Shown in pieces: positions 1 to 64,000 of a DNA stretch of 64,000 nucleotides (within the stretch, counting starts at the first letter, position 1; each line of letters opens with the position of its first letter). A program made the translations under genes and the position numbers. The notes beneath the pieces are model-generated. The model worked only from the letters and a program-made list of their open reading frames with translations. It made no database searches and was not told the DNA's origin. The DNA is from Streptomyces pseudovenezuelae. Lineage in GTDB: Bacteria > Actinomycetota > Actinomycetes > Streptomycetales > Streptomycetaceae. The stretch lies in NCBI RefSeq assembly GCF_029892565.1, contig NZ_JARXVH010000008.1, positions 62,001-126,000 on the forward strand. The letters are read 5' to 3'.

Positions 1-270
1 TGACTCGTCCGGGCCCAAGCCCAGCGCTTGCGTCAGGGACGAGAGCGGGAAGCGCTGCGCCAGTTCGTCGCACCTCCCGCGCAGCACCCGGCACTTGGCC
101 GTGTCCGCGCCGGTGAGGCCGGCCGACACGAGAGCGGACTTGCCGATCCCGGGCTCACCCTCGATCAGCACCGCACGCCCGCGTCCCGCGACTGCACCAG
201 CCAACAGCTCGCCGATCAGGGCGAGTTCGGCGTCCCTGCCGACGAACGTCGTCGTCGATTGCACCGCCAT
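1..270 (-). CDS. ATP-binding LuxR-type (LAL-like) regulator, N-terminal part
   Basis: Reading left from an ATG at 270 there are 90 codons without a stop up to the window edge. The protein opens with FVGRDAELALIGELLAG and a Walker A motif GEPGIGKS at residues 38-45, then RCDELAQRFPLSSLTQALG. This layout is that of the AAA_16 ATPase domain at the N-terminus of large LuxR-family (LAL) or SARP-type regulators, normally about 900 residues with a C-terminal HTH that would lie outside the window. The ATPase assignment is firm; the LuxR identity is inferred from the family. No strong ribosome site is visible. Confidence 0.7.
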   Translation of the reverse strand, partial: MAVQSTTTFVGRDAELALIGELLAGAVAGRGRAVLIEGEPGIGKSALVSAGLTGADTAKCRVLRGRCDELAQRFPLSSLTQALGLGPDES

Positions 271-393
271 GCGGGCATGGTAGCCATCACCGCCGAGTCA
301 GCGGTTCCGCGAAAGTGAACCTTTGACGCTCCGCTTCCGTTTCACTGTCCGGCGCGCGGCCGCCCTCTCGCCGTGCAGGCCGGACCAGATGCC

Positions 394-702
394 TCACAGG
401 CCGCCGGTGATGCCCGACACGACCCCGGTGCGCCGCTCGGTGACGGTGTCGTGCGCGCCGTCGATGGCCTCCATGACGAGCCGGACCAGCCGCTCCGGCC
501 GGTCGGGATCGATCACCGACAGGTCGATACGCAGGTCCACGACCCGGTTCTCGCCGGACACGGTCGCTGTGACCATGCCGTCCGAACTGCGGCCTGTGGT
601 CTCGATGTTCCGCAGGTCGTACCGCGCGTCGATCACCGTGCCCCGCATCTGCCGGGCGCGGTCCGCGAGCGCGGCGAAATTGATCTGCTCATGGTCGGGC
701 AT
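394..702 (-). CDS. YbaB/EbfC family DNA-binding protein
   Basis: A 102-residue protein. A helical N-terminus (residues 1-30) is followed by a compact beta region with VTATVSGENRVVDLRIDLSVID and a C-terminal helix LVRLVMEAIDGAHDTV, the pattern of YbaB/EbfC proteins, which bind DNA as dimers and are nucleoid-associated. Actinomycetes carry several diverged copies next to secretion or unknown loci. Here it stands alone between the LAL-type gene (same strand, upstream end at 270) and a divergent LuxR gene. Its partner or targets cannot be read from the sequence. Confidence 0.65.
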   Translation of the reverse strand: MPDHEQINFAALADRARQMRGTVIDARYDLRNIETTGRSSDGMVTATVSGENRVVDLRIDLSVIDPDRPERLVRLVMEAIDGAHDTVTERRTGVVSGITGGL

Positions 703-1040
703 CCGGCCGTCTCCCGTCTCGGGGTGGTTGTTCCAACTAGAGATACGGATACGAGGCCCGAACGGGTCTCGCCGGCTTGGAGTCCTGCGAACGTACGGAT
801 TCGGCGAATGCGGAGGAGGTCCGCGCCAATCCTCGTCAACAATGCGAGAAAGTACCCGGCATTTTGGTGGGTCTATATCAATTCGCCCGTAGAGCCACTG
901 TCTTGAGTTACGTAAAGGGTCACAGACAGGTTCACGTGATTTCTTTCACCCAGACCGGGGCGGGGAAGGGGCCTGACGCGGAGACTACGTTCCTTGCTCA
1001 GGAACTGGAACTCACCGCAACTGAGAATGGCAGGAGCACT
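703..1040. other. Divergent intergenic region, 338 bp
   Basis: Lies between the YbaB gene (leftward) and the LuxR gene (rightward) and must hold both promoters. Locally AT-richer sequence sits near 865-885 and 905-925, but I see no pair of clear -35/-10 boxes, no convincing small gene and no palindrome. A longer in-frame LuxR reading back to 777 exists but lacks a ribosome site. Confidence 0.4.
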
Positions 1041-1727
1041 ATGTCCCCCCAGACTTCTCAGATCGCCGTTGTCGAGCAGCACAGCCTGGTGCGCCTAGGA
1101 CTGGAGACCCTGCTCTCCGGCAGCTCGATGCTGCGGGTGGTCGCGCTGGCGGCGGATCCCGCACAGCTGCCGGACCCCGCCGCGCAGCGCCTCGACGTCG
1201 TCGTCTACGGCGCTCCACCGCGGACCGGGCCGTCCCTTGCCAGGACCGTCGACGTGCTCACCCGCACCGGTCGAGTGCTGGTCGTCGCGGACTTCGCGGG
1301 CTGGCAGCCGGTGACCGACGCACTGCGTGCGGGGGCCTTCGGCTGCGTCAGCAAGCATGCGGAGGAAGAGGAGTTACTGCGCGCGGTCGAGACGGTCGCA
1401 CTGGGCGGCCTCCACGTGGCGCCGGGCCTCGCCGACCAGTTGCACAACGAGCTTCGGCAGCCTGCCGGTACCCCCGCGCCGGCGCTCGCGCACCGGGAGC
1501 GGGAGGCACTGCGTCTACTGGCCACGGGACTGACGCATGGTCAGATCGCCCGGCGCATGGGCCTGACGGAAGCCACGGTCAGCACCTACGTCAAGCGGAT
1601 CAGGAACAAGCTGAACGTCCGCAACAAGGCGGACCTCACCCGTAAGGCGATCGAGCTCGGCCTGCTCCAGGAGGAGCAGTTCCAGGGTTCCACCGCGCTC
1701 GCCTCCGGCTATTCGCCCGCAGCGTGA
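1041..1727 (+). CDS. LuxR/NarL-type response regulator with atypical receiver
   Basis: 228 residues. The N-terminal half looks like a receiver domain (IAVVEQHSLVRLGLETLL, then a conserved lysine in GCVSKHAEEEELL). The strand that should carry the phosphorylated aspartate reads LDVVVYGAPP, so the acceptor Asp is missing. The C-terminal 65 residues are a GerE/LuxR helix-turn-helix (LAHREREALRLLATGLTHGQIARRMGLTEATVSTYVKRIRNKLNVRNKADL). The start is ATG 1041, four bases behind CAGGAG. No sensor kinase is adjacent, consistent with an orphan regulator working without classical phosphorylation. Confidence 0.8.
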   Translation: MSPQTSQIAVVEQHSLVRLGLETLLSGSSMLRVVALAADPAQLPDPAAQRLDVVVYGAPPRTGPSLARTVDVLTRTGRVLVVADFAGWQPVTDALRAGAFGCVSKHAEEEELLRAVETVALGGLHVAPGLADQLHNELRQPAGTPAPALAHREREALRLLATGLTHGQIARRMGLTEATVSTYVKRIRNKLNVRNKADLTRKAIELGLLQEEQFQGSTALASGYSPAA

Positions 1728-1764
1728 TGGCCGGCGAGATCGGATCTCTTCTTGGGGACGCCCA

Positions 1765-2208
1765 CTACCACTGATAGGGCAGGTACTTCCCGTCGAGAGT
1801 GACGACGACCCTGTCGCCCGCGGGGTCAGGAACGCGCTGGACGTCGAGCCGGAAGTTGATCGCGCTCATGATGCCGTCGCCGCACTGCTCGTGGATCAGT
1901 TCCTTGATGGTCGGGCCGTATACCTGGATGACCTCGTAGAGGCGGTAGATCGTGGGGTCCACGGGGACGGCCGCGTCCAACGCGCCCCGGGTCGGCTGGA
2001 GTTGGAAGGCGAGCGCCGCGTCTTCGCCGAGTTCGAGCAGGGCCGCCGCCGTGGTCGCCTCGTCCTTGCCCATCGGGTGCTGGCCGAGCAGGGCCGCCGT
2101 GGTCCAGGCGAGCGGCTTGCCGACGGCTTCGGCCAGTTGGGCCCAGGTGACCCCGGTCTTCACCTTGGCCTGGCGGACGGCCTCGGCGGCTTCCTGCTTG
2201 CTGAGCAT
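1765..2208 (-). CDS. cynS: Cyanate hydratase (cyanase)
   Basis: 147 residues, close to the family length of about 150. Cyanase turns cyanate and bicarbonate into ammonia and CO2 in the cytoplasm, as a decamer. The N-terminal HTH-like part (LSKQEAAEAVRQAKVKTGVTWAQLAEAVG) precedes the catalytic region with YRLYEVIQVYGPTIKELIHE, GDGIMSAINF and the end motif TLDGKYLPYQW. These contain the Arg, Glu and Ser positions of the active site. ATG 2208 is preferred over ATG 2214 because AAGGGAG abuts the latter but sits six bases before the former. No cyanate transporter or adjacent carbonic anhydrase is present; a beta-carbonic anhydrase lies 10.8 kb away. Confidence 0.93.
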   Translation of the reverse strand: MLSKQEAAEAVRQAKVKTGVTWAQLAEAVGKPLAWTTAALLGQHPMGKDEATTAAALLELGEDAALAFQLQPTRGALDAAVPVDPTIYRLYEVIQVYGPTIKELIHEQCGDGIMSAINFRLDVQRVPDPAGDRVVVTLDGKYLPYQW

Positions 2209-2375
2209 GTGCATCTCCCTTGACAGCGGTGGTCCTGGTGGCACGCCCCACCAGGGTAGGAGGGGCGACCGATTGACGTAACCGGTCCCGCCGTACAGCG
2301 GGCCCCGGCGTCGGGACCCTGCGAAATGGACACCTACGCTGCTGATGGAAGGGCCGACCGGAGGGAGGAGCCCGC

Positions 2376-2916
2376 GTGGCAGGCGACCTCCCCACTGCGC
2401 CGAGCGGCGCACCCGGCGCCACGCGGAACCTGCGTGTCCATGGCGCCACCGCCTCCGGCGACGAGCACATGTGGACGTTCGACCAGCTAGCCGCGCTCCC
2501 CCGCGTCACGGTGGTCGCCGATCTGCACTGCGTGAGCGGCCCGACCTCGACGGACCACGAGTGGTACGGGACCCCCGCCACGACCGTCCTGGACCTGGTC
2601 CCGCCCGCGCCGGACGTCACCCACGTCATGGCCTGGGCGGAGTACGGATACTCCGCCAACCTCCGCCTCGCCGACTTCACCGGCCCGCAGATACTGTTGG
2701 CCACCCACCACGACGGCGAGCCCCTCACGGCCGAGCACGGCTTCCCGCTGCGCCTGGTCGTCCCCGCCTCTACGGCTACATGAGCCCCAATGGCTGCGCG
2801 CCATCGAGTACCTCACCGGGGACCGACGCGGCTACCACAACATCGCCGCCCCCTGGAAGGAACAGCGCTACTCCCATCAGGAGCAGGAGGGCGACGGCCC
2901 GGCCCCACAGGAGTAG
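2376..2916 (+). pseudogene. Molybdopterin-dependent (sulfite oxidase-like) oxidoreductase, frameshifted
   Basis: Starts at GTG 2376 behind GGAGGAG. The first 130 codons match the small single-domain YedY/sulfite-oxidase-like proteins, with the Mo-ligand cysteine in DLHC and THVMAWAEYGYSANLRLADF. The frame ends at 2783 after RLVVP. Allowing one missing C near 2775 and one missing base near 2791 restores PRLYGYMSP, WLRAIEYLTGDRRGYHNIAAPWKEQRYS and a stop at 2914-2916. About seven residues usual between DRRG and GYHNIA are also absent. Either a decayed gene or sequencing errors; two losses within about 20 bp are more suggestive of base-call error, but the internal deletion is in frame. Confidence 0.75.
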
Positions 2917-2980
2917 GGCCGGGGTCAGGGCGGGGCGGCGGGGTCAGGGTCGTCGGGGTACTTCAACTCGGCCCCGGCGA

Positions 2981-4405
2981 TCAGGCCTTGTTCACCACCG
3001 GCTCGGCGGTGGTGCCGGTATCCGCATCGCTCTCGTCCCCTGCGACATCCGGCTTCCGTCCGCCACCGCCCGTGTGGTTGAACAGCAGGTTCAGCAGGAA
3101 CGCGGCCAGCGTCGCGCTGGTGATGGCGCTGCCGCCGATGATCTGCACCCAGGTCGGGAAGGCGTGGTAGATCGCCGGTGCCACGACGGGCAGCATGCCG
3201 ATGCCGATGGAGACGGCCACGATCAGCAGGTTGTTGGTGCCGTCGAACTCCACCTTGCGCAGGGTGTTGATGCCGACGGCGGTGACGGTGGCGAACATGA
3301 CCAGACCGGCCGCGCCGATCACCGGACCGGGCAGCGAGGCGACGATCTCGCCCAGCTTGGGGACCAGACCGAGGGCGACGAGGATGCCGCCGGCGACGGC
3401 GGCGACGTACCGGCTGCGGACCTTGGTCATGCCGACCAGGCCGACGTTCTGGGCGAAGACGGTGTCCACGAAGCCGTTCATGACACCGGCGAAGATGCCG
3501 GAGACGCTGTCGCCCGCGAGGCCGCGGGCCAGGTCGCTCTTGCTCAGCGGGCGGCCGGTCATCTCACCGACGGCGAGCATGTCGGCGGTGGACTCGGTGA
3601 ACGTCACCAGCATCACCACGCACATCGAGATCACCGCGGCGACGGGGAAGTGCGGGGCGCCGAAGTGGAACGGCGAGGCGAGTCCGAGCCAGTCGGCGTC
3701 GCCGACCGAGGAGAAGTTCGTCAGGCCCATCGGGATCGCGACCAGCGTGCCGACCACCAGGCCCAGCAGGACGCCGAGTTGGGAGAAGAAGCCGCTGGTG
3801 AAGCGGCTGACGATGACGATCAGCAGGACGATGCCGCCCGCGAGGGCCAGGTGGCTGGGTGCCGCGTAGTCCTTGGCGGTCGAGTCCAGACCGGCGATCA
3901 GGCCGGCCGCCACCCCGATGAGCGAGAGCCCGATGACCGTGATGACCGAACCGCTGACCAGCGGCGGGAAGAACCGTACCGCCCGCGCGAACGGCACACA
4001 GACCAGCAGTCCGAAGACACCGGCGGCGATCATCGAGCCGTAGACCGCCTGCATCCCGTACTCGCCCGCGATCAGGATCATCGGGGTCACGGCCGTGAAG
4101 GTCGCGCCCGCGACGACCGGCAGTCGCACGCCCAGGATCCTGCCGATGCCGAGCGACTGCAGCAGCGTGACCAGACCGGCCACCAGCAGGTCGGCGTTGA
4201 TCAGCAGGCCGATGGTGGAGGTGTCCAGCTTGGCGGCGGCGCCGAAGACCAGCGGGACGGTGACGCAGCCGGTGTACATCACCAGCACGTGCTGGAGGCC
4301 GAGCAGTCCCAGCCGGGCGGGCGGCAGGACCTCGTCGACGGGATGCCGGGCGGGTGGTGCGGTGGCGGCGGCGTCGGGGGCGGACGGAGCAGGGGCCTGT
4401 GACAC
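2981..4405 (-). CDS. Nucleobase:cation symporter-2 family purine/xanthine permease
   Basis: 474 residues with roughly 14 hydrophobic segments. The first segment has the LGLQHVLVMYTG motif and the middle has FTESTADMLAVGEMTG and the NCS2 signature QNVGLVGMTKVRSR. Members import uracil, xanthine or uric acid with protons or sodium; the alanine- and glycine-rich body and MLAVGEMTGR favour the xanthine/urate (PbuX/UacT) side over uracil, but the substrate is not certain. GTG start at 4405 behind GGAGG. The acidic C-terminal tail (about residues 445-474) is cytosolic. It is transcribed alone; an inverted repeat lies 110 bp upstream. Confidence 0.88.
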   Translation of the reverse strand: MSQAPAPSAPDAAATAPPARHPVDEVLPPARLGLLGLQHVLVMYTGCVTVPLVFGAAAKLDTSTIGLLINADLLVAGLVTLLQSLGIGRILGVRLPVVAGATFTAVTPMILIAGEYGMQAVYGSMIAAGVFGLLVCVPFARAVRFFPPLVSGSVITVIGLSLIGVAAGLIAGLDSTAKDYAAPSHLALAGGIVLLIVIVSRFTSGFFSQLGVLLGLVVGTLVAIPMGLTNFSSVGDADWLGLASPFHFGAPHFPVAAVISMCVVMLVTFTESTADMLAVGEMTGRPLSKSDLARGLAGDSVSGIFAGVMNGFVDTVFAQNVGLVGMTKVRSRYVAAVAGGILVALGLVPKLGEIVASLPGPVIGAAGLVMFATVTAVGINTLRKVEFDGTNNLLIVAVSIGIGMLPVVAPAIYHAFPTWVQIIGGSAITSATLAAFLLNLLFNHTGGGGRKPDVAGDESDADTGTTAEPVVNKA

Positions 4406-4849
4406 GGGGCCTCCGGGGCGGAGTTGAGCCTGGGGATCGGCGAGAGGGCGGGCCTTGGCGAGAGGGGCAGTGGGTCAACTTTTTGTTGAGTGCGTTTCCC
4501 CCGCGTTTCGGCTGTGGAACAGTGGCGTTCCAGCTGCGCGGGGTGCCGAGGCAATCCACTGTTAACTGTCGTGGAACGGCCACGACATGGCCGTGCGTCA
4601 CCGTCGCTCTCACGAACGCGGGAACAGGACACTTGGAGGAGGTGGCGACCATAACGTACGTACGAGGACGTCTCGCCGATCTCCGTTGCCGTGTCCACCA
4701 GTCGGCGTGGACGCGGGGCCGTGTCGCCCACGGTGTGCCGGACGCTCTTCAGGGCCACCACGTCTGAGCAGCTGAGAGCTGCCACTCACCGTTGACGTCG
4801 GCCCTTCTCCGGTATCCCGGTCTCCGGCACCCCGTGAAGGACTCCCCGC
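4406..4849. other. Divergent intergenic region, 444 bp, with an inverted repeat
   Basis: Separates the permease (left) from the flavin reductase gene (right). A perfect inverted repeat TGGAAC-N6-GTTCCA lies at 4515-4532, a plausible operator for either promoter. The AT-rich patch CAACTTTTTGTTGAGTG at about 4476-4492 may be part of the permease promoter. No small gene could be supported. Confidence 0.4.
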
Positions 4850-5608
4850 ATGACCACCGCCGTGTTCCGGCCCGTCCAGGCCGTATACGAACTCAGCCAC
4901 CCGGCGTTCGAGGAATACCGCGCCCTCGACACCGTCGTCCACGCGATCTCCCGCGCCTCCCGCTCCGGCGCCAGCCGGATGTACGACCTGCGCCCCGCCG
5001 ACCCGTCCGTGCCGCTCCCCGCCTTCGAAGCGGGCGCACACATCGACGTCCACATCGGACCGTCTCTCGTCCGCCAGCACTCCCTCCTCAACTCCCCTCA
5101 CGAACAGGGCCGTTATCTGATCTGCGTACGCCGGGACGACACCGGCCGCGGCGGCTCCACCGCCGTGCACCGCGACATCACGGTCGGCCAACGGCTGCGC
5201 GTCTCCGCCCCGCACAACCACTTCCCGCTCATCGCGGCCGAGCGGCACGTGCTCGTGGCGGGCGGGATCGGCATCACGCCGTTGCTGTCGATGGCGGAGG
5301 AACTGGCCTCCGCCGGGGGCGACTTCACCCTCCACCACTACGCCGCGAGCGAGCGGGACGCGCCCCTGCTGGATCGCGTGGAGGCCGCCAACTTCGCCGA
5401 CCGGGTGGTGGTCCACCATAGCCAGACCGGGGACAGCGTCCGTGCCGGACTGCCCGCCGACCTTCGCACCCCCGTTCCGTCCGCGCTCGTATACATCTGC
5501 GGGCCGGACGGCTTCATGACGTACGTGACCGAACAGGCGACCGCGGCGGGCTGGCTGCCCCGGCAACTGCACCTCGAACGCTTCGGCGTGCCGCTCACAC
5601 GCCCGTAG
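4850..5608 (+). CDS. Phthalate dioxygenase reductase-like flavin oxidoreductase lacking the 2Fe-2S domain
   Basis: 252 residues. It contains the flavin-binding region with FEAGAHIDVHI and the motif RQHSLLN, the NAD(P)-binding GGIGITPLLSM and the CGPDGFM motif of the FNR superfamily, closest to VanB/PDR reductases. Those proteins end with an LERF linker followed by an 80-residue plant-type ferredoxin. Here the protein stops 7 residues after LERF and no cysteine cluster follows in any frame. It would need a separate ferredoxin or act as a flavin reductase. No oxygenase gene is adjacent. Start ATG 4850 with AAGGA eight bases upstream. Confidence 0.8.
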   Translation: MTTAVFRPVQAVYELSHPAFEEYRALDTVVHAISRASRSGASRMYDLRPADPSVPLPAFEAGAHIDVHIGPSLVRQHSLLNSPHEQGRYLICVRRDDTGRGGSTAVHRDITVGQRLRVSAPHNHFPLIAAERHVLVAGGIGITPLLSMAEELASAGGDFTLHHYAASERDAPLLDRVEAANFADRVVVHHSQTGDSVRAGLPADLRTPVPSALVYICGPDGFMTYVTEQATAAGWLPRQLHLERFGVPLTRP

Positions 5609-5632
5609 TTCGACACTCGCCCTGGGGTTTCC

Positions 5633-6502
5633 TCAAGGCCTTCGGGCGCAGGCCATGGCCAGCGTCAGGCTCTCGGTGACGGCGTGCGGGATGTCGTCGA
5701 CCGGGAACAGGGCGTGTCGCACGGTCCGTTCGGCGTCGACGATCAGGATGAGGCGTTTGTGCCGCAGTCGGCCCGCGCCGCGGAAGGTCGGCAGGCGCAG
5801 GGCCGCGGCCAGTTGGTGGTGCGCGTCGGAGAGGAGTGGGTACGGGACCTCCTCCGCGCGGGCGAACTCCGTCTGCTCATGCGGGAGTTGGGTGCTGATA
5901 CCGCGTACGTCCACGCCCGCCCGGTGGAAGTCGGGCCAGGCGTCCCGGAACAGTCTGTTCTCCAGCGTGCAGCCGGGGGCGCCGGGCATCGGTGGCTCGC
6001 CCCACTCGACTCCCGTGCCCGGGTAGGTGAACAGCACGGTCGCCGCGGAGTCCGTTGAGACGACCGGCAGTTGGGCGCCATACACGCCGGGCAGTTCGAG
6101 GCCGTCGGGCAGGCGGGTGCCGGTCAGGGCATGCACCCGGGCATGTTCGGCGCTTTCCGCCGTCGCCGTCGCGGTGACGCTTCCGTCACCCAGCACCCAC
6201 CGGTCGCCCCAGTCCTGCATGGCGACGAGCAGCGGCAGCAGCGCGACCCCCGCGTCCGTGAGCAGGTACTCGTAGCGCACCGGACGTCGCTGGTAGAGGC
6301 TGCGGTGCAGGACCCCGTGCGCGACGAGCCGGCCGAGGCGTTCGGTGAGGACCTTGCGGGACAGGCCGATCTCGGCGGCCAGCGCGTCGAAGCGGACATG
6401 GCCGCGGGCGACCTCCCGCAGCACCAGAACGTTCCACCAGTCGCCCAGGACCATGGCGGCCTGGGCGATGCCGCAGGTCTCGTCGGCGTTGTGCATCCTC
6501 AT
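5633..6502 (-). CDS. HxlR-type regulator fused to a peroxiredoxin-like domain
   Basis: 289 residues. Residues 1-105 are an HxlR winged helix, with the usual cysteine near the N-terminus (DETCGIAQAAMVLGDWWNVLVLRE) and LSRKVLTERLGRLVAHGVLHR. Residues about 125-289 form a thioredoxin-fold redoxin domain with FTYPGTG and GCTLENRLFRD, which keeps the peroxidatic-type cysteine of BCP peroxiredoxins. This suggests a redox-sensing repressor. It is divergent from the enolase gene, and two similar 15-bp sites lie in the 100-bp gap between them. The start at 6502 was chosen over 6496 because the latter has no spaced ribosome site. Confidence 0.85.
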   Translation of the reverse strand: MRMHNADETCGIAQAAMVLGDWWNVLVLREVARGHVRFDALAAEIGLSRKVLTERLGRLVAHGVLHRSLYQRRPVRYEYLLTDAGVALLPLLVAMQDWGDRWVLGDGSVTATATAESAEHARVHALTGTRLPDGLELPGVYGAQLPVVSTDSAATVLFTYPGTGVEWGEPPMPGAPGCTLENRLFRDAWPDFHRAGVDVRGISTQLPHEQTEFARAEEVPYPLLSDAHHQLAAALRLPTFRGAGRLRHKRLILIVDAERTVRHALFPVDDIPHAVTESLTLAMACARRP

Positions 6503-6515
6503 GCGCCCATAGTAG

Positions 6516-7886
<1,371 letters not shown>

Positions 7887-7954
7887 TGTCGACCTTGACA
7901 ATCCGTCTCCGCGACCTGAAGGGTGACCGACCAGTTGGTATGAAGGAGTGGATC

Positions 7955-8791
7955 GTGACCGAGCTGAGCATCTCCACCGCCGCGGGCGTGTTCGACGCCA
8001 TCGTGGCGGGTCCGCCCGAGGGCCGCCCGGTACTGCTGCTGCACGGTTTCCCCCAGACGGGACTGGCGTGGCAGCGGCAGATCGAGGCGCTGGCGGCGGA
8101 CGGCCACCGCGTGGTGGCACCGGACCAGCGCGGCTACTCCCCCGGGGTCCGTCCCGAGCGGCCCGAGGACTACCGCATCGGTGTCCTGGTCGAGGACGTC
8201 GTCGCGATCGCGGATGAGCTGGGCTGGGCGACGTTCGACCTGGTCGGCCATGACTGGGGAGGCGCGGTGGCCTGGTGGACCGCCGGCGCCCACCCCGATC
8301 GCGTACGCACTCTGACGGTCGTCTCGACCCCGCATCCCGGTGCCCTCGCCGAGGCGCTGCGCACCGACGAGGACCAGCGGGCGCGGTCGACGTACATGCT
8401 CGACTGGCGTGAGACCCCCGCGACCGAGGACCGGATGCTCGCCGACGACGCCGCGCAGCTTAGGGCCCTCTACGCCGGCAAGGTCCCACAGGCCAGTGCC
8501 GACGCCTACGTGCGGCACCTGTCCGAGCCGGGCGCTCTGACCGCGGCCCTGAACTGGTACCGGTCCGGCCGCCCCGACACCGCGATCGGCGTCGTCGACG
8601 TACCCACGCTGTATGTCTGGAGCGAGGAGGACGTGGCGTTCGGGCCGGCGGCCGCGCGGGAGAGCGGAAAGTGGGTCGGGGGGCCGTACCGGTTCGAGAC
8701 TCTCCAGGGCGTCAGCCACTGGATCCCCGAGGAGGCGCCCGAGGCGCTGAACCGGCTGCTGCTCGAACACCTGCGGACCTACGGCGACTGA
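7955..8791 (+). CDS. Alpha/beta hydrolase, epoxide hydrolase-like
   Basis: 278 residues. HGFPQT forms the oxyanion loop, the nucleophile elbow is GHDWGG (aspartate nucleophile, as in epoxide hydrolases and haloalkane dehalogenases), WSEEDVAF carries the likely acid, and GVSHWIPEE the catalytic histidine. GTG 7955 follows AAGGAG by six bases. It starts 68 bp after the enolase stop on the same strand and may be co-transcribed. The substrate is unknown; fluoroacetate dehalogenase-like enzymes share the same motifs. Confidence 0.85.
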   Translation: MTELSISTAAGVFDAIVAGPPEGRPVLLLHGFPQTGLAWQRQIEALAADGHRVVAPDQRGYSPGVRPERPEDYRIGVLVEDVVAIADELGWATFDLVGHDWGGAVAWWTAGAHPDRVRTLTVVSTPHPGALAEALRTDEDQRARSTYMLDWRETPATEDRMLADDAAQLRALYAGKVPQASADAYVRHLSEPGALTAALNWYRSGRPDTAIGVVDVPTLYVWSEEDVAFGPAAARESGKWVGGPYRFETLQGVSHWIPEEAPEALNRLLLEHLRTYGD

Positions 8792-8812
8792 GCGGACTCT
8801 CCTCCGATCGGC

Positions 8813-9119
8813 TCAGCTGTCCGACGTCTCCGTGGTCCCTGTGGCCTCCGTGATGTCGGTCGGTTCCGATGAAGACGGCATCGGGGTCTGCCTCAACGCA
8901 CGCAGGGCGAGGGCGAGTTCGGTGATTCCGCGGGGGTCGACGATGGAGCGGCCGGTGCGCTCGGCGATGCGGCGCATGCGCACGGTGTTGGGGTGGACGT
9001 ACAGCTGCTTGGCGGCCTCCTCGGTCGAGCCGCCGCAGGCGAACCAGGCGTCGAGTGTGTCCAGCAGCAGATCGCGGTCGCCGGGCGGCAGGGCCTCGAT
9101 CGGGCCGAGGACGGTGGCG
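8813..9119 (-). pseudogene. C-terminal fragment of a PucR-family regulator
   Basis: On the minus strand the last 100 codons read VLGPIEALPPGDRDLLLDTL, then LYVHPNTVRMRRIAERTGRSI, the PucR C-terminal helix-turn-helix region, and a normal stop at 8813-8815. Upstream of VLGP (about 9113-9119) family similarity stops abruptly and an unrelated fragment in the opposite direction begins. Two residues normally present in NTVRYRLRRI are also missing. The rest of the gene (over 300 residues) is not in the window. This is either a true truncation or an assembly join. Confidence 0.7.
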
Positions 9120-9250
9120 GCGTGCTGTTCGTCCGCCCGGACATCGGCGCGGTCTCGCTGGCCACCGTCTTCGGGCTGTTCAGCATCTTCTACGGCGTCT
9201 CGGCGGTCTTCGGCTCGTTCGATCTGCGGAGCCGTCGTACGCAGGCGAGC
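9119..9250 (+). pseudogene. Fragment of a HdeD-like (DUF308) membrane protein
   Basis: The plus strand reads VLFVRPDIGAVSLATVF followed by GLFSIFYGVSAVFGSFDLRSR. This resembles the last transmembrane hairpin of HdeD/DUF308 acid-resistance membrane proteins (RPD...LFGLF...YG). No start, no ribosome site and no upstream two thirds of the protein are present, and it begins exactly where the PucR fragment ends. It runs into the G/C homopolymer block. Confidence 0.5.
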
Positions 9251-9323
9251 CGATCCGGTCAGCGTCTGAGCGGCATGCACTCGTACCGCGGCGGCCGGGG
9301 AGCGCCGACGCGGTACGTACCCC

Positions 9324-9539
9324 GGCGGGGGGGGGGGGGCGCGGGGGCCCCCCCCCCCCCCCCGGCCGGGGGGGGGGGGGGCGGGGCCCCCGCCCCCCCC
9401 CCCCCCCCCCCCCCCGGGGGGGGGGGCCCGGGGGGTTGGGGGGGGGGGGGGCCCGCCCGGGGGGGGGGGGGGGGGGCCCGCGGGGGGGGGGGGCCCCGCG
9501 GGGGGGGGGGGGGCCCGGGCCCCCCCCCCCCCGCCGCGG
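9324..9539. repeat. 216-bp block of almost pure G and C homopolymers
   Basis: Runs of 10 to more than 20 identical G or C residues alternate through the block; the only other bases are two Ts at 9436-9437. Both strands stay open in several frames only because of this composition. Such sequence is atypical even for Streptomyces and is most simply read as a failed base-calling or gap-closing region between two contigs. Confidence 0.85.
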
Positions 9540-9542
9540 TCG

Positions 9543-9926
9543 TCAGAGGTCGGCTTCGGCCGTCCCGCTCTGCGAGCCCGCCGCGTCCTGCAGTTGGCGT
9601 CGCTCCTGCCGCCCCTCGTCGTGGGCGGCATCGTGCTGAGCGAGCAGGGACAGCAGCTCGGCCACCGTCAGCCCCGCCTCGGCGGGGTGGCGCAGGATGG
9701 TCCCCTTCTCGATGCGGTACGAGTTGGAGCGGCCCTGGCGTGTGTGGGTGAGATAGCCGCCGTCCTCCAGATCGGAAACGATCTTCTGGACGGCACGTTC
9801 GGTGAGTCGGCAGCGCGCGGCGATGTCGCGGATGCGCGTGGTGGGATCCTCGGCGATCGCGGCCAGCACGCGGGCGTGGTTGGTGAGAAACGTCCAACCG
9901 GTATGTGATTCCGGTACTCCAGACAT
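9543..9926 (-). CDS. Winged-helix transcriptional regulator, MarR-like
   Basis: 127 residues from ATG 9926. Residues 5-85 form a winged helix: TNHARVLAAIAEDPTTRIRDIAARCRLTERAVQKIVSDLEDGGYL, then THTRQGRSNSYRIE as the wing. The C-terminus is a charged tail (DAAHDEGRQERRQ). A start nine codons upstream (9953) is also possible; neither has a good ribosome site. The small size and fold fit IclR/MarR-like ArsR-group repressors common in Streptomyces. Its stop is right beside the homopolymer block, so the 3' end could be affected by the assembly problem there. Confidence 0.65.
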   Translation of the reverse strand: MSGVPESHTGWTFLTNHARVLAAIAEDPTTRIRDIAARCRLTERAVQKIVSDLEDGGYLTHTRQGRSNSYRIEKGTILRHPAEAGLTVAELLSLLAQHDAAHDEGRQERRQLQDAAGSQSGTAEADL

Positions 9927-10059
9927 GCCCACAGCGTAAGGCGTCTGATTCACGCATTCAAAAGGGCGAACAAGATTTCCTGTATCTCTTGACGTATGCG
10001 GGGTGTCGGGGCAAGTCTTGTGGTGGTGAACACGCGCGGATCCCTACGGAGCGACTGCC

Positions 10060-10827
10060 ATGCCAGAACGTGCATCTTCAACGCCATGCACAGCGGGTGA
10101 CGGGGTTGCCATCGCATCGTCCGTCCCACCGCCGGTTCCGTCGTCGAGCGATCACCGGCCGCCGCTGGGGATCGAGACACATCCCGCGGGCGACTGGACG
10201 CTCGTGGTCGTGTCCGGCGTGCTCGACATCCACACCGAGGAGGCCCTGCAGGACGCCCTGTGTGAAGCCCTCAACCAGTCGGTCCGAGGTATCGACCTCG
10301 ATCTGAGCGAGGTCGAGTTCTGCGACTGCTCCGGCCTCAACACCCTGCTGAGCGTTCGCCGGCGCGCTCTCGACGAGGGCAGGACCGTCGCCCTCCAGGT
10401 CGCCAGCGGGGTCGTGCACCGGCTCCTGTCGATCACCGGCACCCGCTCCCTCTTCACGGTCCCGGACGAGGAGCACGAGAACGGCGGGGCGGTGTCAGGA
10501 GCGCCGGCCGAGACAGAGGGGATGTCACTCGCGGAAGCCGACCAGGATCTGCGCATCGAGCTCGTCCAGCTCCGACGCGCCATGCAGACCCGGCCCGTGA
10601 TCGACCTCGCCCGCGGCGTGCTGATGGCGTCGTTCGGCCTCAGCGCCGAGGACGCCTGGAAGGTTCTGGTCACGCTCTCCCAGAACACCAACACCAAACT
10701 CCACCACGTGGCCGACGACTTGGTCGGCGCGGTCACGGGAGCGGCCCTCCCGGAACCCTTCCAGCAGCAGGTGGCCGCGACGGTCAACAAACTGCAGACG
10801 GAGCCGGTGACACCGGGCGTCGGTTGA
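10060..10827 (+). CDS. STAS-ANTAR two-domain regulator
   Basis: 255 residues. Residues about 35-130 are a STAS (anti-sigma factor antagonist) domain with GDWTLVVVSGVLDIHTEEALQDAL and DLSEVEFCDCSGLNTLL, where the serine after DC is the site normally phosphorylated by an anti-sigma kinase. Residues about 160-230 are an ANTAR domain (LRRAMQTRPVIDLARGVLMASFGLSAEDAWKVLVTLSQNTNTKLHHVA), an RNA-binding antitermination module. The combination links partner-switching to RNA control and is known in actinomycetes. No anti-sigma factor is adjacent. Start ATG 10060 with CGGAG upstream. Confidence 0.85.
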   Translation: MPERASSTPCTAGDGVAIASSVPPPVPSSSDHRPPLGIETHPAGDWTLVVVSGVLDIHTEEALQDALCEALNQSVRGIDLDLSEVEFCDCSGLNTLLSVRRRALDEGRTVALQVASGVVHRLLSITGTRSLFTVPDEEHENGGAVSGAPAETEGMSLAEADQDLRIELVQLRRAMQTRPVIDLARGVLMASFGLSAEDAWKVLVTLSQNTNTKLHHVADDLVGAVTGAALPEPFQQQVAATVNKLQTEPVTPGVG

Positions 10828-10963
10828 GAGGTGAACTCAGCCCTGCCATAGCCGAGTTGGCCGCGCCACCCACGGCGCAGGAGGCAAGCCGAAAGCCGGA
10901 TCGAGCGGCTAGGGTCGACGTCATGTCAATCAGTGGTCGCACAAACAGCGTCGGAGGGCTGAC

Positions 10964-11770
10964 GTGACGGACGCGGGGATCGAGGCGGGCGGAATCGACA
11001 CCGGCAAGCCGCAGTCGGCCCGCATGTACGACTACTTTCTCGGCGGGAAGGACAACTACCCCGTCGACGCGGAGGCCGCCGAGCAGGTGATCTCCCTCTT
11101 CCCCGCCGTCAAGGAGATGGCGCGGGTCAACCGCGACTTCATGCACCGGGCCGCCCGGCTGCTGGCCGAGCGGGGAATCCGCCAGTTCCTCGACATCGGC
11201 ACCGGCATCCCCACCGAGCCGAACCTGCATCAGATCGTCCAGGCCGTCACCCCTGACGCGCGCGTGGTGTACGCCGACCACGACCCCATCGTCCTCAGGC
11301 ATGCCGAGGCTCTCCTTCACAGCAGCCCTGAGGGAAGTACCACCTACCTCCAGGCCGACGTGAGAGAACCGGGACGGATCCTCGCGGCGGGGAAGGAGTT
11401 GCTGGACTTCGAGCAGCCGATCGCCCTGTCCTTGGTGGCCCTCCTGCACCTGGTGGCGGACGAGGACGACCCCTACCGGATCGTGGGTGAACTGCTCAAC
11501 TCCCTCGCTCCCGGTAGCTACTTGGCGCTCTCCCATGCGACCGGAGACTTCGATCCCGAGACATGGGAGCGCGTTGTCGAGGTCTACCGCCGGGGCGGAA
11601 CCACCGCCCAAGTGCGGTCACGCGGTGAGTTCGCGAGGTTCTTCGAGGGCCTGGAGCTCATCGACCCTGGAATCCAGCTCGCGGCACACTGGCACCCGGA
11701 GTTGGGCGGCCGGCGCACTCAGGGTGAGCAGATCCCGCTCTACGTGGGAGTGGCCCGGACCCGGCACTGA
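10964..11770 (+). CDS. SAM-dependent methyltransferase, DUF574 family
   Basis: 268 residues from GTG 10964 behind GGAGGG. Diagnostic features are the N-terminal SARMYDYFLGGKDNYPVD, the SAM-binding DIGTGIPTEPNLHQI, VVYADHDPIVLRHAEALL and a C-terminal LYVGVARTRH. This family is greatly expanded in Streptomyces and its substrates are mostly unknown. It is monocistronic and follows the STAS-ANTAR gene by 136 bp. Confidence 0.9.
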   Translation: MTDAGIEAGGIDTGKPQSARMYDYFLGGKDNYPVDAEAAEQVISLFPAVKEMARVNRDFMHRAARLLAERGIRQFLDIGTGIPTEPNLHQIVQAVTPDARVVYADHDPIVLRHAEALLHSSPEGSTTYLQADVREPGRILAAGKELLDFEQPIALSLVALLHLVADEDDPYRIVGELLNSLAPGSYLALSHATGDFDPETWERVVEVYRRGGTTAQVRSRGEFARFFEGLELIDPGIQLAAHWHPELGGRRTQGEQIPLYVGVARTRH

Positions 11771-11776
11771 CGTACC

Positions 11777-12682
11777 TCACCGACCCCCGGGTCCGACGGG
11801 TACGTCTCCGCGCAGGGTGATGCGGTGCATGACGCGGTGCTGGTCGCCGTAGTCGCGGTTGGCGTAGTGCGAGGTGCCGCGGTTGTCCCACAGGGCCACG
11901 TCGCCCGGCTGCCAGCGGTGGCGGACGGTGTGTTCGGGCTTGATGAGATGGGCGTAGAGGATGTCGAGGATCCCGCGGCTCTCGTGCTCCGAGACGCCGA
12001 CGATGTGCGAGGTGAAGCCCGGGTTGACGAACAGGCCCTTGCGCCCGCTCTCGGGGTGCACACGGACCACCGGATGTTCCACGGGGGCGAGTTGGGTGAC
12101 CACCTCGCCCTCCCAGACGTTGCCGCGCCCCTCGCGCTTCCGGGTCAGGTAGTACCCGAACTCACGGCTGCCGTCGTGCACGGCGGTGAGCGGATCGATC
12201 AGCGCGCGCAGCCCCGGTGACAGCGACTCGTAGGCGAGCTGGCTGTCGGCCCACGACGTGTCCCCGCCATGGGGCGGCAGGACCACGGCCCGCAGGACGG
12301 AGATCGCGGGCGGACGCCGCATGAACGTCACGTCGGTGTGCCACACGTCGGCGAACCCGTTGTCCTGGCTGTCCAGGGCGTACACCTCGTCGGGCACGTC
12401 ACCGGAATCGTGCACCGGGTGGCCCGCCGTGACCTCGCCCAGGCGCCGGCCGAAGTCGATCTGCGCGTGGTCGTCGATGTCCTGGCCGGGCAGGAACAGC
12501 ACCTTGTACGCCACTAGCGCGGCCCGGATCGCCGCGACCTGCTCGTCTCCCAGGTGGCCGAGGTCGACTCCGTGCACCTCGGCGCCGAAGCTTGGCCCGA
12601 GCGGGGTGATCCGCAGGCCCGCCGTTCCATGGGCCGGGTGGTCGACGCGGGTCTCGCCCGGCTGTTCGCTGATGACTGTCAT
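11777..12682 (-). CDS. TauD/TfdA-family Fe(II)/2-oxoglutarate dioxygenase
   Basis: 301 residues. The iron facial triad is visible as His115 and Asp117 (WHTDVTF) and His286 (HRVMHRITLRGD), and the 2-oxoglutarate-binding arginine lies in the same C-terminal strand. VHGVDLGHLGDEQVAAIRAAL and VLFLPGQD match taurine dioxygenases. TauD-type enzymes hydroxylate sulfonates or related compounds and release sulfite, but the family is broad, and without ABC sulfonate transport genes nearby the substrate is open. ATG 12682 follows AGGATC. Convergent with the methyltransferase gene, 6 bp between the stops. Confidence 0.87.
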   Translation of the reverse strand: MTVISEQPGETRVDHPAHGTAGLRITPLGPSFGAEVHGVDLGHLGDEQVAAIRAALVAYKVLFLPGQDIDDHAQIDFGRRLGEVTAGHPVHDSGDVPDEVYALDSQDNGFADVWHTDVTFMRRPPAISVLRAVVLPPHGGDTSWADSQLAYESLSPGLRALIDPLTAVHDGSREFGYYLTRKREGRGNVWEGEVVTQLAPVEHPVVRVHPESGRKGLFVNPGFTSHIVGVSEHESRGILDILYAHLIKPEHTVRHRWQPGDVALWDNRGTSHYANRDYGDQHRVMHRITLRGDVPVGPGGR

Positions 12683-12984
12683 GTTGTCGATCCTGATCCG
12701 TGGAACCGCCGACCGGGCGCCCGCGGTTCGATGTTCACGAAGGTGAAATGATCGTTCCCGCCGTCGATCCGCCGTCGCCCGGCCGTCGCCCGGCCTCCGA
12801 ACACACGTTTTCTTGCCAGCTCTCGGTGGCGGAAGGTTCACTGGTCGGGTGCCGACCTTCGCCACCACGCTGACGGGCTTCTGGCCCTCGCGTCGTGTCC
12901 ACGTCTTCGACGTGTTCTGTTGCCGTGCGCCGTCCTCGCCGCCCGCACCGCACCCTTCAGAACACTCGAGAACAGAGGTCCACC
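12683..12984. other. Divergent intergenic region, 302 bp
   Basis: Between the dioxygenase (left) and the carbonic anhydrase (right). I see no gene and no strong palindrome. The region must contain both promoters; TTCACGAAGGTGAAATGATCG at about 12733-12753 contains a short TTCAC/GTGAA dyad that could be an operator. Confidence 0.3.
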
Positions 12985-13473
12985 ATGTCCGTGACCGATG
13001 AGCTGCTGGCCAACAACGCCCGCTACGCCGAGACCTTCTCCGGCCCGCTCCCCCTGCCGCCTTCCAAGCAACTCGCCGTCGTGGCCTGCATGGACGCCCG
13101 GCTGAACGTGTACGCGGTCCTCGGCCTGAACGACGGTGAGGCGCACGTCATCCGCAACGCGGGCGGCGTGGTCACCCAGGACGAGATCCGTTCGCTCGCC
13201 ATCAGCCAGCGTCTGCTGGGCACCGAGGAGATCATCCTCATCCACCACACCGACTGCGGCATGCTCACCTTCACCGACGACGGCTTCAAGTCCACGGTCG
13301 AGGAGGATACCGGCATCCGTCCGTCCTGGGCGGCGGAGGCCTTCGGCGATCTCGACACGGACGTCCGCCAGTCGATCGCGCGCATCAAGGCCGACCCCTT
13401 CATCGTGCACAAGGACCGCATCAGGGGCTTCGTCTTCGACGTCGCGACCGGAAAGCTCAACGAGGTCAACTGA
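12985..13473 (+). CDS. Beta-class carbonic anhydrase
   Basis: 162 residues, the short form of the family. Zinc ligands are Cys35, His88 and Cys91 (VACMDARLN and HHTDCGM), with the Asp37-Arg39 dyad conserved. It interconverts CO2 and bicarbonate in the cytoplasm. ATG 12985 follows AGAGG. It stands alone; a 12-bp stem hairpin at 13578-13610 follows. The same window holds cyanase, a bicarbonate consumer, but not in an operon with it. Confidence 0.93.
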   Translation: MSVTDELLANNARYAETFSGPLPLPPSKQLAVVACMDARLNVYAVLGLNDGEAHVIRNAGGVVTQDEIRSLAISQRLLGTEEIILIHHTDCGMLTFTDDGFKSTVEEDTGIRPSWAAEAFGDLDTDVRQSIARIKADPFIVHKDRIRGFVFDVATGKLNEVN

Positions 13474-13577
13474 CAGCGGCGCCGTCCCGCACAGACCAGC
13501 GCTTCGACAAGCGGCGGAGGGTGCCGGCGGGGCGTCGCGTCCTGCCCTTGACGCGTCCATCAGGGATCAGCGTCTGC

Positions 13578-13610
13578 GCGCCACGGCCGGCCCCGACTCG
13601 GCCGTGGCGC
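13578..13610. terminator. Hairpin terminator, 12-bp stem
   Basis: GCGCCACGGCCG pairs perfectly with CGGCCGTGGCGC around a 9-nt loop. It lies between the convergent ends of carbonic anhydrase and the redox fusion gene and could serve both directions. Confidence 0.65.
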
Positions 13611-13644
13611 TCGCAATTCCGTCTTCCCACCAGTTCAGGAGCGA

Positions 13645-15855
13645 TCACGGGTCCGCGATGTCGAGGGTGACCTTGGACAGGGGGCAGCCCACGCAGGTCA
13701 GCACGTAGCCGTCGGCTTTCTGCTCCGGGGTGAGGCAGTTCGGCTCGTTCTGTGCGACCTCTCCGGTGCGGAGCAGCACCCTGCAGTCGCCGCAGTTGCC
13801 GACCGTGCAGGAGTACGGCATCGGCAGCCCCGCGGCGAGTCCCGCGTCGAGCAGTGTCTGACCGGGCTCGACCACCACCGTCCCGACAGGGCGCCCGTCC
13901 TCCTCGACGGTCATCTCCTGCGGCACCGTCGGCGCGGTCCCGGTGTCCGCTCCGCTGGTGAAGCGCTCCTGGTGCACCCGGTTCTGCGGTACTCCGAGTC
14001 CGGTCACGGCACCCTGGACGGCGTCCATCAGCGGTGCGGGACCGCAGACGTAGTAGTGGGCGTCCCGGGCCGGCGACAGGCCGGTGACCCAACGCCGTAC
14101 ACCGTCCGCGTCGAGCCGCCCGTCCCGGCCGGTCAGGACGTGGGTGATCGACAGCCGGTCGGGATGGTCCTTCGTCAGTCGGGTCAGCTCGTCGGCGAAG
14201 ATGATCTCGTCCGCGCGGCGGCTGCTGTAGAGCAGCGCGATCCGGCCTCCGCCCGGCCGGTCGGCGAGCCGCGCGCGGATCATGCTCATCATCGGCGTCA
14301 CGCCACTGCCCGCCGCCACGAGCACGATCTCGTCCGGGGGTTGCGGCTCGGCGTGGAAGGACCCCGAGGGGCCGCGCACCGCGAGGCGGTCCCCGGCTCG
14401 GAGACTCCGGTGCACGTGGGTGGAGAACCGGCCGTCCTCCACATGCTTGACGGTGACCTCCAGCCGGGACGATCCCGGCGCCGACGACGCCGAGTAGGCC
14501 CGTCGTACCGGGCGCCCCTCGATGTCGGCGACGAGCGTGAAGAACTGGCCGGGCCGGAAGTCGAACGGTCCGGGACTCCCGTCGGCGTCCTCCAGTACGA
14601 GGGTGACCGCGCTCGGCGTCTCGCTGCGCACCTCGGCGATGCGCACCTCCCGCAGAAGGTGCTCCTCCCTGTGCGCCCGCTCCGGCGTATCCGTCCTGCC
14701 GTAGTCGGCAGGGTCTCGGCGCCGGAATCCGCGGCGCCGCCCACCGGCGCCGGACTCGACATCCTCGTACCCCTCCTTCCGCAGCCCGGAACGGTAAAGA
14801 CGGTCGGCGGCCAGGCGCAACAGCCGGTTCACGCCCGGGATCGCCCCGACGAGCTTGAGCAGGAACGCGGGTGGGCCGCCCTCGGCCTCGGCCGAACCGG
14901 CGGCGAGGTGTTCGCCCGCCAGCGCCAGCAGGTCCGGCATCGCGCCGCGGTCCAGGTGCGCGCCAGGGGTCCACAGTCGCGAGCGCGCCACGGCGTCGTT
15001 GCCGGTCACCTCGGCGTGCTCGACGTCGATGAGCAGCGCCAGGTGCGGGGGCATCCCGCGCAGGGCCATCGTCTCCAGGAGTGCGGGGTCGTCGGTGATC
15101 GCGCCCCGGCCGCGGACGTGCAGCACACCGCTGCGCCCCGGGACGAGCGCGGCGAACGAGAGGCGGTCGTCGCGCAGCAGGTTGTGGAGTGTGTCGGCGC
15201 GTTTGTTGCCCTTGCGGTCCGGGATGACGAGGGTGTGGCCGTCCAGGATCCGCGCCACCGTCTGCCGGTCCCCGCGCGGACTCGTGTCGCTCCCGCCGGC
15301 GGAGTCCCAGGTGGACAGGGCGAGGAAGGGCGCCGCGGCCAGGAAGTCGGCGACGCCGGGTCGGCGCAGCGGCCCGTCGCCCACGAACTCGGCGGCCGGT
15401 TCGGGCGAGGCGGGCGGCTGCCACAGACGGGCCCGGAGGACGGCCTGTGCGCAGTGCACGTACGCCTCCGTGATGTCCACGGTCGTCCGCGCTCCCTTGC
15501 GCGCGGCCACCGAACCGTTGACGCGCAGGATCTCCCCGACGCCCGGCAGGAGGAAGAAGAACGAGACCGGACCGTGCGGGTCGCCGGACTCGGGCAGGGT
15601 GAACGAGATCCGCGTGGGCGAGTGGACCCGTGCGAATCCCGGGGCGCCGCCGATGAAGATGGTCCTGCTGGTGCCGTCGGCGTCCCGGTAGCCGAAGGCC
15701 GCGATCGGACACCGGGCGAGGACGGTCCGGCAGCCCTCGTCGAGGGCGCCGATCTGCTTGAGCATGACCGCCGACGCGGGACGGCCGACGGTCGTCTCGA
15801 CCTCGTCCACCGTCGTCAGGCGGTGCGGGGTGCTCGAACGGTCTGCTTGCCGCAC
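13645..15855 (-). CDS. PNPOx-like / ferredoxin reductase / 2Fe-2S ferredoxin fusion protein
   Basis: 736 residues from GTG 15855 behind GAGGAA. About residues 1-330 carry pyridoxamine-phosphate-oxidase-like flavin-binding barrels (ISFTLPESGDPHGPVSFFFLLPGVGEILRVNG and a second copy TLHNLLRDDRLSFAALVPG). Residues about 390-640 are an FNR-type reductase (FRPGQFFTLVADIEG, RRAYSASS, GSGVTPMMSMI, CGPAPLMDAV). The last 85 residues are a plant-type ferredoxin (CTVGNCGDC and a distal TCVGCP). Such fusions pass electrons from NAD(P)H through FAD to the iron-sulfur cluster. It follows the siderophore-interacting gene by 11 bp, so iron reduction is a reasonable role. Confidence 0.85.
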   Translation of the reverse strand: MRQADRSSTPHRLTTVDEVETTVGRPASAVMLKQIGALDEGCRTVLARCPIAAFGYRDADGTSRTIFIGGAPGFARVHSPTRISFTLPESGDPHGPVSFFFLLPGVGEILRVNGSVAARKGARTTVDITEAYVHCAQAVLRARLWQPPASPEPAAEFVGDGPLRRPGVADFLAAAPFLALSTWDSAGGSDTSPRGDRQTVARILDGHTLVIPDRKGNKRADTLHNLLRDDRLSFAALVPGRSGVLHVRGRGAITDDPALLETMALRGMPPHLALLIDVEHAEVTGNDAVARSRLWTPGAHLDRGAMPDLLALAGEHLAAGSAEAEGGPPAFLLKLVGAIPGVNRLLRLAADRLYRSGLRKEGYEDVESGAGGRRRGFRRRDPADYGRTDTPERAHREEHLLREVRIAEVRSETPSAVTLVLEDADGSPGPFDFRPGQFFTLVADIEGRPVRRAYSASSAPGSSRLEVTVKHVEDGRFSTHVHRSLRAGDRLAVRGPSGSFHAEPQPPDEIVLVAAGSGVTPMMSMIRARLADRPGGGRIALLYSSRRADEIIFADELTRLTKDHPDRLSITHVLTGRDGRLDADGVRRWVTGLSPARDAHYYVCGPAPLMDAVQGAVTGLGVPQNRVHQERFTSGADTGTAPTVPQEMTVEEDGRPVGTVVVEPGQTLLDAGLAAGLPMPYSCTVGNCGDCRVLLRTGEVAQNEPNCLTPEQKADGYVLTCVGCPLSKVTLDIADP

Positions 15856-15866
15856 AAGGATTCCTC

Positions 15867-16700
15867 TCAGCCTGGGGACGAGCGGCCCAGGCGCCAGTAG
15901 CCGACGAACGAGATGTCCCGCTTGGGTACGCCACGGTCGTTGACCAGATGGCGCCGCACCGAGGTCGCCAGCCGGGACTCGCCCGCGACCCATGTGTAGA
16001 AGCGGCCGGGCGGAAGCGAGGCACGGCGTACCGCGTCCAGCGCCAAGGCGCCGGGGCGCAGCTCCTCGCCGGGGTTCGGATCGCCGGGCCGCAGGTCTTC
16101 GCCGTCGCGGCTCAACCAGTGGACGCGGGCGCCGGCGGGCGTCTCGACGGGCCGGATGTCGGCCGCGCTCGCCACCTCCAGGTAGACCTCCGTGGCCAGG
16201 GCGGGCGGTGTCCCGTCGAGGATGGACAGGATCGCGGGCAGCGCGGTCTCGTCGCCGATCAGCAGCTGCGCGTCCGCGTGCTCGGGCAGTCGGTACATGG
16301 TGCCGACGTCGAAGATCCCGGCCGGGTCGCCCGGTTCGGCCCGGCGCACCCAGGACGACATGGGCGAGTCACCGTGCACGGCGAACTCGATGTCGACCTC
16401 GTCCTCCGCGGGCCGCACTCGCCTGATCGTCAGGTTGCGCACCCACGGGCGGACCGACTTCGGCAGCAGCATCAGCTGGGCGATCCACGCCTCGTTCGAG
16501 ACGGTCGGCATCCGCAGCGCGGTCTGTCCCTCGCGGGGGAAGAACAGGCGCACCGCCTGGTCGTGTCCGGCCACGACCAGGTCCCGTACGGCCGGCCCGC
16601 CGAGGGTGACGCTGGCGAAGCCCGGGGTGACGAACGCGCGGCGGCGCACCTCCAGGGTGATCATCGTGCGCGACTCGGGCAGGTACACCTTGGGGATCAC
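15867..16700 (-). CDS. Siderophore-interacting protein (NAD(P)H/FAD ferric-siderophore reductase)
   Basis: 277 residues, the ViuB/SIP family. It shows the FAD-binding region with DQAVRLFFP and VRNLTIRRVRP, the flavin phosphate loop around SSWVRRAEPGD, the NAD-binding LLIGDETALPAILSIL, and the C-terminal signature FYTWVAGESRLATSVRRHLVNDRGV and ISFVGYWRLG. These enzymes release iron from siderophores by reduction in the cytosol. GTG 16700 is the start used; ATG 16664 is possible. First gene of an operon with the redox fusion and divergent from a TetR gene. Confidence 0.9.
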   Translation of the reverse strand: MIPKVYLPESRTMITLEVRRRAFVTPGFASVTLGGPAVRDLVVAGHDQAVRLFFPREGQTALRMPTVSNEAWIAQLMLLPKSVRPWVRNLTIRRVRPAEDEVDIEFAVHGDSPMSSWVRRAEPGDPAGIFDVGTMYRLPEHADAQLLIGDETALPAILSILDGTPPALATEVYLEVASAADIRPVETPAGARVHWLSRDGEDLRPGDPNPGEELRPGALALDAVRRASLPPGRFYTWVAGESRLATSVRRHLVNDRGVPKRDISFVGYWRLGRSSPG

Positions 16701-16748
16701 GGCCGGCCACCCGCATCCGGCACGGCCTTGTTCTCGCAGCTCATGGCA

Positions 16749-16768
16749 CTATTGTGAGCAATAGCTCA
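16749..16768. promoter_or_regulatory. Overlapping inverted repeats, putative TetR operator
   Basis: CTATTG-TGAG-CAATAG (16749-16764) and TGAGC-AATA-GCTCA (16755-16768) are both perfect dyads, overlapping, within the 111-bp gap between the siderophore-interacting gene and the TetR gene at 16812. This is the usual position for an operator of a divergently coded TetR repressor. Confidence 0.6.
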
Positions 16769-16811
16769 GCTCTTTGACTACTCGCTTTTCGCGCCCTGAG
16801 GAGGCCTCCGG

Positions 16812-17432
16812 ATGCCGTCGGCCGACCGTCGTCTTCAGCCACGTCGCAAGCCCCGTCAGGTGCGCGCCGAGCTCACCCGCGAGCGCATCCTCACCGCCGC
16901 TGCTCACGTTTTCGCCGAGCACGGCTACGCCGCCGGCACCACCAACCGCATCGCCGAACGCGCCCGTATCTCCATCGGCTCGCTCTACCAGTACTTCCCG
17001 AACAAGGACGCCGTCCTGGCCGAGCTGCTGGTGCGGCACATCGACCGTGGCACGTGGACGCAGGCCGACCAGCTCGATCTGTCCGCCGGGACCCTGGAGG
17101 CGACGGTGCGCGCCCTGGTCCGCGACGCGATCGACAACCACAACGACGATCCACAGCTGCTGCGGATCATGATCGAGGAGGCGCCGGTCTCGCAGGAGCT
17201 GCTCGACACGATGGTCCGCCACGAGAGGAACCGCGTCGGCCAGGTGCGCGACCTTCTCGCCCGTCACCCCGATGTCCACGTACAAGACCTCGACACCGCC
17301 GCCGAGTTGATCGTGTTCACCGTGGAGACGAACACCCACAAGCTCATGGCCTACCCGCGCACCGGCCGGGTCGAGACGTTCGAGAACGAACTGGTCGACA
17401 TGGTCACCCGGTATCTGCGCGGCGGGCGGTAG
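16812..17432 (+). CDS. TetR-family regulator
   Basis: 206 residues. The N-terminal HTH (ELTRERILTAAAHVFAEHGYAAGTTNRIAERARISIGSLYQYFPNKDAVLAEL, residues about 19-71) is typical TetR_N. The C-terminal half is a helical ligand-binding domain with FTVETNTHKLMAYP. ATG 16812 follows GAGGAGG. Divergent from the siderophore-interacting/redox fusion operon, with overlapping dyads between them, so it probably represses that operon and itself; the ligand is unknown. Confidence 0.88.
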   Translation: MPSADRRLQPRRKPRQVRAELTRERILTAAAHVFAEHGYAAGTTNRIAERARISIGSLYQYFPNKDAVLAELLVRHIDRGTWTQADQLDLSAGTLEATVRALVRDAIDNHNDDPQLLRIMIEEAPVSQELLDTMVRHERNRVGQVRDLLARHPDVHVQDLDTAAELIVFTVETNTHKLMAYPRTGRVETFENELVDMVTRYLRGGR

Positions 17433-17589
17433 CCGCGGGGCCGTTCCGCCGACGGTGGCCGGCAGGGACCTGCACAGTCCTGACAAGAAGCTGTCACACG
17501 AGAACCGGAATCCCTGGTCGGGCGGCCGGGGTTGGCACTGGCGTGACCGTAGGCGTCGCGCTCGACACGTCCGAGTCGAAGGAGTGCTC

Positions 17590-18444
17590 ATGACCGTGCA
17601 GCTCACCACGACCGACCTCCAGGCCTTCACCCAGGACTGGCTGGACTGGTACCGCGGGCAGGAGGAAGGGCTGGCCGCTCCGCACGGGTTCCTGGCGATC
17701 ACCGGCCTGCACTGGCTCGACGACCGGCCGCAGCGCTTCCCGGACGCGCCGGGCGCCTGGTGGACCGACGCCGCGGGGGTCGCCGTAGCTCTCGACGAGG
17801 GCGAGGAACTCGTCGTGGAGGGAACTCCGGTGCGGGGCGAACACCGCTTCGGCGTGCTGCCCGAGCGCGGTGGCGTCAGCGCGGTCTGGGGCGATGCCGT
17901 GATCGAGGTCGCCAAGCGCGGCGGACACGACATCGTCCGACCCCGGCACCCGGACGCGCCGCTGCGCACCGCCTTCGCCGGCACCCCCGCCTACGCCCCG
18001 GACCCCCGCTGGGCGGTGACCGGTCGCTACACCGCCTTCGACGAACCGCGTCCGACGACGGTGGGCGCCGCGGTCGAGGGGCTGGAGCATGTCTACGACG
18101 CACCGGGGCGGGTCGAGTTCGAACTCGACGGACGTCCCCTGGCCCTGACCGCGTTCCCCGGACACGGCCCGGGCCGGTTGCTGGTGCTCTTCACCGACGC
18201 CACCTCCGGCGTGACCACCTACGCCGCCAACCGCGCCCTCTCCCTCGACCCGCCTGCCGCCGACGGCACGGTCGTCCTGGACTTCAACCGCGCGACGAAC
18301 CTGCCGTGCGCCTACACCGACCTGGCCACCTGCCCGTTGCCACCGGCGGAGAACCGGCTGCCGGTGGCCATCGAGGCCGGCCAGAAGACACCCCGTGAGT
18401 GGGACGGGGACGCGGACGAGGACTGGGACCAGGTCGGGGCCTGA
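17590..18444 (+). CDS. DUF1684 domain protein
   Basis: 284 residues. Recognised by FLAITGLHWLDDRPQRFPDAPG near the start, an internal LRTAFAGTPAYAPDPRW, then FTDATSGVTTYAANRALSL and DFNRATNLPCAYTDLATCPLPPAENRLPVAIEAGQK. This C-terminal block is the strongest DUF1684 signature. The family is soluble and without an established activity. ATG 17590 follows AAGGAG by five bases. Downstream of the TetR gene in the same direction, 157 bp away, so it may or may not share that transcript. Confidence 0.85.
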   Translation: MTVQLTTTDLQAFTQDWLDWYRGQEEGLAAPHGFLAITGLHWLDDRPQRFPDAPGAWWTDAAGVAVALDEGEELVVEGTPVRGEHRFGVLPERGGVSAVWGDAVIEVAKRGGHDIVRPRHPDAPLRTAFAGTPAYAPDPRWAVTGRYTAFDEPRPTTVGAAVEGLEHVYDAPGRVEFELDGRPLALTAFPGHGPGRLLVLFTDATSGVTTYAANRALSLDPPAADGTVVLDFNRATNLPCAYTDLATCPLPPAENRLPVAIEAGQKTPREWDGDADEDWDQVGA

Positions 18445-18907
18445 CGGTCGTCCCGGCCGCGGCGAAATACCGAGGGCGCCACGGCAGTTCAGCGGTTCCG
18501 CCGAAGTCGCCAATGGATACGGCTCGTTTTTTTGAATTGTCGTCAAGATTCCCGTCACCAGTCCCCTCGGCATTCGGCCGAGGGGACTGGTGCGTGAAAC
18601 GCCTTGCCCGAATAGGCAATTGATCAGGCCCGTAAGTGCATGTGCGCAGCCTGCGCGGGAAGCGGCACCGGCGCCTGGTGCGGCGGGCAGAGGCAGCTCA
18701 GATCCGATAGACGGAGTCGGTCACCGATTCGTCAGCAATTGACGGCCCCGCAAAGGGAGTTCACCCGTACACTGCGGCGTCGAGGGCCGACGATCAGTAG
18801 ACCGGCCCCGCAGGATTTGTACGCGCGAGGTTCCGGCGCATGGACTCGTACGGTCGCCGCGCCCCCACCCGCGCAACATGCTCGGAAATTCTTCTGGAGG
18901 TACACCA
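18445..18907. other. Intergenic region, 463 bp, with a terminator and no gene
   Basis: Apart from the strong hairpin at 18556-18592, I find no coding potential with a ribosome site. The last 150 bp must carry the promoter of the secreted DUF3455 gene; GTGCGGCGTCGAGG and flanks show no clear boxes. Confidence 0.4.
18556..18592. terminator. Strong hairpin terminator, 15-bp stem
   Basis: CACCAGTCCCCTCGG pairs perfectly with CCGAGGGGACTGGTG around a 7-nt loop, about 110 bp after the DUF1684 stop. Confidence 0.8.
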
Positions 18908-19465
18908 ATGAAGCTTGGCAAGCGTGTGGTTCTCACGACCACAGCTGTGGCCGTCGCGACCGTCGGCACGTTCCTGGGCGCGTCGGCCGGTCAGGCGGCG
19001 ACCCCGCAGACCGCGCACCCCGTCGCCGCCGTCGACGTTCCCGACGCGCTGAAGGTCCCGGACGGCAACCGGCTCACCGGCGTCTTCTCCGCCGCCGGCG
19101 TCCAGACCTACACCTGCACCAACGGCGCCTGGACGCTGCTGGAGCCGGCCGCCACCCTGTGGGCCAAGAACGACCGCTCCCACCGCTCCGTCGCCCTCCA
19201 CTCCCGCGGCCCCGTCTGGGTCTCCACGGTGGACGGCAGCGCGGTCAACGGCAGCGCCATAGCCAACTCCCCCAAGACCGGCACCATCCCGGAGCTTCTC
19301 CTGAAGTCGACCGCCACCCGCGGCACCGGGACCTTCGCCGACGTCTCCTACATCCAGCGCCTGAACACGCACGGCGGCGTCGCCCCCACCACGGCCTGCA
19401 CCGGAACCGACCAGGTCAGCGTGGAGTACACCGCCACCTACGCGTTCTACAAGCCCGCCAAGTGA
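18908..19465 (+). CDS. Secreted DUF3455 protein
   Basis: 185 residues. A Sec signal peptide (MKLGKRVVLTTTAVAVATVGTF, cleavage likely after GQA near residue 29) precedes the DUF3455 region: VFSAAGVQTYTCTNGAWTLLEPAATLW, HSRGPVWVSTVDGSAVNG and YIQRLNTHGGVAPTTACTG, with the conserved cysteines in YTC and TAC. The family is exported and of unknown function, with distant fungal relatives. ATG 18908 follows TGGAGG. A 17-bp stem terminator follows directly, so it is monocistronic. Confidence 0.85.
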   Translation: MKLGKRVVLTTTAVAVATVGTFLGASAGQAATPQTAHPVAAVDVPDALKVPDGNRLTGVFSAAGVQTYTCTNGAWTLLEPAATLWAKNDRSHRSVALHSRGPVWVSTVDGSAVNGSAIANSPKTGTIPELLLKSTATRGTGTFADVSYIQRLNTHGGVAPTTACTGTDQVSVEYTATYAFYKPAK

Positions 19466-19484
19466 TGCGATAGGAAGTCGCGCG

Positions 19485-19522
19485 ACGGTGCCCTCCTCGG
19501 ACTCGTCCGAGGAGGGCACCGT
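19485..19522. terminator. Strong hairpin terminator, 17-bp stem
   Basis: ACGGTGCCCTCCTCGGA (19485-19501) pairs with TCCGAGGAGGGCACCGT (19506-19522) around a 4-nt loop, 20 bp after the DUF3455 stop. Confidence 0.85.
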
Positions 19523-19601
19523 TCGCCACTATGCTCAGCCCCGCTCGAACAGTTCGAGCTGAATGACGACCGGCGGACGTCCGGGCCGCCGCGAAGGAAA
19601 C

Positions 19602-21173
19602 GTGAGAGAGCGCGTGATATCCGAAGAGGGCGATCACCAGGCGACGACGAGTGCGCACCGCGGCTCAGGACGGCTGATCGCCGGTCGGTACCACCTCCAC
19701 GACGTCCTTGGCAGAGGCGGCATGGGCACCGTCTGGCGCGCCCACGACCAACTCCTGGACCGCGCGGTCGCCGCAAAGGAACTGCACATCCTCACCCACG
19801 GCGACGAGGAGCACCGCATACGGGTACGCCGCGCGATCCGTGAGGCGCGCGCGGTCGCCCGGGTGTCGCACCCGCATGTGGTGGGCGTCCACGACCTGGT
19901 CGAGTCCGAGGACCGGCTGTGGATCGTCATGGAACTCGTCGAAGGACCCTCGCTGTCCCAGCGGATCGCCGAGAACGGACCGCTCACGCCACAGCACGCC
20001 GCCGCCCTCGGTGTGCAACTGCTCGACGCGTTGGAGGCCGTGCACGCGGCCGGCACCCTGCATCGCGACGTCAAACCCGCCAACGTCCTGCTGCGCCGCG
20101 ACGGCAACGCCGTTCTCACCGACTTCGGCATCGCGGCCCTGGACGACGGCGAGTTCCTGACGACCACCGGCGAACTGGTCGGCTCCCTCGAATTCATGGC
20201 GCCCGAGCGGGTGATGGGGACCGAGGTCGGTCCGGCCTCCGACCTGTGGTCACTGGGCGCGACCCTCGCCACGGTCTGCGGCGGTCAGTCCCCCTTCCGC
20301 AGGCCGGCCCACCCGGCGACGCTGCACGCGGTGGCGTACGAGGAACCCGTCCTGTCCGAGCGACTCGGCCCGCTCTACCCGGTGGTCGAGGCCCTGCTGC
20401 GCAAGTCACCGGACGACCGTCCTCCGGCGGCCACCGCACGTGCCGCGCTGCGGCGCGTCGCGGCGGGTGACACGACCGCCGAGCCGCTGCCGACACCGAC
20501 GGTCCGCGTGCCGCGGTCCTCGCCCTCATCGGCCGACGCGGACACGGTGACCAGCGGCCAGGAGCGGCTCGTCCCGGCCCGGGGGGCCGTACCGACGGCA
20601 CGGCACACCACAACACTCAAGCCCGTACGGGAGTTGCCGGAGCAGTCGTCCCGCTCGGGTCCAACGCGCGTTCTGTGGGCCCTCGTTGGTACGGCGGTGC
20701 TGGCGGCGGGTGTCGGTGGCGGACTGTTCCTCACCGGGACGCCGCCGTTCAAGGAGAACTCGAAGGCGACGACCGCCAGTTACGTCGTCAAGTCGGCGGC
20801 CAGTTGGCAGCCGGTGACCGGAGTGACCGTCCAGCGGGGCGACCGGGTCACGGTGCGGTTCGTCTCGGGACAGTGGACGGCCGACTACCGGAACATGCCC
20901 ATGACCGGGCCTGCGGGCTACGACGCGGCCACCGACAAACTGTTCGCGGGAGCGGTGGACTGCAAGATCAGGCGCGCGTCCCCCTTCGGCAGCCTGCTGG
21001 CACGCCTCACGGGCAAGCAGGGCTACCCGATCCACGCCGTCGGGCGGAAGCTGACCTTCAAGGCGGCCGGGAACGGCGCCCTCGAACTGGCGATGAACGA
21101 CCTCGCCGGATCCTGCTCCCAGGACAACAGGGGCACCCTGACCGTGAAGGTCGTCGTCACGCGCCCGTCGTGA
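19602..21173 (+). CDS. PknB-like Ser/Thr protein kinase with an extracellular lectin-like domain
   Basis: 523 residues from GTG 19602, behind AAGGAA (ATG 19563 is an alternative). Kinase domain residues 30-285: glycine loop GRGGMG, Lys59, catalytic HRDVKPAN (Asp156), DFG at 174-176 and FMAPERV. A Pro/Thr-rich linker leads to one membrane span (about 360-383, LWALVGTAVLAAGVGGGLFL). The outer 140 residues (VTVQRGDRVTVRFVSGQWTADY, and NDLAGSCSQDNRGTLTVKV at the end) are not PASTA repeats; they resemble the PA-IL/LecA-type galactose-binding fold. It may sense an extracellular sugar or polymer. Convergent with the SDR gene, 12 bp between stops. Confidence 0.85.
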   Translation: MRERVISEEGDHQATTSAHRGSGRLIAGRYHLHDVLGRGGMGTVWRAHDQLLDRAVAAKELHILTHGDEEHRIRVRRAIREARAVARVSHPHVVGVHDLVESEDRLWIVMELVEGPSLSQRIAENGPLTPQHAAALGVQLLDALEAVHAAGTLHRDVKPANVLLRRDGNAVLTDFGIAALDDGEFLTTTGELVGSLEFMAPERVMGTEVGPASDLWSLGATLATVCGGQSPFRRPAHPATLHAVAYEEPVLSERLGPLYPVVEALLRKSPDDRPPAATARAALRRVAAGDTTAEPLPTPTVRVPRSSPSSADADTVTSGQERLVPARGAVPTARHTTTLKPVRELPEQSSRSGPTRVLWALVGTAVLAAGVGGGLFLTGTPPFKENSKATTASYVVKSAASWQPVTGVTVQRGDRVTVRFVSGQWTADYRNMPMTGPAGYDAATDKLFAGAVDCKIRRASPFGSLLARLTGKQGYPIHAVGRKLTFKAAGNGALELAMNDLAGSCSQDNRGTLTVKVVVTRPS

Positions 21174-21185
21174 CCCCGTCCCTCC

Positions 21186-21962
21186 TCACCGAGGGCTCAT
21201 CGCGATGACCGCGTCCCGGCGGCTCAGCGCCCCGAGCGGCGACGCCCCGGTCGGGTCCGGACCCCCGGCGATCCAGGTGGGCCCGTCGCCCAGGTGGGCC
21301 AAGGCCTCCTCCGCCACGTCCTGGGGGTCTGCGAGAGCACCGAGAGGCGCGTCCCCGTCACCGAGGAGGCGGCGCAGCGAGGGCGTGTCGGTGCGGCCCA
21401 ACACGAGGGCCAGGACGTCCACTCCGTGCCCGCGCCACTCCGCCCACAGGGACTCGGCGAGTACCAAGCCGAAGGCCTTGGTGGCGCCGTAGGTGGCACG
21501 GGTCGCGCCGCCGGCCCACGCCGCCCCGGACGTCACGAGGACCACACCGCCGTGTCCCCGGGCGGCCATCGGGGCACCGAAGTGGTGGACCGTTTCGAGG
21601 GCGGTCACGCAGTTGCGGCGCACCAGGCTCAGGTGGGCCGGCAGGCCACGGTCGAGGAAGTCGGCGGTACTGTCGTCGCTTCCTGCGTTGTAGACGAACA
21701 GGCCGATCTCCAAGTCGGCGGTGGCGGCGGCGAGTTCGGCCAGGGCAACGGGTGCGGCGAGGTCGAGGGGGACGGTGCGGACCTGGACGCCGTATTCGAG
21801 GGAGACGGTGTCCGCCGTCTCCTTGAGCACGGGCACGCGTCGGGCCACCAGGACGACGTTGATTCCGCGGGCGGCCATCGCCCTGGCGAACGCGGCTCCC
21901 ACACCGTCGGATCCTCCGGCGACGATGCCCCAAGGGCCGTACGCGGCAGTCATGGTGGTCAT
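21186..21962 (-). CDS. SDR-family oxidoreductase
   Basis: 258 residues. A Rossmann start (WGIVAGGSDGVGAAFARAMAARG), NAG in FVYNAGSDD, Ser in VTSGAAWAGGAT and the catalytic YGATK. The glycine motif GGSDGVG and wide binding region are typical of classical SDRs acting on sterol-, keto- or hydroxyacyl-like compounds. It is the last gene of a leftward operon of four (Zn-dehydrogenase, SnoaL-like, hydroxyisobutyrate dehydrogenase-like, SDR) with a gap of 9 bp to the preceding gene. Start ATG 21962; ATG 21953 is possible. Confidence 0.87.
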   Translation of the reverse strand: MTTMTAAYGPWGIVAGGSDGVGAAFARAMAARGINVVLVARRVPVLKETADTVSLEYGVQVRTVPLDLAAPVALAELAAATADLEIGLFVYNAGSDDSTADFLDRGLPAHLSLVRRNCVTALETVHHFGAPMAARGHGGVVLVTSGAAWAGGATRATYGATKAFGLVLAESLWAEWRGHGVDVLALVLGRTDTPSLRRLLGDGDAPLGALADPQDVAEEALAHLGDGPTWIAGGPDPTGASPLGALSRRDAVIAMSPR

Positions 21963-21971
21963 TACCCTTCG

Positions 21972-22810
21972 TCAACTGGTGCTCGGGTCGGGCGACTTGC
22001 GCAGCACGCGTTTCTCGACCGCCTCGGAGGCCAGTACGGTGCCGATGATTCCGAGGTCCACGCCCGCCCGGTCGGCGACCTCGCGGACCGTGCCGACGTC
22101 CTTGCTCATCAGGTCGGCCAGGCGGTCGGCGACCGAATCGACCGAGCCACCGCGCGCCACGACCTGCAGGGCCCGGCTCGCACCGCTGCCCTGCTGGAGG
22201 GCGGCCAGCACGGTCGACTCCCCCAGGCCCAGCGACTCGGCAAGTCGTACGGCGTCGACGGCCAGGCCCACCTGCGCCACGAACAGGGCGTTGTTGACGA
22301 GCTTGAGCCGCTGCCCGTCACCGGCCGTGCCCACATGCAGGACGGGTGAGGCGTACGTGGCGAGGAGCGGGCGCACACGGTCCAGCGCGGACTCGTCACC
22401 GCCGACCCACAGCGTGAGCCGGCCGTCTCGGATGTCGTGCGGTCCGCCGGAGAGGGCAGCGTCCAGTACGTCCACGCCCCGCGCCGCACCCGCCTCGGCG
22501 ACGGCGTCGACGGTGGCCGGATCGCAGGTCGTGTGCTGGACGAGGGTCGCGCCCGGGCGCATGGCCGCGACGGCACCGTCCGGGCCGAGGCAGACTTCGC
22601 GCACCTGTGCGTCCGTCAACACCGTGACGAACACGGCGTCGACGCCTTCGACCGTCGCCGGGACCGTGTCGGCGACGGTCGGTCCGTCGGCGGTCGCAGC
22701 GGCACGGGTGTGTGGGTGGCGGACGTGGACGGTGACGTCGTGCCCGGCGGCCGTCAACCGGTCGATCATGGGGCGGCCCATACGGCCGGTCCGATGAATC
22801 CGATCCTCAC
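21972..22810 (-). pseudogene. 3-Hydroxyisobutyrate dehydrogenase-family protein with one apparent frameshift
   Basis: A GTG at 22810 sits four bases after AGGAGG and encodes VRIGFIGP. Adding one C in the CC run near 22785-22790 joins this to GRMGRPMIDRLTAAGHDVTVHVR and the remaining 260 residues. These contain the substrate-binding DAALSGGPHDIRDGRLTLWVGG and the catalytic lysine region GDGQRLKLVNNALF. The restored protein (about 279 residues) is a complete NAD-dependent beta-hydroxyacid dehydrogenase. The break removes the GxGxxG loop from the main frame. With everything else intact, a sequencing error is at least as likely as a true mutation. Confidence 0.8.
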
Positions 22811-22862
22811 TTCGCCTCCTACGGCGGTGCGACGGCGGGGCAGTGCGATAGGGCGGATGTGG

Positions 22863-23423
22863 TCAGTCGGTCTCGGCGACGGGATCGGAGCCGGAGTCCG
22901 GCCGCGGCGGCGCCGGCAACTCGCGGTGCCCGGCGGTGCCGTCGAGGTTCGCGTTGACGCGCTCGACGACACGCCAGCCGTGTGCGGTGCGCGCCCAGCG
23001 CCAGGTGTTGGCCGACACCCGGGCCACCCAGAACCGGTCGGCGTCCGGGTCCCAGCGGATGTTGAGGGCGTAGCCGCGGCCCGTGGCCCGGTCCCCGTCG
23101 ACCTGGATGTGCGGCACGGTGAGCACGTGCGCGGCGCCGTTGCGGATCAGGTGCTGGTGGCCGGTGCCGTGGACCATGCCGCTGATGTCCTCATGACCGC
23201 GCATCGTGAAGTGGCCGACGACGTCGAAGACCCCGTCCTCGGTCCACAGTTCGGCCGCCGCCTCGCCCGAGCCGCTGTCGACCGCCGGACCGTACCGGGC
23301 GACCAACTGCACGATCTCCGCCTGGCCCTCCAGCACGCGGACCTTCTCGGTCAACTCCTTGACTGCGGAACGGAGTTCCGTCAACTCCGAGACAGTGGAG
23401 TGGAGTTCGTCGATCTCGTTCAC
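22863..23423 (-). CDS. SnoaL-like nuclear transport factor 2 family protein with a coiled-coil start
   Basis: 186 residues from GTG 23423 behind GAAGGG. Residues about 5-35 form a heptad coiled coil (LHSTVSELTELRSAVKELTEKVRVLEG). Residues 36-165 are a SnoaL_4-type alpha+beta barrel (VARYGPAVDSGSGEAAAELWTEDGVFDV, GAAHVLTVPHIQVDGDRATGRGYAL and a C-terminal strand GWRVVERVN). Such proteins are small isomerases, dehydratases or hydrolases of ring systems. Second gene of the leftward four-gene operon. The coiled coil suggests an oligomer beyond the usual dimer or trimer. Confidence 0.8.
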   Translation of the reverse strand: MNEIDELHSTVSELTELRSAVKELTEKVRVLEGQAEIVQLVARYGPAVDSGSGEAAAELWTEDGVFDVVGHFTMRGHEDISGMVHGTGHQHLIRNGAAHVLTVPHIQVDGDRATGRGYALNIRWDPDADRFWVARVSANTWRWARTAHGWRVVERVNANLDGTAGHRELPAPPRPDSGSDPVAETD

Positions 23424-23443
23424 GGTGCGGTCCCTTCCATCGG

Positions 23444-24463
23444 TCAGGGCACGACGACAATGCGGGCCGGAGCATCCGCAGCGCGTGCGGCGTCGAGAGC
23501 GGTGGGCACCTCGTCGAGTCCGACGGTGCGGCCCAGCATCGGCCGGACGTCGAGGCGCCCCGAACAGACCGCGTCGAACGCCTCGTTCCAGTGGTCGGGC
23601 GTCGGCCCGCCGCCGAACTGGATGCTGATGCCCTTGCGTTTGGCGGTGAGGGTGCGGAGCAGGTCGCCCTGGGGCGGGCCGCCCATGGAGAAGATCCGGG
23701 TGCCCCTCGCACTCCCCTTGATGATCGAGTCGAGTACGCCGGGCAGCCCGACGCACTCGAAGACGACGCACCCCACGTCACCGGTGCCGGCCACCTCCCG
23801 CCACGCCTCGTACGGCGACACCTCGGCGGGATCCGCGACCACGTCGGCGCCCATGGCGGTGGCCGTCCTCCGGCGCGAGGCCACGAGGCCGGCCGCGACG
23901 ACGGGGCCGACCCCAAGTGACCGCAGTGCGGCGACAGTCGACAGGCAGATGGCTCCGCAGCCGATGACGAGCGGGACCTCCCGTGCGGTCAACCGGGCGC
24001 GGGAGGCGGCAGACCAGCCGACCGCGATCGCGTCGGCGACACAGACGAGTTCACTGGTCAGGTCGGATGCGACCGGACGGGTCAGCGCCTCGGTGAGGAG
24101 GAACAACCCGCCGAAGCCGCCGGGTGATTCGGGGTTCTGCCCGATGATCCGCCGACCGCCGGGCACGACCACGATCGGCAGTGAACTCACCCGGGCACCC
24201 ACGGGGATCCGCCGCTCCGTGCCGGGACCGTGGCCGACGACCTCGGCGCAGTACTCGTGCCCCATGACGATGTCGACGTCCTGGTCGTAGGTGGACATGC
24301 CGCTGTCGTCGTCGAGACCGGCCTCCGGGTGGTCCATGAACTGCAGGTCGGACGCGCAGATCCCGCAGGCCGGCGAGCGGACGAGAAGCTGACCGGGGCC
24401 GGGTACGGGGTCCTTGATCGTCCTCGCCCGCACCGTTCCGTTCCGCAGCACGGCAGCGCGCAT
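23444..24463 (-). CDS. Zinc-dependent alcohol dehydrogenase (MDR family)
   Basis: 339 residues. Zinc ligands fit CGICASDLQF and GHEYCAEVVG, the cofactor fold appears as VPLVIGCGAICLSTVAALRSLG, and ECVG and GPTPDHWNEAF lie in the substrate region. The structural-zinc cysteine cluster (four Cys between residues 90 and 110) is missing, so it is a one-zinc MDR enzyme. ATG 24463 follows GAGGAG. First gene of the leftward operon and divergent from a TetR gene; likely oxidises an alcohol whose product is handled by the SnoaL and dehydrogenase genes below. Confidence 0.85.
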   Translation of the reverse strand: MRAAVLRNGTVRARTIKDPVPGPGQLLVRSPACGICASDLQFMDHPEAGLDDDSGMSTYDQDVDIVMGHEYCAEVVGHGPGTERRIPVGARVSSLPIVVVPGGRRIIGQNPESPGGFGGLFLLTEALTRPVASDLTSELVCVADAIAVGWSAASRARLTAREVPLVIGCGAICLSTVAALRSLGVGPVVAAGLVASRRRTATAMGADVVADPAEVSPYEAWREVAGTGDVGCVVFECVGLPGVLDSIIKGSARGTRIFSMGGPPQGDLLRTLTAKRKGISIQFGGGPTPDHWNEAFDAVCSGRLDVRPMLGRTVGLDEVPTALDAARAADAPARIVVVP

Positions 24464-24563
24464 CGGCCACTCCTCGGTGGGGGGCGTGCGGGGCATTCGC
24501 GTCACAGGGCGCCGGCGTCCGCGAACTCCGGTGCCCATACCGGACGTTGCCTTCGGACTCTAG

Positions 24564-24593
24564 CGACAACGTCGTATTTATAGAAGACGGTCT
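24564..24593. promoter_or_regulatory. Short dyads in the TetR/dehydrogenase divergent gap
   Basis: CGAC-AAC-GTCG (24564-24574) and AGAC-G-GTCT (24585-24593) flank an AT-rich TATTTATAG. The position is right for an operator of the TetR gene at 24637, but the arms are only 4 bp. Confidence 0.35.
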
Positions 24594-24636
24594 CCTGAAA
24601 TTAGCCACCGGCGAGGGGTCCACCTGGGCCGTTACC

Positions 24637-25230
24637 ATGGCGGCCGTGGCAGACTCCGGACGACGCCCTGGCCGCCCGCGCGACACGACGATCGACGAGC
24701 GTGCGCTCGCCGCGACGCGTGAGTTGTTGGTGCGGCGCGGATTCGAGGCGACGACGATCCAGTCCGTCGCCGAACACGCGGGGGTGCACTCCTCCGCGCT
24801 GTACCGGCGTTGGCCCTCTCGCATCGAACTCATCGCGGAGGCCACCTTCCCCGGCCTCGACCAGCACGCCGTCGAGCCGACCGGTCAACTCAGCGCGGAT
24901 CTACGGCGGTTCGCACGCGCCTACCTGGCCGCGTTCACCACCCCCGTGGCCCGAGCGGCCGCGGCCGGGCTGCTGGCGCACAACCAGTCGTCGTCCCGGC
25001 CGCGCTCGCCCGAACTGACCCTGCGGGTCTCCGCGCGCCCCCAGTTCCACGCCATCCTGCGTGCCGCGCCGCCGGAGCACGTCGACCCCGCCGTCGACCC
25101 GGACGACGTCTTCGACATGCTCCTCGGCGCGATCCTCGCCCGCGTTCTGCTGCCTGGCGCCACGGCCCGCCGCACACCGGTCGAGCGGACCGTGGGCCTG
25201 ATCATCCGCCTGCTCGCACCGGTGAGTTGA
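24637..25230 (+). CDS. TetR-family regulator
   Basis: 197 residues from ATG 24637. The HTH is TTIDERALAATRELLVRRGFEATTIQSVAEHAGVHSSALYRRWPSRIELIAEA (about residues 18-71), followed by a TetR_C-type helical domain ending in RTVGLIIRLLAPVS. GTG 24646 is another possible start; no good ribosome site is visible for either, so a leaderless or weakly translated transcript is possible. Divergent from the four-gene dehydrogenase operon, the likely target. Confidence 0.82.
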   Translation: MAAVADSGRRPGRPRDTTIDERALAATRELLVRRGFEATTIQSVAEHAGVHSSALYRRWPSRIELIAEATFPGLDQHAVEPTGQLSADLRRFARAYLAAFTTPVARAAAAGLLAHNQSSSRPRSPELTLRVSARPQFHAILRAAPPEHVDPAVDPDDVFDMLLGAILARVLLPGATARRTPVERTVGLIIRLLAPVS

Positions 25231-25257
25231 GATCCCCGACGGGCACCGGTCCGCGGA

Positions 25258-26040
25258 TCACTTGAGGTCGGACAGCGACTTGCCGACGTCCGCCAGGGTC
25301 ATCGGCTTGCCGTAGTCGCCCTTGTACTTGTAGGCGGGTGCGTCGCAGCGGTAGGCGCCGTCGTCGGGCCGGAAGCCGGCCGCCCGCCAGCCCTTCGGTG
25401 TCGCCTCGACGATGGAGTAGCACTTGGGCGGGATGTTGTTCTTGCTCAGATCGGCCGGGGCCTGGAGTCCGCCGCCGGTCCACTCGGTCTGCTCGACCGC
25501 GTTGTCGTAGACGCACCTGCGCGTCACCGTGGCGCAGTCGCGGGCGGCGGTGGCGAACAGCAGCCAGGCCGAGAAGGCGCGCAGCACCGGGTAGGTGACC
25601 GCCTTGGCGGGGGCGTACTTCTTGAACAGGTCGATGACCTGCTGGGTCGCCGGGTTGGCGGAGGCGCTCTCCAGGGGTGCGGTGGCGGACAGTTCGGCGT
25701 AGTTGTGCTGCTTCGCCAGTGCGGGGCCCGCCAGTTGCAGGAACGCCGGGCCGTAGGCGTTGCTGTTGGCATCGATCCAGTCGGGGGCGTGGCCGAGGTT
25801 GCTGAGTGCCTGTTCCAGCTTGGCGAGGCTCGCGGAGTCGCCGAGGAAGACCAGGCCCTTGACGCCCTTGGTCTTGATGGACTGGGCGTACGGCGTCCAG
25901 TCGGAGACGCCGGCCGCCGGGTAGAGGTCGCTGTAGGTGACCTTGCCGCCGAGGCCGCCGATGCCCTCCTTGGAATGGCCGGAGCAGCCGGCCAGCAGTA
26001 CCGCGGCCGCGGTGACCGCGCCCATGAGCAGCCTGCGCAA
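25258..26040 (-). CDS. Shortened periplasmic-binding-type lipoprotein (branched-chain amino acid family)
   Basis: 260 residues, against about 400 in the Peripla_BP_6 family. It starts at TTG 26040, four bases after GAGGAGG. A lipobox LLAGC (Cys19) follows a short signal. From residue 30 onward, KVTYSDLYPAAGVSDWTPYAQSIKTKGVKGLVFLGD corresponds to the middle of full-length proteins; the first lobe of about 150 residues is missing. The C-terminal part has CYSIVEATPKGWRAAGF. Flanks look clean, so this is an internal deletion rather than a frameshift. No ABC transporter genes are adjacent, and ligand binding is doubtful. Confidence 0.7.
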   Translation of the reverse strand: MRRLLMGAVTAAAVLLAGCSGHSKEGIGGLGGKVTYSDLYPAAGVSDWTPYAQSIKTKGVKGLVFLGDSASLAKLEQALSNLGHAPDWIDANSNAYGPAFLQLAGPALAKQHNYAELSATAPLESASANPATQQVIDLFKKYAPAKAVTYPVLRAFSAWLLFATAARDCATVTRRCVYDNAVEQTEWTGGGLQAPADLSKNNIPPKCYSIVEATPKGWRAAGFRPDDGAYRCDAPAYKYKGDYGKPMTLADVGKSLSDLK

Positions 26041-26296
26041 GGTGCCTCCTCGGGGAGGTTCGGACGTCGTCGAAAGGCTTCGGTTCGTCGCGCGGAAAGT
26101 ACATTCTCTGAATCAGCCAATTAAGCCCTCACACAAGAGAACCTAATACTCCCCTGGTCGAAGGCTCCCGCCGACCGTTGCCCCGCGCGCTTGGGCCACT
26201 TCGTGGCCGGATCTCAACTCCCCGCAGATTCATGCTCGTTGGCGGGTACTCATCTCTGACACGACGTGGTGTGCAGGGTGGGGGGAGCTGGCCCTG

Positions 26297-26998
26297 ATGG
26301 CGCAGGCGCAGGAACACTCGGCGATGGGCCGCTCGCGGTGGGCCCGGCGCCGGCAGACCGTACTGGAGTTACGCAGGTCGGGGCGCTACGGCCCCCGGTT
26401 CCGCGACGTGCTGTCCGGGCTCACCGGACTCGTGATCGTCGTCTGCGCCGGCGTCACGGCACTGGCCCTGTCGTATCGCGCGTTCGGCCCGGTCGCCCCC
26501 GCCGCGATCCTCGTCCTGCTCACGCTCGTGGCCGTCGCCGTGCACCGTCGGCGCCGCCCGCTGGCCCGCCGCCGGCGCGGCTACTACACACCGGAGGAGC
26601 TGACCGAACTCGACGTGCCGGAGCTGGTCCTCGCGGTGGCGCGGATGCTGCGCAGGGACGGCTGGCGGGTCCTGCCGCTGCCCGCACAGGACCGGCCCGC
26701 CCTGGCCGCCCGCGACGACCAGGGGCGACTGCTGGTCGTGGGGTTCCGCCCGGTGGCCGAGCCCTTACCCGACGAGGAACCGGTCTGGCGCCGTCGCTCG
26801 AAGGGCCGGGGAAAGGCGGGCCCCGACCTCCGTCTCGTCGTGCACCGCGGAACGTTCGCCGCCAGAGACGTCCGCTGGGCGGCCCGCCAGGGCCATGTCC
26901 ACCTCATCGACGGAACCCGTCTGGAGCGCTGGGCCCACGGCACCCCGCTGTACGACCTCGGTGACACCCCGGCGGCGCGTGCCCTGCCGGATTCCTGA
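26297..26998 (+). CDS. Membrane protein with a restriction endonuclease-like domain
   Basis: 233 residues. A basic N-terminus leads to two membrane spans (about 38-60 LTGLVIVVCAGVTALALSY and 63-82 PVAPAAILVLLTLVAVAVH), a basic loop RRRRPLARRRRG, and a soluble domain (about 95-225). That domain has ELVLAVARMLRRDGWRVLPLP, LVVGFRPV and a late VRWAARQGHVHLIDGTRLERWA, the outline of Mrr_cat/PD-(D/E)XK proteins anchored in actinobacterial membranes. Catalytic residues are not clear. It precedes mutA on the same strand but is separated by an inverted repeat. Confidence 0.6.
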   Translation: MAQAQEHSAMGRSRWARRRQTVLELRRSGRYGPRFRDVLSGLTGLVIVVCAGVTALALSYRAFGPVAPAAILVLLTLVAVAVHRRRRPLARRRRGYYTPEELTELDVPELVLAVARMLRRDGWRVLPLPAQDRPALAARDDQGRLLVVGFRPVAEPLPDEEPVWRRRSKGRGKAGPDLRLVVHRGTFAARDVRWAARQGHVHLIDGTRLERWAHGTPLYDLGDTPAARALPDS

Positions 26999-27032
26999 GC
27001 CTTGCGCGCCGGAGAGGTCCCGGTCACACCCT

Positions 27033-27066
27033 CAGCGAGGGAAAGCTCACACGGTGTGCCTCGCTG
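27033..27066. repeat. Inverted repeat before mutA
   Basis: CAGCGAGG (27033-27040) and CCTCGCTG (27059-27066) enclose CACAC-G-GTGTG. It lies 32 bp before the mutA start and could be an operator or a hairpin ending the upstream transcript. Too short for a cobalamin riboswitch. Confidence 0.5.
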
Positions 27067-27097
27067 CAGCTCAAGTGATCTGCCCTAGCATCCGAGC

Positions 27098-28906
27098 ATG
27101 ACGGTCCTGCCTGACGACGGGCTTTCCCTGGCCGCCGAGTTCCCTGACGCTACGCACGAGCAGTGGCAACGCCTGGTGGAAGGCGTTCTGCGCAAGTCGG
27201 GCAAGGAGGTCTCGGGTACGGCAGCGGAAGACGCCCTGTCCACCCCGCTGGAGGACGGGCTGCGCACCCGCCCCCTGTACACCCCGCGTGACAGCGCCCC
27301 CGAACCCGGCCTGCCCGGTTTCGCGCCCTTCGTACGCGGTGGCCGGGCCGAGGGCACCACCCTCGGCGGCTGGGACGTACGGCAGCGGCACGCCTCACCG
27401 ACCGGCGACGCGGTGCTCGCGGACCTGGAGAACGGCGTCACCTCACTCTGGCTGGCCGTGGGCGAGAACGGTGTTCCGGTGTCCTCGCTCGGCCAGGTGC
27501 TCGACGGGGTCTACCTGGACCTGGCGCCGGTCGTGCTGGACGCGGGACGGGACACGGAGGCCGCCGCACGGGAGCTGCTGCGGCTGTACGAGGAGCGGGG
27601 CGTCGCCAAGGAGGCCGCGCGCGGCAACCTCGGCGCCGATCCGTTGGGCCACGAGGCCCGCACCGGCGAGGCGCTGGACCTCGCCGAGGTGACCGGGCTC
27701 GCTCGGAGGTGTGCCGAGGAGTACCCGGGGCTGCGGGCGATGACCGTGGACGCGCTGCCGTACCACGAGGCCGGCGGCTCTGCGGCACAGGAGCTGGGCT
27801 GCTCGCTGGCGACCGGCGTCGCGTATCTGCGGGAGCTGACCCGGGCCGGCATCTCCGTCGAACAGGCCTGTGGGCAGCTGGAGTTCCGGTACGCGGCCAC
27901 CGCCGACCAGTTCCTGACGATCGCCAAGCTGCGGGCCGCGCGCCGCCTGTGGGCGCGGGTCGCCGAGGTGTCCGGTGCGCCCGCCGCGGGCGCGCAGACG
28001 CAGCACGCCGTGACCTCGCCGGTGATGATGACCCGGCGCGACCCGTGGGTGAACATGCTGCGCACGACGATCGCCACGCTCGCCGCCGGGGTCGGTGGCG
28101 CGGACGCCGTCACCGTGCTGCCCTTCGACCACGCGGTCGGCCTGCCGGACGCGTTCGCGCGCCGCATCGCCCGCAACACCTCCACGATCCTGGTCGAGGA
28201 GTCGCACCTGTCCCGGGTGATCGACCCGGCGGGCGGCTCCTGGTACGTGGAGCGGCTCACCGACGAACTCGCCCACGCGGGCTGGGAGTTCTTCCGCCAC
28301 ATCGAGGAACTCGGCGGCCAGGCCGCCGCGTTGCGCTCCGGACGGCTCGCCGAGGATCTGGCCGAGACCTGGGCGGTCCGCAGCGCGAAGCTCGCCAAAC
28401 GCCGTGAACCCATCACCGGCGTCAGCGAGTTCCCGAACCTCGGCGAGAAGCCCGTACAGCGCGCCCCCGCGCCCGAGACGCCGTCCGGCGGACTGCCCCG
28501 GGTGCGGCGCGACGAGGCGTACGAGGCACTGCGCGCCCGCTCCGACGCCCACCTCGCGGCCACCGGATCCCGGCCCCGGATCTTCCTGGCCTCGATCGGC
28601 CCGGCCGCCGCCCACACCGCGCGCTCGACCTTCGCCTCGAACCTCTTCCAGGCCGGCGGCATCGAGCCGGTCACCGAGGGCACCTTCGAGGACAGCGGCG
28701 CCACCGAGGCCTGCCTGTGCTCCAGCGACGCGCTCTACGAGGAGCAGGCCGAGCAGACCGCCGGGGCGCTGCGGGCCGCGGGCGCCCGGCAGGTGTTCCT
28801 GGCCGGCCGGCCGGGGCAGTACACCGACGTGGACGCCTACGTCTTCGCGGGCTGTGACGCCGTGGCCGTGCTCTCCGCCACCCTCGACCGCATGGGAGTG
28901 TCGTGA
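27098..28906 (+). CDS. mutA: Methylmalonyl-CoA mutase small (beta) subunit
   Basis: 602 residues. It has the substrate-barrel fold of the mutase ([84 protein letters not shown]). The C-terminal Rossmann-like part ([27 protein letters not shown]) lacks the DxHxxG cobalamin motif, as expected for the non-catalytic subunit. The heterodimer interconverts methylmalonyl-CoA and succinyl-CoA, linking propionate metabolism to polyketide precursor supply. The stop TGA overlaps the mutB start. Confidence 0.95.
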
Positions 28907-31080
28907 TGGGAATCCCCGACTTCACCGGGATCGACCTGGGGACCCCGCCCGCCGACGGGGGCACCGACGAGTGGCGTACGTCCGTGAAGCGCGCCGCCGA
29001 CGGCTCCGACCTGCTCTGGGAGACCCCGGAGGGCATCGCGGTCAAGCCGCTCTACACCGGCCGTGACCTGGAGGGCCTGGACTTCCTCGACACGTACCCG
29101 GGCATCGCGCCGTATCTGCGCGGCCCGTACCCGACGATGTACGTCAACCAGCCCTGGACGATCCGTCAGTACGCGGGCTTCTCCACGGCCGAGGAGTCCA
29201 ACGCCTTCTACCGGCGCAATCTGGCGGCCGGCCAGAAGGGCCTGTCGGTCGCCTTCGACCTGCCCACGCACCGGGGTTACGACAGCGACCATCCGCGCGT
29301 GACCGGTGACGTCGGCATGGCCGGTGTGGCCATCGACTCGATCTACGACATGCGTCAGCTCTTCGACGGCATCCCGCTGGACAAGATGACCGTGTCGATG
29401 ACGATGAACGGCGCCGTACTGCCGGTGCTGGCGCTCTACATCGTCGCCGCCGAGGAACAGGGCGTGCCGCCCGAGAAGTTGGCCGGGACCATCCAGAACG
29501 ACATCCTCAAGGAGTTCATGGTCCGCAACACCTACATCTATCCGCCGAAGCCGTCGATGCGGATCATCTCCGACATCTTCGCCTACACCTCGCAGCGGAT
29601 GCCCCGCTACAACTCCATCTCCATCTCCGGCTACCACATCCAAGAGGCGGGTGCGACGGCCGACTTGGAGCTGGCGTACACGCTCGCGGACGGGGTGGAG
29701 TACATCCGGGCGGGACGGGACGCGGGGATGGACGTCGACGCGTTCGCGCCCCGGCTGTCCTTCTTCTGGGCGATCGGCATGAACTTCTTCATGGAGGTCG
29801 CCAAGCTGCGCGCGGCACGCCTGCTGTGGGCGAAGCTGGTGAAGCAGTTCGACCCGCAGAACGCCAAGTCCCTCTCCCTGCGCACCCATTCACAGACCTC
29901 GGGCTGGTCGCTGACAGCGCAGGACGTGTTCAACAACGTGACGCGTACGTGCGTGGAGGCGATGGCGGCGACGCAGGGCCACACCCAGTCGCTGCACACC
30001 AACGCCCTCGATGAGGCGCTCGCGCTGCCCACCGACTTCTCGGCGCGCATCGCCCGCAACACCCAGCTGCTGCTCCAGCAGGAGTCCGGCACGACCCGGG
30101 TGATCGACCCGTGGGGCGGCAGCGCGTACGTGGAGCGGCTGACGTACGACCTGGCCCGGCGGGCCTGGCAGCACATCCAGGAGGTCGAGGAGGCGGGTGG
30201 CATGGCGCAGGCCATCGACGCCGGCATCCCCAAGCTGCGGGTGGAGGAGGCCGCCGCCCGCACGCAGGCCCGCATCGACTCCGGCCGCCAGCCGGTCATC
30301 GGCGTGAACAAGTACCGCGTGGAGACCGACGAGGAGATCGACGTCCTCAAGGTCGACAACTCCTCCGTACGCACCCAGCAGATCGAGAAGCTGCGGCGGC
30401 TGCGCGCGGAGCGGGACGAACGAGCCTGTCAGGACGCACTCGACGCGCTGACCAGGGCGGCCGGCGGCGAGGGCAACCTGCTGGAGCTGGCCGTGAACGC
30501 GGCCCGCGCGAAGGCGACCGTGGGCGAGATCTCCGACGCGCTGGAGAAGGTGTACGGACGGCACGCGAGCCAGATCCGTACGATCTCCGGCGTGTACCGC
30601 AACGAAGCAGGCGAGTCCCCCTCCGTGGACCGCACCCGCACCCTGGTGACCGCCTTCGAGGAGGCCGAGGGGCGCCGGCCGCGCATCCTGGTCGCCAAGA
30701 TGGGCCAGGACGGTCACGACCGCGGCCAGAAGGTGATCGCCACCGCCTTCGCCGACCTCGGCTTCGACGTCGACGTCGGCCCGCTGTTCCAGACCCCGGG
30801 CGAGGTGGCCCGCCAGGCCGTCGAGGCGGACGTGCACATCGTCGGGGTGTCCTCGCTGGCCGCCGGACACCTCACCCTCGTACCGGCGTTGAAGGAGTCG
30901 CTCGCCGAGGAGGGCCGGGAGGACATCATGATCGTGGTCGGCGGAGTGATCCCGCCGCAGGACGTGCCCACGCTCCTGGAGATGGGCGCGGCAGCCGTCT
31001 TCCCGCCCGGGACGGTGATCCCGGACGCGGCCTACGACCTGGTGAAACGGCTGGCGACCGACCTCGGCCACGATCTGTAG
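28906..31080 (+). CDS. mutB: Methylmalonyl-CoA mutase large (alpha) subunit
   Basis: 724 residues from ATG 28906 (a GTG three bases earlier is equally close to GGGAG). Barrel domain: [77 protein letters not shown] and [21 protein letters not shown]. Cobalamin domain at the C-terminus: [17 protein letters not shown], containing the DxHxxG axial-ligand histidine, then [15 protein letters not shown]. Translationally coupled to mutA (TGATG) and followed 7 bp later by meaB. Confidence 0.97.
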
Positions 31081-31086
31081 CGCCGC

Positions 31087-32076
31087 ATGGCCGCGATCGA
31101 TCTCGAGACGTATGTGAAGGGTGTCCTCGACGGGAGGCGGGCACTCGTCGCCCGTGCGATCACGCTCGTCGAGTCCACCCACCCCCGGCACCGGGCCCTG
31201 GCCCAGGCGCTGCTGACCGAGCTGCTCCCGCACAGCGGCCGGGCCCGGCGGATCGGGATCAGCGGGGTGCCCGGGGTGGGCAAGTCGACGTTCATCGACA
31301 CCTTCGGCACCATGCTGACCGCGCTGGGACACCGGGTGGCGGTGCTCGCCGTCGACCCGTCCTCCAGTCGTACCGGCGGCTCGATCCTGGGCGACAAGAC
31401 CCGCATGGAACGCCTCGCCGTGGACCCGGCCGCCTTCGTACGGCCCTCCCCCACCGCCGGGACGCTCGGCGGGGTCGCCAAGGCCACCCGCGAGTCGATC
31501 GTGGTGATGGAGGCGGCGGGCTACGACGTGGTGCTGGTGGAGACGGTCGGTGTGGGCCAGTCGGAGACGGCCGTCGCCAACATGGTCGACTCCTTCCTGC
31601 TGCTCACGCTGGCCCGTACCGGTGACCAGCTGCAGGGCATCAAGAAGGGCGTGCTGGAGCTGGCCGACGTGATCGCCGTCAACAAGGCGGACGGTCCGCA
31701 CGAGCGCGACGCCCGGGCGGCGGCGCGTGAACTGGCGGGCGCGCTGCGGCTGATGCACGGCAAGGACGTGTACTGGGCGCCTCCCGTGCTCAGTTGCAGC
31801 GCTCGCGAGCAGACCGGCCTGGACACCGTCTGGGAGCGCCTCGAACAGCACCGCGCACTCCTCGGCTCCTCCGGGCGGCTCGCCGCCAAGCGCCGTGACC
31901 AGCAGGTCGACTGGACCTGGACGATGGTCCGCGACGAACTCCTCGGCCGTCTGCACGCCGACCCGAAGGTCCGGGAACTGGCTCCCGGGCTCGAACAGCA
32001 GGTGCGCGAGGGGAAGTTGACGGCGACGCTGGCCGCGGAGCGGATCCTGAAGGCGTTCGGGGACGCGGCGGACTGA
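31087..32076 (+). CDS. meaB: MeaB-type GTPase chaperone of methylmalonyl-CoA mutase
   Basis: 329 residues. G-protein motifs: Walker A GVPGVGKST, DPSSSRTGGSILGDKTRM, the G3-like ETVGVGQSE, and NKAD for guanine specificity. The N-terminus (GVLDGRRALVARAITLVESTHPRHRALAQALL) and C-terminal dimerisation helices match MeaB/ArgK proteins. MeaB protects the mutase and gates adenosylcobalamin loading using GTP. Its place directly after mutAB supports that role. It ends 19 bp before the stop of a convergent lipoprotein gene. Confidence 0.95.
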   Translation: MAAIDLETYVKGVLDGRRALVARAITLVESTHPRHRALAQALLTELLPHSGRARRIGISGVPGVGKSTFIDTFGTMLTALGHRVAVLAVDPSSSRTGGSILGDKTRMERLAVDPAAFVRPSPTAGTLGGVAKATRESIVVMEAAGYDVVLVETVGVGQSETAVANMVDSFLLLTLARTGDQLQGIKKGVLELADVIAVNKADGPHERDARAAARELAGALRLMHGKDVYWAPPVLSCSAREQTGLDTVWERLEQHRALLGSSGRLAAKRRDQQVDWTWTMVRDELLGRLHADPKVRELAPGLEQQVREGKLTATLAAERILKAFGDAAD

Positions 32077-32094
32077 GGTGTCGAGGCGCCGGGC

Positions 32095-32658
32095 TCACTG
32101 ATCAGGGCAGCCTTTGTCCGAGCCCCTGGTGTGCTGTCCGTAGACGCTGGTCACCTCGACCGTCACCGGGTTCGCGGACTGGGTGGCGACCCGGTGCGCG
32201 GCGGCGGCCGTGCAGATCAGCTGCCGCATCGCGATGTCGGTCAACCTGTCCATGCCGCCGGGCAGTTCGATGGCTAGCATGTCGCCCCGCACCGTCACGG
32301 TCGGCACGTCCTCCCCGGTCTCGTCGGGTCCTCCGGTGGCCGCGTCCGCCTTGGACGTCGGGAGGGGCGCGCGGCTCGGCAGCCCGGGCACGTCGCTGGC
32401 CAGGCCCTCGGACTGCTCCCGGTCGGTGGGGCCGAGCAGCAGCAGGTCCAGAGCCGTTCCGGCGTCCCCGGGCTCGGCGGTCGTGCGCGGGACCGCGACG
32501 AGTGCGCCGCCGTCCCGGACGAAGTAGACCGTCGTGACCGAGGCGATCCCGCTCGCCGGACCGCCGGCCTCCACCACCCCGGTCGCGGGGATCCCGCAGG
32601 AGGTCAGCGCGAGCAGCGACGGTGCCACCAGCAGCGGAAGCCGGCGTGTGGCCTTCAT
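32095..32658 (-). CDS. Lipoprotein with a GerMN-like domain, third gene of a two-component operon
   Basis: 187 residues. A signal peptide with lipobox LALTSCG (Cys at about 21) anchors it outside the membrane. The body TVYFVRDGGALVAVPRTT, ALDLLLLGPTDREQSEGLASDVPG and LTDIAMRQLICTAAA matches the GerMN-type domain found with actinobacterial sensor kinases (the LpqB/CseA style of arrangement). ATG overlaps the stop of the histidine kinase gene (ATGA), so it is translationally coupled to it and probably modulates the sensor. Confidence 0.82.
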   Translation of the reverse strand: MKATRRLPLLVAPSLLALTSCGIPATGVVEAGGPASGIASVTTVYFVRDGGALVAVPRTTAEPGDAGTALDLLLLGPTDREQSEGLASDVPGLPSRAPLPTSKADAATGGPDETGEDVPTVTVRGDMLAIELPGGMDRLTDIAMRQLICTAAAAHRVATQSANPVTVEVTSVYGQHTRGSDKGCPDQ

Positions 32659-34139
32659 GACGGGTTCTCCTCGGACGACTCGTCCCGCCGCAACGGGAGT
32701 TCGACCGTGAAGACGGCACCGCCCGCCGGATGGTTGGCCGCGCGGACGGTTCCGCCGTGCATCCGTACGTTCTCGGCGGTGATCGACAGGCCGAGGCCGC
32801 TACCCTCGGAGCGGGTCCTGGCGGTGTCCGACTTGTAGAACCGCTCGAAGACATGCGGCAGTACGTCGTCGGGGATGCCGGGGCCGCCGTCCCGTATCTC
32901 GATGACGGCGAGGCGCCCGGCCGAGGGTTCACCGCTCGCCTCCAGGCACACCCGCACCGGACGGGCGCCGTGCCGCAGGGCGTTGCCGACCAGGTTGGCG
33001 ACGACCACGTCGAGGCGGCGCGGATCGACCCGCCCGCGCACCGCGTCCGGCGGCGGCAACCACGTCTCCACTGTGTCCGACCAGCCGCGGGAGGCGAGGG
33101 TGCGCCGGATCGACTCGGCGAGGTCGATCTCGTCCAGGTGCAGCTCCGCCGCGCCCGCGTCGAACCGGGAGATCTCCATCAAGTCGTCGACCAGGCGGGC
33201 GAGTTTGACCGTCTCCCCGCTGATCAGCCGGACCGCGGTGGCCGTGTCCGGGTCCAGCCGGGCGGCGTCCTCGTCCAGGACGTCGGTGACCGCCGACATG
33301 GCGGCCAGCGGGGTGCGCAGCTCGTGCGAGACGTCCGCGGCGAAGCGCCGGGCCCGCGCCTCCATGCCGCGCAGCTCCGCCACCGACGTCTCCAGCGCGG
33401 CGGCCGTCTCGTTGAACGTGTGGGAGAGATCGGCGAGTTCGTCGGAACCGTTGACCGCGAGCCGGGTGTCCAGGCGGCCCTCGGCGATGCTGCGGGTCGC
33501 GTCCCGCAACGCCCGCACCGGCAGCAGTACGCCTCGGGCGGCGAACAGGGCGAGCACCACGGCGAGCAGCAGGGCCGGCACCATGGCCCGCTCGACGGCG
33601 GTCACCAGGGCGTCCACGTACGCCTGTTCCTCGGTCTGCGGGACGACCAGGAACACCCGGACCCCGGACACCGTCTGCGCTCCGTCGGGGAGGCCGAAGG
33701 TGACCGACATGCCGACGACGAGGGAGGTACGGCCGCTCTCGCGCACGCGTTGGAACACGGTGGCCTGGCTGGTGGCGACGGCCTCGCGCACGTCGGCCGT
33801 CAGCTCGGGGAAGGGGTCGTCGGCGACGGAGGCGGCGCGCAGGGTCCCGTAGGTGGCCAGGACGCGCCAGTCGCCGGGCCCCTCGGTGGCGGCCACGTCG
33901 GCCGCGAAGCGCTGGAGCGCGGACTGGTCCGGGGGGAAGCCGAGTTCGGGGGCGCGCTGGTTGACCTGGGTGCGCAGTTGTCTGATCGTGGCGTCCTGGC
34001 TCTGCTTGAGCACTCCGGTGCGGGCCTCCCGGAAGGTCAGGGCGCCGGTCGTGGCGGCGGCGACGGTGGCGACGAGCCCGAAGCCCACCACAAGTCGCGG
34101 GCGCAGACCGCGCAGCCGGCGCGTGCGACGCGTCTTCAC
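32655..34139 (-). CDS. Sensor histidine kinase
   Basis: 494 residues from GTG 34139. Two membrane spans (about 16-36 and 185-205, VPALLLAVVLALFAARGVLL) bracket an extracellular sensor of about 150 residues. HAMP, then HisKA with VSHELRTPLAAMSAV, then HATPase with NLVGNALRHGA, RDGGPGIPDDVL and GSGLGLSITAENVRMHGG. The organisation matches MtrB/AfsQ2-type kinases. Its first bases overlap the regulator stop (GTGA) and its stop overlaps the lipoprotein start, giving one tightly coupled operon. The signal is unknown; cell-envelope stress is usual for this type. Confidence 0.9.
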   Translation of the reverse strand: MKTRRTRRLRGLRPRLVVGFGLVATVAAATTGALTFREARTGVLKQSQDATIRQLRTQVNQRAPELGFPPDQSALQRFAADVAATEGPGDWRVLATYGTLRAASVADDPFPELTADVREAVATSQATVFQRVRESGRTSLVVGMSVTFGLPDGAQTVSGVRVFLVVPQTEEQAYVDALVTAVERAMVPALLLAVVLALFAARGVLLPVRALRDATRSIAEGRLDTRLAVNGSDELADLSHTFNETAAALETSVAELRGMEARARRFAADVSHELRTPLAAMSAVTDVLDEDAARLDPDTATAVRLISGETVKLARLVDDLMEISRFDAGAAELHLDEIDLAESIRRTLASRGWSDTVETWLPPPDAVRGRVDPRRLDVVVANLVGNALRHGARPVRVCLEASGEPSAGRLAVIEIRDGGPGIPDDVLPHVFERFYKSDTARTRSEGSGLGLSITAENVRMHGGTVRAANHPAGGAVFTVELPLRRDESSEENPS

Positions 34140-34828
34140 GGCGCCGCAAAACGGTAGCCGAAGCCGCGCACGGTGTGGATGTAGCGCGGCGCGCGGGGCG
34201 GTTCGGACATCTTGGTGCGCAGTCGCTTGACGCAGGCGTCCACCAGGCGTGCGTCGCCGTGGTAGTCGTGCTCCCAGACCGCCTCCAACAGCTGCTGCCG
34301 GCTGAACACTTGGCCCGGCGAGGCGGAGAGCGTGAGCAGGAGCCGTGTCTCGGAGGGGGCCAGGGCGATCGGCGCGCCGCCCAGCGTGACGGTCAACCCG
34401 GCCCGGTCGACGGCGAGTTCACCGTAGGTGTCGATCTTCGGCAGCCCGGTCCCGGCCGGCGCCCCGCCCGCACGGCGCAGGACGGCGCGTATCCGGGCGT
34501 CGAGCACCCGGGCCAGCACCGGCTTGACCACGTAGTCGTCGGCGCCCGCCTCCAGACCGACAACGATATCCACCTCATCACCCCGCGCGGTGGCGATGAT
34601 GATCGGCAGCGTCTGGTCGACGGCCCGTATCCCCCGGCACACCTCAAGACCGGTCATTCCGGGGAGCATCAGATCGAGGACCACGATGTCCGGCCGGAAG
34701 CTCCTTAACCGGTCCATGCCCTCTTCGCCGGTCGCGGTGGCGGCGACCTCGTGGCCCTGTCGGCGCAGGGCCAGGTCGACGCCCTCGCGCACGGCGCGGT
34801 CGTCTTCGATCAGTAGTACACGTGACAT
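34136..34828 (-). CDS. OmpR-family response regulator
   Basis: 230 residues. Receiver: LLIEDDRAVREGVDLAL with the acidic pair, phosphoacceptor Asp in VVLDLMLPGMTGLEV, ATARGDEVDIVVGLEAGADDYVVKP with the conserved Lys. Winged helix: RLLLTLSASPGQVFSRQQLLEAVWEHDYHGDARLVDACVKRLRTKM and the wing TVRGFGYRFA. It resembles AfsQ1/MtrA regulators of Streptomyces. ATG 34828 was taken as start; a GTG at 34843 is possible, and neither has a strong ribosome site. First gene of the operon with the kinase and lipoprotein. Confidence 0.92.
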   Translation of the reverse strand: MSRVLLIEDDRAVREGVDLALRRQGHEVAATATGEEGMDRLRSFRPDIVVLDLMLPGMTGLEVCRGIRAVDQTLPIIIATARGDEVDIVVGLEAGADDYVVKPVLARVLDARIRAVLRRAGGAPAGTGLPKIDTYGELAVDRAGLTVTLGGAPIALAPSETRLLLTLSASPGQVFSRQQLLEAVWEHDYHGDARLVDACVKRLRTKMSEPPRAPRYIHTVRGFGYRFAAP

Positions 34829-34926
34829 GCGCACAGTATCCACAGGGAGATGACCAAGGCGGGCGTTATCGTCTCGTTACCTTCCGGGCCAGATCCGATC
34901 ACATTGCGGTCGCACCGTAAACGATC

Positions 34927-35817
34927 GTGACAGCGCACAAGGAAAAGCCCCCCAGCCGTCGTCGGAACGGTTCCGCCCACGCCGCCTCGCGCAGCGGGCG
35001 GAGACAACTGACGGGGGGCTTGGCCGCGTTGGCCGCTCTCGGCGTCGTCGGGTGCGCGGTGGTGGCCTGGCTGCCGGCCGACTCGAAGCGGTCGCCGGCG
35101 GCGGCCGGATCCGACGCGAGTGCCGAGCGCACCCCGTCGGCGAGGGCGACCACCGAGCCGCCGAAACAGAAGACGCCGACGAAGCCCGCGCGGCCGACAG
35201 CGAGCGCCGCCGGGAAGGGCGGCGGCTCTCCGAGCTCCTCCGGCATCACCATCCCCCGCAACGGGCCGGGCACGTTCGTCACCGCGCCCGGGGGGAGCGA
35301 GCGCGTCGGCAAGGGCAGGGCCCTGCGCTACAAGGTCGAGGTGGAGAACGGCATCGAGCTGTCCGGCGAGGACACCGCCGAGCAGGTGGAGCGCATCCTG
35401 GCCGACCCGCGCGGCTGGACGGCCGACGGGCACTCGGGCTTCCAGCGGGTCTCCACCGGCGCCACCGACTTCGTGGTCAAGGTCGCCACTCCCGGGACCG
35501 TGGACAAGGTCTGCGGCGAGTACGGCCTGGAGACCGGCGGCGAGGTCAACTGCAGCGTGGCCCACAACGTCATGGTCAACCTCAAGCGCTGGGAAGAGGC
35601 AACTCCCGTCTACGCCAAGGACGTCACCTCCTACCGGGCGCTCATCATCAACCACGAGGTGGGCCACTTCCTCGGCCACGGCCACGTCACCTGCCCCGCC
35701 AAGGGCGGACCGGCCCCCGCGATGATGCAGCAGATCAAGGGCATGCACGGCTGCACCCCCAACGTCTGGCCCTACAACGCCGACGGCCAGTTCATCACCG
35801 GCCCCGCCGTCCCCTGA
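34927..35817 (+). CDS. Exported DUF3152 protein, zincin-like metalloprotease
   Basis: 296 residues from GTG 34927. A basic start and one membrane segment (LTGGLAALAALGVVGCAVVAWLP) precede a low-complexity Ser/Thr/Pro/Lys region (about 55-110) and the DUF3152 domain. The metal site is visible as HEVGHFLGHGH at about residue 243, the HExxHxxGxxH zincin motif, with cysteines in TCPAKGG and HGCTPNV probably forming disulfides. It is likely tethered outside the cell. It precedes a subtilase gene by 83 bp on the same strand. Target unknown. Confidence 0.85.
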   Translation: MTAHKEKPPSRRRNGSAHAASRSGRRQLTGGLAALAALGVVGCAVVAWLPADSKRSPAAAGSDASAERTPSARATTEPPKQKTPTKPARPTASAAGKGGGSPSSSGITIPRNGPGTFVTAPGGSERVGKGRALRYKVEVENGIELSGEDTAEQVERILADPRGWTADGHSGFQRVSTGATDFVVKVATPGTVDKVCGEYGLETGGEVNCSVAHNVMVNLKRWEEATPVYAKDVTSYRALIINHEVGHFLGHGHVTCPAKGGPAPAMMQQIKGMHGCTPNVWPYNADGQFITGPAVP

Positions 35818-35900
35818 CCTCCCTCTCCGGTGCACCGATTCGCCGATGCGCCAATTCGACGAATCACCGCACCACCGATCACCAACCATCAGGAGCGCAA

Positions 35901-38900
35901 GTGGAGTTACACGTGAAGCACAGACATGCCGTCGCCGCGGCCGGGGTCGCCGCCGCGGCCCTGGTGCTGGCTGGCCTGCCCGCCGGCCCGGCCTCCGGAG
36001 CGGGTTCGACCGGCCCGAGCCCGGCCCGTACGGCCGCCGCGGTGAAGACCGTCACGCTCGTCACCGGCGACCGGGTCCTGCTGGACGGAGCCGGAAAGGT
36101 CGCCGGCGTCGAGCGGGCGAAGGGCCGGGAGCGGGGCACGTTCTCGATCCGCATGGTCGGCGAGCACACCCAAGTGGTGCCCTCCGACGCGGAGTTGCTG
36201 GTCGCACAGGGCAAGCTGGACGTCCGGCTGTTCGACGTCACCCAGCTGGTGGCGGACGGCTACGACGACGCGGGCCGCACCGACGTACCGCTGATCGTCA
36301 CCTTCAAGGGCAAGAAGGCGCCCTCGATGAGCCCGTTCACCGGGGCCGGCGCCCGGATGGGCCGCGCGCTGCCCGTCGTCAACGCCAAGGTGATACGCCC
36401 CGTCAAGAAGCGGGCCACCGACTTCTGGAACGCCGTGACCGACACCGCCGGCGACAGCGGCACGACGGAGTTCACCGACTCCACGTCGGTGGAGAAGGTC
36501 TGGCTGGACGGCAAGCGCAAGGCGAGCCTCGACAAGAGCGTCCCGCAGATCGGCGCGCCGACGGCCTGGGCCGCCGGTTACGACGGCACCGGGACCAAGA
36601 TCGCCGTCCTGGACACCGGCGTCGACACCAGCCACCCCGACCTCGCGGGCAAGGTGATCGAGGCGCAGGACTTCTCCGACTCGGGGAGCACCGACGACAA
36701 GTTCGGCCACGGCACGCACGTCGCGTCGATCACGTCCGGGACGGGCGCAAAGTCCGGCGGCAAGTACAAGGGCGTCGCGCCGGGCGCGAAGCTCCTGAAC
36801 GGCAAGGTGCTCGACGACGGCGGCTCCGGCTACGACTCCGGGATCATCGCCGGCATGGAGTGGGCGGTGGCGCAGGGCGCCGATGTCGCCAACCTCAGCC
36901 TCGGCGGCACCGATTCACCGGGTATCGACCCGCTGGAGGAGACCGTCAACCGGCTCTCCGCCGAGTCCGACACGCTGTTCGTCATCGCGGCCGGCAACGA
37001 GGGCGAGTTCGGCGAGAAGACCGTCGGCTCGCCCGGCAGCGCCGACGCGGCGCTGACCGTGGGCGCGGTCGACAAGTCCGACGAGCTCGCCCCGTTCTCC
37101 AGCCGCGGCCCGCGCGTCGGGGATGGCGGGGTCAAGCCCGACCTGACCGCGCCCGGTGTCGCCATCACGGCCGCCGCGGCGGCCGGCAGCCTCCTGGAGG
37201 GCGAGTTCCCCTCCGACACCCCGGGCTACCTCACACTCGACGGTACGTCGATGGCGACCCCGCATGTCGCGGGCGCCGCCGCCCTCCTGGCCCAGCAGCA
37301 CCCGGACTGGACCGGCGAGCGCATCAAGCAGGTCCTCACCGCGTCCGCGAAGCCGGGCGCGTACAGCTCCTTCCAGCAGGGCACCGGCCGTACCGACCTG
37401 GTGCGGGCGCTGGACCAGGGCGTCGTCACCGAGCAGCAGTCGATCGGCTTCGACGAGCAGCAGTGGCCGCACGCCGACGACAAGCCGGTCACCAAGCAGC
37501 TCACGTACCAGAACCTCGGCACGGAGCCGGTCACCCTGGACCTCTCCGTCGACGCCTACGCGGTGGACGGCAAGCCCGCCGCCGAGGGCATGTTCACCGT
37601 CTCGCCACAGCGGATCACCGTCCCCGCGGGTGGGGAGGCGAGCGCCGAGGTCACGGCGGACACCAGCGCCGGCACCGCCGACGGCAGCTTCGGCGGCTCG
37701 GTCTCGGCCACCTCCGCGGACGGCAAGGTCCAGGTGCGGACCGCCGTCGGTGCGGAGCGCGAGGTGGAGTCGTACAGCCTGACGCTCAAGCACCTCGACG
37801 AGAACGGCGAGCCGACCGGTGACGCGGTCACCTCGGTCATGGGCTTCGCCAAGGACTTCTACGCCGAGTACGCCGACGAGCAGGACGGCGAGCTGACGGT
37901 CCGGCTGCCCAAGGGCGACTACATCCTCAGCGGGGTGATCCACCCGAGCATCTCGTCCGCCGAGCACGCCATCCTGGTCCAGCCCAAGTTCCGGCTGGAC
38001 GGGGACAAGACCATCACCGTCGACGCCCGGCAGGCGAAGCCGGTGGACGTCACCGTGCCGGACCCGGCGGCCGAGTCCACCGACGCGACGGCCGCGATCG
38101 GCTTCCAGCGGGGCGCGGACCTGAACGACGGCTTCCTGCAGTACCTGATGCCGACCTTCCAGGGCGCGCGGTTCGGGCAGCTCGTCACCGGGGAGCCCGT
38201 CGACGGGCTGTACGCCCTGTTCGCCGGCACCTGGTCCCGGCTGGACGCGGAGGGCCGGCCGGTCAGTTACCACCTGGGCTGGAACCGGGGCGCCGACCTG
38301 AACGGCTTCAGCGCCACGGTGGACCAGAAGCAGCTGGCGAAGGTCGACTTCGAGGCAGGCGAGCCGGTCGAGGGCCGGCGCGCCCAGGTCGAGGTGTCGC
38401 CGCACGGGCCCAACGGTGAACTGGTGCGCAGCTACACCGACTTGCGCGGGGACCTGCCGCTGCGGACCGCCGAGTACATCCTCGACAACGGCGTGAAGTG
38501 GTCGGGCCGTATGTGGTCGGTCTCGGGCGAGGGCCGTGACTCGGTCTTCGAGAACTTCCTGATGCGGATGCCGCGACTCTGGAAGGCCGGCCGCACTTAC
38601 CACGAGCAGTTCAACGTGGGCGTGTTCGGCCCGGTCCTGAACGGCTCGGCGGATCCCGGACCGGCCATGGGCTTCCCGGGTCTGGCCCGCAACGGCAACA
38701 CCATCAGGGCCTATGTGCCGCTGTTCGGCGACGGCGCCGGGCACTGGGGCGACTCCGACGTCACCTCGGTGAAGACCTCGCTCACGGCGGACGGCAAGGA
38801 GATCGCCGACGACTACGACACCCCGCCGACCGAGGGCCTCACCGAGTACACCGTCCCCGCCGGGGACGCCGCGTACAAGCTGAGCGTGGACAGCTCCCGT

Positions 38901-39296
38901 GACCCGGCCGTGTACCCGGTCAGCACGCGCGTCCAGGCGGAGTGGACCTTCCGCTCGGCCACGACCCCCGACGGCGACAACGCCGCGCTGCCGCTGTCGA
39001 CGGTCACCTTCTCCCCGAAGCTGACCCTGGCCAGCACGGCCAAGGCTGGTACGTCCTTCAAGGTGCCGTTCAGCATCAAGGGCGCGGCGGCCGGGCACAA
39101 GCCCGCGAAGCTCACCTTCCAGGTCTCCTACGACGACGGCGCCACCTGGCAGTCCGCCAAGGCCGTCGGCGGTACGCATCTGACGCTGAAGCACCCGGCC
39201 CAGCCGGGCTCCGTGTCACTGCGCGCCGAACTGACCGACCGGGCCGGCAACAAGCTGGTCCAGACGATCCAGCGCGCCTACCTCACCACGCAGTAG
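35901..39296 (+). CDS. Large secreted S8 (subtilisin-like) serine protease
   Basis: 1131 residues. Signal peptide to about residue 34, a propeptide, then a subtilase domain of about 220-480 with catalytic Asp238 (AVLDTG), His270 (FGHGTHVAS), Asn366 (AAGNEG) and Ser450 (GTSMATPHVAG). The C-terminal 650 residues form beta-rich domains (VTKQLTYQNLGTEPVTLDLSV, VYPVSTRVQAEWTFRS and a late Ig-like AGHKPAKLTFQVSYDDGATW), as in large Streptomyces exported proteases. GTG 35901 is five bases behind AGGAG; GTG 35913 is an alternative. A terminator hairpin follows at 39315. Confidence 0.92.
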   Translation: MELHVKHRHAVAAAGVAAAALVLAGLPAGPASGAGSTGPSPARTAAAVKTVTLVTGDRVLLDGAGKVAGVERAKGRERGTFSIRMVGEHTQVVPSDAELLVAQGKLDVRLFDVTQLVADGYDDAGRTDVPLIVTFKGKKAPSMSPFTGAGARMGRALPVVNAKVIRPVKKRATDFWNAVTDTAGDSGTTEFTDSTSVEKVWLDGKRKASLDKSVPQIGAPTAWAAGYDGTGTKIAVLDTGVDTSHPDLAGKVIEAQDFSDSGSTDDKFGHGTHVASITSGTGAKSGGKYKGVAPGAKLLNGKVLDDGGSGYDSGIIAGMEWAVAQGADVANLSLGGTDSPGIDPLEETVNRLSAESDTLFVIAAGNEGEFGEKTVGSPGSADAALTVGAVDKSDELAPFSSRGPRVGDGGVKPDLTAPGVAITAAAAAGSLLEGEFPSDTPGYLTLDGTSMATPHVAGAAALLAQQHPDWTGERIKQVLTASAKPGAYSSFQQGTGRTDLVRALDQGVVTEQQSIGFDEQQWPHADDKPVTKQLTYQNLGTEPVTLDLSVDAYAVDGKPAAEGMFTVSPQRITVPAGGEASAEVTADTSAGTADGSFGGSVSATSADGKVQVRTAVGAEREVESYSLTLKHLDENGEPTGDAVTSVMGFAKDFYAEYADEQDGELTVRLPKGDYILSGVIHPSISSAEHAILVQPKFRLDGDKTITVDARQAKPVDVTVPDPAAESTDATAAIGFQRGADLNDGFLQYLMPTFQGARFGQLVTGEPVDGLYALFAGTWSRLDAEGRPVSYHLGWNRGADLNGFSATVDQKQLAKVDFEAGEPVEGRRAQVEVSPHGPNGELVRSYTDLRGDLPLRTAEYILDNGVKWSGRMWSVSGEGRDSVFENFLMRMPRLWKAGRTYHEQFNVGVFGPVLNGSADPGPAMGFPGLARNGNTIRAYVPLFGDGAGHWGDSDVTSVKTSLTADGKEIADDYDTPPTEGLTEYTVPAGDAAYKLSVDSSRDPAVYPVSTRVQAEWTFRSATTPDGDNAALPLSTVTFSPKLTLASTAKAGTSFKVPFSIKGAAAGHKPAKLTFQVSYDDGATWQSAKAVGGTHLTLKHPAQPGSVSLRAELTDRAGNKLVQTIQRAYLTTQ

Positions 39297-39314
39297 CCCT
39301 CAGTCGCTGGGCAG

Positions 39315-39343
39315 AGGGGGCGTCGGCGAAGCCGGCGCCCCCT
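39315..39343 (+). terminator. Hairpin terminator, 13-bp stem
   Basis: AGGGGGCGTCGGC pairs with GCCGGCGCCCCCT (one G-T pair) around a GAA loop, 18 bp after the protease stop, followed by TTCGTCG. Confidence 0.75.
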
Positions 39344-39374
39344 TCGTCGTCGCCGGACGTCGGGGCCGTCATCT

Positions 39375-39965
39375 TCAGGCGTCGGGCCGCTGCTCCGGTC
39401 GCAGCGCCGGGGCGTCGAGGTCGCCCGGCCGGAGCCGGTAGACCTGCAGCCGCAGGTCGTAGTACTTGTCCGTCTCCCCCACCCACTCCATCCCCACCCG
39501 CCGGGCCGTCGCGGCACCCCGTTCGTTGCGGGGCCGTACGACCGCGAAGAGCTCGTCCACGCCCGCCTCGAAGGCGTAGTGCGCCACCGCGTGACCGGCC
39601 TCGGCTGCCAGGCCCTTCCCCCAGGCGCCGGGCGCGAGCTGCCAGCCGATCTCCAGGTCCCGACGGTCGGGCGGCAGGGGCAGCAGCACGACCCCGCCGA
39701 CCACGGCTCCGTCCTCCCTCAGCTCGATCGCCCACCGACCCTGCGGGGCGTCCAGCGTCCCGGCGCCCCACTGCTCCAGGAGGGTCCGCATGGCCGCTGT
39801 GTCGGTCACCCGGGTCATGGCCGGGGCCAGCCACTGCGCGACGTCCGCGGCGCCGTAGACCCGTAGCGCGTCCTCCGCGTCCTCGACGGTCCACGGCCGC
39901 AGGACCAGCCGGGGCGTGGTGATCCGGGACCCCTCGACGACGACACGGTGCTCGCGTTCGGTCAT
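39375..39965 (-). CDS. GNAT-family N-acetyltransferase (RimJ/RimL type)
   Basis: 196 residues. ITTPRLVLRPWTVEDAEDALRVYG begins an Acetyltransf_3 domain; WAIELREDGAVVGGVVLLPLPPDRRDLEIGWQLAPGAWGKGLAAEAGHAV carries the acetyl-CoA pyrophosphate loop (QLAPGAWGKG), and VDELFAVVRPRNERGAATARRVGMEWVG is the standard end of the fold. Likely acetylates a protein N-terminus, ribosomal protein or antibiotic; the target cannot be told. Convergent with the subtilase gene. Confidence 0.88.
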   Translation of the reverse strand: MTEREHRVVVEGSRITTPRLVLRPWTVEDAEDALRVYGAADVAQWLAPAMTRVTDTAAMRTLLEQWGAGTLDAPQGRWAIELREDGAVVGGVVLLPLPPDRRDLEIGWQLAPGAWGKGLAAEAGHAVAHYAFEAGVDELFAVVRPRNERGAATARRVGMEWVGETDKYYDLRLQVYRLRPGDLDAPALRPEQRPDA

Positions 39966-40017
39966 GCCGGAACGCTACCAACCGCTCCCTCGTCCGTCGC
40001 GTCCATGACGACGACGT

Positions 40018-40150
40018 CTACCAGGTGACCGGCAGCTCGTGGATGCCGTAGGCCTGCGAATCCTCCTTGAACTTCAGTTCCGAGACGTCGACGGCGAGGC
40101 GCAGCGTCGGGATGCGGTGTAACAGGGTGCTGAAGACTACGTGCGGTTCG
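40018..40150 (-). pseudogene. Cytochrome P450 C-terminal remnant
   Basis: The last 43 codons read ARIEPHVVFSTLLHRIPTLRLAV, then KFKEDSQAYGIHELPVTW and a stop at 40018-40020. This matches the end of actinobacterial P450s and closely resembles the end of the intact P450 at 43663 (TLRLAVDRAELEF, FGIKELPVTW). The heme-binding loop and everything upstream are missing and the MMPL gene follows directly. It is a decayed relative of the P450 lying 3.6 kb away. Confidence 0.8.
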
Positions 40151-40224
40151 ATGCGCGCGGCGTCCTGAACCGCTGGGCGAGCAGACCCGGAGGCGGTGCG
40201 AACGGGCACTCCTCGGTCGAGCCC

Positions 40225-42453
40225 TCAGCGGGCGCCCACCGGCTCCGCGTCCGGCGCCTCGTCGGCCGCCGGAGCGGTCGGGGCGGGCACCTTGCGGCTC
40301 AGCTTCTCGCCCTCGACATCGATGTTCGGCAGCAACCGGGCCAGCCAGCGCGGCAGATACCAGGCCTTGTGGCCGAGCAGCGAGAGAACGGCCGGCACGA
40401 TCGCCATGCGGACCACGAAGGCGTCGAAGAAGACGGCGACCGCCAGGCCGAAGCCGATCATCTTGATCATCGATTCGCCGGCACCGATGAAGCCGGAGAA
40501 CACCGCCATCATGATCAGCGCGGCGGCCACCACGACCCGGGCGCTGTGCCGGAACCCGGAGACGACCGCGGCCGCCGGCTGCTCGCCGTGGACGTACGCC
40601 TCCCGCATCCGGGCGACCAGGAAGACCTCGTAGTCCATCGCCAGGCCGAAGACGATGCCCACCAGGAAGATCGGCATCATGCTCATGATCGGGCCGGTGG
40701 TGTCCACGCCCAACAGCTCGGCGCCGTGGCCCTGTTGGAAGACCGCGACGACCGCGCCGAGGGCCGCCAGCACGGAGAGCAGGAAGCCGAGGGCCGCCTT
40801 CAGGGGCACGAGCAGGGAGCGGAAGACCAGCAGCAGGAGCACGATCGCCAGTCCGACCACCACGGCGAGGTACGGCAGCAGCGAGTCCTGCACCTTCTGG
40901 GCGACGTCGATGTCCAGCGCGGTCTTGCCGGTGACCTCGAAGGTCGCCTCCGAGTCCTTCTCGATGCCGGACCGCTCGTCGCGGATGGTCTTGACCAGGT
41001 CCTTGGTCTTCTCGTCGGTCGGGCTGGTGGCCGGGGTCACGGAGAACACCGCGGTGTCGCCCGCCTCGTTGAAGCGGGCCGGCGAGACGGAGACGACTCC
41101 CCTGGTGGCGGCGATGTCCTTCGCGACGGTGGCCGCGGCCTGGCTGGGATCGTCCGTGCCCTTGGCGTCGACCACGAGGGTCAGGGGCCCGTTGAAGCCG
41201 GGGCCGAAGCCCTTGGCGAGGGCGTCGTAGGCGCGGCGCTCGGTGGTGGAGGTGGGCTTGGCCTCGTCACCCGGCATACCGAGTTGGAGGTCCATGACCG
41301 GCGCGGCGACGGCGCCGAGGCCGACGACGCCGAGCAGGAGGACAGGCAGCGGGTGCCGTACGACGGTCTTCGCCCAGCGGGAGCCGCCGTTCTCGGTCTT
41401 GCGCAGCTTGCGGCGGTGGCGCCTGGAGTTCTTGCGGGCGCCGCGTGACAGCACCGCGTTCGGCCAGAAGCCGAGCATGGCCGGGACCAGCGTCAGGCAG
41501 ATGAGGACGGCGACGAGGACCGCGCCGGCGGCGGCCAGGCCCATCTTGGTGAGCATCGGGATGCCGACGACGGAGAGACCGGCCAGCGCGATGACGACGG
41601 TGAGACCGGCGAAGACCACCGCGGAGCCCGCCGTGCCGGCGGCGAGCCCGGCGGCCTCGCGTGGTGCGTGGCCCTTGCCGCGCTCCTCGCGGTAGCGGGA
41701 GACGACGAACAGGGCGTAGTCGATGCCGCAGGCCAGGCCGAGCATGGTGGCCAGCGTGCCGGTGTTCTCCGAGAGACCGAAGGTCTCGGACAGGGCCATG
41801 ATCCCGGTCATGCCGACGACGACGCCGACGATCGCGGCCAACAGCGGCAGGCCGGCGGCGGCCAGGGAACCGAACGTGATCAGCAGGACGACGGCGGCTA
41901 TGGCGATGCCGATCGCCTCGGCCGCGCCTCCCGCGGACGGTTGAGTCGCGAGCGCGTCCCCGCCGACCTCGACCGTCAGACCCGCGTCCCGGACCTGCTC
42001 GATGGCGCGTTCGAGGTGGTGCTTGCTCGCGTCGGTCAGGTCGTCGGCCTTCGCCTGGAAGGAGACGGTCGCGTACGCCGTGGTGCCGTCCTCGCTGACG
42101 GCCTTCGCCTGGAAGGGGTCGACGGCGCCGGCGACCTGCGAACCGTCGGCGGCCTCGTCGAAGAGCTTCTCCACGGCCTTCTTGTTGTCGCCGGCGGTGA
42201 CCTTCTGGCCATCTGGGGCGATGAACACGATCCGGGCGCTCGCACCGTCGGCGGCGGCTCCCGGGAAGCGCTCCTCCAGGAGGTCGAACGCCTTCTGGGA
42301 CTCGATGCCGGGCATGGTGAAGCCCTCGTCGGCGGCCGCGGGAGCCTTGGTCGCGGCGAATCCGACGGCACCCAGCACCGCCACCCACACGAGGGCGACC
42401 AACCAGCGCCGGCGGAAGGCCGTGCGGCCCAGGTGGTAAAGGACAGTTGCCAT
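40225..42453 (-). CDS. MMPL/RND-family membrane transporter
   Basis: 742 residues with about 12 membrane segments in two repeats, each with a large extracytoplasmic loop. Diagnostic stretches are GLACGIDYALFVVSRYREER (first repeat), GIVFGLAMDYEVFLVARMREAYVHG (second) and WVAVLGAVGFAATKAPAA at the start. The GxxxDY motifs carry the proton-relay aspartates. MMPL proteins export lipids, siderophores or hydrophobic compounds. ATG 42453 is preceded by GGAGG at an 11-base distance. It sits next to the catabolic island and might export a toxic substrate or product; no regulator is adjacent. Confidence 0.9.
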   Translation of the reverse strand: MATVLYHLGRTAFRRRWLVALVWVAVLGAVGFAATKAPAAADEGFTMPGIESQKAFDLLEERFPGAAADGASARIVFIAPDGQKVTAGDNKKAVEKLFDEAADGSQVAGAVDPFQAKAVSEDGTTAYATVSFQAKADDLTDASKHHLERAIEQVRDAGLTVEVGGDALATQPSAGGAAEAIGIAIAAVVLLITFGSLAAAGLPLLAAIVGVVVGMTGIMALSETFGLSENTGTLATMLGLACGIDYALFVVSRYREERGKGHAPREAAGLAAGTAGSAVVFAGLTVVIALAGLSVVGIPMLTKMGLAAAGAVLVAVLICLTLVPAMLGFWPNAVLSRGARKNSRRHRRKLRKTENGGSRWAKTVVRHPLPVLLLGVVGLGAVAAPVMDLQLGMPGDEAKPTSTTERRAYDALAKGFGPGFNGPLTLVVDAKGTDDPSQAAATVAKDIAATRGVVSVSPARFNEAGDTAVFSVTPATSPTDEKTKDLVKTIRDERSGIEKDSEATFEVTGKTALDIDVAQKVQDSLLPYLAVVVGLAIVLLLLVFRSLLVPLKAALGFLLSVLAALGAVVAVFQQGHGAELLGVDTTGPIMSMMPIFLVGIVFGLAMDYEVFLVARMREAYVHGEQPAAAVVSGFRHSARVVVAAALIMMAVFSGFIGAGESMIKMIGFGLAVAVFFDAFVVRMAIVPAVLSLLGHKAWYLPRWLARLLPNIDVEGEKLSRKVPAPTAPAADEAPDAEPVGAR

Positions 42454-42608
42454 GGCGGAAGGAGCCTCCACGTCAGCGGTTCGGAATGCGGGAAGAAGAG
42501 GAACCGCCTCTGTGGGGGATGTCCGCCCTGTTCAGGGCGTTGTGGAGAGGCGTCCGTCTCCGTGCTCCACGATTTCGTGAACCGCCGGGCGCAACGAGGG
42601 AGCGTGCT

Positions 42609-42648
42609 CCCGGACTCGGGGTGTAGCGGGCTACACCCCGAGTCCGGG
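42609..42648. terminator. Very strong hairpin terminator, 18-bp perfect stem
   Basis: CCCGGACTCGGGGTGTAG pairs with CTACACCCCGAGTCCGGG around CGGG. It lies 23 bp beyond the stop of the leftward P450/SDR operon, separating it from the MMPL gene. Confidence 0.85.
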
Positions 42649-42670
42649 CCGTCCCACGGGCGCCGGGCTC

Positions 42671-43588
42671 CTAGCCGAACCGGTGCTTGAGGAAGGAGCC
42701 CGTCCAGGCCATCAGGTCGGCGGGGACGTAGTAGCCCTTCTCGTCGTTGATGGCGTCCCAGTTCCCGGCGACGTCCTCGATCGAGGCGGGGCCGTCCTCG
42801 TGGGCGTATCCCTCGGTCGAGGCGATGAACAGCCGCGCGAAACGGCCGGCGCCGGCCGTGTAGATCTCGCCGCTGACAGGACAGTTCTCGTGCGCCAGGT
42901 ACGCGACCATGGGCGCGACCGCGTCCGACGGCATGTACGGCTGTCCGGGCACGTCCGTCGGCTCCTCGGTGTCCGAACCGCCGCCCATGCGGGTCATCGC
43001 GGCCGGCGCGATCAGGTTGACCTTGATGTCGTGCGGCTCACCGGCCAGCTTGGCGCTGCGGGCGAGCCCGATCGTGCCGCCCTTGGCCGCCGCGTACGAC
43101 AGGTTGTTGGGCAGGCCGAGCACTCCGCTCGACGTGGTCAGCACGACCCGGCCGTAGTTCTGGGCCACGAAGTGCGGCCAGGCCGCGCGCAGGGTGTTGA
43201 AGGAACCGATCAGGTGGACGGCGAGGTGGCGTTCGAGGTTGTCGAGGTCGACCTCGGGCAGGCCTGCCCAGCGGATGATCCCGGCGTTGTTGACGAGGAC
43301 GTCGATGCGGCCGAAGTGCTCGATCGCGGAGTCGACGATCGCCTGCCCGCCCGCCTCGGTGGACACGTCGTGGGTGTCGGCGACGGCCTCGCCGCCGGCC
43401 GCCCTGATCTCGTCGACGACCTGCTGGGCGGGCCCGGTGTCGGCGCCCTCGCCGTCCATCGATCCGCCGAGGTCGTTGACGACGACCTTCGCTCCCCGCC
43501 GCGCCAGCAGGCGGGCGTGGGCCCGGCCGATGCCGCGGCCCGCGCCGGTGACGACCGCCACGCGTCCGTCGAAGCTGAATTCGCTCAT
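42671..43588 (-). CDS. SDR-family oxidoreductase, 3-hydroxyacyl-CoA/17-beta-HSD4-like
   Basis: 305 residues. Rossmann motif VTGAGRGIGRAHARLLARRGAKVVVNDLGGSMDGEG, which with its NDLGG is the signature of HSD17B4/MFE-2-type dehydrogenases. NNAGI, TSSGVLGLPNNLSYAAAKGG gives the Ser-Tyr-Lys triad, and the C-terminus has an extension of about 50 residues (EDVAGNWDAINDEKGYYVPADLMAWT). ATG 43588 lacks a strong ribosome site but is the usual start. Last gene of the operon CMD-SDR-reductase-ferredoxin-P450-SDR; likely oxidises the alcohol made by the P450 or a hydroxyacyl-CoA. Confidence 0.88.
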   Translation of the reverse strand: MSEFSFDGRVAVVTGAGRGIGRAHARLLARRGAKVVVNDLGGSMDGEGADTGPAQQVVDEIRAAGGEAVADTHDVSTEAGGQAIVDSAIEHFGRIDVLVNNAGIIRWAGLPEVDLDNLERHLAVHLIGSFNTLRAAWPHFVAQNYGRVVLTTSSGVLGLPNNLSYAAAKGGTIGLARSAKLAGEPHDIKVNLIAPAAMTRMGGGSDTEEPTDVPGQPYMPSDAVAPMVAYLAHENCPVSGEIYTAGAGRFARLFIASTEGYAHEDGPASIEDVAGNWDAINDEKGYYVPADLMAWTGSFLKHRFG

Positions 43589-43662
43589 GGATGACTCCGT
43601 ACGTTGTCGGGCGGTGTCCGGCGGCTCCGGGCGCCCTGGGCTGACGGGGTGGCGGCCGGCGA

Positions 43663-44901
43663 CTACCAGGTGACCGGCAGCTCCTTGATGCCGAAGGCCA
43701 GCGAATCGGCCGGGCGGAACTCCAACTCGGCGCGGTCCACCGCGAGGCGCAGGGTCGGGACGCGCCGGTAGAGGGTGCCGTAGACGACCTGGAGCTCGAT
43801 CCGGGCGAGTTGCTGGCCGAGGCACTGGTGGATGCCCCAGCCGAAGGCGTGGTGGTGGCTCGCCTTTCGGGTGAGGTCGAGCTTCTGGGGGTCGGGGAAG
43901 GCGTCCGGGTCCCAGTTGCCGGCCGGCAGCGGGACGACGATGCCGTCCCCGGCCTTGATGTCGGCGCCCTCGAACTCGAAGTCCTGGTCGGCGATGCGGC
44001 GTTGGCCGTACTGGGCGACGGTCAGATAGCGCAGGATCTCCTCGACCGCGGGGGCCACGTCCTTGGTGTCGTCGATCGCGCGCAGCCGACCGAGCTCGTC
44101 GGGGTTGTCCAGCAGCAGCGCGGTGCCCAGCGTGATCATGTTCGCGCTGGTCTCGTGTCCGGCGATCAGCAGGATCATGGCCAGCAACGTGGCTTCGGGG
44201 AGGGTGAGTTCGCCCGCCCCGACCCGTGCGGCGAAGTCCGAGAGCACGTCCTCGGCCGGTTCCAGGGTCTTCTGCTGGATCAGCCTTGCCAGGTAGCCGC
44301 CGAGCGCCTCGCTCGCCCGCCGGTCGTCCTCGGCGGTCTTGTCGCTGCGGGTGGCGAAGGAGGAGTGCTCCTGGAAGAAGTCGTGGTCCTCGTAGGGCAC
44401 TCCGAGCAGCGCGCAGATCATCAGCGAGGGCAGCGGCAGCGACAGCGCGGTCACCAGGTCCACCGGTTTGGGGCCGGCGAGCATCTTGTCGATGAGGTCG
44501 TCGGTGAACCGCTGGATCTCCGGCCGCAGCGCCTCCATCCGGGGGCGGGTGAAGGGGCGGGTCATCATGCGGCGGATCCGTGTGTGGTCGGCGCCGTCCG
44601 CGTTGAAGATGGTGAGCGGGTGGTGCGGGGCGTTCTCCGCCATGGCCTGGTTCGGGTAGGGGAACCCGGCCCGCTTGTCGTCGGAACTGACCCGGGGGTC
44701 GGAGAGGATCGCGCGCTGCGCGGCATGGCCCGTGACGAGCCAAGGGGTGCTGCCGTCCCAGATCCGGCCCCGGTTGACGGGGCCCTTGTCGTGCAGGGCG
44801 CGCAGCCCGGGCGACGGGGCGAACGGGCACTTGGCGTCGCGATCGTCCTGGTAGTCGTAGACCGGCTCGTCGGGGGCGGGTCGGAGGTCTGCCTCGGTCA
44901 T
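43663..44901 (-). CDS. Cytochrome P450 (bacterial class I, CYP105-like)
   Basis: 412 residues. I-helix LIAGHETSAN with the oxygen-activating Thr-equivalent region, K-helix EEILR, and heme loop FGWGIHQCLGQQLARIELQ with the cysteine ligand near residue 360; the C-terminus FGIKELPVTW is typical. It is soluble and takes electrons from the adjacent 3Fe-4S ferredoxin and FAD reductase, a complete three-component system. ATG 44901 follows AAGGAA. The surrounding genes suggest that it hydroxylates a carbon skeleton at the head of the catabolic path. Confidence 0.95.
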   Translation of the reverse strand: MTEADLRPAPDEPVYDYQDDRDAKCPFAPSPGLRALHDKGPVNRGRIWDGSTPWLVTGHAAQRAILSDPRVSSDDKRAGFPYPNQAMAENAPHHPLTIFNADGADHTRIRRMMTRPFTRPRMEALRPEIQRFTDDLIDKMLAGPKPVDLVTALSLPLPSLMICALLGVPYEDHDFFQEHSSFATRSDKTAEDDRRASEALGGYLARLIQQKTLEPAEDVLSDFAARVGAGELTLPEATLLAMILLIAGHETSANMITLGTALLLDNPDELGRLRAIDDTKDVAPAVEEILRYLTVAQYGQRRIADQDFEFEGADIKAGDGIVVPLPAGNWDPDAFPDPQKLDLTRKASHHHAFGWGIHQCLGQQLARIELQVVYGTLYRRVPTLRLAVDRAELEFRPADSLAFGIKELPVTW

Positions 44902-44931
44902 GACGTTTCCTTCGGGGGTGGGGGTCGGTGT

Positions 44932-45126
44932 CTATTCCTCGATGCGGATGGCCAGCGCGGGGCACACGGCGGCCGCGTTGCGCACCTCGTCGGCCAGCTC
45001 CGGTGGCGGGTGCTCGTCGAGGACGACGACGATGCCGTCCTCCTCCCGCTGGTCGAACACGTCCATGGCGGCGGCCACGCACTGTCCGGCGGCGACGCAC
45101 TTCTCCTCGTCGACGACAACCTTCAT
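44932..45126 (-). CDS. 3Fe-4S ferredoxin
   Basis: 64 residues. Three cluster cysteines are visible: EEKCVAAGQC (Cys10, Cys16) and AVCPALAI (Cys55); the middle ligand of a 4Fe cluster is replaced by alanine, as in P450-partner ferredoxins such as SoyB. ATG 45126 follows GGGAGA. It lies 30 bp upstream of the P450 and 17 bp downstream of the reductase gene, so it is the electron carrier between them. Confidence 0.94.
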   Translation of the reverse strand: MKVVVDEEKCVAAGQCVAAAMDVFDQREEDGIVVVLDEHPPPELADEVRNAAAVCPALAIRIEE

Positions 45127-45143
45127 GGGTCTCTCCCGGTCGT

Positions 45144-46334
45144 TCAGGGGATGGGGGCGGGCGTGGACCGCAGCGCGTCCACGACTTCCTGGCGGCGCAG
45201 GCGCGTCTGCTTCGGCATGTTCCAGCCGAGCACGCCGGTGACCCGACCGCCGTGGTGGTACCGGGCGACGAACCGACGGGCCGTCACATCGCCCTCGACG
45301 ACGTCCACTTGGGAGTCGACCGGCAGGAAGCCGTGGACCTGGAGCTTGGCGTCGTACTGGTCGGTCCAGAAGTACGGCACCGGCAGGTACGCCTGTTCCT
45401 CGCCGAGGAGCGTGGCGGCGACGGCCATGGCCTGTTCCGTGGCGTTCGTACGGTTCTCCAGGCGGAGCAGCCTGCCGAGGTGCTCGTGGTGCCAGCGGGC
45501 CACGTCGCCGACGGCGTAGATCCCCGCCGCGGCCCGGCAACGGGCGTCGCACACCACGCCGTTGTCCAGTTCGAGGCCGCTGTCCGCCAGCCAGTCCGTC
45601 GCCGGCACGGCGCCGATCGCGACGACCACGACGTCGGCCGGCAGCACCTCACCGGTGGCGAGCCGCACGCCGGTGACCCGGCCCCCGGCGCCGGTGAGTC
45701 CCGCGACGCCGGCGCCCATCCGGAGCCGTACTCCCCGTTCGGTGTGCAGTGCGGCCAGCGCTTCCGACACCAGCGGCCCCACCTGGAGGGCCATCGGCGC
45801 GGCGAGCGGGCCGGCGAGGGTGACGTCGAGGCCGAGGGTGCGTGCGGTGGCGGCGATCTCGCAGCCGAGGACGCCCTCGCCGACGACCACCAGCCGGGTG
45901 GCGGCCAGCAGGTCCGCGCGCAGGGCCAGCGAGTCGTCGAGGGTGCGCAGCACATGCACGCCGGCCAGGAGTTCCTGACCGGGCAGGGTCCGCGCCCGCA
46001 CCCCGGTGGCGATCACGACCGCGTCCGCCCGCAGTTCGCGCCCGGACTGAGTGCGCACGGTCCGGGTCGGCACGTCCAGGGCGGTCGCCGGGTCGCCGAG
46101 GTGGAACTCGGCCTGCAGCCCGGCCAGGTACTCCCCGGTCCGCAGCTCCGTCCGCGCCGGTTCCCAGGTGCCGGACAGGACCTGCTTGGACAGCGGCGGC
46201 CGGTCGTAGGGCGGGTGCGGCTCGTCGCCGAGAACGGTGATCGCTCCGCCGTACCCTTTGCGTCGCAGCGCCTCCACCGTGGTCAGCCCGGACGCGGCGG
46301 CGCCCACCACGAGGACGTGCGCCGGGGCCGTCAT
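45144..46334 (-). CDS. FAD-dependent ferredoxin reductase
   Basis: 396 residues. FAD site VLVVGAAASGLTTVEALR with GYGGAITVLGDEPHPPYDRPPLSKQVLSG (the CamA/ThcD-type family signature), NAD site RLVVVGEGVLGCEIAATARTLG, and second FAD motif IYAVGDVARW. It oxidises NAD(P)H and reduces the ferredoxin that serves the P450. ATG 46334 follows GGGAG. Within the operon it follows an SDR gene by 31 bp. Confidence 0.94.
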   Translation of the reverse strand: MTAPAHVLVVGAAASGLTTVEALRRKGYGGAITVLGDEPHPPYDRPPLSKQVLSGTWEPARTELRTGEYLAGLQAEFHLGDPATALDVPTRTVRTQSGRELRADAVVIATGVRARTLPGQELLAGVHVLRTLDDSLALRADLLAATRLVVVGEGVLGCEIAATARTLGLDVTLAGPLAAPMALQVGPLVSEALAALHTERGVRLRMGAGVAGLTGAGGRVTGVRLATGEVLPADVVVVAIGAVPATDWLADSGLELDNGVVCDARCRAAAGIYAVGDVARWHHEHLGRLLRLENRTNATEQAMAVAATLLGEEQAYLPVPYFWTDQYDAKLQVHGFLPVDSQVDVVEGDVTARRFVARYHHGGRVTGVLGWNMPKQTRLRRQEVVDALRSTPAPIP

Positions 46335-46365
46335 CGGGTACTCCCGCGGGTGTGGTTCTTCGTAC

Positions 46366-47106
46366 TCATGCGAGGTAGCGCCCACCGTTCGTGCTGAGCG
46401 TCTGACCGGTGACGTAGCCGGCCTCCTCGGAGGCCAGGTAGGCCACGGCGTGCGCGACGTCCTCGGGGGTGCCCGCCCGCTTCATCGGCATCGTGGCGGC
46501 GACCGCGTCCACGTCGACCGGCCCCTGGCGCACCAGCGGGGTGTCGATGAAGCCGGGCGGCACGTGGTTGACCGTGATCCCCTTGCCGATGTACTCGACC
46601 GCGAGCGCCCGGGTCAGTCCGATGACGCCGCCCTTGGACGCCACGTAGTGGGCCATGGCGGGCGCGCCGGTCTGCGCGGACGAGGAGGAGATGTTGACGA
46701 TCCGGCCCCAGCCGGCCGCGAGCATGTCGGGCAGCAGCTCCTTGGTGACCAGGAACGGCCCCTTGAGGTTGATGCCGATCATGCGGTCCCACGCCTCTTC
46801 GGTGATGTCCGTGAAGGGCTGATAGGCCGTCGTCCCCGCGTTGTTGACGAGGATCGCGACCGGTCCCAGCTCCTCGCGCGTCCGCGCCGCGGCGGCGGCC
46901 ACGTCGGAGGCGTCGGACGCGTCCCCGCCGATGGCGATCGCCCTGCCGCCCGCCTCCTGGATCGCGGCGGCGGTCTTCTCGGCGCCCTCCGCGTTCAGGT
47001 CCCAGACGGCGACCGCGGCGCCCTTGGCCGCCAGTACGGTAGCGATCCCCTGACCGATGCCCCGGGCGCCGCCCGTGACGACCGCGACCTTTCCCTGAAG
47101 TGACAT
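46366..47106 (-). CDS. SDR-family oxidoreductase (FabG-like)
   Basis: 246 residues. VAVVTGGARGIGQGIATVLAAKGAAVAVWDLN, NNAGTTAYQPF, NISSSSAQTGAPAMAHYVASKGG with the Ser-Tyr-Lys triad, and YVTGQTLSTNGGRYLA closing the fold. A classical NAD(P)-dependent ketone/alcohol oxidoreductase. Second gene in the leftward operon; probably converts the P450-made alcohol to the ketone needed by the Baeyer-Villiger enzyme coded in the opposite direction (inference from context). Confidence 0.9.
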   Translation of the reverse strand: MSLQGKVAVVTGGARGIGQGIATVLAAKGAAVAVWDLNAEGAEKTAAAIQEAGGRAIAIGGDASDASDVAAAAARTREELGPVAILVNNAGTTAYQPFTDITEEAWDRMIGINLKGPFLVTKELLPDMLAAGWGRIVNISSSSAQTGAPAMAHYVASKGGVIGLTRALAVEYIGKGITVNHVPPGFIDTPLVRQGPVDVDAVAATMPMKRAGTPEDVAHAVAYLASEEAGYVTGQTLSTNGGRYLA

Positions 47107-47142
47107 GCGTACTCCTCGTGTGCCTGGTGACTGCGGCCGGGA

Positions 47143-47562
47143 CTAGCTCGCCAGCGCCTCGCGAGCCGCGGTGCGGGCCGCCGTCGCGCGGGGGAAGCCG
47201 GCATAGCCGGCCGCGTGGTAGACGACCTCGGCGATCTCGTCCTCGGTCAGCCCGTTGGTCAGCGCGATCCGGACATGGGTCCTGAGTTCCGACTCGGCGC
47301 CGAGCGCGATCAGGATGCCCAGGGTGACCAGGCTGCGGTCGCGGTAGCTGAGGCCGTCCCGGGCCCAGATACCGCCCCATACGCTCGTCAGCCCGATCTC
47401 GACGAGGTCCTCGCCCAGCAGACCGTCCCGCAGATCGATGTCGCCCTCGGGGAACACGCCGGGCAGCGCCTGGCGCATGGCCTTCAGGCCCGCGGTCCGC
47501 AGATCGGACCCGGCCGTGGGTTCCGCGTCGCCCTCGGCGTTCGTGGCGTCCTTGGCAGTCAT
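47143..47562 (-). CDS. Carboxymuconolactone decarboxylase-family protein
   Basis: 139 residues. LPGVFPEGDIDLRDGLLGEDLVEIGLTSVWGGIWARDGLSYRDRSLVTLGILIALG and LRTHVRIALTNGLTEDEIAEVVYHAAGYAGFPRA match PF02627 in its CMD (not AhpD) form; there is no CxxC pair, so it is not a peroxidase-type member. It may act on a lactone or beta-keto acid intermediate. First gene of the leftward operon and divergent from the Baeyer-Villiger monooxygenase across a 237-bp operator region. Confidence 0.88.
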   Translation of the reverse strand: MTAKDATNAEGDAEPTAGSDLRTAGLKAMRQALPGVFPEGDIDLRDGLLGEDLVEIGLTSVWGGIWARDGLSYRDRSLVTLGILIALGAESELRTHVRIALTNGLTEDEIAEVVYHAAGYAGFPRATAARTAAREALAS

Positions 47563-47621
47563 ACACGGCTCCTGCTGTGCACGTGAGAAGGCGTCCTTCG
47601 CCTCGATCGAAAGTTAGATCA

Positions 47622-47641
47622 AACGGTCGGTACAATCAATG
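47622..47641 (+). promoter_or_regulatory. 20-bp promoter/operator element shared with 62227-62246
   Basis: AACGGTCGGTACAATCAATG is identical, base for base, to the minus strand at 62227-62246. The upstream bases TAGATCA here and TAGACCT there extend the likeness. TACAAT fits a -10 box 164 bp before the monooxygenase start, but no matching -35 is seen. It lies in the gap between the decarboxylase-family operon and the monooxygenase gene. Confidence 0.65.
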
Positions 47642-47732
47642 GCTGGAGCCGACCGGCACGCAAAACCTTCTCCACCGCACCCACCGACCCCATTGCCGGG
47701 GCCGACCCCCTCATCTACTCTCGACCTGAATA

Positions 47733-47750
47733 TTCGACCGACCGGTCGAA
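47733..47750. promoter_or_regulatory. Dyad containing the 12-mer ACCGACCGGTCG
   Basis: TTCGACCGACCGGTCGAA is a TTCGACC/GGTCGAA dyad, 50 bp before the monooxygenase start and 110 bp (centre to centre) from the 47622 element. The internal 12-mer at 47737-47748 recurs at 57773 and 62120. Confidence 0.6.
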
Positions 47751-47799
47751 CTACGAAAACCCGCGGGAGCATCACCGCCCCTGTCACCTTGGAGGGCAG

Positions 47800-49428
47800 A
47801 TGAGCGAATCGACGAAGGTGTCGAGCGCCCCGACCGACGTACTGGTCATCGGAGCCGGCGTCACCGGCATCTACCAGCTGTACCGGGCCCGCGAGGTCGG
47901 CTTCACCGTGAAGCTCATCGAAGCCGGCAGCAGTGTGGGCGGCACCTGGTACTGGAACCGCTACCCCGAGGCGCGCTTCGACTCGGAGAGCTACACCTAC
48001 GGCTACCTGTTCTCCCAGGAGCTGTGGGAGGAGTGGGAGTGGTCCGAGCGGTTCGCCGGCCAGCCGGAGATCGAGCGCTACTTCAACCACGTCGTCGACC
48101 GCTTCGACCTGCGCCGCCACATGGTGTTCGGCGCGAAGGTGACCTCGGCGGTCTTCGACGAGGCGTCCGGCACCTGGACGGTGACGACGGACGACGGCAC
48201 CGAGCGCCGCGCCCGCCATGTCGTCGCGGCGACCGGCATCCTCTCCGTGCCGTTCGTCCCGGACATCCCGGGCCGCGCCGACTTCCGCGGCGACCAGCAC
48301 CACACCGGCCGCTGGCCCAAGGAGCCCGTCGACTTCACCGGCAAGCGGGTGGCGCAGATCGGCACCGGCTCCAGCGGGGTGCAGATCGTGCCGGCCATCG
48401 CCGACGAGGTGGCGCGGCTGACGGTGTATCAGAAGGTCGCCGACTGGGCCACGCCGCTGAACAACGGCCCGATCACGCCCGAGGAACAGGCCGCCCTCAA
48501 GGCGGACTTCGAGTCGATCCGCGAGACGCTGAACACCTCCGCGAGCGGGTTCCTGCACCAGATCACCATGCGCTCGGGCCTCGACGACTCCCCCGAGCAG
48601 CGACAGGAGTTCTACGAACAGCGGTGGAACGGCCCCGGGTTCACCAAACTGTCCGAGCACTACTACGACATGACGACCAATCAGACGGTGAACGAGGAGT
48701 GGTGCGCGTTCATCGCCGGGAAGATCCGCGACATCGTCAAGGACCCGGACACCGCGCGGAAGCTGATCCCCAAGGACCACGGCTACGGCGGCCGCCGTCC
48801 GCCCTTCGTGACCGGCTACTTCGAAGCCTTCAACAAGCCGGCGGTCGAGCTGGTCGACGTCAACGAGACGCCGATCACCCGGATCACCGAGACCGGGATC
48901 GAGACGCCGGACGGATCGCGGGAGTTCGACATCATCATCTGGGCGACCGGCTACGACTTCGGCACCGGCGCCCTCAACCGGCTCGGCGTGCGCGGTCGTC
49001 AGGGCCTGGCGCTCAAGGACCACTGGGCCGAGGGTCCGTCCACCTACCTCGGGGTCGCCGTGGCCGGCTTCCCCAACTTCTTCTTCCCCGGCGGCCCGCA
49101 CGGCGCGCTGGGCAACAACCCGCGCTACGCCGGCGACCAGGTGGACTTCGTCACCGACGTGCTCGTCCACACCCGCGACCACGGCCACGACATCGTCGAG
49201 GTGACGGCCGGCGCCGAGCAGGAGTGGACGGACCTGGTCAACGACAGCGCCGCCCAGTCCTCCTTCCTGACGAGCAGTTACTTCTACGGGGCCAACATCC
49301 CCGGCAAGCCGATCCGGCAGCTGCTCAACCCGACCGGGCGGTGGAAGCTGCAGGAGCTGATCAAGGAGGCCGCCACCGGCGGCTACCAGACGTTCGCCTT
49401 CTCCAAGCCGGCGGACCCGGAAGCCTGA
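47800..49428 (+). CDS. Baeyer-Villiger monooxygenase (class B flavoprotein)
   Basis: 542 residues. FAD motif VLVIGAGVTGIYQLYRARE, GGTWYWNRYPEARFDSES (the RYPG-like region typical of cyclohexanone-type enzymes), the fingerprint FRGDQHHTGRWP (FxGxxxHxxxW), and the NADP motif QIGTGSSGVQIVPAIA. These enzymes insert oxygen beside a ketone to make esters or lactones. ATG 47800 is six bases after GGAGG. Divergent from the P450 operon, sharing a region with two operator-like elements; a 19-bp stem terminator follows. The substrate is likely the ketone made by the neighbouring P450 and SDR genes. Confidence 0.94.
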   Translation: MSESTKVSSAPTDVLVIGAGVTGIYQLYRAREVGFTVKLIEAGSSVGGTWYWNRYPEARFDSESYTYGYLFSQELWEEWEWSERFAGQPEIERYFNHVVDRFDLRRHMVFGAKVTSAVFDEASGTWTVTTDDGTERRARHVVAATGILSVPFVPDIPGRADFRGDQHHTGRWPKEPVDFTGKRVAQIGTGSSGVQIVPAIADEVARLTVYQKVADWATPLNNGPITPEEQAALKADFESIRETLNTSASGFLHQITMRSGLDDSPEQRQEFYEQRWNGPGFTKLSEHYYDMTTNQTVNEEWCAFIAGKIRDIVKDPDTARKLIPKDHGYGGRRPPFVTGYFEAFNKPAVELVDVNETPITRITETGIETPDGSREFDIIIWATGYDFGTGALNRLGVRGRQGLALKDHWAEGPSTYLGVAVAGFPNFFFPGGPHGALGNNPRYAGDQVDFVTDVLVHTRDHGHDIVEVTAGAEQEWTDLVNDSAAQSSFLTSSYFYGANIPGKPIRQLLNPTGRWKLQELIKEAATGGYQTFAFSKPADPEA

Positions 49429-49435
49429 CCACACG

Positions 49436-49476
49436 GGACGCCCGTGTCACCTGAGGATCAGGTGACACGGGCGTCC
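49436..49476. terminator. Bidirectional hairpin terminator, 19-bp perfect stem
   Basis: GGACGCCCGTGTCACCTGA pairs perfectly with its reverse complement at 49458-49476 around a 3-nt loop. It lies between the convergent ends of the monooxygenase and the first SnoaL gene. Confidence 0.9.
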
Positions 49477-49492
49477 GGGCTGTTCGGGGCCC

Positions 49493-49888
49493 CTACGGCA
49501 GGAAGGTCGTGACCCGCCTGCGGAACCGCCACCCACCGTCCGCACGGACCAGCGTGTCCTCGTAGGCCCCGACCAGCAGTGGGGCCCAGGCCGTCTCGCC
49601 ACGCACGAAGAAGACCAGGTTGCTGCTCGCCGTCACCTCGTCCCCGGGCGGCGAGGTGAGGACGGTGTTGCCCACGAGGTGCAGCTGCGGCCCCTGCGGT
49701 GCGAAGGCCTCGTAGGCCTTGCGGATCGCCTCTCGGCCCTCGAAGGTGCCTTGACCCGCGATCTCGGCGACGCCGTCCTCGGTGAACAGCTCGGAAATCA
49801 GGTCGATACGGCCCGAGTCGAGGGCATGGGCATAGGTGGCGATGGCGTTCTGCACGCCGGACAGGGCCGCTTCGGCGGATACGGTCAT
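49493..49888 (-). CDS. SnoaL-like NTF2-fold protein
   Basis: 131 residues. GVQNAIATYAHALDSGRIDLISELFTEDGVAEIAG, then GREAIRKAYEAF and HLVGNTVLTS, NLVFFVRGETAWAPLLVGAYEDTLVRADGGWRFRRRVTTF. This is the typical size and order of the fold. Members include polyketide cyclases, limonene epoxide hydrolase relatives and ketosteroid isomerases. It is paralogous to the next gene and lies 24 bp downstream of it in the same operon. An active site could not be identified with confidence. Confidence 0.85.
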   Translation of the reverse strand: MTVSAEAALSGVQNAIATYAHALDSGRIDLISELFTEDGVAEIAGQGTFEGREAIRKAYEAFAPQGPQLHLVGNTVLTSPPGDEVTASSNLVFFVRGETAWAPLLVGAYEDTLVRADGGWRFRRRVTTFLP

Positions 49889-49912
49889 CGTCGGTCTCCC
49901 TGGAGGTTGGAA

Positions 49913-50311
49913 TCAGGCCTGGTAGGTCGTGACGCGCCGCTGGATCAGCCAAGTGCCGTCGGTGTGCCGGAAGGTGTCCTCGTAGTGCCCGACGACCTGC
50001 ACCGCCCAGCCCGTGTCGCCACGCTGGAAGAAGACGACGTCACTCACGGCCGTCGCCCCGTCGTCGGTTGTGGGCGTGACGACCGTGTTGCCCACCAGGT
50101 GCTGTTGGGGCTGTGTCGGCGCCCACCCCTTGAACGCCTCGCGCAGCGCGTCGTGCCCCTCGATCGGATCGGTGCCGGGCAGTTCCAGCACCGCGTCGGG
50201 GGTGTACAGCGCGACGACGTCGTCCGTGCGGCCCGCGTCCTGGGCCTGGGTGTGCGCGCCGATCACGGCCCGCACACCCGTCGCGACCCAGGCCGCTGTG
50301 GAATCACTCAT
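49913..50311 (-). CDS. SnoaL-like NTF2-fold protein, paralogue of the neighbour
   Basis: 132 residues from ATG 50311, behind GGAGG. It shares with the downstream gene AHTQAQDAGRTDDVVALYTPDAVLELPG, HLVGNTVVTP, VVFFQRGDTGWAVQVVGHYEDTF and RRVTTY, so the two are a tandem pair, perhaps forming a heterodimer. Divergent from the cyclase-family gene at 50473, with a GACCGAGCGGTC palindrome between them. Likely handles a cyclic intermediate of the island. Confidence 0.85.
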   Translation of the reverse strand: MSDSTAAWVATGVRAVIGAHTQAQDAGRTDDVVALYTPDAVLELPGTDPIEGHDALREAFKGWAPTQPQQHLVGNTVVTPTTDDGATAVSDVVFFQRGDTGWAVQVVGHYEDTFRHTDGTWLIQRRVTTYQA

Positions 50312-50399
50312 TACGTCCTCCAGACTTGTTTCGACCACACAGTCTATTGCCCCTCTTGAGATTAAGGGAGAGGCTGCCCATCACAGCCTGAAAGATTTG

Positions 50400-50416
50400 T
50401 TGACCGAGCGGTCCAA
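50400..50416. promoter_or_regulatory. Palindromic operator-like site GACCG-AG-CGGTC
   Basis: TTGACCGAGCGGTCCAA lies in the divergent gap between the SnoaL pair and the cyclase-family gene, about 57 bp before the latter. The ACCG/CGGT arms are the same as those in the elements at 47737, 57773 and 62120. Confidence 0.55.
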
Positions 50417-50472
50417 TCTCAATAGCATGCTGACGGCTGTCAACGGGGACCGTCGCACGAGGAGGCAACATC

Positions 50473-51522
50473 GTGACCAAGCGTTGGAAGCAGCGTCCGC
50501 CCGGCTCGACCTGGGGCGACTTCGGCGAGGACGACGAGCTGGGCCGTATCAACCTGCTGACCCCAAAGAAGGTGCTCCAGGGGGTGCGTGAGGTCGAGCG
50601 CGGCATCGCCTTCAGCCTGAGCCTGCCGCTCGACTATCCGGGCGGAAGCTCGTTGAACCAGCGCCGGTACCCGCCGATCCTGCGGCCCACCGAGAACCTT
50701 GAGCACAAGCAGGACGTCTTCTACAACATCAAGGCGCGGGAGCACTTCTCGCCGCACCTCACGGACGTGTGGTCCGACGACGTGGTGACCCTGTGGCTCC
50801 AGTACTCGACGCAGTGGGACGCCCTCGCCCACCAGGGCCAGGAGTTCGACGCCGACGGTGACGGGGTCGACGAGGCCGTCTACTACAACGGGTACCGGGC
50901 CGACACCGACATCGTCGGACCGCAGGAGGACGCCAAGGGGGACGGCAGCGGCAGCCTCGGCTTCGCGCGGCACCTCGGCCTGGAGCACATGGCGGAGCAC
51001 GGGGTACAGGGCCGGGGCGTCCTGATCGACCTGGCCCACCACCTGGGCACCACCTGGCAGGCGGTCAACCTGAAGACTCTCCAGGAGATCATGGCCGCGG
51101 ACAGCATCGTCGTCGAACCCGGCGACATGCTCCTCCTGCACACCGGTTTCGACACCGCCGTGATGGCCTGGGGCAAGAACCCGGACCCCGTGGGGATCCA
51201 CACCACGGCCTCCTACCTCGACGCCTACGACCCGGCGTTGCTGGAGTGGATCGCCGACTCGCAGATCTCGGCACTGATCGCGGACAACTACGCGGTCGAG
51301 GGCGTCGGAGTGGGGCCCGAGGACAACACCCCGCACTCGCTGCTCCCGATCCACAACCTCTGTCTCTTCAAACTCGGCGTCCCGCTCGGCGAGCTGTGGT
51401 ACCTGGAGAAGCTGGCCGCCTGGCTGCGCGAGCACCACCGCAGCCGCTTCCTGCTCACCGCTCCCCCGCTGAACCTCCCGGGCACGCAGGGCAGCCCGCT
51501 GACACCGGTCGCGACCGTCTGA
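50473..51522 (+). CDS. Cyclase-family (kynurenine formamidase-like) metal-dependent hydrolase
   Basis: 349 residues from GTG 50473 behind GGAGG. WGDFGEDDELGRINLLTPKKVLQGVREVERGIAFSLSLPLD starts PF04199, QYSTQWDALAHQGQEF covers the usual HGTHxDAPxH metal site (here with the pattern QWDALAH), and VLIDLAHHLG, MLLLHTGFDT and IADNYAVEGVG follow. Members hydrolyse amides or lactones or act as ring-closing enzymes. A lactone hydrolase role after the Baeyer-Villiger step is plausible from context only. A terminator follows at 51544. Confidence 0.85.
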   Translation: MTKRWKQRPPGSTWGDFGEDDELGRINLLTPKKVLQGVREVERGIAFSLSLPLDYPGGSSLNQRRYPPILRPTENLEHKQDVFYNIKAREHFSPHLTDVWSDDVVTLWLQYSTQWDALAHQGQEFDADGDGVDEAVYYNGYRADTDIVGPQEDAKGDGSGSLGFARHLGLEHMAEHGVQGRGVLIDLAHHLGTTWQAVNLKTLQEIMAADSIVVEPGDMLLLHTGFDTAVMAWGKNPDPVGIHTTASYLDAYDPALLEWIADSQISALIADNYAVEGVGVGPEDNTPHSLLPIHNLCLFKLGVPLGELWYLEKLAAWLREHHRSRFLLTAPPLNLPGTQGSPLTPVATV

Positions 51523-51543
51523 CGGTTCCACGAGGCGACACGA

Positions 51544-51576
51544 CGGAGGGCCCCGGGATCACCCCGGGGCCCTCCG
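51544..51576. terminator. Bidirectional hairpin terminator, 14-bp stem
   Basis: CGGAGGGCCCCGGG pairs with CCCGGGGCCCTCCG around ATCAC, between the convergent cyclase-family and E1 genes. Confidence 0.85.
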
Positions 51577-51586
51577 CGTACGTGTC

Positions 51587-53590
51587 TCAGACGGCCGCGA
51601 TCCGCCGCACCGTCTCGGCGATCGTGTCCCGGGAGGGCAGCCACAGCCGCTCCAGCGACGGCGCGTACGGGGCCGGGACCGAGGGCGGGGCGACGCGGGT
51701 GACCGGGGCGTCGAGGTGCCAGAAGCCCTCGTCGACGGCGAGAGCGGACAGTTCCGCGCCGACGCCGAAGTCGCGTACGGCCTCATGCGCGATGACCAGG
51801 CGGTTGGTCTTGGCGAGGGAGGCGAGGACGGTCTCGCGGTCCAGCGGGGCGATGGTGCGCAGGTCGACCACCTCGACGCTGACGCCTTCGCCGGCGAGGA
51901 GTTCGGCGGCGGCGAGGCAGTCCTGGACCATGCGTGACCAGGAGACCAGGGTGATGTCGGTGCCCTCGCGGACCACCTTCGCGCGGCCCAGCGGAACGAG
52001 GTGGTCGGCCGGCGGGCGGGGGGCCTTGAGGCCGTACTGGAGGCGGTTCTCGACGAAGACGACCGGGTTGGGGTCCTGGATGGCGGCGCGCAGCAGGCCG
52101 TAGGTGTCGGCCGGGTTGGAGGGCATGACCACGGTCAGCCCGGGGATGTGGGCCAGCAGTGCCTCCAGGCTCTGGGAGTGCTGACTGCCGGAGGAGCGGC
52201 CCGCGCCGAACTGGGTGCGCACGACGAGGGGCAGCGAGGCCCGGCCGCCGGTCATGAAGCGAAGCTTGGCCGCCTGGTTGAGCAGCATGTCGAGGCAGAC
52301 GCCGATGAAGTCCATGTACATGATCTCGACCACCGGCTTCATGCCGGCCATGGCCGCCCCGACCGCTGTACCGAGGATCGCGCTCTCGCTGATCGGGGTG
52401 TCGCGGACCCGGCCGGGGAAGGCCTGCGCGAGGCCGCGGGTGAGGCCGAATACGTTGCCGCCCGCGCCGACGTCGATGCCCGCGACGAAGACGGTCGGGT
52501 CCGCCGTCAACTCGTGCTCCAGGGCGAGGCGTACGGCGTCCATGGTGCGGAAGACCTCCCCGTCGGCCGGGGCGGGCTCGGGCACGGCCGCGCGCGGGGC
52601 CGAGACGAAGTCGTACAGCGTCTCCGGGGCGGGCTCGGGAAGGGCGCGCGCCCACTGGACCGCCGCCTCGATCTCCTTGTCGATCTCCTCGTCGACGGCG
52701 TCGGCGAGGGCGGTGGGCACACCCGCGTCCGCGAGGTGGCGGCGGGCGAGGAGCAGGGGGTCGCGTTCCTTGGCCCCGGCGACCTCCTCGGGGGTGCGGT
52801 AGCGCTCGGGGTCGCCCTCGTAGTGGCCGTGCCAGCGGTAGGTCTCGGCCTCCAGCAGGACCGGGCCGCCGCCCCTGCGCAGGCGTTCCACCACGTCCGT
52901 CATCATTCCGGCGACGGCCAGGACGTCGTTGCCGTCGACGTGCGCGTAGCCGATGCCGTATCCGGCGGCGCGGGCGGAGAGCGGGGCGCGGTGCTGTTCG
53001 GAGGCGGGCGAGAACTCCGAGTAGTGGTTGTTCTCGCAGAGGAAGACGACGGGCAGGTCCCATACGGCGGCCAGGTTGACGGCCTCGTGGAACATTCCCT
53101 GGGCGACCGCGCCGTCGCCGAAGAACGCGACGACGACGTCGCCCGCCCCGCGCAGCTTGGCGGCGGTGGCCACCCCGGCGGCTATCGGCAGCCCCGCGCC
53201 GACGATGCCGTTGGCGCCGTAGATGCCGAGGCCCGGGTCGGCGATGTGCATGGAGCCGCCGCGGCCGTGGCAGGTGCCCGCCTCCCGGCCCATCAGCTCG
53301 GCCATCATCGGCGCCGGGTCCAGGCCCTTGGCCAGGACGTGGCCGTGGCCGCGGTGGGTGGAGGTGATGCCGTCGCGTTCGCCCAGCGGCCAGCAGGCGC
53401 CCACGGCGGTGGCCTCCTGGCCGATCGACAGATGGAGGAAGCCGGGGATCTCCGTCGCCTTGTACAGCTCGGACGCCCGCTCCTCGAAGCGGCGGATCCG
53501 GCGCATCCGCCGGTACATTTCCAGGAGTTGGTCCGCGTGGGCGGATCGGGTCCCGACGCCCGCGTCGGTGGACTGCGGTGCCTGAGTCAT
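51587..53590 (-). CDS. Fused E1 alpha-beta thiamine-diphosphate dehydrogenase component
   Basis: 667 residues. Residues 1-325 are E1-alpha (FLHLSIGQEATAVGACWPLGERD, STHRGHGHVLAKG, and the ThDP site GDGAVAQGMFHEAVNLAAVWDLPVVFLCENN). Residues 345-667 are E1-beta (DAVRLALEHELTADPTVFVAGIDV, GTAVGAAMAGMKPVVEIMYMDFIG, SQSLEALLAHIPGLTVVMPS). It decarboxylates a 2-oxoacid or acetoin; the usual E2 and E3 genes are absent nearby, so it must borrow them. The promoter carries a 21-bp element shared with the acyl-CoA ligase promoter. Leftward, divergent from the TetR gene. Confidence 0.92.
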   Translation of the reverse strand: MTQAPQSTDAGVGTRSAHADQLLEMYRRMRRIRRFEERASELYKATEIPGFLHLSIGQEATAVGACWPLGERDGITSTHRGHGHVLAKGLDPAPMMAELMGREAGTCHGRGGSMHIADPGLGIYGANGIVGAGLPIAAGVATAAKLRGAGDVVVAFFGDGAVAQGMFHEAVNLAAVWDLPVVFLCENNHYSEFSPASEQHRAPLSARAAGYGIGYAHVDGNDVLAVAGMMTDVVERLRRGGGPVLLEAETYRWHGHYEGDPERYRTPEEVAGAKERDPLLLARRHLADAGVPTALADAVDEEIDKEIEAAVQWARALPEPAPETLYDFVSAPRAAVPEPAPADGEVFRTMDAVRLALEHELTADPTVFVAGIDVGAGGNVFGLTRGLAQAFPGRVRDTPISESAILGTAVGAAMAGMKPVVEIMYMDFIGVCLDMLLNQAAKLRFMTGGRASLPLVVRTQFGAGRSSGSQHSQSLEALLAHIPGLTVVMPSNPADTYGLLRAAIQDPNPVVFVENRLQYGLKAPRPPADHLVPLGRAKVVREGTDITLVSWSRMVQDCLAAAELLAGEGVSVEVVDLRTIAPLDRETVLASLAKTNRLVIAHEAVRDFGVGAELSALAVDEGFWHLDAPVTRVAPPSVPAPYAPSLERLWLPSRDTIAETVRRIAAV

Positions 53591-53646
53591 GCGCGTCCTC
53601 GCAATGTTCGCGCCAAGGGCGCTGCCCCGCGCCGTCTGGCTCGCCT

Positions 53647-53667
53647 TTTAATGTACCGTCTGGTCTA
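53647..53667 (-). promoter_or_regulatory. Operator/promoter element of the E1 gene, shared with 57737-57757
   Basis: On the minus strand this reads TAGACCA-GAC-GGTACATTAAA, 57 bp before the E1 start. It matches the element at 57737 in 17 of 21 positions, with the same orientation and almost the same distance to a start. TACATT may be a -10 box. Confidence 0.6.
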
Positions 53668-53784
53668 GCAAACAGAAGTGACGACGTCCCGGGGTCCGCT
53701 GTCCCCCCGGGCGCCCCCGCGGCGCCCGGTGCGGTTCCTGGGTTGGGTCGGTTCGACACGTCGTCTCGTCAGGGGAGAGATGCG

Positions 53785-54492
53785 ATGCCACGACCGCCGG
53801 GTCATGGACCGGACTTCGAGGTCCGCCGCCAGAAGATCATCGATACGGCCGCCGAGCTGTTCGCCCGCCAGGGCTACGCGGCGACGTCCGTCAACGACCT
53901 GGGCCGTGCGGTGGGGCTCGCCAAGGGAGCGCTGTACTACTACATCGGCTCCAAGGAGAACCTGCTGATCGAGATCCAGGGGCGGGTGATGAGCCCGCTG
54001 CTCTCCCGCACCCGGCAGATCGCCGGCCTCGACACGGATCCGCTGCTCAGACTGCGGCTGCTGTCCGAGTCGCTGCTGACGATCATCTTCCACCGCCTCG
54101 ACCACATCTGGGTCTACGAGCACGACTACCGCAGCCTCACCGGTCCGGAGCTGCAGACCCTGCTGGGCCAGCGCTCGGAGTTCGAGCAGCTGATCACCGG
54201 CCTGCTGACGGAGGCCGCGGAGCAGGGCAGCCTCCGGGTGGCCGAACCGCGCCTGGCGACCCTGCAGTTCCTCAATCTGCACAACCACACCTACCAGTGG
54301 GTGAAGCCGGGCGGCAGGTGGGATCCGGCGTACCTGTCCCGCGAGTACTGCGCGACCCTGTTCCGCGGCTTCGGCGCGGCCGACGCCGACCTGGCGGAGA
54401 CCGAGGAGCGGGCGACGGCGTTCAAGCGCGACCGCGCGGAGCTGCCGCTCGACCCCGAGGCGGTCTGGGAGCCGGCCCCGGTCGGGCGCTGA
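53785..54492 (+). CDS. TetR-family regulator, candidate regulator of the catabolic island
   Basis: 235 residues from ATG 53785 behind GGGGAG. HTH FEVRRQKIIDTAAELFARQGYAATSVNDLGRAVGLAKGALYYYIGSKENLL (about residues 10-60). The C-terminal domain (LNLHNHTYQWVKPGGRWDPAYLSREYCATLFRGF) is like TetR_C_24/KstR2-type regulators of CoA-thioester catabolism. It is the only regulator between 40 and 64 kb, and the divergent region with the E1 gene contains one of the repeated elements. Binding an acyl-CoA intermediate is plausible but not shown. Confidence 0.88.
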   Translation: MPRPPGHGPDFEVRRQKIIDTAAELFARQGYAATSVNDLGRAVGLAKGALYYYIGSKENLLIEIQGRVMSPLLSRTRQIAGLDTDPLLRLRLLSESLLTIIFHRLDHIWVYEHDYRSLTGPELQTLLGQRSEFEQLITGLLTEAAEQGSLRVAEPRLATLQFLNLHNHTYQWVKPGGRWDPAYLSREYCATLFRGFGAADADLAETEERATAFKRDRAELPLDPEAVWEPAPVGR

Positions 54493-54550
54493 TCCCGTCC
54501 CGCGGTGCGCTCCCGCGCACCGCGGGCCGCGGCCGTACGCCGGGGCCGGC

Positions 54551-55705
54551 TCACCCCTGCCTCAGCAGGGCTCGCGCGATGACGTTGCGCTGGATCTCGT
54601 TGGTGCCCTCGCCGATCTCCAGGATCTTCGCGTCGGCGTAGAAGCGGGAGATCTCCGACTCCCGCATGTAGCCGTAGCCGCCGTGGATCTGGACCGCCTG
54701 GGAGGCGGCGCGGTTGGCGACCTCGGAGGTGTACACCTTTGCCATGGCGGCCTCGGTGCTGTACGGGCGGCCCTGGTCGGCGAGCCAGGCGGCACGGTAG
54801 ACCATCCAGCGGGCGGCCTCGACCTCGGTGCCGATGTCGGCGATCTTGTGGGCGACCGCCTGGAAGTCCGCGAGCGGGCGGCCGAACTGGTGGCGCTCCG
54901 CGGCGTGTTTGACCGCGAGGGCCAGCGCGGCCCTGGCCAGGGAGAGGCCCAGGGCGGCCACGCTGATCCGGCCCTTGTCCAGCACCGACAGGAACTGACG
55001 CAGTCCGTTGCCCTCCTCGCCGATCAGATGGTCGTCGGGGATCCAGCAGTCGTCGAAGACCAGCTCCCGGGTGTCCATGGCGTGCCAGCCGAGCTTCTTC
55101 AGCTTGGGGCCGCAGCTGTAGCCGGGGGCGCCGGTCTCGACGTAGAAGGTCGCGTACCGCTTGCGTCCGTCGGCGTCCCGGCCGGTCACGGCGAGCAGGG
55201 TGACGCCCTGGCTGATGTCGGTACCGGCGTTGGTGATGAACATCTTCGTGCCGTTGAGCACCCAACCGCCGTCCGCCCGACGGGCGGTGGTGGCGATGCC
55301 GGCCGCGTCGGAGCCGGCGTCCGGCTCGGTCAGGCCGAAGGCGCCGATCGCCTCGCCGCGGGCAAGCGGGGCCAGCCAGCGCCGCTTCTGCGCGTCGTTG
55401 CCGTAGGTGAGCAGCGGCAGGGTGGCGATGGTCGAGTGGGCGTTCCAGGAGGAGGCCACCGACTGGTCGGCCGCGCCGAGTTCCTCCATCACCGCGACGT
55501 AGGACACCATGTCGGAGCCCGCGCCGTCGTACTCCTCGGGCACCAGCATGCCCATCAGGCCGAGTTCGCCGAGCTTGGTGAAGACCTGCGTCGGGAAGTG
55601 CTCGTTCTCGGACCACTCGGCGGCGTGCGGGGCGATCTCCTTGGCCGCGAACTCACGCACCATCTCCTGCAGGTCCCGGGTCTCCTCCGGCAGGTCGAAA
55701 TCCAT
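54551..55705 (-). CDS. Acyl-CoA dehydrogenase
   Basis: 384 residues. FAD/substrate region AFGLTEPDAGSDAAGI, NGTKMFITNAG, YSCGPKLKKLGWHAMDTRELVFDDCWIP, QFGRPLADFQAVAHKIADI, and the end QIHGGYGYMRESEISRFYADAKILEIGEGTNEIQRNVIAR, where the Glu in GEGT is the catalytic base. It makes the first oxidation of a beta-oxidation cycle and needs electron transfer flavoprotein. Its start lies 1 bp after the stop of the alcohol dehydrogenase gene, so the two are translationally linked. Confidence 0.95.
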   Translation of the reverse strand: MDFDLPEETRDLQEMVREFAAKEIAPHAAEWSENEHFPTQVFTKLGELGLMGMLVPEEYDGAGSDMVSYVAVMEELGAADQSVASSWNAHSTIATLPLLTYGNDAQKRRWLAPLARGEAIGAFGLTEPDAGSDAAGIATTARRADGGWVLNGTKMFITNAGTDISQGVTLLAVTGRDADGRKRYATFYVETGAPGYSCGPKLKKLGWHAMDTRELVFDDCWIPDDHLIGEEGNGLRQFLSVLDKGRISVAALGLSLARAALALAVKHAAERHQFGRPLADFQAVAHKIADIGTEVEAARWMVYRAAWLADQGRPYSTEAAMAKVYTSEVANRAASQAVQIHGGYGYMRESEISRFYADAKILEIGEGTNEIQRNVIARALLRQG

Positions 55706-55706
55706 G

Positions 55707-56765
55707 TCACAGTCCCTTCGGGGTCAGCAGAACCTTGAGATGGCGGGCCCGGTCGGCGGCCAGGTCCGCGAGGACCCCGGCTCCTTCCGAGAGCGGGAAA
55801 CGGCCGGTGACCAGGGGCGCGGCATCCAGACGCCCGGTGCTCATGAGGTCGATCACGCGGGCGATGTCGTGCTGGTAGCCGAGCGTGCCGAGCACGGCAC
55901 GCTCGTAGAAGACGAGCTGCCCCATGTCGAACTCGACCTTCCCGTGGCCGACTCCCGCCAGGACGACCCGTCCGCCACGGCGCACGGTGGCGACGGCCTG
56001 CGCGGCGAGGGCGGGCACACCGGTCGCGTCGATCACGACGTCCGGTCCGATCCGGCCGGTGCGCACGAAGACCTCGCGGCGTACGTCGGTCTCGCGCGGG
56101 TCGAACGCCTCGGTGACGCCCAGGTCCAGGAGCCGTTCCCGGCGTTCCTTGAGCGGTTCGCTGACGTAGAGCCCGGCGGCGCCGGCCAGTCGTGCCGCGA
56201 GGATCACGGCGAAGCCGATGGGGCCGCCGCCGACGACCAGGACGTTGTCACCCGGGCGCACTCCGCCGCGGGTGACGGCGTGCAGGCCCACGGCGAGGGG
56301 TTCGGCGACGGCCGCCATCTCGTCGCTGACGTTGTCGGGCAGGCGGGTCAGTCCCGCGAGGGGGACGGTGACGCGCTCGGCGAAGGCACCGGGCGAGGCG
56401 AGGCCGACGGAACCGCTCTTCGGGCAGATGTGGTACTCGCCGCGCGCGCACCAGTAGCAGGCCCCGCAGCGCCACACGGGGTCCGCGGTCACCCGGTCGC
56501 CGACCGCGATGCCCGGCACCTCCGCGCCCAACGCGAGGACGGTGCCGCTGAGTTCATGGCCCAGGGCGAGCGGCGGAACGGCTCCGGTGAGGGGGTGCGG
56601 CTCGGTGCGGATCATGTGCGGGCCTTCGAGGTACTCGTGCAGGTCGGTGCCGCACACTCCGCACCAGGCCACCTCCACGACCGCCTCGTGCGGCCTCGGG
56701 TCGGGCGGGTCGGGCAGTTCCTCCAACCGCAGATCACGCGCACCGTGCCAGCGCAACGCCTTCAT
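55707..56765 (-). CDS. Zinc-dependent alcohol dehydrogenase (butanediol dehydrogenase-like)
   Basis: 352 residues. Catalytic zinc ligands in WCGVCGTDLHEY and LGHELSGTV, structural zinc cysteines in CGACYWCARGEYHIC, cofactor fold NVLVVGGGPIGFAVILAARLAG. The closest recognisable group is (R,R)-butanediol/polyol dehydrogenase. ATG 56765 follows GGTGGAG. It is the middle gene of the leftward enoyl-CoA hydratase, alcohol dehydrogenase, acyl-CoA dehydrogenase operon. Confidence 0.92.
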   Translation of the reverse strand: MKALRWHGARDLRLEELPDPPDPRPHEAVVEVAWCGVCGTDLHEYLEGPHMIRTEPHPLTGAVPPLALGHELSGTVLALGAEVPGIAVGDRVTADPVWRCGACYWCARGEYHICPKSGSVGLASPGAFAERVTVPLAGLTRLPDNVSDEMAAVAEPLAVGLHAVTRGGVRPGDNVLVVGGGPIGFAVILAARLAGAAGLYVSEPLKERRERLLDLGVTEAFDPRETDVRREVFVRTGRIGPDVVIDATGVPALAAQAVATVRRGGRVVLAGVGHGKVEFDMGQLVFYERAVLGTLGYQHDIARVIDLMSTGRLDAAPLVTGRFPLSEGAGVLADLAADRARHLKVLLTPKGL

Positions 56766-56843
56766 CGTCTCCACCCCTCTCCTGTCGTACGGCTCCCGTG
56801 CCGTACGGCTTCTGCGCAACCGGGCCGAGCTGGAAGCCCGGCC

Positions 56844-57632
56844 CTAGCCGTCCCGGTCCTCGCCGGTGAACCGCGCCTTTCCCGGGCCGTGTTCGAGGAA
56901 GGAGCGAATGCCGTGAGCGGCGTCCGCGGTGCCGAAAACCCCGGTGAACAGGGACCGTTCGAGCGCAAGACCGGCGGACAGGCCCCCGTCCGCTCCGTGG
57001 TCGACCGCATCCTTGATCGCCTCCAGTGCGGCCGGCGGCCCCGCGGCGAGCCGGCGGGCATAGCCGAGCGCGGTGTCGAGGACCGCGCCCGGTGGGACCA
57101 CCTCGTCGACGAGCCCGAGGCGCAACGCCTCCTCGGCGCCGACCCGTCGGCCGGTCATCAGCAGGTTCTTCGCGCGCGCCGGGCCGATCAGCCGGACCAG
57201 GCGCTGGGTGCCGCCCGAGCCGGGCATGATGCCCAGCTGCACCTCGGGCTGACCGAGGACCGCGTCCTCGGCCGCCACCCGGTAGTCGGCGGCGAGCGCC
57301 AGCTCCAGGCCGCCGCCGAGCGCGTACCCGGTGATCGCCGCGACGACCGGCATGGGGAGCCGGGCGATCTCGTCGAAGGTCCGCTGCAACGCCCGGTTCC
57401 AGCCCCGCACTTCCTCGGAGCCCATCGCGGCCAGCGCCTTGATGTCCGCGCCGGCCGCGAAGAGCCGCTCCCCGCCGTGGAGCACCACGGCACGTACGCC
57501 GCGGGCGTCCGCCAGGTCCCGCGCGCACGCGGCGAGTTCGACGCGCTGCCGGTCGTCGAACGCGTTCATGGGCGGATGGTCGAGCCGGACCGTGGTGACG
57601 GGTCCGTCGGGGTCGAGGCGGATACGTGGCAC
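56844..57632 (-). CDS. Enoyl-CoA hydratase/isomerase (crotonase family)
   Basis: 262 residues from GTG 57632, five bases after GAGGAGGG. HPPMNAFDDRQRVEL, AAGADIKAL (oxyanion hole), ITGYALGGGLELALAADYRV, and LGQPEVQLGIMPGSGGTQRLVRLIG with the catalytic Glu. It adds water to enoyl-CoA esters. Divergent from the acyl-CoA ligase gene; the 186-bp gap holds two shared operator elements, so both directions are probably co-controlled. Confidence 0.94.
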   Translation of the reverse strand: MPRIRLDPDGPVTTVRLDHPPMNAFDDRQRVELAACARDLADARGVRAVVLHGGERLFAAGADIKALAAMGSEEVRGWNRALQRTFDEIARLPMPVVAAITGYALGGGLELALAADYRVAAEDAVLGQPEVQLGIMPGSGGTQRLVRLIGPARAKNLLMTGRRVGAEEALRLGLVDEVVPPGAVLDTALGYARRLAAGPPAALEAIKDAVDHGADGGLSAGLALERSLFTGVFGTADAAHGIRSFLEHGPGKARFTGEDRDG

Positions 57633-57736
57633 GAGGGCCCTCCTCGTCTTGGGCCGGTCCGCTGAAGAGCGGCATCGCCGGTGGTCGGACGGCTTGTCGC
57701 TCGGCACGGGTCGTCGTAGAGTGCTGAAAAGTTTTA

Positions 57737-57757
57737 TAGACCAAGAGGTACACTAAA
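57737..57757 (+). promoter_or_regulatory. Operator/promoter element of the ligase gene, shared with 53647-53667
   Basis: TAGACCA-AGA-GGTACACTAAA, 62 bp before the ligase start. It is the partner of the element before the E1 gene. TACACT may be a -10 box; no clear -35. Confidence 0.6.
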
Positions 57758-57772
57758 TCTTGGGAGCGAGCA

Positions 57773-57784
57773 ACCGACCGGTCG
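57773..57784. promoter_or_regulatory. Second copy of the 12-mer ACCGACCGGTCG
   Basis: Identical to 47737-47748 and 62120-62131. It lies 35 bp before the ligase start, downstream of the 57737 element, where a bound repressor would block transcription. Confidence 0.6.
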
Positions 57785-57818
57785 GGACATTCCCGGCCAC
57801 CGAGCCGAGAGAGTTGCC

Positions 57819-59357
57819 GTGCACAATTTCGCGAGCATCCTCGATTACCACCTGTCCCAGCGACCGGACGCCGTGGTGATCACCCAGGCAAAGCAGCGCC
57901 TGACCGTGCGGGAGCTGCACGAGCGGGTGAACCGACTGGCCGCCGGGTTGGCCGAGTTGGGGGTAGGGCGCGGTGACGTGGTGGGGCTGCTGCTCTACAA
58001 CCGACCCGAATTCCTGGAACTGCTGTACGCGGCGGGCCGTCTCGGCGCGGTATTCCTGCCGCTGAACTACCGGCTGTCCGAAGAGGAATGGCAGTACATC
58101 CTGGGTCACGCCGAGGCCAGGGTCCTGGTGACCGAGCCGGAGTTCACGCGCGCGGCGGACCGGATCGCGGCGAACGTGCCCGGTCTGGAGCACCGGATCC
58201 AGGTCGGCGGGGCGGCGACCGCCCGGCCGTGGACCGGCTACGAGGAGTTGCTCGCCCGGCACCCCGGCGCCCGCGTCGAGCCCGTCGAGGCCGGGCCGGA
58301 CGACCTCCAGCGCCTGATGTACACCTCCGGCACCACGGCCCGCCCCAAGGGCGTGTGCATCACCCATGGGAACGTGCAGGCCAAGAACCTCGCCCACATC
58401 GTCCACTTCGGCCTGACCTCGGCGGACACCACGCTGGTGTGCGGCCCGCTCTACCACGTGGGCGGGCTCGACATGCCCGCCCTCGGGGTCCTGTACGCGG
58501 GCGGAAGCGTGGTCCTGCAAAGGAAGTTCGACCCCGAGGGCGTCCTGCACGCGATCGAGGAGCACGGCGTCACCAACGTGTGGCTGGCGCCCGCGATGGT
58601 CAACGCGGTCCTCCAGGTCCCGGACCGCGACAGCTACGACACCGCCTCCGTGCGTTTCGTGCTGGGGGGCGGCGAGAAGACGCCCGAGCCGGTGCTGCGG
58701 CGGATCATGAACGCGTTCCCCAACGCCTGGTTCGCCGACGCCTACGGGCTGACCGAGACCGTGTCGGGCGACACCTTCCTCGACCGCGCGCATGCGCTGA
58801 CCAAGCTGGGGTCGGTGGGCCGCCCGGTGCCGCACACACGCGTGCGGATCGTCGACGACACCGGCAAGGAGGTGCCGGCGGGCGAGTTGGGCGAGATCAC
58901 CCTGCGCGGCCCCAAGGTCTTCGCCGGGTACTGGCGCGACGAGAAGGCCACCGCGGCGGCCCTCAAGGACGGTTGGTTCCACACCGGGGACATCGGACAC
59001 GTCGACGAGGACGGCTTCCTGCACGTCGACGACCGCAAGAAGGACATGATCGTCTCGGGCGGCGAGAACATCGCGACCCCGGAGGTCGAACGGGTTCTGT
59101 ACGAGCACCCCGCCGTGCTGGAGGCGGCGGTGGTCGGCCTGACGCATCCCCGGTGGGGCGAAGTGCCGCGCGCCTTCGTGGTGTTGCGACCGGAGACGGA
59201 CGCTGGAGCGGCGGAGCTGCGGGAGTTCTGCCGGGCCCGCCTCGCGAAGTTCAAGGTGCCCGCCCGGATCGACTTCGTCGCCGAACTGCCCCGTACACCC
59301 TCGGGCAAGGTCCTCAAGCGGACCCTGCGCGACCTGCCCGCGGAGGACCGGTCTTGA
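57819..59357 (+). CDS. AMP-dependent acyl-CoA synthetase/ligase
   Basis: 512 residues from GTG 57819. P-loop YTSGTTARPKGV, ADAYGLTET (A5), FHTGDIGHVDEDGFLHVDDRKKDMIVSGGENIATPEVE (A7-A8), and the catalytic lysine in PRTPSGKVLKR. It activates a free carboxylic acid to its CoA ester, probably the ring-opened acid. The last four bases overlap a TTG start of the next SDR gene. Two operator-like elements lie upstream. Confidence 0.94.
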   Translation: MHNFASILDYHLSQRPDAVVITQAKQRLTVRELHERVNRLAAGLAELGVGRGDVVGLLLYNRPEFLELLYAAGRLGAVFLPLNYRLSEEEWQYILGHAEARVLVTEPEFTRAADRIAANVPGLEHRIQVGGAATARPWTGYEELLARHPGARVEPVEAGPDDLQRLMYTSGTTARPKGVCITHGNVQAKNLAHIVHFGLTSADTTLVCGPLYHVGGLDMPALGVLYAGGSVVLQRKFDPEGVLHAIEEHGVTNVWLAPAMVNAVLQVPDRDSYDTASVRFVLGGGEKTPEPVLRRIMNAFPNAWFADAYGLTETVSGDTFLDRAHALTKLGSVGRPVPHTRVRIVDDTGKEVPAGELGEITLRGPKVFAGYWRDEKATAAALKDGWFHTGDIGHVDEDGFLHVDDRKKDMIVSGGENIATPEVERVLYEHPAVLEAAVVGLTHPRWGEVPRAFVVLRPETDAGAAELREFCRARLAKFKVPARIDFVAELPRTPSGKVLKRTLRDLPAEDRS

Positions 59358-60124
59358 GCAGTGTGAACAGCGAACTGCGCCTGGACCGCAGGACGGTGTG
59401 GGTGACCGGGGCCGGAAAGGGACTCGGGCGGGCGATCGCCGTCGCTCTCTCGCAGGCCGGGGCGACCGTGGCGGTGACCGCCCGTACCGCCACGGACCTG
59501 GAGCGGCTGGAGTCCGAACTCGCCGCGCACGGCGGCAAGGTGCTCGTCGTCCCCGGGTCGGTGGCGGACTCCGCCGCCGTGCGGGACATGGTCGAGCGGA
59601 TCACGGGGTGGGCGGGCCGTCTGGACGCGGTCGTCAACTGCGCCGGGATCAGCCCGCACTTCACCCGCAGCGAGAAGGTCACCGACCAGGACTGGCAGCA
59701 GGTGATCGACGTCAACCTGCAAGGCACCTTCTACTGTTGCCGCGAGGCCGGCAAGGTGATGCTGGAACAGCGCTCGGGTTCGATCGTCAACGTCTCGTCC
59801 GTGCACGCCCGTACCGGCTTCGAGCGGATCGCCGCCTACGCCGCCAGCAAGGGCGGGGTCGAGGCCCTCACCCGGGCGCTGGCCGTGGAGTGGGCGGATC
59901 GCGGTGTGCGGGTCAACTCCCTTGCTCCCGGCTACTTCCAGACCGACCTCAGCTCCGGGCTGCTGGACAGCCGCTGGGGCGAGCGGATCGTGCGCGGCAC
60001 TCCCCTGGGCCGGGTGGGCGACGCCGACGAGCTGGGCGGGGCCGCGGTGTTCCTCGCCTCGGACGCGTCCCGGTTCGTCACGGGCACGACCCTCACGGTG
60101 GACGGCGGCTGGACGGCCCACTGA
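59354..60124 (+). CDS. SDR-family oxidoreductase, TTG start overlapping the ligase
   Basis: 256 residues from TTG 59354, seven bases behind GGAGG; its TTGA overlaps the ligase stop (translational coupling). A GTG at 59363 is less well placed. Rossmann VWVTGAGKGLGRAIAVALSQAG, NCAGISPHF, NVSSVHARTGFERIAAYAASKGG with the Ser-Tyr-Lys triad, RFVTGTTLTVDGGW. Likely a 3-hydroxyacyl-CoA dehydrogenase in the same pathway. Convergent with the DoxX gene. Confidence 0.9.
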   Translation: MSSVNSELRLDRRTVWVTGAGKGLGRAIAVALSQAGATVAVTARTATDLERLESELAAHGGKVLVVPGSVADSAAVRDMVERITGWAGRLDAVVNCAGISPHFTRSEKVTDQDWQQVIDVNLQGTFYCCREAGKVMLEQRSGSIVNVSSVHARTGFERIAAYAASKGGVEALTRALAVEWADRGVRVNSLAPGYFQTDLSSGLLDSRWGERIVRGTPLGRVGDADELGGAAVFLASDASRFVTGTTLTVDGGWTAH

Positions 60125-60151
60125 GGGGACGGTCGGGGCGAGTTGAGGAGG

Positions 60152-60661
60152 TCAGCCGGCGTCCCCTTCGGTGGCCGCCGGCGGCCGGTAGGACGTGCCG
60201 AGGAGGCCCAGCGCGGCGCCCACGCCCGCCACCACCGCGGCCACGGGCCACCAGGAGCCGGTGGTCTCGAATCCGAGCGCGTTGTCCAACGACCAGGCGC
60301 CGGGACCGACGCAGGCGATGCCGACCGCCACCAGGCCGACGAGCAGCACGTACTCGCAACCGCCCTTGAAGACGAAGTAGCCCTTGCCCCGGTGGTCGGT
60401 GAGGGCGGCCACCAGCATCAGGCCCACGTACGCGGCACAGGCCGGGCCCGTCAGGAGGCCGAGGCAGAGGAAGGCTCCCGCGGCGATCTCCAGACCCGTG
60501 GCGAGCCGTGCGTGCACCCAGGCCGGGCGCAGCCCGAGCGAGGCGAACCAGGCGGTCGTACCGCCGAGTCCACCGGGCCCGAATGCCTTGTTCCCGCCGT
60601 GGACGAACAGCATCAGCCCGAGGGCCGAGCGGATCACCAGCATGCCTGCGTCATGACCCAT
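60152..60661 (-). CDS. DoxX-family membrane protein
   Basis: 169 residues with four membrane segments: AGMLVIRSALGLMLFVHGGNKAF, ATGLEIAAGAFLCLGLLTG, CAAYVGLMLVAALTDHR and YVLLVGLVAVGIACVG. HGGNKAFGPGGLGGTTAWFASLG is the DoxX signature. DoxX proteins work with quinone-linked oxidations or thiol redox. ATG 60661 follows GGAGAA. Downstream of the amidohydrolase by 97 bp and probably in its operon. Confidence 0.88.
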   Translation of the reverse strand: MGHDAGMLVIRSALGLMLFVHGGNKAFGPGGLGGTTAWFASLGLRPAWVHARLATGLEIAAGAFLCLGLLTGPACAAYVGLMLVAALTDHRGKGYFVFKGGCEYVLLVGLVAVGIACVGPGAWSLDNALGFETTGSWWPVAAVVAGVGAALGLLGTSYRPPAATEGDAG

Positions 60662-60758
60662 GGCCGTTCTCCGACTCCTCGTCGCGTCCGGGAACACCGC
60701 TCGGTCCCGGCCCTCGCAAGGCTCGGGACCGCAGAACCTCCGTCGGCTCGACCGCGGT

Positions 60759-62042
60759 TCAGGCGTCCTCGGCGACCTTCACCGGGGCCAGCTTCCGGGA
60801 CCTGTCGAAATGGACGACGTCGGCCAGGGTGCCGCCGAGGATGGCGGCGCGGTCCTCGTCGTTCACGCCCTCGAAGTTCTCGGCGATGCAGTCGGCGCTG
60901 CTGCGGAAGGTGCCCTCCGCGTGCGGGTAGTCGTTGCCCCACATGACGGTCGACAGGCCGGTGATGTGGCGGGCCTTGACGGCGGTCGGGTCGTCCGCGA
61001 ACTGCACGTGGATCTGACGGCGGACGTAGTCGGTGGGCTTGAGCGGGTAGGGCCACTTGTCGTTGATCGCGAACAGCCGTCCCATGGCGGGCTGTTCCTT
61101 CGGCGAACGGTTGTCGTCCCAGAAGCCGAGCCACCAGTCGGGGTCCTGCCCGGTGCCGGTCTTCCATGCCTTGTCCATGTAGCCCATGAAGGAGACCAGC
61201 CAGCCGGCGGTGTACTCGATCAGATTGAAGTGCAGGTCGGGGAAGCGCTCGCACACGCCGCCGCCGACCAGGCTCGCGATGATGCCCTGCGGACCGGCCA
61301 CGGCCGACCCGACCGAGCTGCCCATGGTGCGGCCCGCCACCATGTCGTCGGTCAGGTTGCCCTTGCCCATGTTCATGGCCGTCATCAGGCCCCGCACGGT
61401 CACCGCCGTCTCGGACACGTCCTCCCTGACCCGTACCCCGCCGGTGGCCACGTGGATGAACACGGGCATCCCGTGCGCCTGCGCCGCCGCCCACACCGGG
61501 TCGTACTCCCGGGCGTAGTACGGCAGGGGCGGGATCTCCGGGAGGAGGATCGCGCCGAGCCCCAGACGCGCGCACCGCTCGATCTCCGCGACGGCCTCGG
61601 GCACGTCGGTGAGCGGGATCGCGGCCGTCGGACGCAGCCGGTCCTTGTAGGGGAGGTAACGCTCGACGAGGTAGTCGTTCCACACCCTGGCATGCGCCAT
61701 GGAGAGTTCGTGGTCGTCCGTGAACAGGACGAACAGCGAGAGGTTCGGGAACATCACCGAGGCGTCGACGCCGTCGAAGTTCATGTCCCGGACGATGTGT
61801 TCCGGATCGCCGTCCGGGGTCTCCCCGCCGGTCTGCCGGTACTTGGAGATGGTCCAGCCGTCGAAGCCGATCGTGTGCAGTTTCTTGAACTCCGTGTGCC
61901 CGCCCGGAACGATCGGCTCGTCGAGCGTGAACTCCTCTTCCCACAGGGCCCGTTCCCTGAGGCTCTTGGGAAGCCGGGTCTTGAACAGGTCGACGGGCTC
62001 GATGATGTGCGAGTCGCCCGACACGACAAATTCCTTGAACAC
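60759..62042 (-). CDS. Amidohydrolase 2-family protein
   Basis: 427 residues from GTG 62042, about eight bases behind GGAGAGAGG (an ATG 19 codons upstream has no site). SGDSHIIEPVDLFKTRLP carries the N-terminal metal motif in the form DxHxxEP, FIHVATGG a later histidine, and MWGNDYPHAEGTF the metal aspartate. The family contains decarboxylases and hydrolases of aromatic or beta-keto acids (for example gamma-resorcylate decarboxylase and ACMS decarboxylase). The promoter shares two elements with the monooxygenase promoter at the same 110-bp spacing. Confidence 0.9.
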   Translation of the reverse strand: MFKEFVVSGDSHIIEPVDLFKTRLPKSLRERALWEEEFTLDEPIVPGGHTEFKKLHTIGFDGWTISKYRQTGGETPDGDPEHIVRDMNFDGVDASVMFPNLSLFVLFTDDHELSMAHARVWNDYLVERYLPYKDRLRPTAAIPLTDVPEAVAEIERCARLGLGAILLPEIPPLPYYAREYDPVWAAAQAHGMPVFIHVATGGVRVREDVSETAVTVRGLMTAMNMGKGNLTDDMVAGRTMGSSVGSAVAGPQGIIASLVGGGVCERFPDLHFNLIEYTAGWLVSFMGYMDKAWKTGTGQDPDWWLGFWDDNRSPKEQPAMGRLFAINDKWPYPLKPTDYVRRQIHVQFADDPTAVKARHITGLSTVMWGNDYPHAEGTFRSSADCIAENFEGVNDEDRAAILGGTLADVVHFDRSRKLAPVKVAEDA

Positions 62043-62119
62043 AGGGCCTGCCTCTCTCCGAACCTCGTCGTTCGCTCCGCCACCGATCGGTTCGGGCACC
62101 GCGCTTCGGCGTTACGTAT

Positions 62120-62131
62120 ACCGACCGGTCG
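62120..62131. promoter_or_regulatory. Third copy of the 12-mer ACCGACCGGTCG
   Basis: Identical to 47737-47748 and 57773-57784. It lies 78 bp before the amidohydrolase start. TTAGGTCTAC follows at 62140-62149 and recurs at 62246-62254 as TTAGGTCTA. Confidence 0.6.
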
Positions 62132-62226
62132 TTCTACGATTAGGTCTACTCCCGCCCGCTCTTCCTCGTCAAGGGGAACGGCGACCGCGGTGCGCGGCGA
62201 GTCGGAGCGATTCCCTCTGCGCGACT

Positions 62227-62246
62227 CATTGATTGTACCGACCGTT
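62227..62246 (-). promoter_or_regulatory. 20-bp promoter/operator element shared with 47622-47641
   Basis: On the minus strand it reads AACGGTCGGTACAATCAATG, preceded by TAGACCT. It points toward the amidohydrolase, 185-205 bp from its start, and lies 80 bp before the MFS gene on the other side. Confidence 0.65.
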
Positions 62247-62326
62247 AGGTCTACGTTACGGCGCACTCCCCCACGCCGCCCTCACGCTCTCCCCACACCC
62301 TCCGACGCACCACGGAAGGCCCCCGT

Positions 62327-63784
62327 ATGTCCGAGACCCGCACCGCTGCCCCGCAGGCACCCGAGCCCACCCGCTCCTCAACGCGCAACGCGCTCGTCCT
62401 CGTCGCGCTCGTCTGGACCGTCCAACTGGTCGCGCTCATGGCCGCGTTGTCCGGCATCGCGCAGGCCGATGTCGCGATCCACTTCCGGACCACCGACATC
62501 GCGTGGTTCACCCTGATGACCCTGCTGACCGGGACCTTCTTCCTGCCCTTCGCGGTCAAGGCCGCGGCCCTGTTCGGCAAGAAGCGCGTCCTGCTCGTCG
62601 CCACCGGGCTGGGCTTCGTCGGCGACCTGGTCGCCGCCCTGGCCACCGACTACCGCACCCTGCTGATCGGGCGCGGCATCGCGGGCGTCTACGCCGCCAC
62701 CGCCCCGCTGGCCTACGCGATCACCCGCGACGTCTTCCCGCGCCGCTGGGTCGGACTCGCCAGCGGCATCCTCGCCGGCGGGATCGGCCTCGTCGCCTTC
62801 GGCGGGCCGTTCCTGTCCGGCTGGCTCCTGGACGACTACGGCTTCCGCGGCGTGCTGTGGTTCATGGCCATCAGCACCGCCGCGAGCTTCGTCCTGGTGG
62901 CCGCCTTCGTACCCGAGAGCCCGATCCGCACGGCGGGCGGCCGAATGGACTGGGCCGGCGGAATCCTCCTCGGCGCAGGAGTCACGGCGCTCGTCTACGC
63001 CGTCGGCCAGGGGTCGCACTGGGGCTGGGACAGCGGCAGGTTCGTCGGCTACGTCATCGGCGCGGTGATCACACTGGTCGCCTTCGTCCTCGTCGAACGC
63101 CGGGTGGCCGAACCCCTGTTCCCGCTGTCCATGACCCGGCGTCGTCCGGTGTGGACCGTCCTGCTGGCCACATCCGTCGCGGCCGGCTCGCTCAGCGCCG
63201 TCGGCGTGGTGATCCAGCTGCTGATACTGATGCCGAACATCCCCACCGTCTCCGAAGGACTGGGCTGGTCCGGGACCCACAACGCCATCGTCACCAGCCC
63301 GATCAGCGCCATGATCATCGTGGCGGCCGTCGGCACCGGTGTGCTCGCCCGCCGGATGGACGCACGCGTCATCCTGGGCACCGGCTCCGCGCTCACAGTC
63401 CTCGGCTACGGCATCGGCACCCACCTGCACCACAACGCCGCGCAGATCGTCGAGATGGGCCTGATCGCAGGGCTGGGCACCGGCATGGTCATGGCCATCG
63501 TGCCCATCATGATCATCGAGGTGGTCACCCCCGAGGAACAGGCACTGGCCAACGGCATGCAGACCCTCGGACAGGGCGTCGCCCAGATCGTCGTCTCCCA
63601 GCTGGCCTTCGTGGTCATGGCCCAGAACGGCGCGATCCTCAAGGGCACCCAGTTCTACCTGGACGCCGGTTTCACCAACGGCCTTTGGCTGGTGGTCGGT
63701 TGCTGCACCCTCGGCGCGCTGCTCGTCACCCTGATCCCGAAGAGCAAGCGCCTCGACGAGGTGCCGGCGGGGCAGGCCGCCTGA
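62327..63784 (+). CDS. MFS transporter (DHA2/EmrB-like, 14 segments)
   Basis: 485 residues. LVLVALVWTVQLVALMAALSGIA begins the first segment; RTLLIGRGIAGVYAATAPLAYAITRDVFPRRWVGLASGILAGGIGLVAFGGPFLSGWLLDDYGFRGVLWF covers motifs B and C of drug:H+ antiporters; 14 segments can be counted. It has a GFRGVLWFM region and a cytosolic C-terminus. In this position it probably imports the island's growth substrate or exports an intermediate. ATG 62327 follows GGAAGG. Divergent from the amidohydrolase operon. Confidence 0.9.
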   Translation: MSETRTAAPQAPEPTRSSTRNALVLVALVWTVQLVALMAALSGIAQADVAIHFRTTDIAWFTLMTLLTGTFFLPFAVKAAALFGKKRVLLVATGLGFVGDLVAALATDYRTLLIGRGIAGVYAATAPLAYAITRDVFPRRWVGLASGILAGGIGLVAFGGPFLSGWLLDDYGFRGVLWFMAISTAASFVLVAAFVPESPIRTAGGRMDWAGGILLGAGVTALVYAVGQGSHWGWDSGRFVGYVIGAVITLVAFVLVERRVAEPLFPLSMTRRRPVWTVLLATSVAAGSLSAVGVVIQLLILMPNIPTVSEGLGWSGTHNAIVTSPISAMIIVAAVGTGVLARRMDARVILGTGSALTVLGYGIGTHLHHNAAQIVEMGLIAGLGTGMVMAIVPIMIIEVVTPEEQALANGMQTLGQGVAQIVVSQLAFVVMAQNGAILKGTQFYLDAGFTNGLWLVVGCCTLGALLVTLIPKSKRLDEVPAGQAA

Positions 63785-63828
63785 TCGTGATGCCGGTGAA
63801 CAGTGAGCCCACCCGATGGCCGTTGGCT

Positions 63829-63852
63829 TTTCTGATCGATATCGATCAGAAA
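63829..63852. promoter_or_regulatory. 24-bp perfect palindrome after the MFS gene
   Basis: TTTCTGATCGAT and ATCGATCAGAAA are exact reverse complements with no spacer, 45 bp after the MFS stop. A further dyad ACACGC-TGATC-GCGTGT lies at 63883-63899. It could end the MFS transcript or be an operator for a gene beyond the window. Confidence 0.5.
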
Positions 63853-63895
63853 CCTGTGCTGGACCAACCATATGGACAGGCCACACGCTGATCGC

Positions 63896-64000
63896 GTGTC
63901 CAAGATTCCTTACGTCTCCAGCAGCCCGACCCCACCGCGCCACCTGCCGTGGTTCGTACGATCCGACGCCAGGACCTGGACCTGTGCGCCGCCCCCGGCC
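63896..64000 (+). other. Window end, no assignable gene
   Basis: A GTG at 63896 opens an unbroken frame to the edge (VSKIPYVSSSPTPPRHLPWF), and on the minus strand an open frame enters from the right and stops at 63916. Neither is recognisable or has a good ribosome site in view, so no coding call is made. Confidence 0.3.

Follow-up and report, generated by a model that had tools for sequence, protein, structure and literature searches.

Among the closest described counterparts of the regulator studied here is PfmR (TTHB023) of Thermus thermophilus. PfmR has sites at fatty-acid genes as well as at the gene that encodes it, and the site TACCGACCGNTNGGTN contains an ACC-N4-GGT core (PMC7022988). 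Mycobacterial BkaR is an autoregulating TetR protein. Its site, the 16-bp palindrome GTTA(N)T(N4)A(N)TAAC centred on N4, lies in the divergent promoter region of the bkaR gene itself, and it targets genes for keto-acid dehydrogenase, acyl-CoA dehydrogenase and carboxylase (PMC3920632). Binding of the dimer-of-dimers type is described for QacR, the site of which spans 28 bp (PMC4482099), and for DarR (PMC10636190).

The TetR protein analysed here is encoded in a 64,000-nucleotide stretch of Streptomyces pseudovenezuelae DNA, which was examined as a whole and is referred to as the window. It belongs to the TetR family, possessing a TetR_N helix-turn-helix (PF00440, E 6.9e-16) as well as a ligand-binding C-terminal domain (PF17932, TetR_C_24, E 2.2e-21), and its predicted model is all-helical with a mean pLDDT of 81.6. 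PfmR (3vpr) was the first Foldseek match of this model (E 6e-9) and came second in a PDB sequence search (E 1.6e-19), while by Z score it ranked third, tied with others (Z 17.8, rmsd 3.4, 185 aligned). The ACC-N4-GGT core within the PfmR site is also that of the sites named e, f, B and D here (Table 1). In contrast, the two proteins share about 29% identity, their target genes differ, and TAGACC is the favoured half-site in the present cluster, where it often lies within a longer 28-bp frame. BkaR (6yj2) stands lower in the fold list (Z 15.7, rmsd 3.3, 181 aligned) and differs in half-site and gene set. DarR (8suk) is among the nearest folds (Z 17.9, rmsd 3.1, 186 aligned), and the QacR site equals in length the extended inverted repeat of Pseudonocardiaceae described below, but the half-sites differ. 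For AibR (5k7z, Z 17.1), a TetR regulator solved with isovaleryl-CoA and operator DNA, and for KstR2 (4w97, Z 17.8), a TetR repressor of cholesterol metabolism, the likeness is in fold only. With the NCBIfam TetR equivalogs (SACE_7040, ScbR, FadR and others), the protein scored 60.4 bits at best, below the cut-off of 250. Among the papers listed in literature searches, titles and abstract openings yielded no description of such a regulon or its motif.

Two intergenic elements and further sites with the same core

The preliminary description had reported two 21-mers, matching in 17 of 21 positions and summarized as TAGACCA-N3-GGTACA-Y-TAAA, about 60 bp before an E1 and a ligase gene, with TAGACC recurring next to a 20-bp element at 62246. 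All of this was recovered: the 21-mers are present at the coordinates given, on the minus and plus strand, respectively, with the identity reported, at distances of 56 bp from the E1 start (53590) and 61 bp from the ligase GTG (57819), and TAGACC is found in the 62246 element, at 62248-62253 on the minus strand. With up to three mismatches the pattern matched the window twice, at e and f, compared with a mean of 0.00 in 100 dinucleotide shuffles. Across the whole genome, TAGACCNNNNGGTACANTAAA with up to two mismatches likewise matched e and f only, and its reversed control gave 0 matches. The relaxed pattern TNGACCNNNNGGTACA is uninformative because it matched the genome less often (8 matches) than its reversed control (15), and the looser TAGACCNNNNGGTNNA, at up to two mismatches, had 72 matches in the window, a large share of which fall in coding DNA, versus a mean of 29 in shuffles. 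The conserved block begins 5-6 bp to the left of the original 21-mer (GTTTnn). Each element is flanked by a divergent gene pair. Their placement before E1 and before the ligase is correct for these genes but covers one side of each intergenic region, since on its other side e faces tetR and f the enoyl-CoA hydratase operon.

Table 1 Genes, putative operators and promoter-like sequences in the window.
Feature	Position	Strand	Remarks
Operator-like site A	47611..47641	-	In spacer of promoter-like TTGATT-N17-TAACTT; downstream genes CMD/SDR/ferredoxin reductase/P450; site pattern in 10/11 loci
BVMO promoter	TTGCCG 47693-47698, TACTCT 47716-47721		Promoter pattern in 11/11 loci, window included
Operator B	47733..47750		TTCGACCGACCGGTCGAA; directly after BVMO promoter; site pattern in 10/11 loci, window included
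Operator-like site C	50329..50348		TTTCGACC-N4-AGTCTATT; SnoaL2/cyclase intergenic; 9/9 loci
Cyclase promoter with operator D	50400..50428 (promoter)	+	Promoter TTGACC-N17-TAGCAT, overlapped by operator D (TTGACC-N4-GGTNNA); site and promoter pattern in 9/9 loci, window included
E1 dehydrogenase	51587..53590	-	Fused alpha-beta, thiamine-diphosphate; proposed target of operator e
Operator e	53646..53673 (extended, 28 bp)	-	GTTTGCTAGACCAGACGGTACATTAAAA; intergenic, tetR/E1; 21-mer 53647-53667, 16-bp core 53652-53667
tetR	53785..54492	+	235 aa, TetR_N and TetR_C_24; proposed to act as repressor at these sites, also in its own promoter region
Divergent genes facing operator f	54551..57632	-	ACAD 54551-55705, ADH 55707-56765, ECH 56844-57632
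Ligase promoter	57694..57722	+	Conserved, TTGTCG-N17-TAGAGT; directly upstream of operator f
Operator f	57731..57758 (extended, 28 bp)	+	GTTTTATAGACCAAGAGGTACACTAAAT; intergenic, enoyl-CoA hydratase operon/ligase; 21-mer 57737-57757, core 57737-57752
Further site g	57773..57785		ACCGACCGGTCGG; in ligase leader; exact in 18/33 ligase-element loci, window included
Acyl-CoA ligase (AMP-binding)	57819..59357	+	Proposed target of operator f
SDR gene	59354-60124		After ligase
Site j	62229..62257	+	Promoter-like TTGATT-N17-TACGTT before MFS gene; TAGACC-N4-GGTC (minus strand) in spacer

The core TNNACC-N4-GGTNNA is present in e, f, B and D, and four of its five copies in the window are intergenic in this cluster, an enrichment that is after the fact because the core was derived from the sites before counting. 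Owing to this core in common with the cyclase and BVMO sites, e and f do not form an operator class of their own; the idea of a separate 'second' operator was dropped in favour of a variant of the ACC-N4-GGT operator that also occurs at the BVMO and cyclase promoters. Site j was absent from L041, the sole relative aligned there. At the ligase, TTGTC(G/A)-N17/18-TANAGT was found 43-49 bp before the strict ligase-type element in 32/32 loci, compared with 152 of 9600 upstream stretches (1.6%) in the shuffled control.

As is characteristic of TetR-family operators, e is an inverted repeat that lies between the regulator gene and its divergent neighbour. The Streptomyces copies have a modest dyad symmetry, with about 7/12 arm positions paired, a level also reached by 105 of 3456 control centres for the tetR set and by 82 of 4752 for the ligase set as a whole. 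A near-perfect inverted repeat of 28 bp, with 9-10/12 arm positions paired, is formed by the element in nine loci of Pseudonocardiaceae, and none of 144 control centres matched its score in any of the nine.

Conservation and linkage to tetR

E1 was detected (E <=1e-300) in 13 of 392 same-genus genomes. All 13 contain both the motif and the ligase element, and the 10 with divergent tetR and E1 have an exact copy of the tetR/E1 element. When one mismatch was allowed, 15 of the 392 genomes had the motif, 13 of them being among the 15 genomes with a match to TetR at E <=1e-60. At this threshold, S. pseudovenezuelae itself has a single match, and that in G224 is a 60% paralog. Two genomes without this tetR (G053 and G276) have one 1-mismatch match apiece. 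None of 14 cluster proteins was found in the short loci surrounding these sites (L049, L053), which we read as chance matches since the reversed pattern also matched 4/392 genomes. Note that the statistics on conservation and co-occurrence ignore phylogeny and that the joint presence of motif and tetR partly reflects co-inheritance of one cluster.

Ligase orthologs were evaluated in 62 named loci, some from the same genomes as loci of the other set, without using the motif for selection; a site had to agree with the core in 11 or more of its 12 letters and lie no further than 260 bp upstream. The element was present in 23/23 cases at an identity of at least 78% and in 2/20 below it; permuted patterns passed in 0.08%. 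Upstream of genes serving as negatives, the 12-letter core was found in 0/40 (ACAD) and 0/36 (SDR) cases. It was also found in 0/21 BVMO upstream regions, where the sites deviate in the second half (GGTCGA). Strict ligase-type forms extend to Catenulisporaceae and Pseudonocardiaceae. In the tetR/E1 set (16 dereplicated of 23 loci), conservation amounted to 0.97 for the element and for the adjoining 6 bp on the left versus 0.49-0.64 for the flanks; selection removed nothing here, because every E1-linked locus has the element. The ligase set (33 loci, 24 dereplicated) yielded 0.91 for the element, a value inflated by the choice of loci for its presence, 0.89 for the left 6 bp and 0.49-0.75 for the flanks.

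Missing conservation in close relatives with the same genes had been named beforehand as the outcome that would speak against joint control of E1 and the ligase operon. Conservation was borne out by the same-genus genomes, and that of the ligase element by named genomes from other families as well, which argues for one predicted regulon with a conserved operator. E1 and ligase can be kept as its presumed targets, but the list was incomplete: the tetR gene has to be added, as has the operon of enoyl-CoA hydratase, ADH and ACAD that diverges from the ligase.

The choice of the TetR protein at 53785 as the best candidate regulator is strengthened by loci in which tetR orthologs (at least 70% identity) occur without an adjacent E1, because the element is retained in seven of these ten. 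No element was found within 260 bp of the orthologs in L092, L107 and L125 or at several tetR paralogs with 58-63% identity. The E1-facing half TACATTAAA was retained in 21/23 E1-linked but only 1/7 unlinked copies (Fisher p 3e-4, the three loci without element being left out). The first labelling had given 19/21 versus 3/9 (p 0.003), before L073 with a truncated E1 and L078, in which the E1 of the first copy is cut by the locus edge, were reassigned to the linked set. Loci that have lost or moved E1 serve as natural experiments on which half of the divergent operator serves which gene. A promoter pattern for E1 or tetR (TTGNNN-N16-18-TANNNT) was absent around 29/30 tetR elements.

Competing interpretations and the proposed regulon

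The sequence comparisons make it very probable that e and f are operators of a PfmR-like TetR repressor, the one encoded at 53785-54492. In principle, their likeness could also stem from a common sigma-factor site: e and f would then be promoters, with TACATT and TACACT as -10 boxes. Both hexamers match TANNNT, and the E1-facing half is kept with E1 and drifts without it, so this half of operator e may double as a -10 box. As an account of both elements, however, this is quite improbable. A distinct promoter pattern lies upstream of all strict ligase-type elements tested, the tetR elements lack a -35/-10 pair with one exception, the -10-like T is replaced by G (TACACG) in the Pseudonocardiaceae copies, L113 and L119, and conservation covers the ACC and GGT half-sites, reaching beyond a -10 box alone.

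Control of the same cluster by a regulator other than the TetR at 53785 appears improbable, too. It would accommodate those tetR orthologs and paralogs that have no nearby element, and ACC-N4-GGT sites could serve other TetR proteins. On the other hand, the element persists at most orthologs deprived of an adjacent E1, motif and this TetR coincide in 13 genomes, the genome offers a single match to the protein, and PfmR, which headed the Foldseek matches, has an identical core. Chance likeness, or the remnant of an intergenic duplication, might be considered because the window contains no more than two copies and TetR-type sites are loose. We assign it virtually no weight, as the pattern is missing from shuffles and unique in the genome and the element is conserved amid decaying flanks and found in other families.

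Under control by the PfmR-like repressor, the pseudo-palindrome TNNACC-N4-GGTNNA would be bound by one TetR dimer or, where extended to 28 bp, by two. Occupying the core of e between tetR and E1, TetR would control its own gene and E1. The core of f would be situated at about +8 to +23 relative to the inferred ligase start and beside ECH-ADH-ACAD, such that bound TetR could block transcription in both directions. The repressor would be released by a metabolite of the pathway, the likeliest being a CoA thioester from the ligase. The models nearest to the P450 and the BVMO are those of the pentalenolactone pathway, and because both proteins score far below the cut-offs, the substrate is left unnamed here. 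Control by e and f represents an ordinary TetR mechanism and not a new kind.

More tentatively, and with the scales tipping slightly towards doubt, the cluster may represent a regulon of actinobacteria not described so far, with a single TetR acting through up to nine sites on a P450/Baeyer-Villiger/CoA-ligase/E1 catabolic cluster. Its ligase-type cassette, TTGTC(G/A)-N17/18-TANAGT followed by the 28-bp repeat GTTTCGTNNACC-N4-GGTNNACGAAAC, probably bound by two dimers, would have stayed together as one unit in different families even as the downstream genes changed. What had been a match by eye can now be stated as a defined operator, open to testing, for which a candidate repressor and several target promoters are named, and the motif can be used for locating the same pathway in other actinobacteria.

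Two elements and a common core motif

The two 21-mers that the preliminary description had paired, element e between the TetR-family gene (tetR) and the gene for the fused alpha-beta thiamine-diphosphate dehydrogenase (E1), and element f before the acyl-CoA ligase gene, lie exactly where it had placed them and differ from each other at four positions. The window contains no further match at up to three mismatches (shuffle mean 0.00), and in the whole 11.3-Mb genome the two elements are the sole matches at up to two. The wider cluster encodes a P450, a ferredoxin reductase, an SDR, a CMD, a Baeyer-Villiger-like monooxygenase (BVMO) and two SnoaL proteins, along with a cyclase, DoxX, an amidohydrolase and an MFS transporter.

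Letters shared by e, f and other sites gave the core TNNACC-N4-GGTNNA. Five exact copies occur in the window, four of them in intergenic DNA of the cluster (e, f, B and D); the binomial chance that all four cluster copies fall between genes is 6e-5, for a core picked after the sites had been seen. With a single mismatched letter, the core occurs at six more intergenic places in the cluster, including A, C, h and j. Besides e and f, seven operator-like sites with ACC/GGT half-sites (A, B, C, D, g, h and j) were noted in the cluster. Sites A to D lie on or right beside recognisable promoters, and relatives retain them (A 10/11, B 10/11, C 9/9 and D 9/9 loci, the window counted). B directly follows the BVMO promoter pattern, present in 11/11 loci, and D spans the -35 region of the cyclase promoter pattern, present in 9/9. 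Site j was not found in L041, the sole relative aligned there.

Positions of the elements, the ligase promoter pattern and further sites in the window
Feature	Position	Surroundings or sequence
Element e	53647-53667	E1 (minus) and tetR (plus)
Element f	57737-57757	ECH-ADH-ACAD (minus) and acyl-CoA ligase + SDR genes (plus)
Ligase promoter pattern	57694-57699; 57717-57722	TTGTCG; TAGAGT
Further operator-like sites	47611-47750; 50329-50428; 57773-57785; 62117-62257	

Conservation in relatives

Lack of conservation in close relatives had been named as the finding that would speak against the proposed regulon. Each of the 13 E1 genomes of the genus carries the ligase element, with one mismatch in G274. 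Among 392 same-genus genomes, TetR (E <=1e-60) occurs in 15, E1 (E <=1e-300) in 13 and the motif at up to one mismatch in 15, and the 13 E1 genomes all carry both a TetR match and the motif; such counts across relatives, of genomes as of loci, are not independent events. The two remaining tetR genomes (G158, G194) have a tetR-side element at two mismatches only. Two genomes without such a TetR (G053, G276) contain a single one-mismatch match each, stray matches which are to be expected because the reversed pattern, used as a control, matches 4/392 genomes. The tetR/E1 element is exact in 10/13 E1 genomes; in the other three (G124, G224, G274) E1 lies downstream of the ACAD gene and is not divergent from tetR. 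At loci L039 and L041 E1 likewise lies behind ECH-ADH-ACAD, followed in the same direction by a more distant tetR paralog (60-61%), and the ligase element is nonetheless kept. L068 (G013:C35:41420) has an additional one-mismatch element, away from its genome's main cluster and close to a homolog (82%) of the MFS transporter encoded in the window.

At the tetR/E1 site (23 E1-linked loci, 16 after dereplication) conservation amounts to 0.97 in the element, 0.97 in the adjoining left 6 bp and 0.49-0.64 in the remaining flank. The corresponding values at the ligase site are 0.91, 0.89 and 0.49-0.75 for 33 loci chosen by presence of the element (24 after dereplication), the left 6 bp being outside this selection criterion.

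A scan based on the TetR alignment yielded 62 named loci, mostly from Streptomyces and other actinobacterial genera, some of them in the same genomes as the 392-genome set. Strict ligase-type elements were found in 32 of these, the farthest in Catenulispora (Catenulisporaceae) and in Thermocrispum, Prauserella and Amycolatopsis (Pseudonocardiaceae). Without selection for the motif, the core is located within 260 bp upstream of 23/23 ligase orthologs with at least 78% identity and of only 2/20 below that value. The low upstream scores of the L099 and L105 ligases are explained by an element that precedes a long gene, in L105 a hydantoinase_A-like one; the ligase follows only some 6 kb further on. 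With this putative ligase-type promoter-operator cassette, the regulation would be retained while the genes behind it have changed.

Promoters and the link to tetR and E1

All 32 strict ligase-type elements are preceded, 43-49 bp upstream, by the pair TTGTC(G/A)-N17/18-TANAGT; the general pair TTGNNN-N16-18-TANNNT occurred in 152/9600 shuffled stretches. Given the position of this pattern in the window, f would therefore begin about 8 bp past the ligase transcription start. Placement of the E1 and tetR promoters failed, as no -35/-10 pair was apparent around 29/30 tetR elements.

Ten tetR orthologs (at least 70% identity) do not adjoin an intact or cut E1. The element is retained beside seven and lost in three; six of the seven have a divergent gene with a common SDR-like start, and the one of these compared with Pfam (L072) is an SDR. 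The E1-facing half has drifted in these seven loci: TACATTAAA is found in 21/23 loci with E1 or an E1 remnant versus 1/7 without (p 3e-4, uncorrected for phylogeny). In L073 (~9156-9896) the E1 match beside tetR is limited to the first 247 residues and the tetR/E1 element is intact. Two close tetR copies per genome were seen in L078, G314 (L027/L031) and G235 (L029/L032), one adjoining E1 and the other an SDR-like gene, and each copy has the element or a variant of it; the L029 variant, past the three-mismatch cut, is visible by eye only.

Symmetry of the element and the proposed role of TetR

The ligase-type element of nine Pseudonocardiaceae loci forms an inverted repeat of 28 bp in which 9-10 of 12 arm positions pair, a value reached by 0/144 control centres in each locus. 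About 7/12 positions pair in the Streptomyces element, which 105/3456 control centres reach as well (tetR set). PfmR was the top Foldseek match of the TetR model, whose Z scores cluster closely (RHA5900 18.4; DarR, PfmR and KstR2 17.8-17.9; AibR 17.1). The published PfmR site (PMC7022988) has an ACC-N4-GGT core like the window elements.

Judged by what is typical of the family, TetR most likely binds these sites, represses and responds to an inducer. A TetR dimer, or two dimers, would most probably occupy the sites when substrate is absent; from a position immediately downstream it would block the ligase promoter, and it would also block the ECH genes, E1 and tetR itself; an acyl-CoA of the pathway would then most likely bind TetR and release it from the sites. 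The arrangement of sites at promoters is that of a putative repressor regulon.
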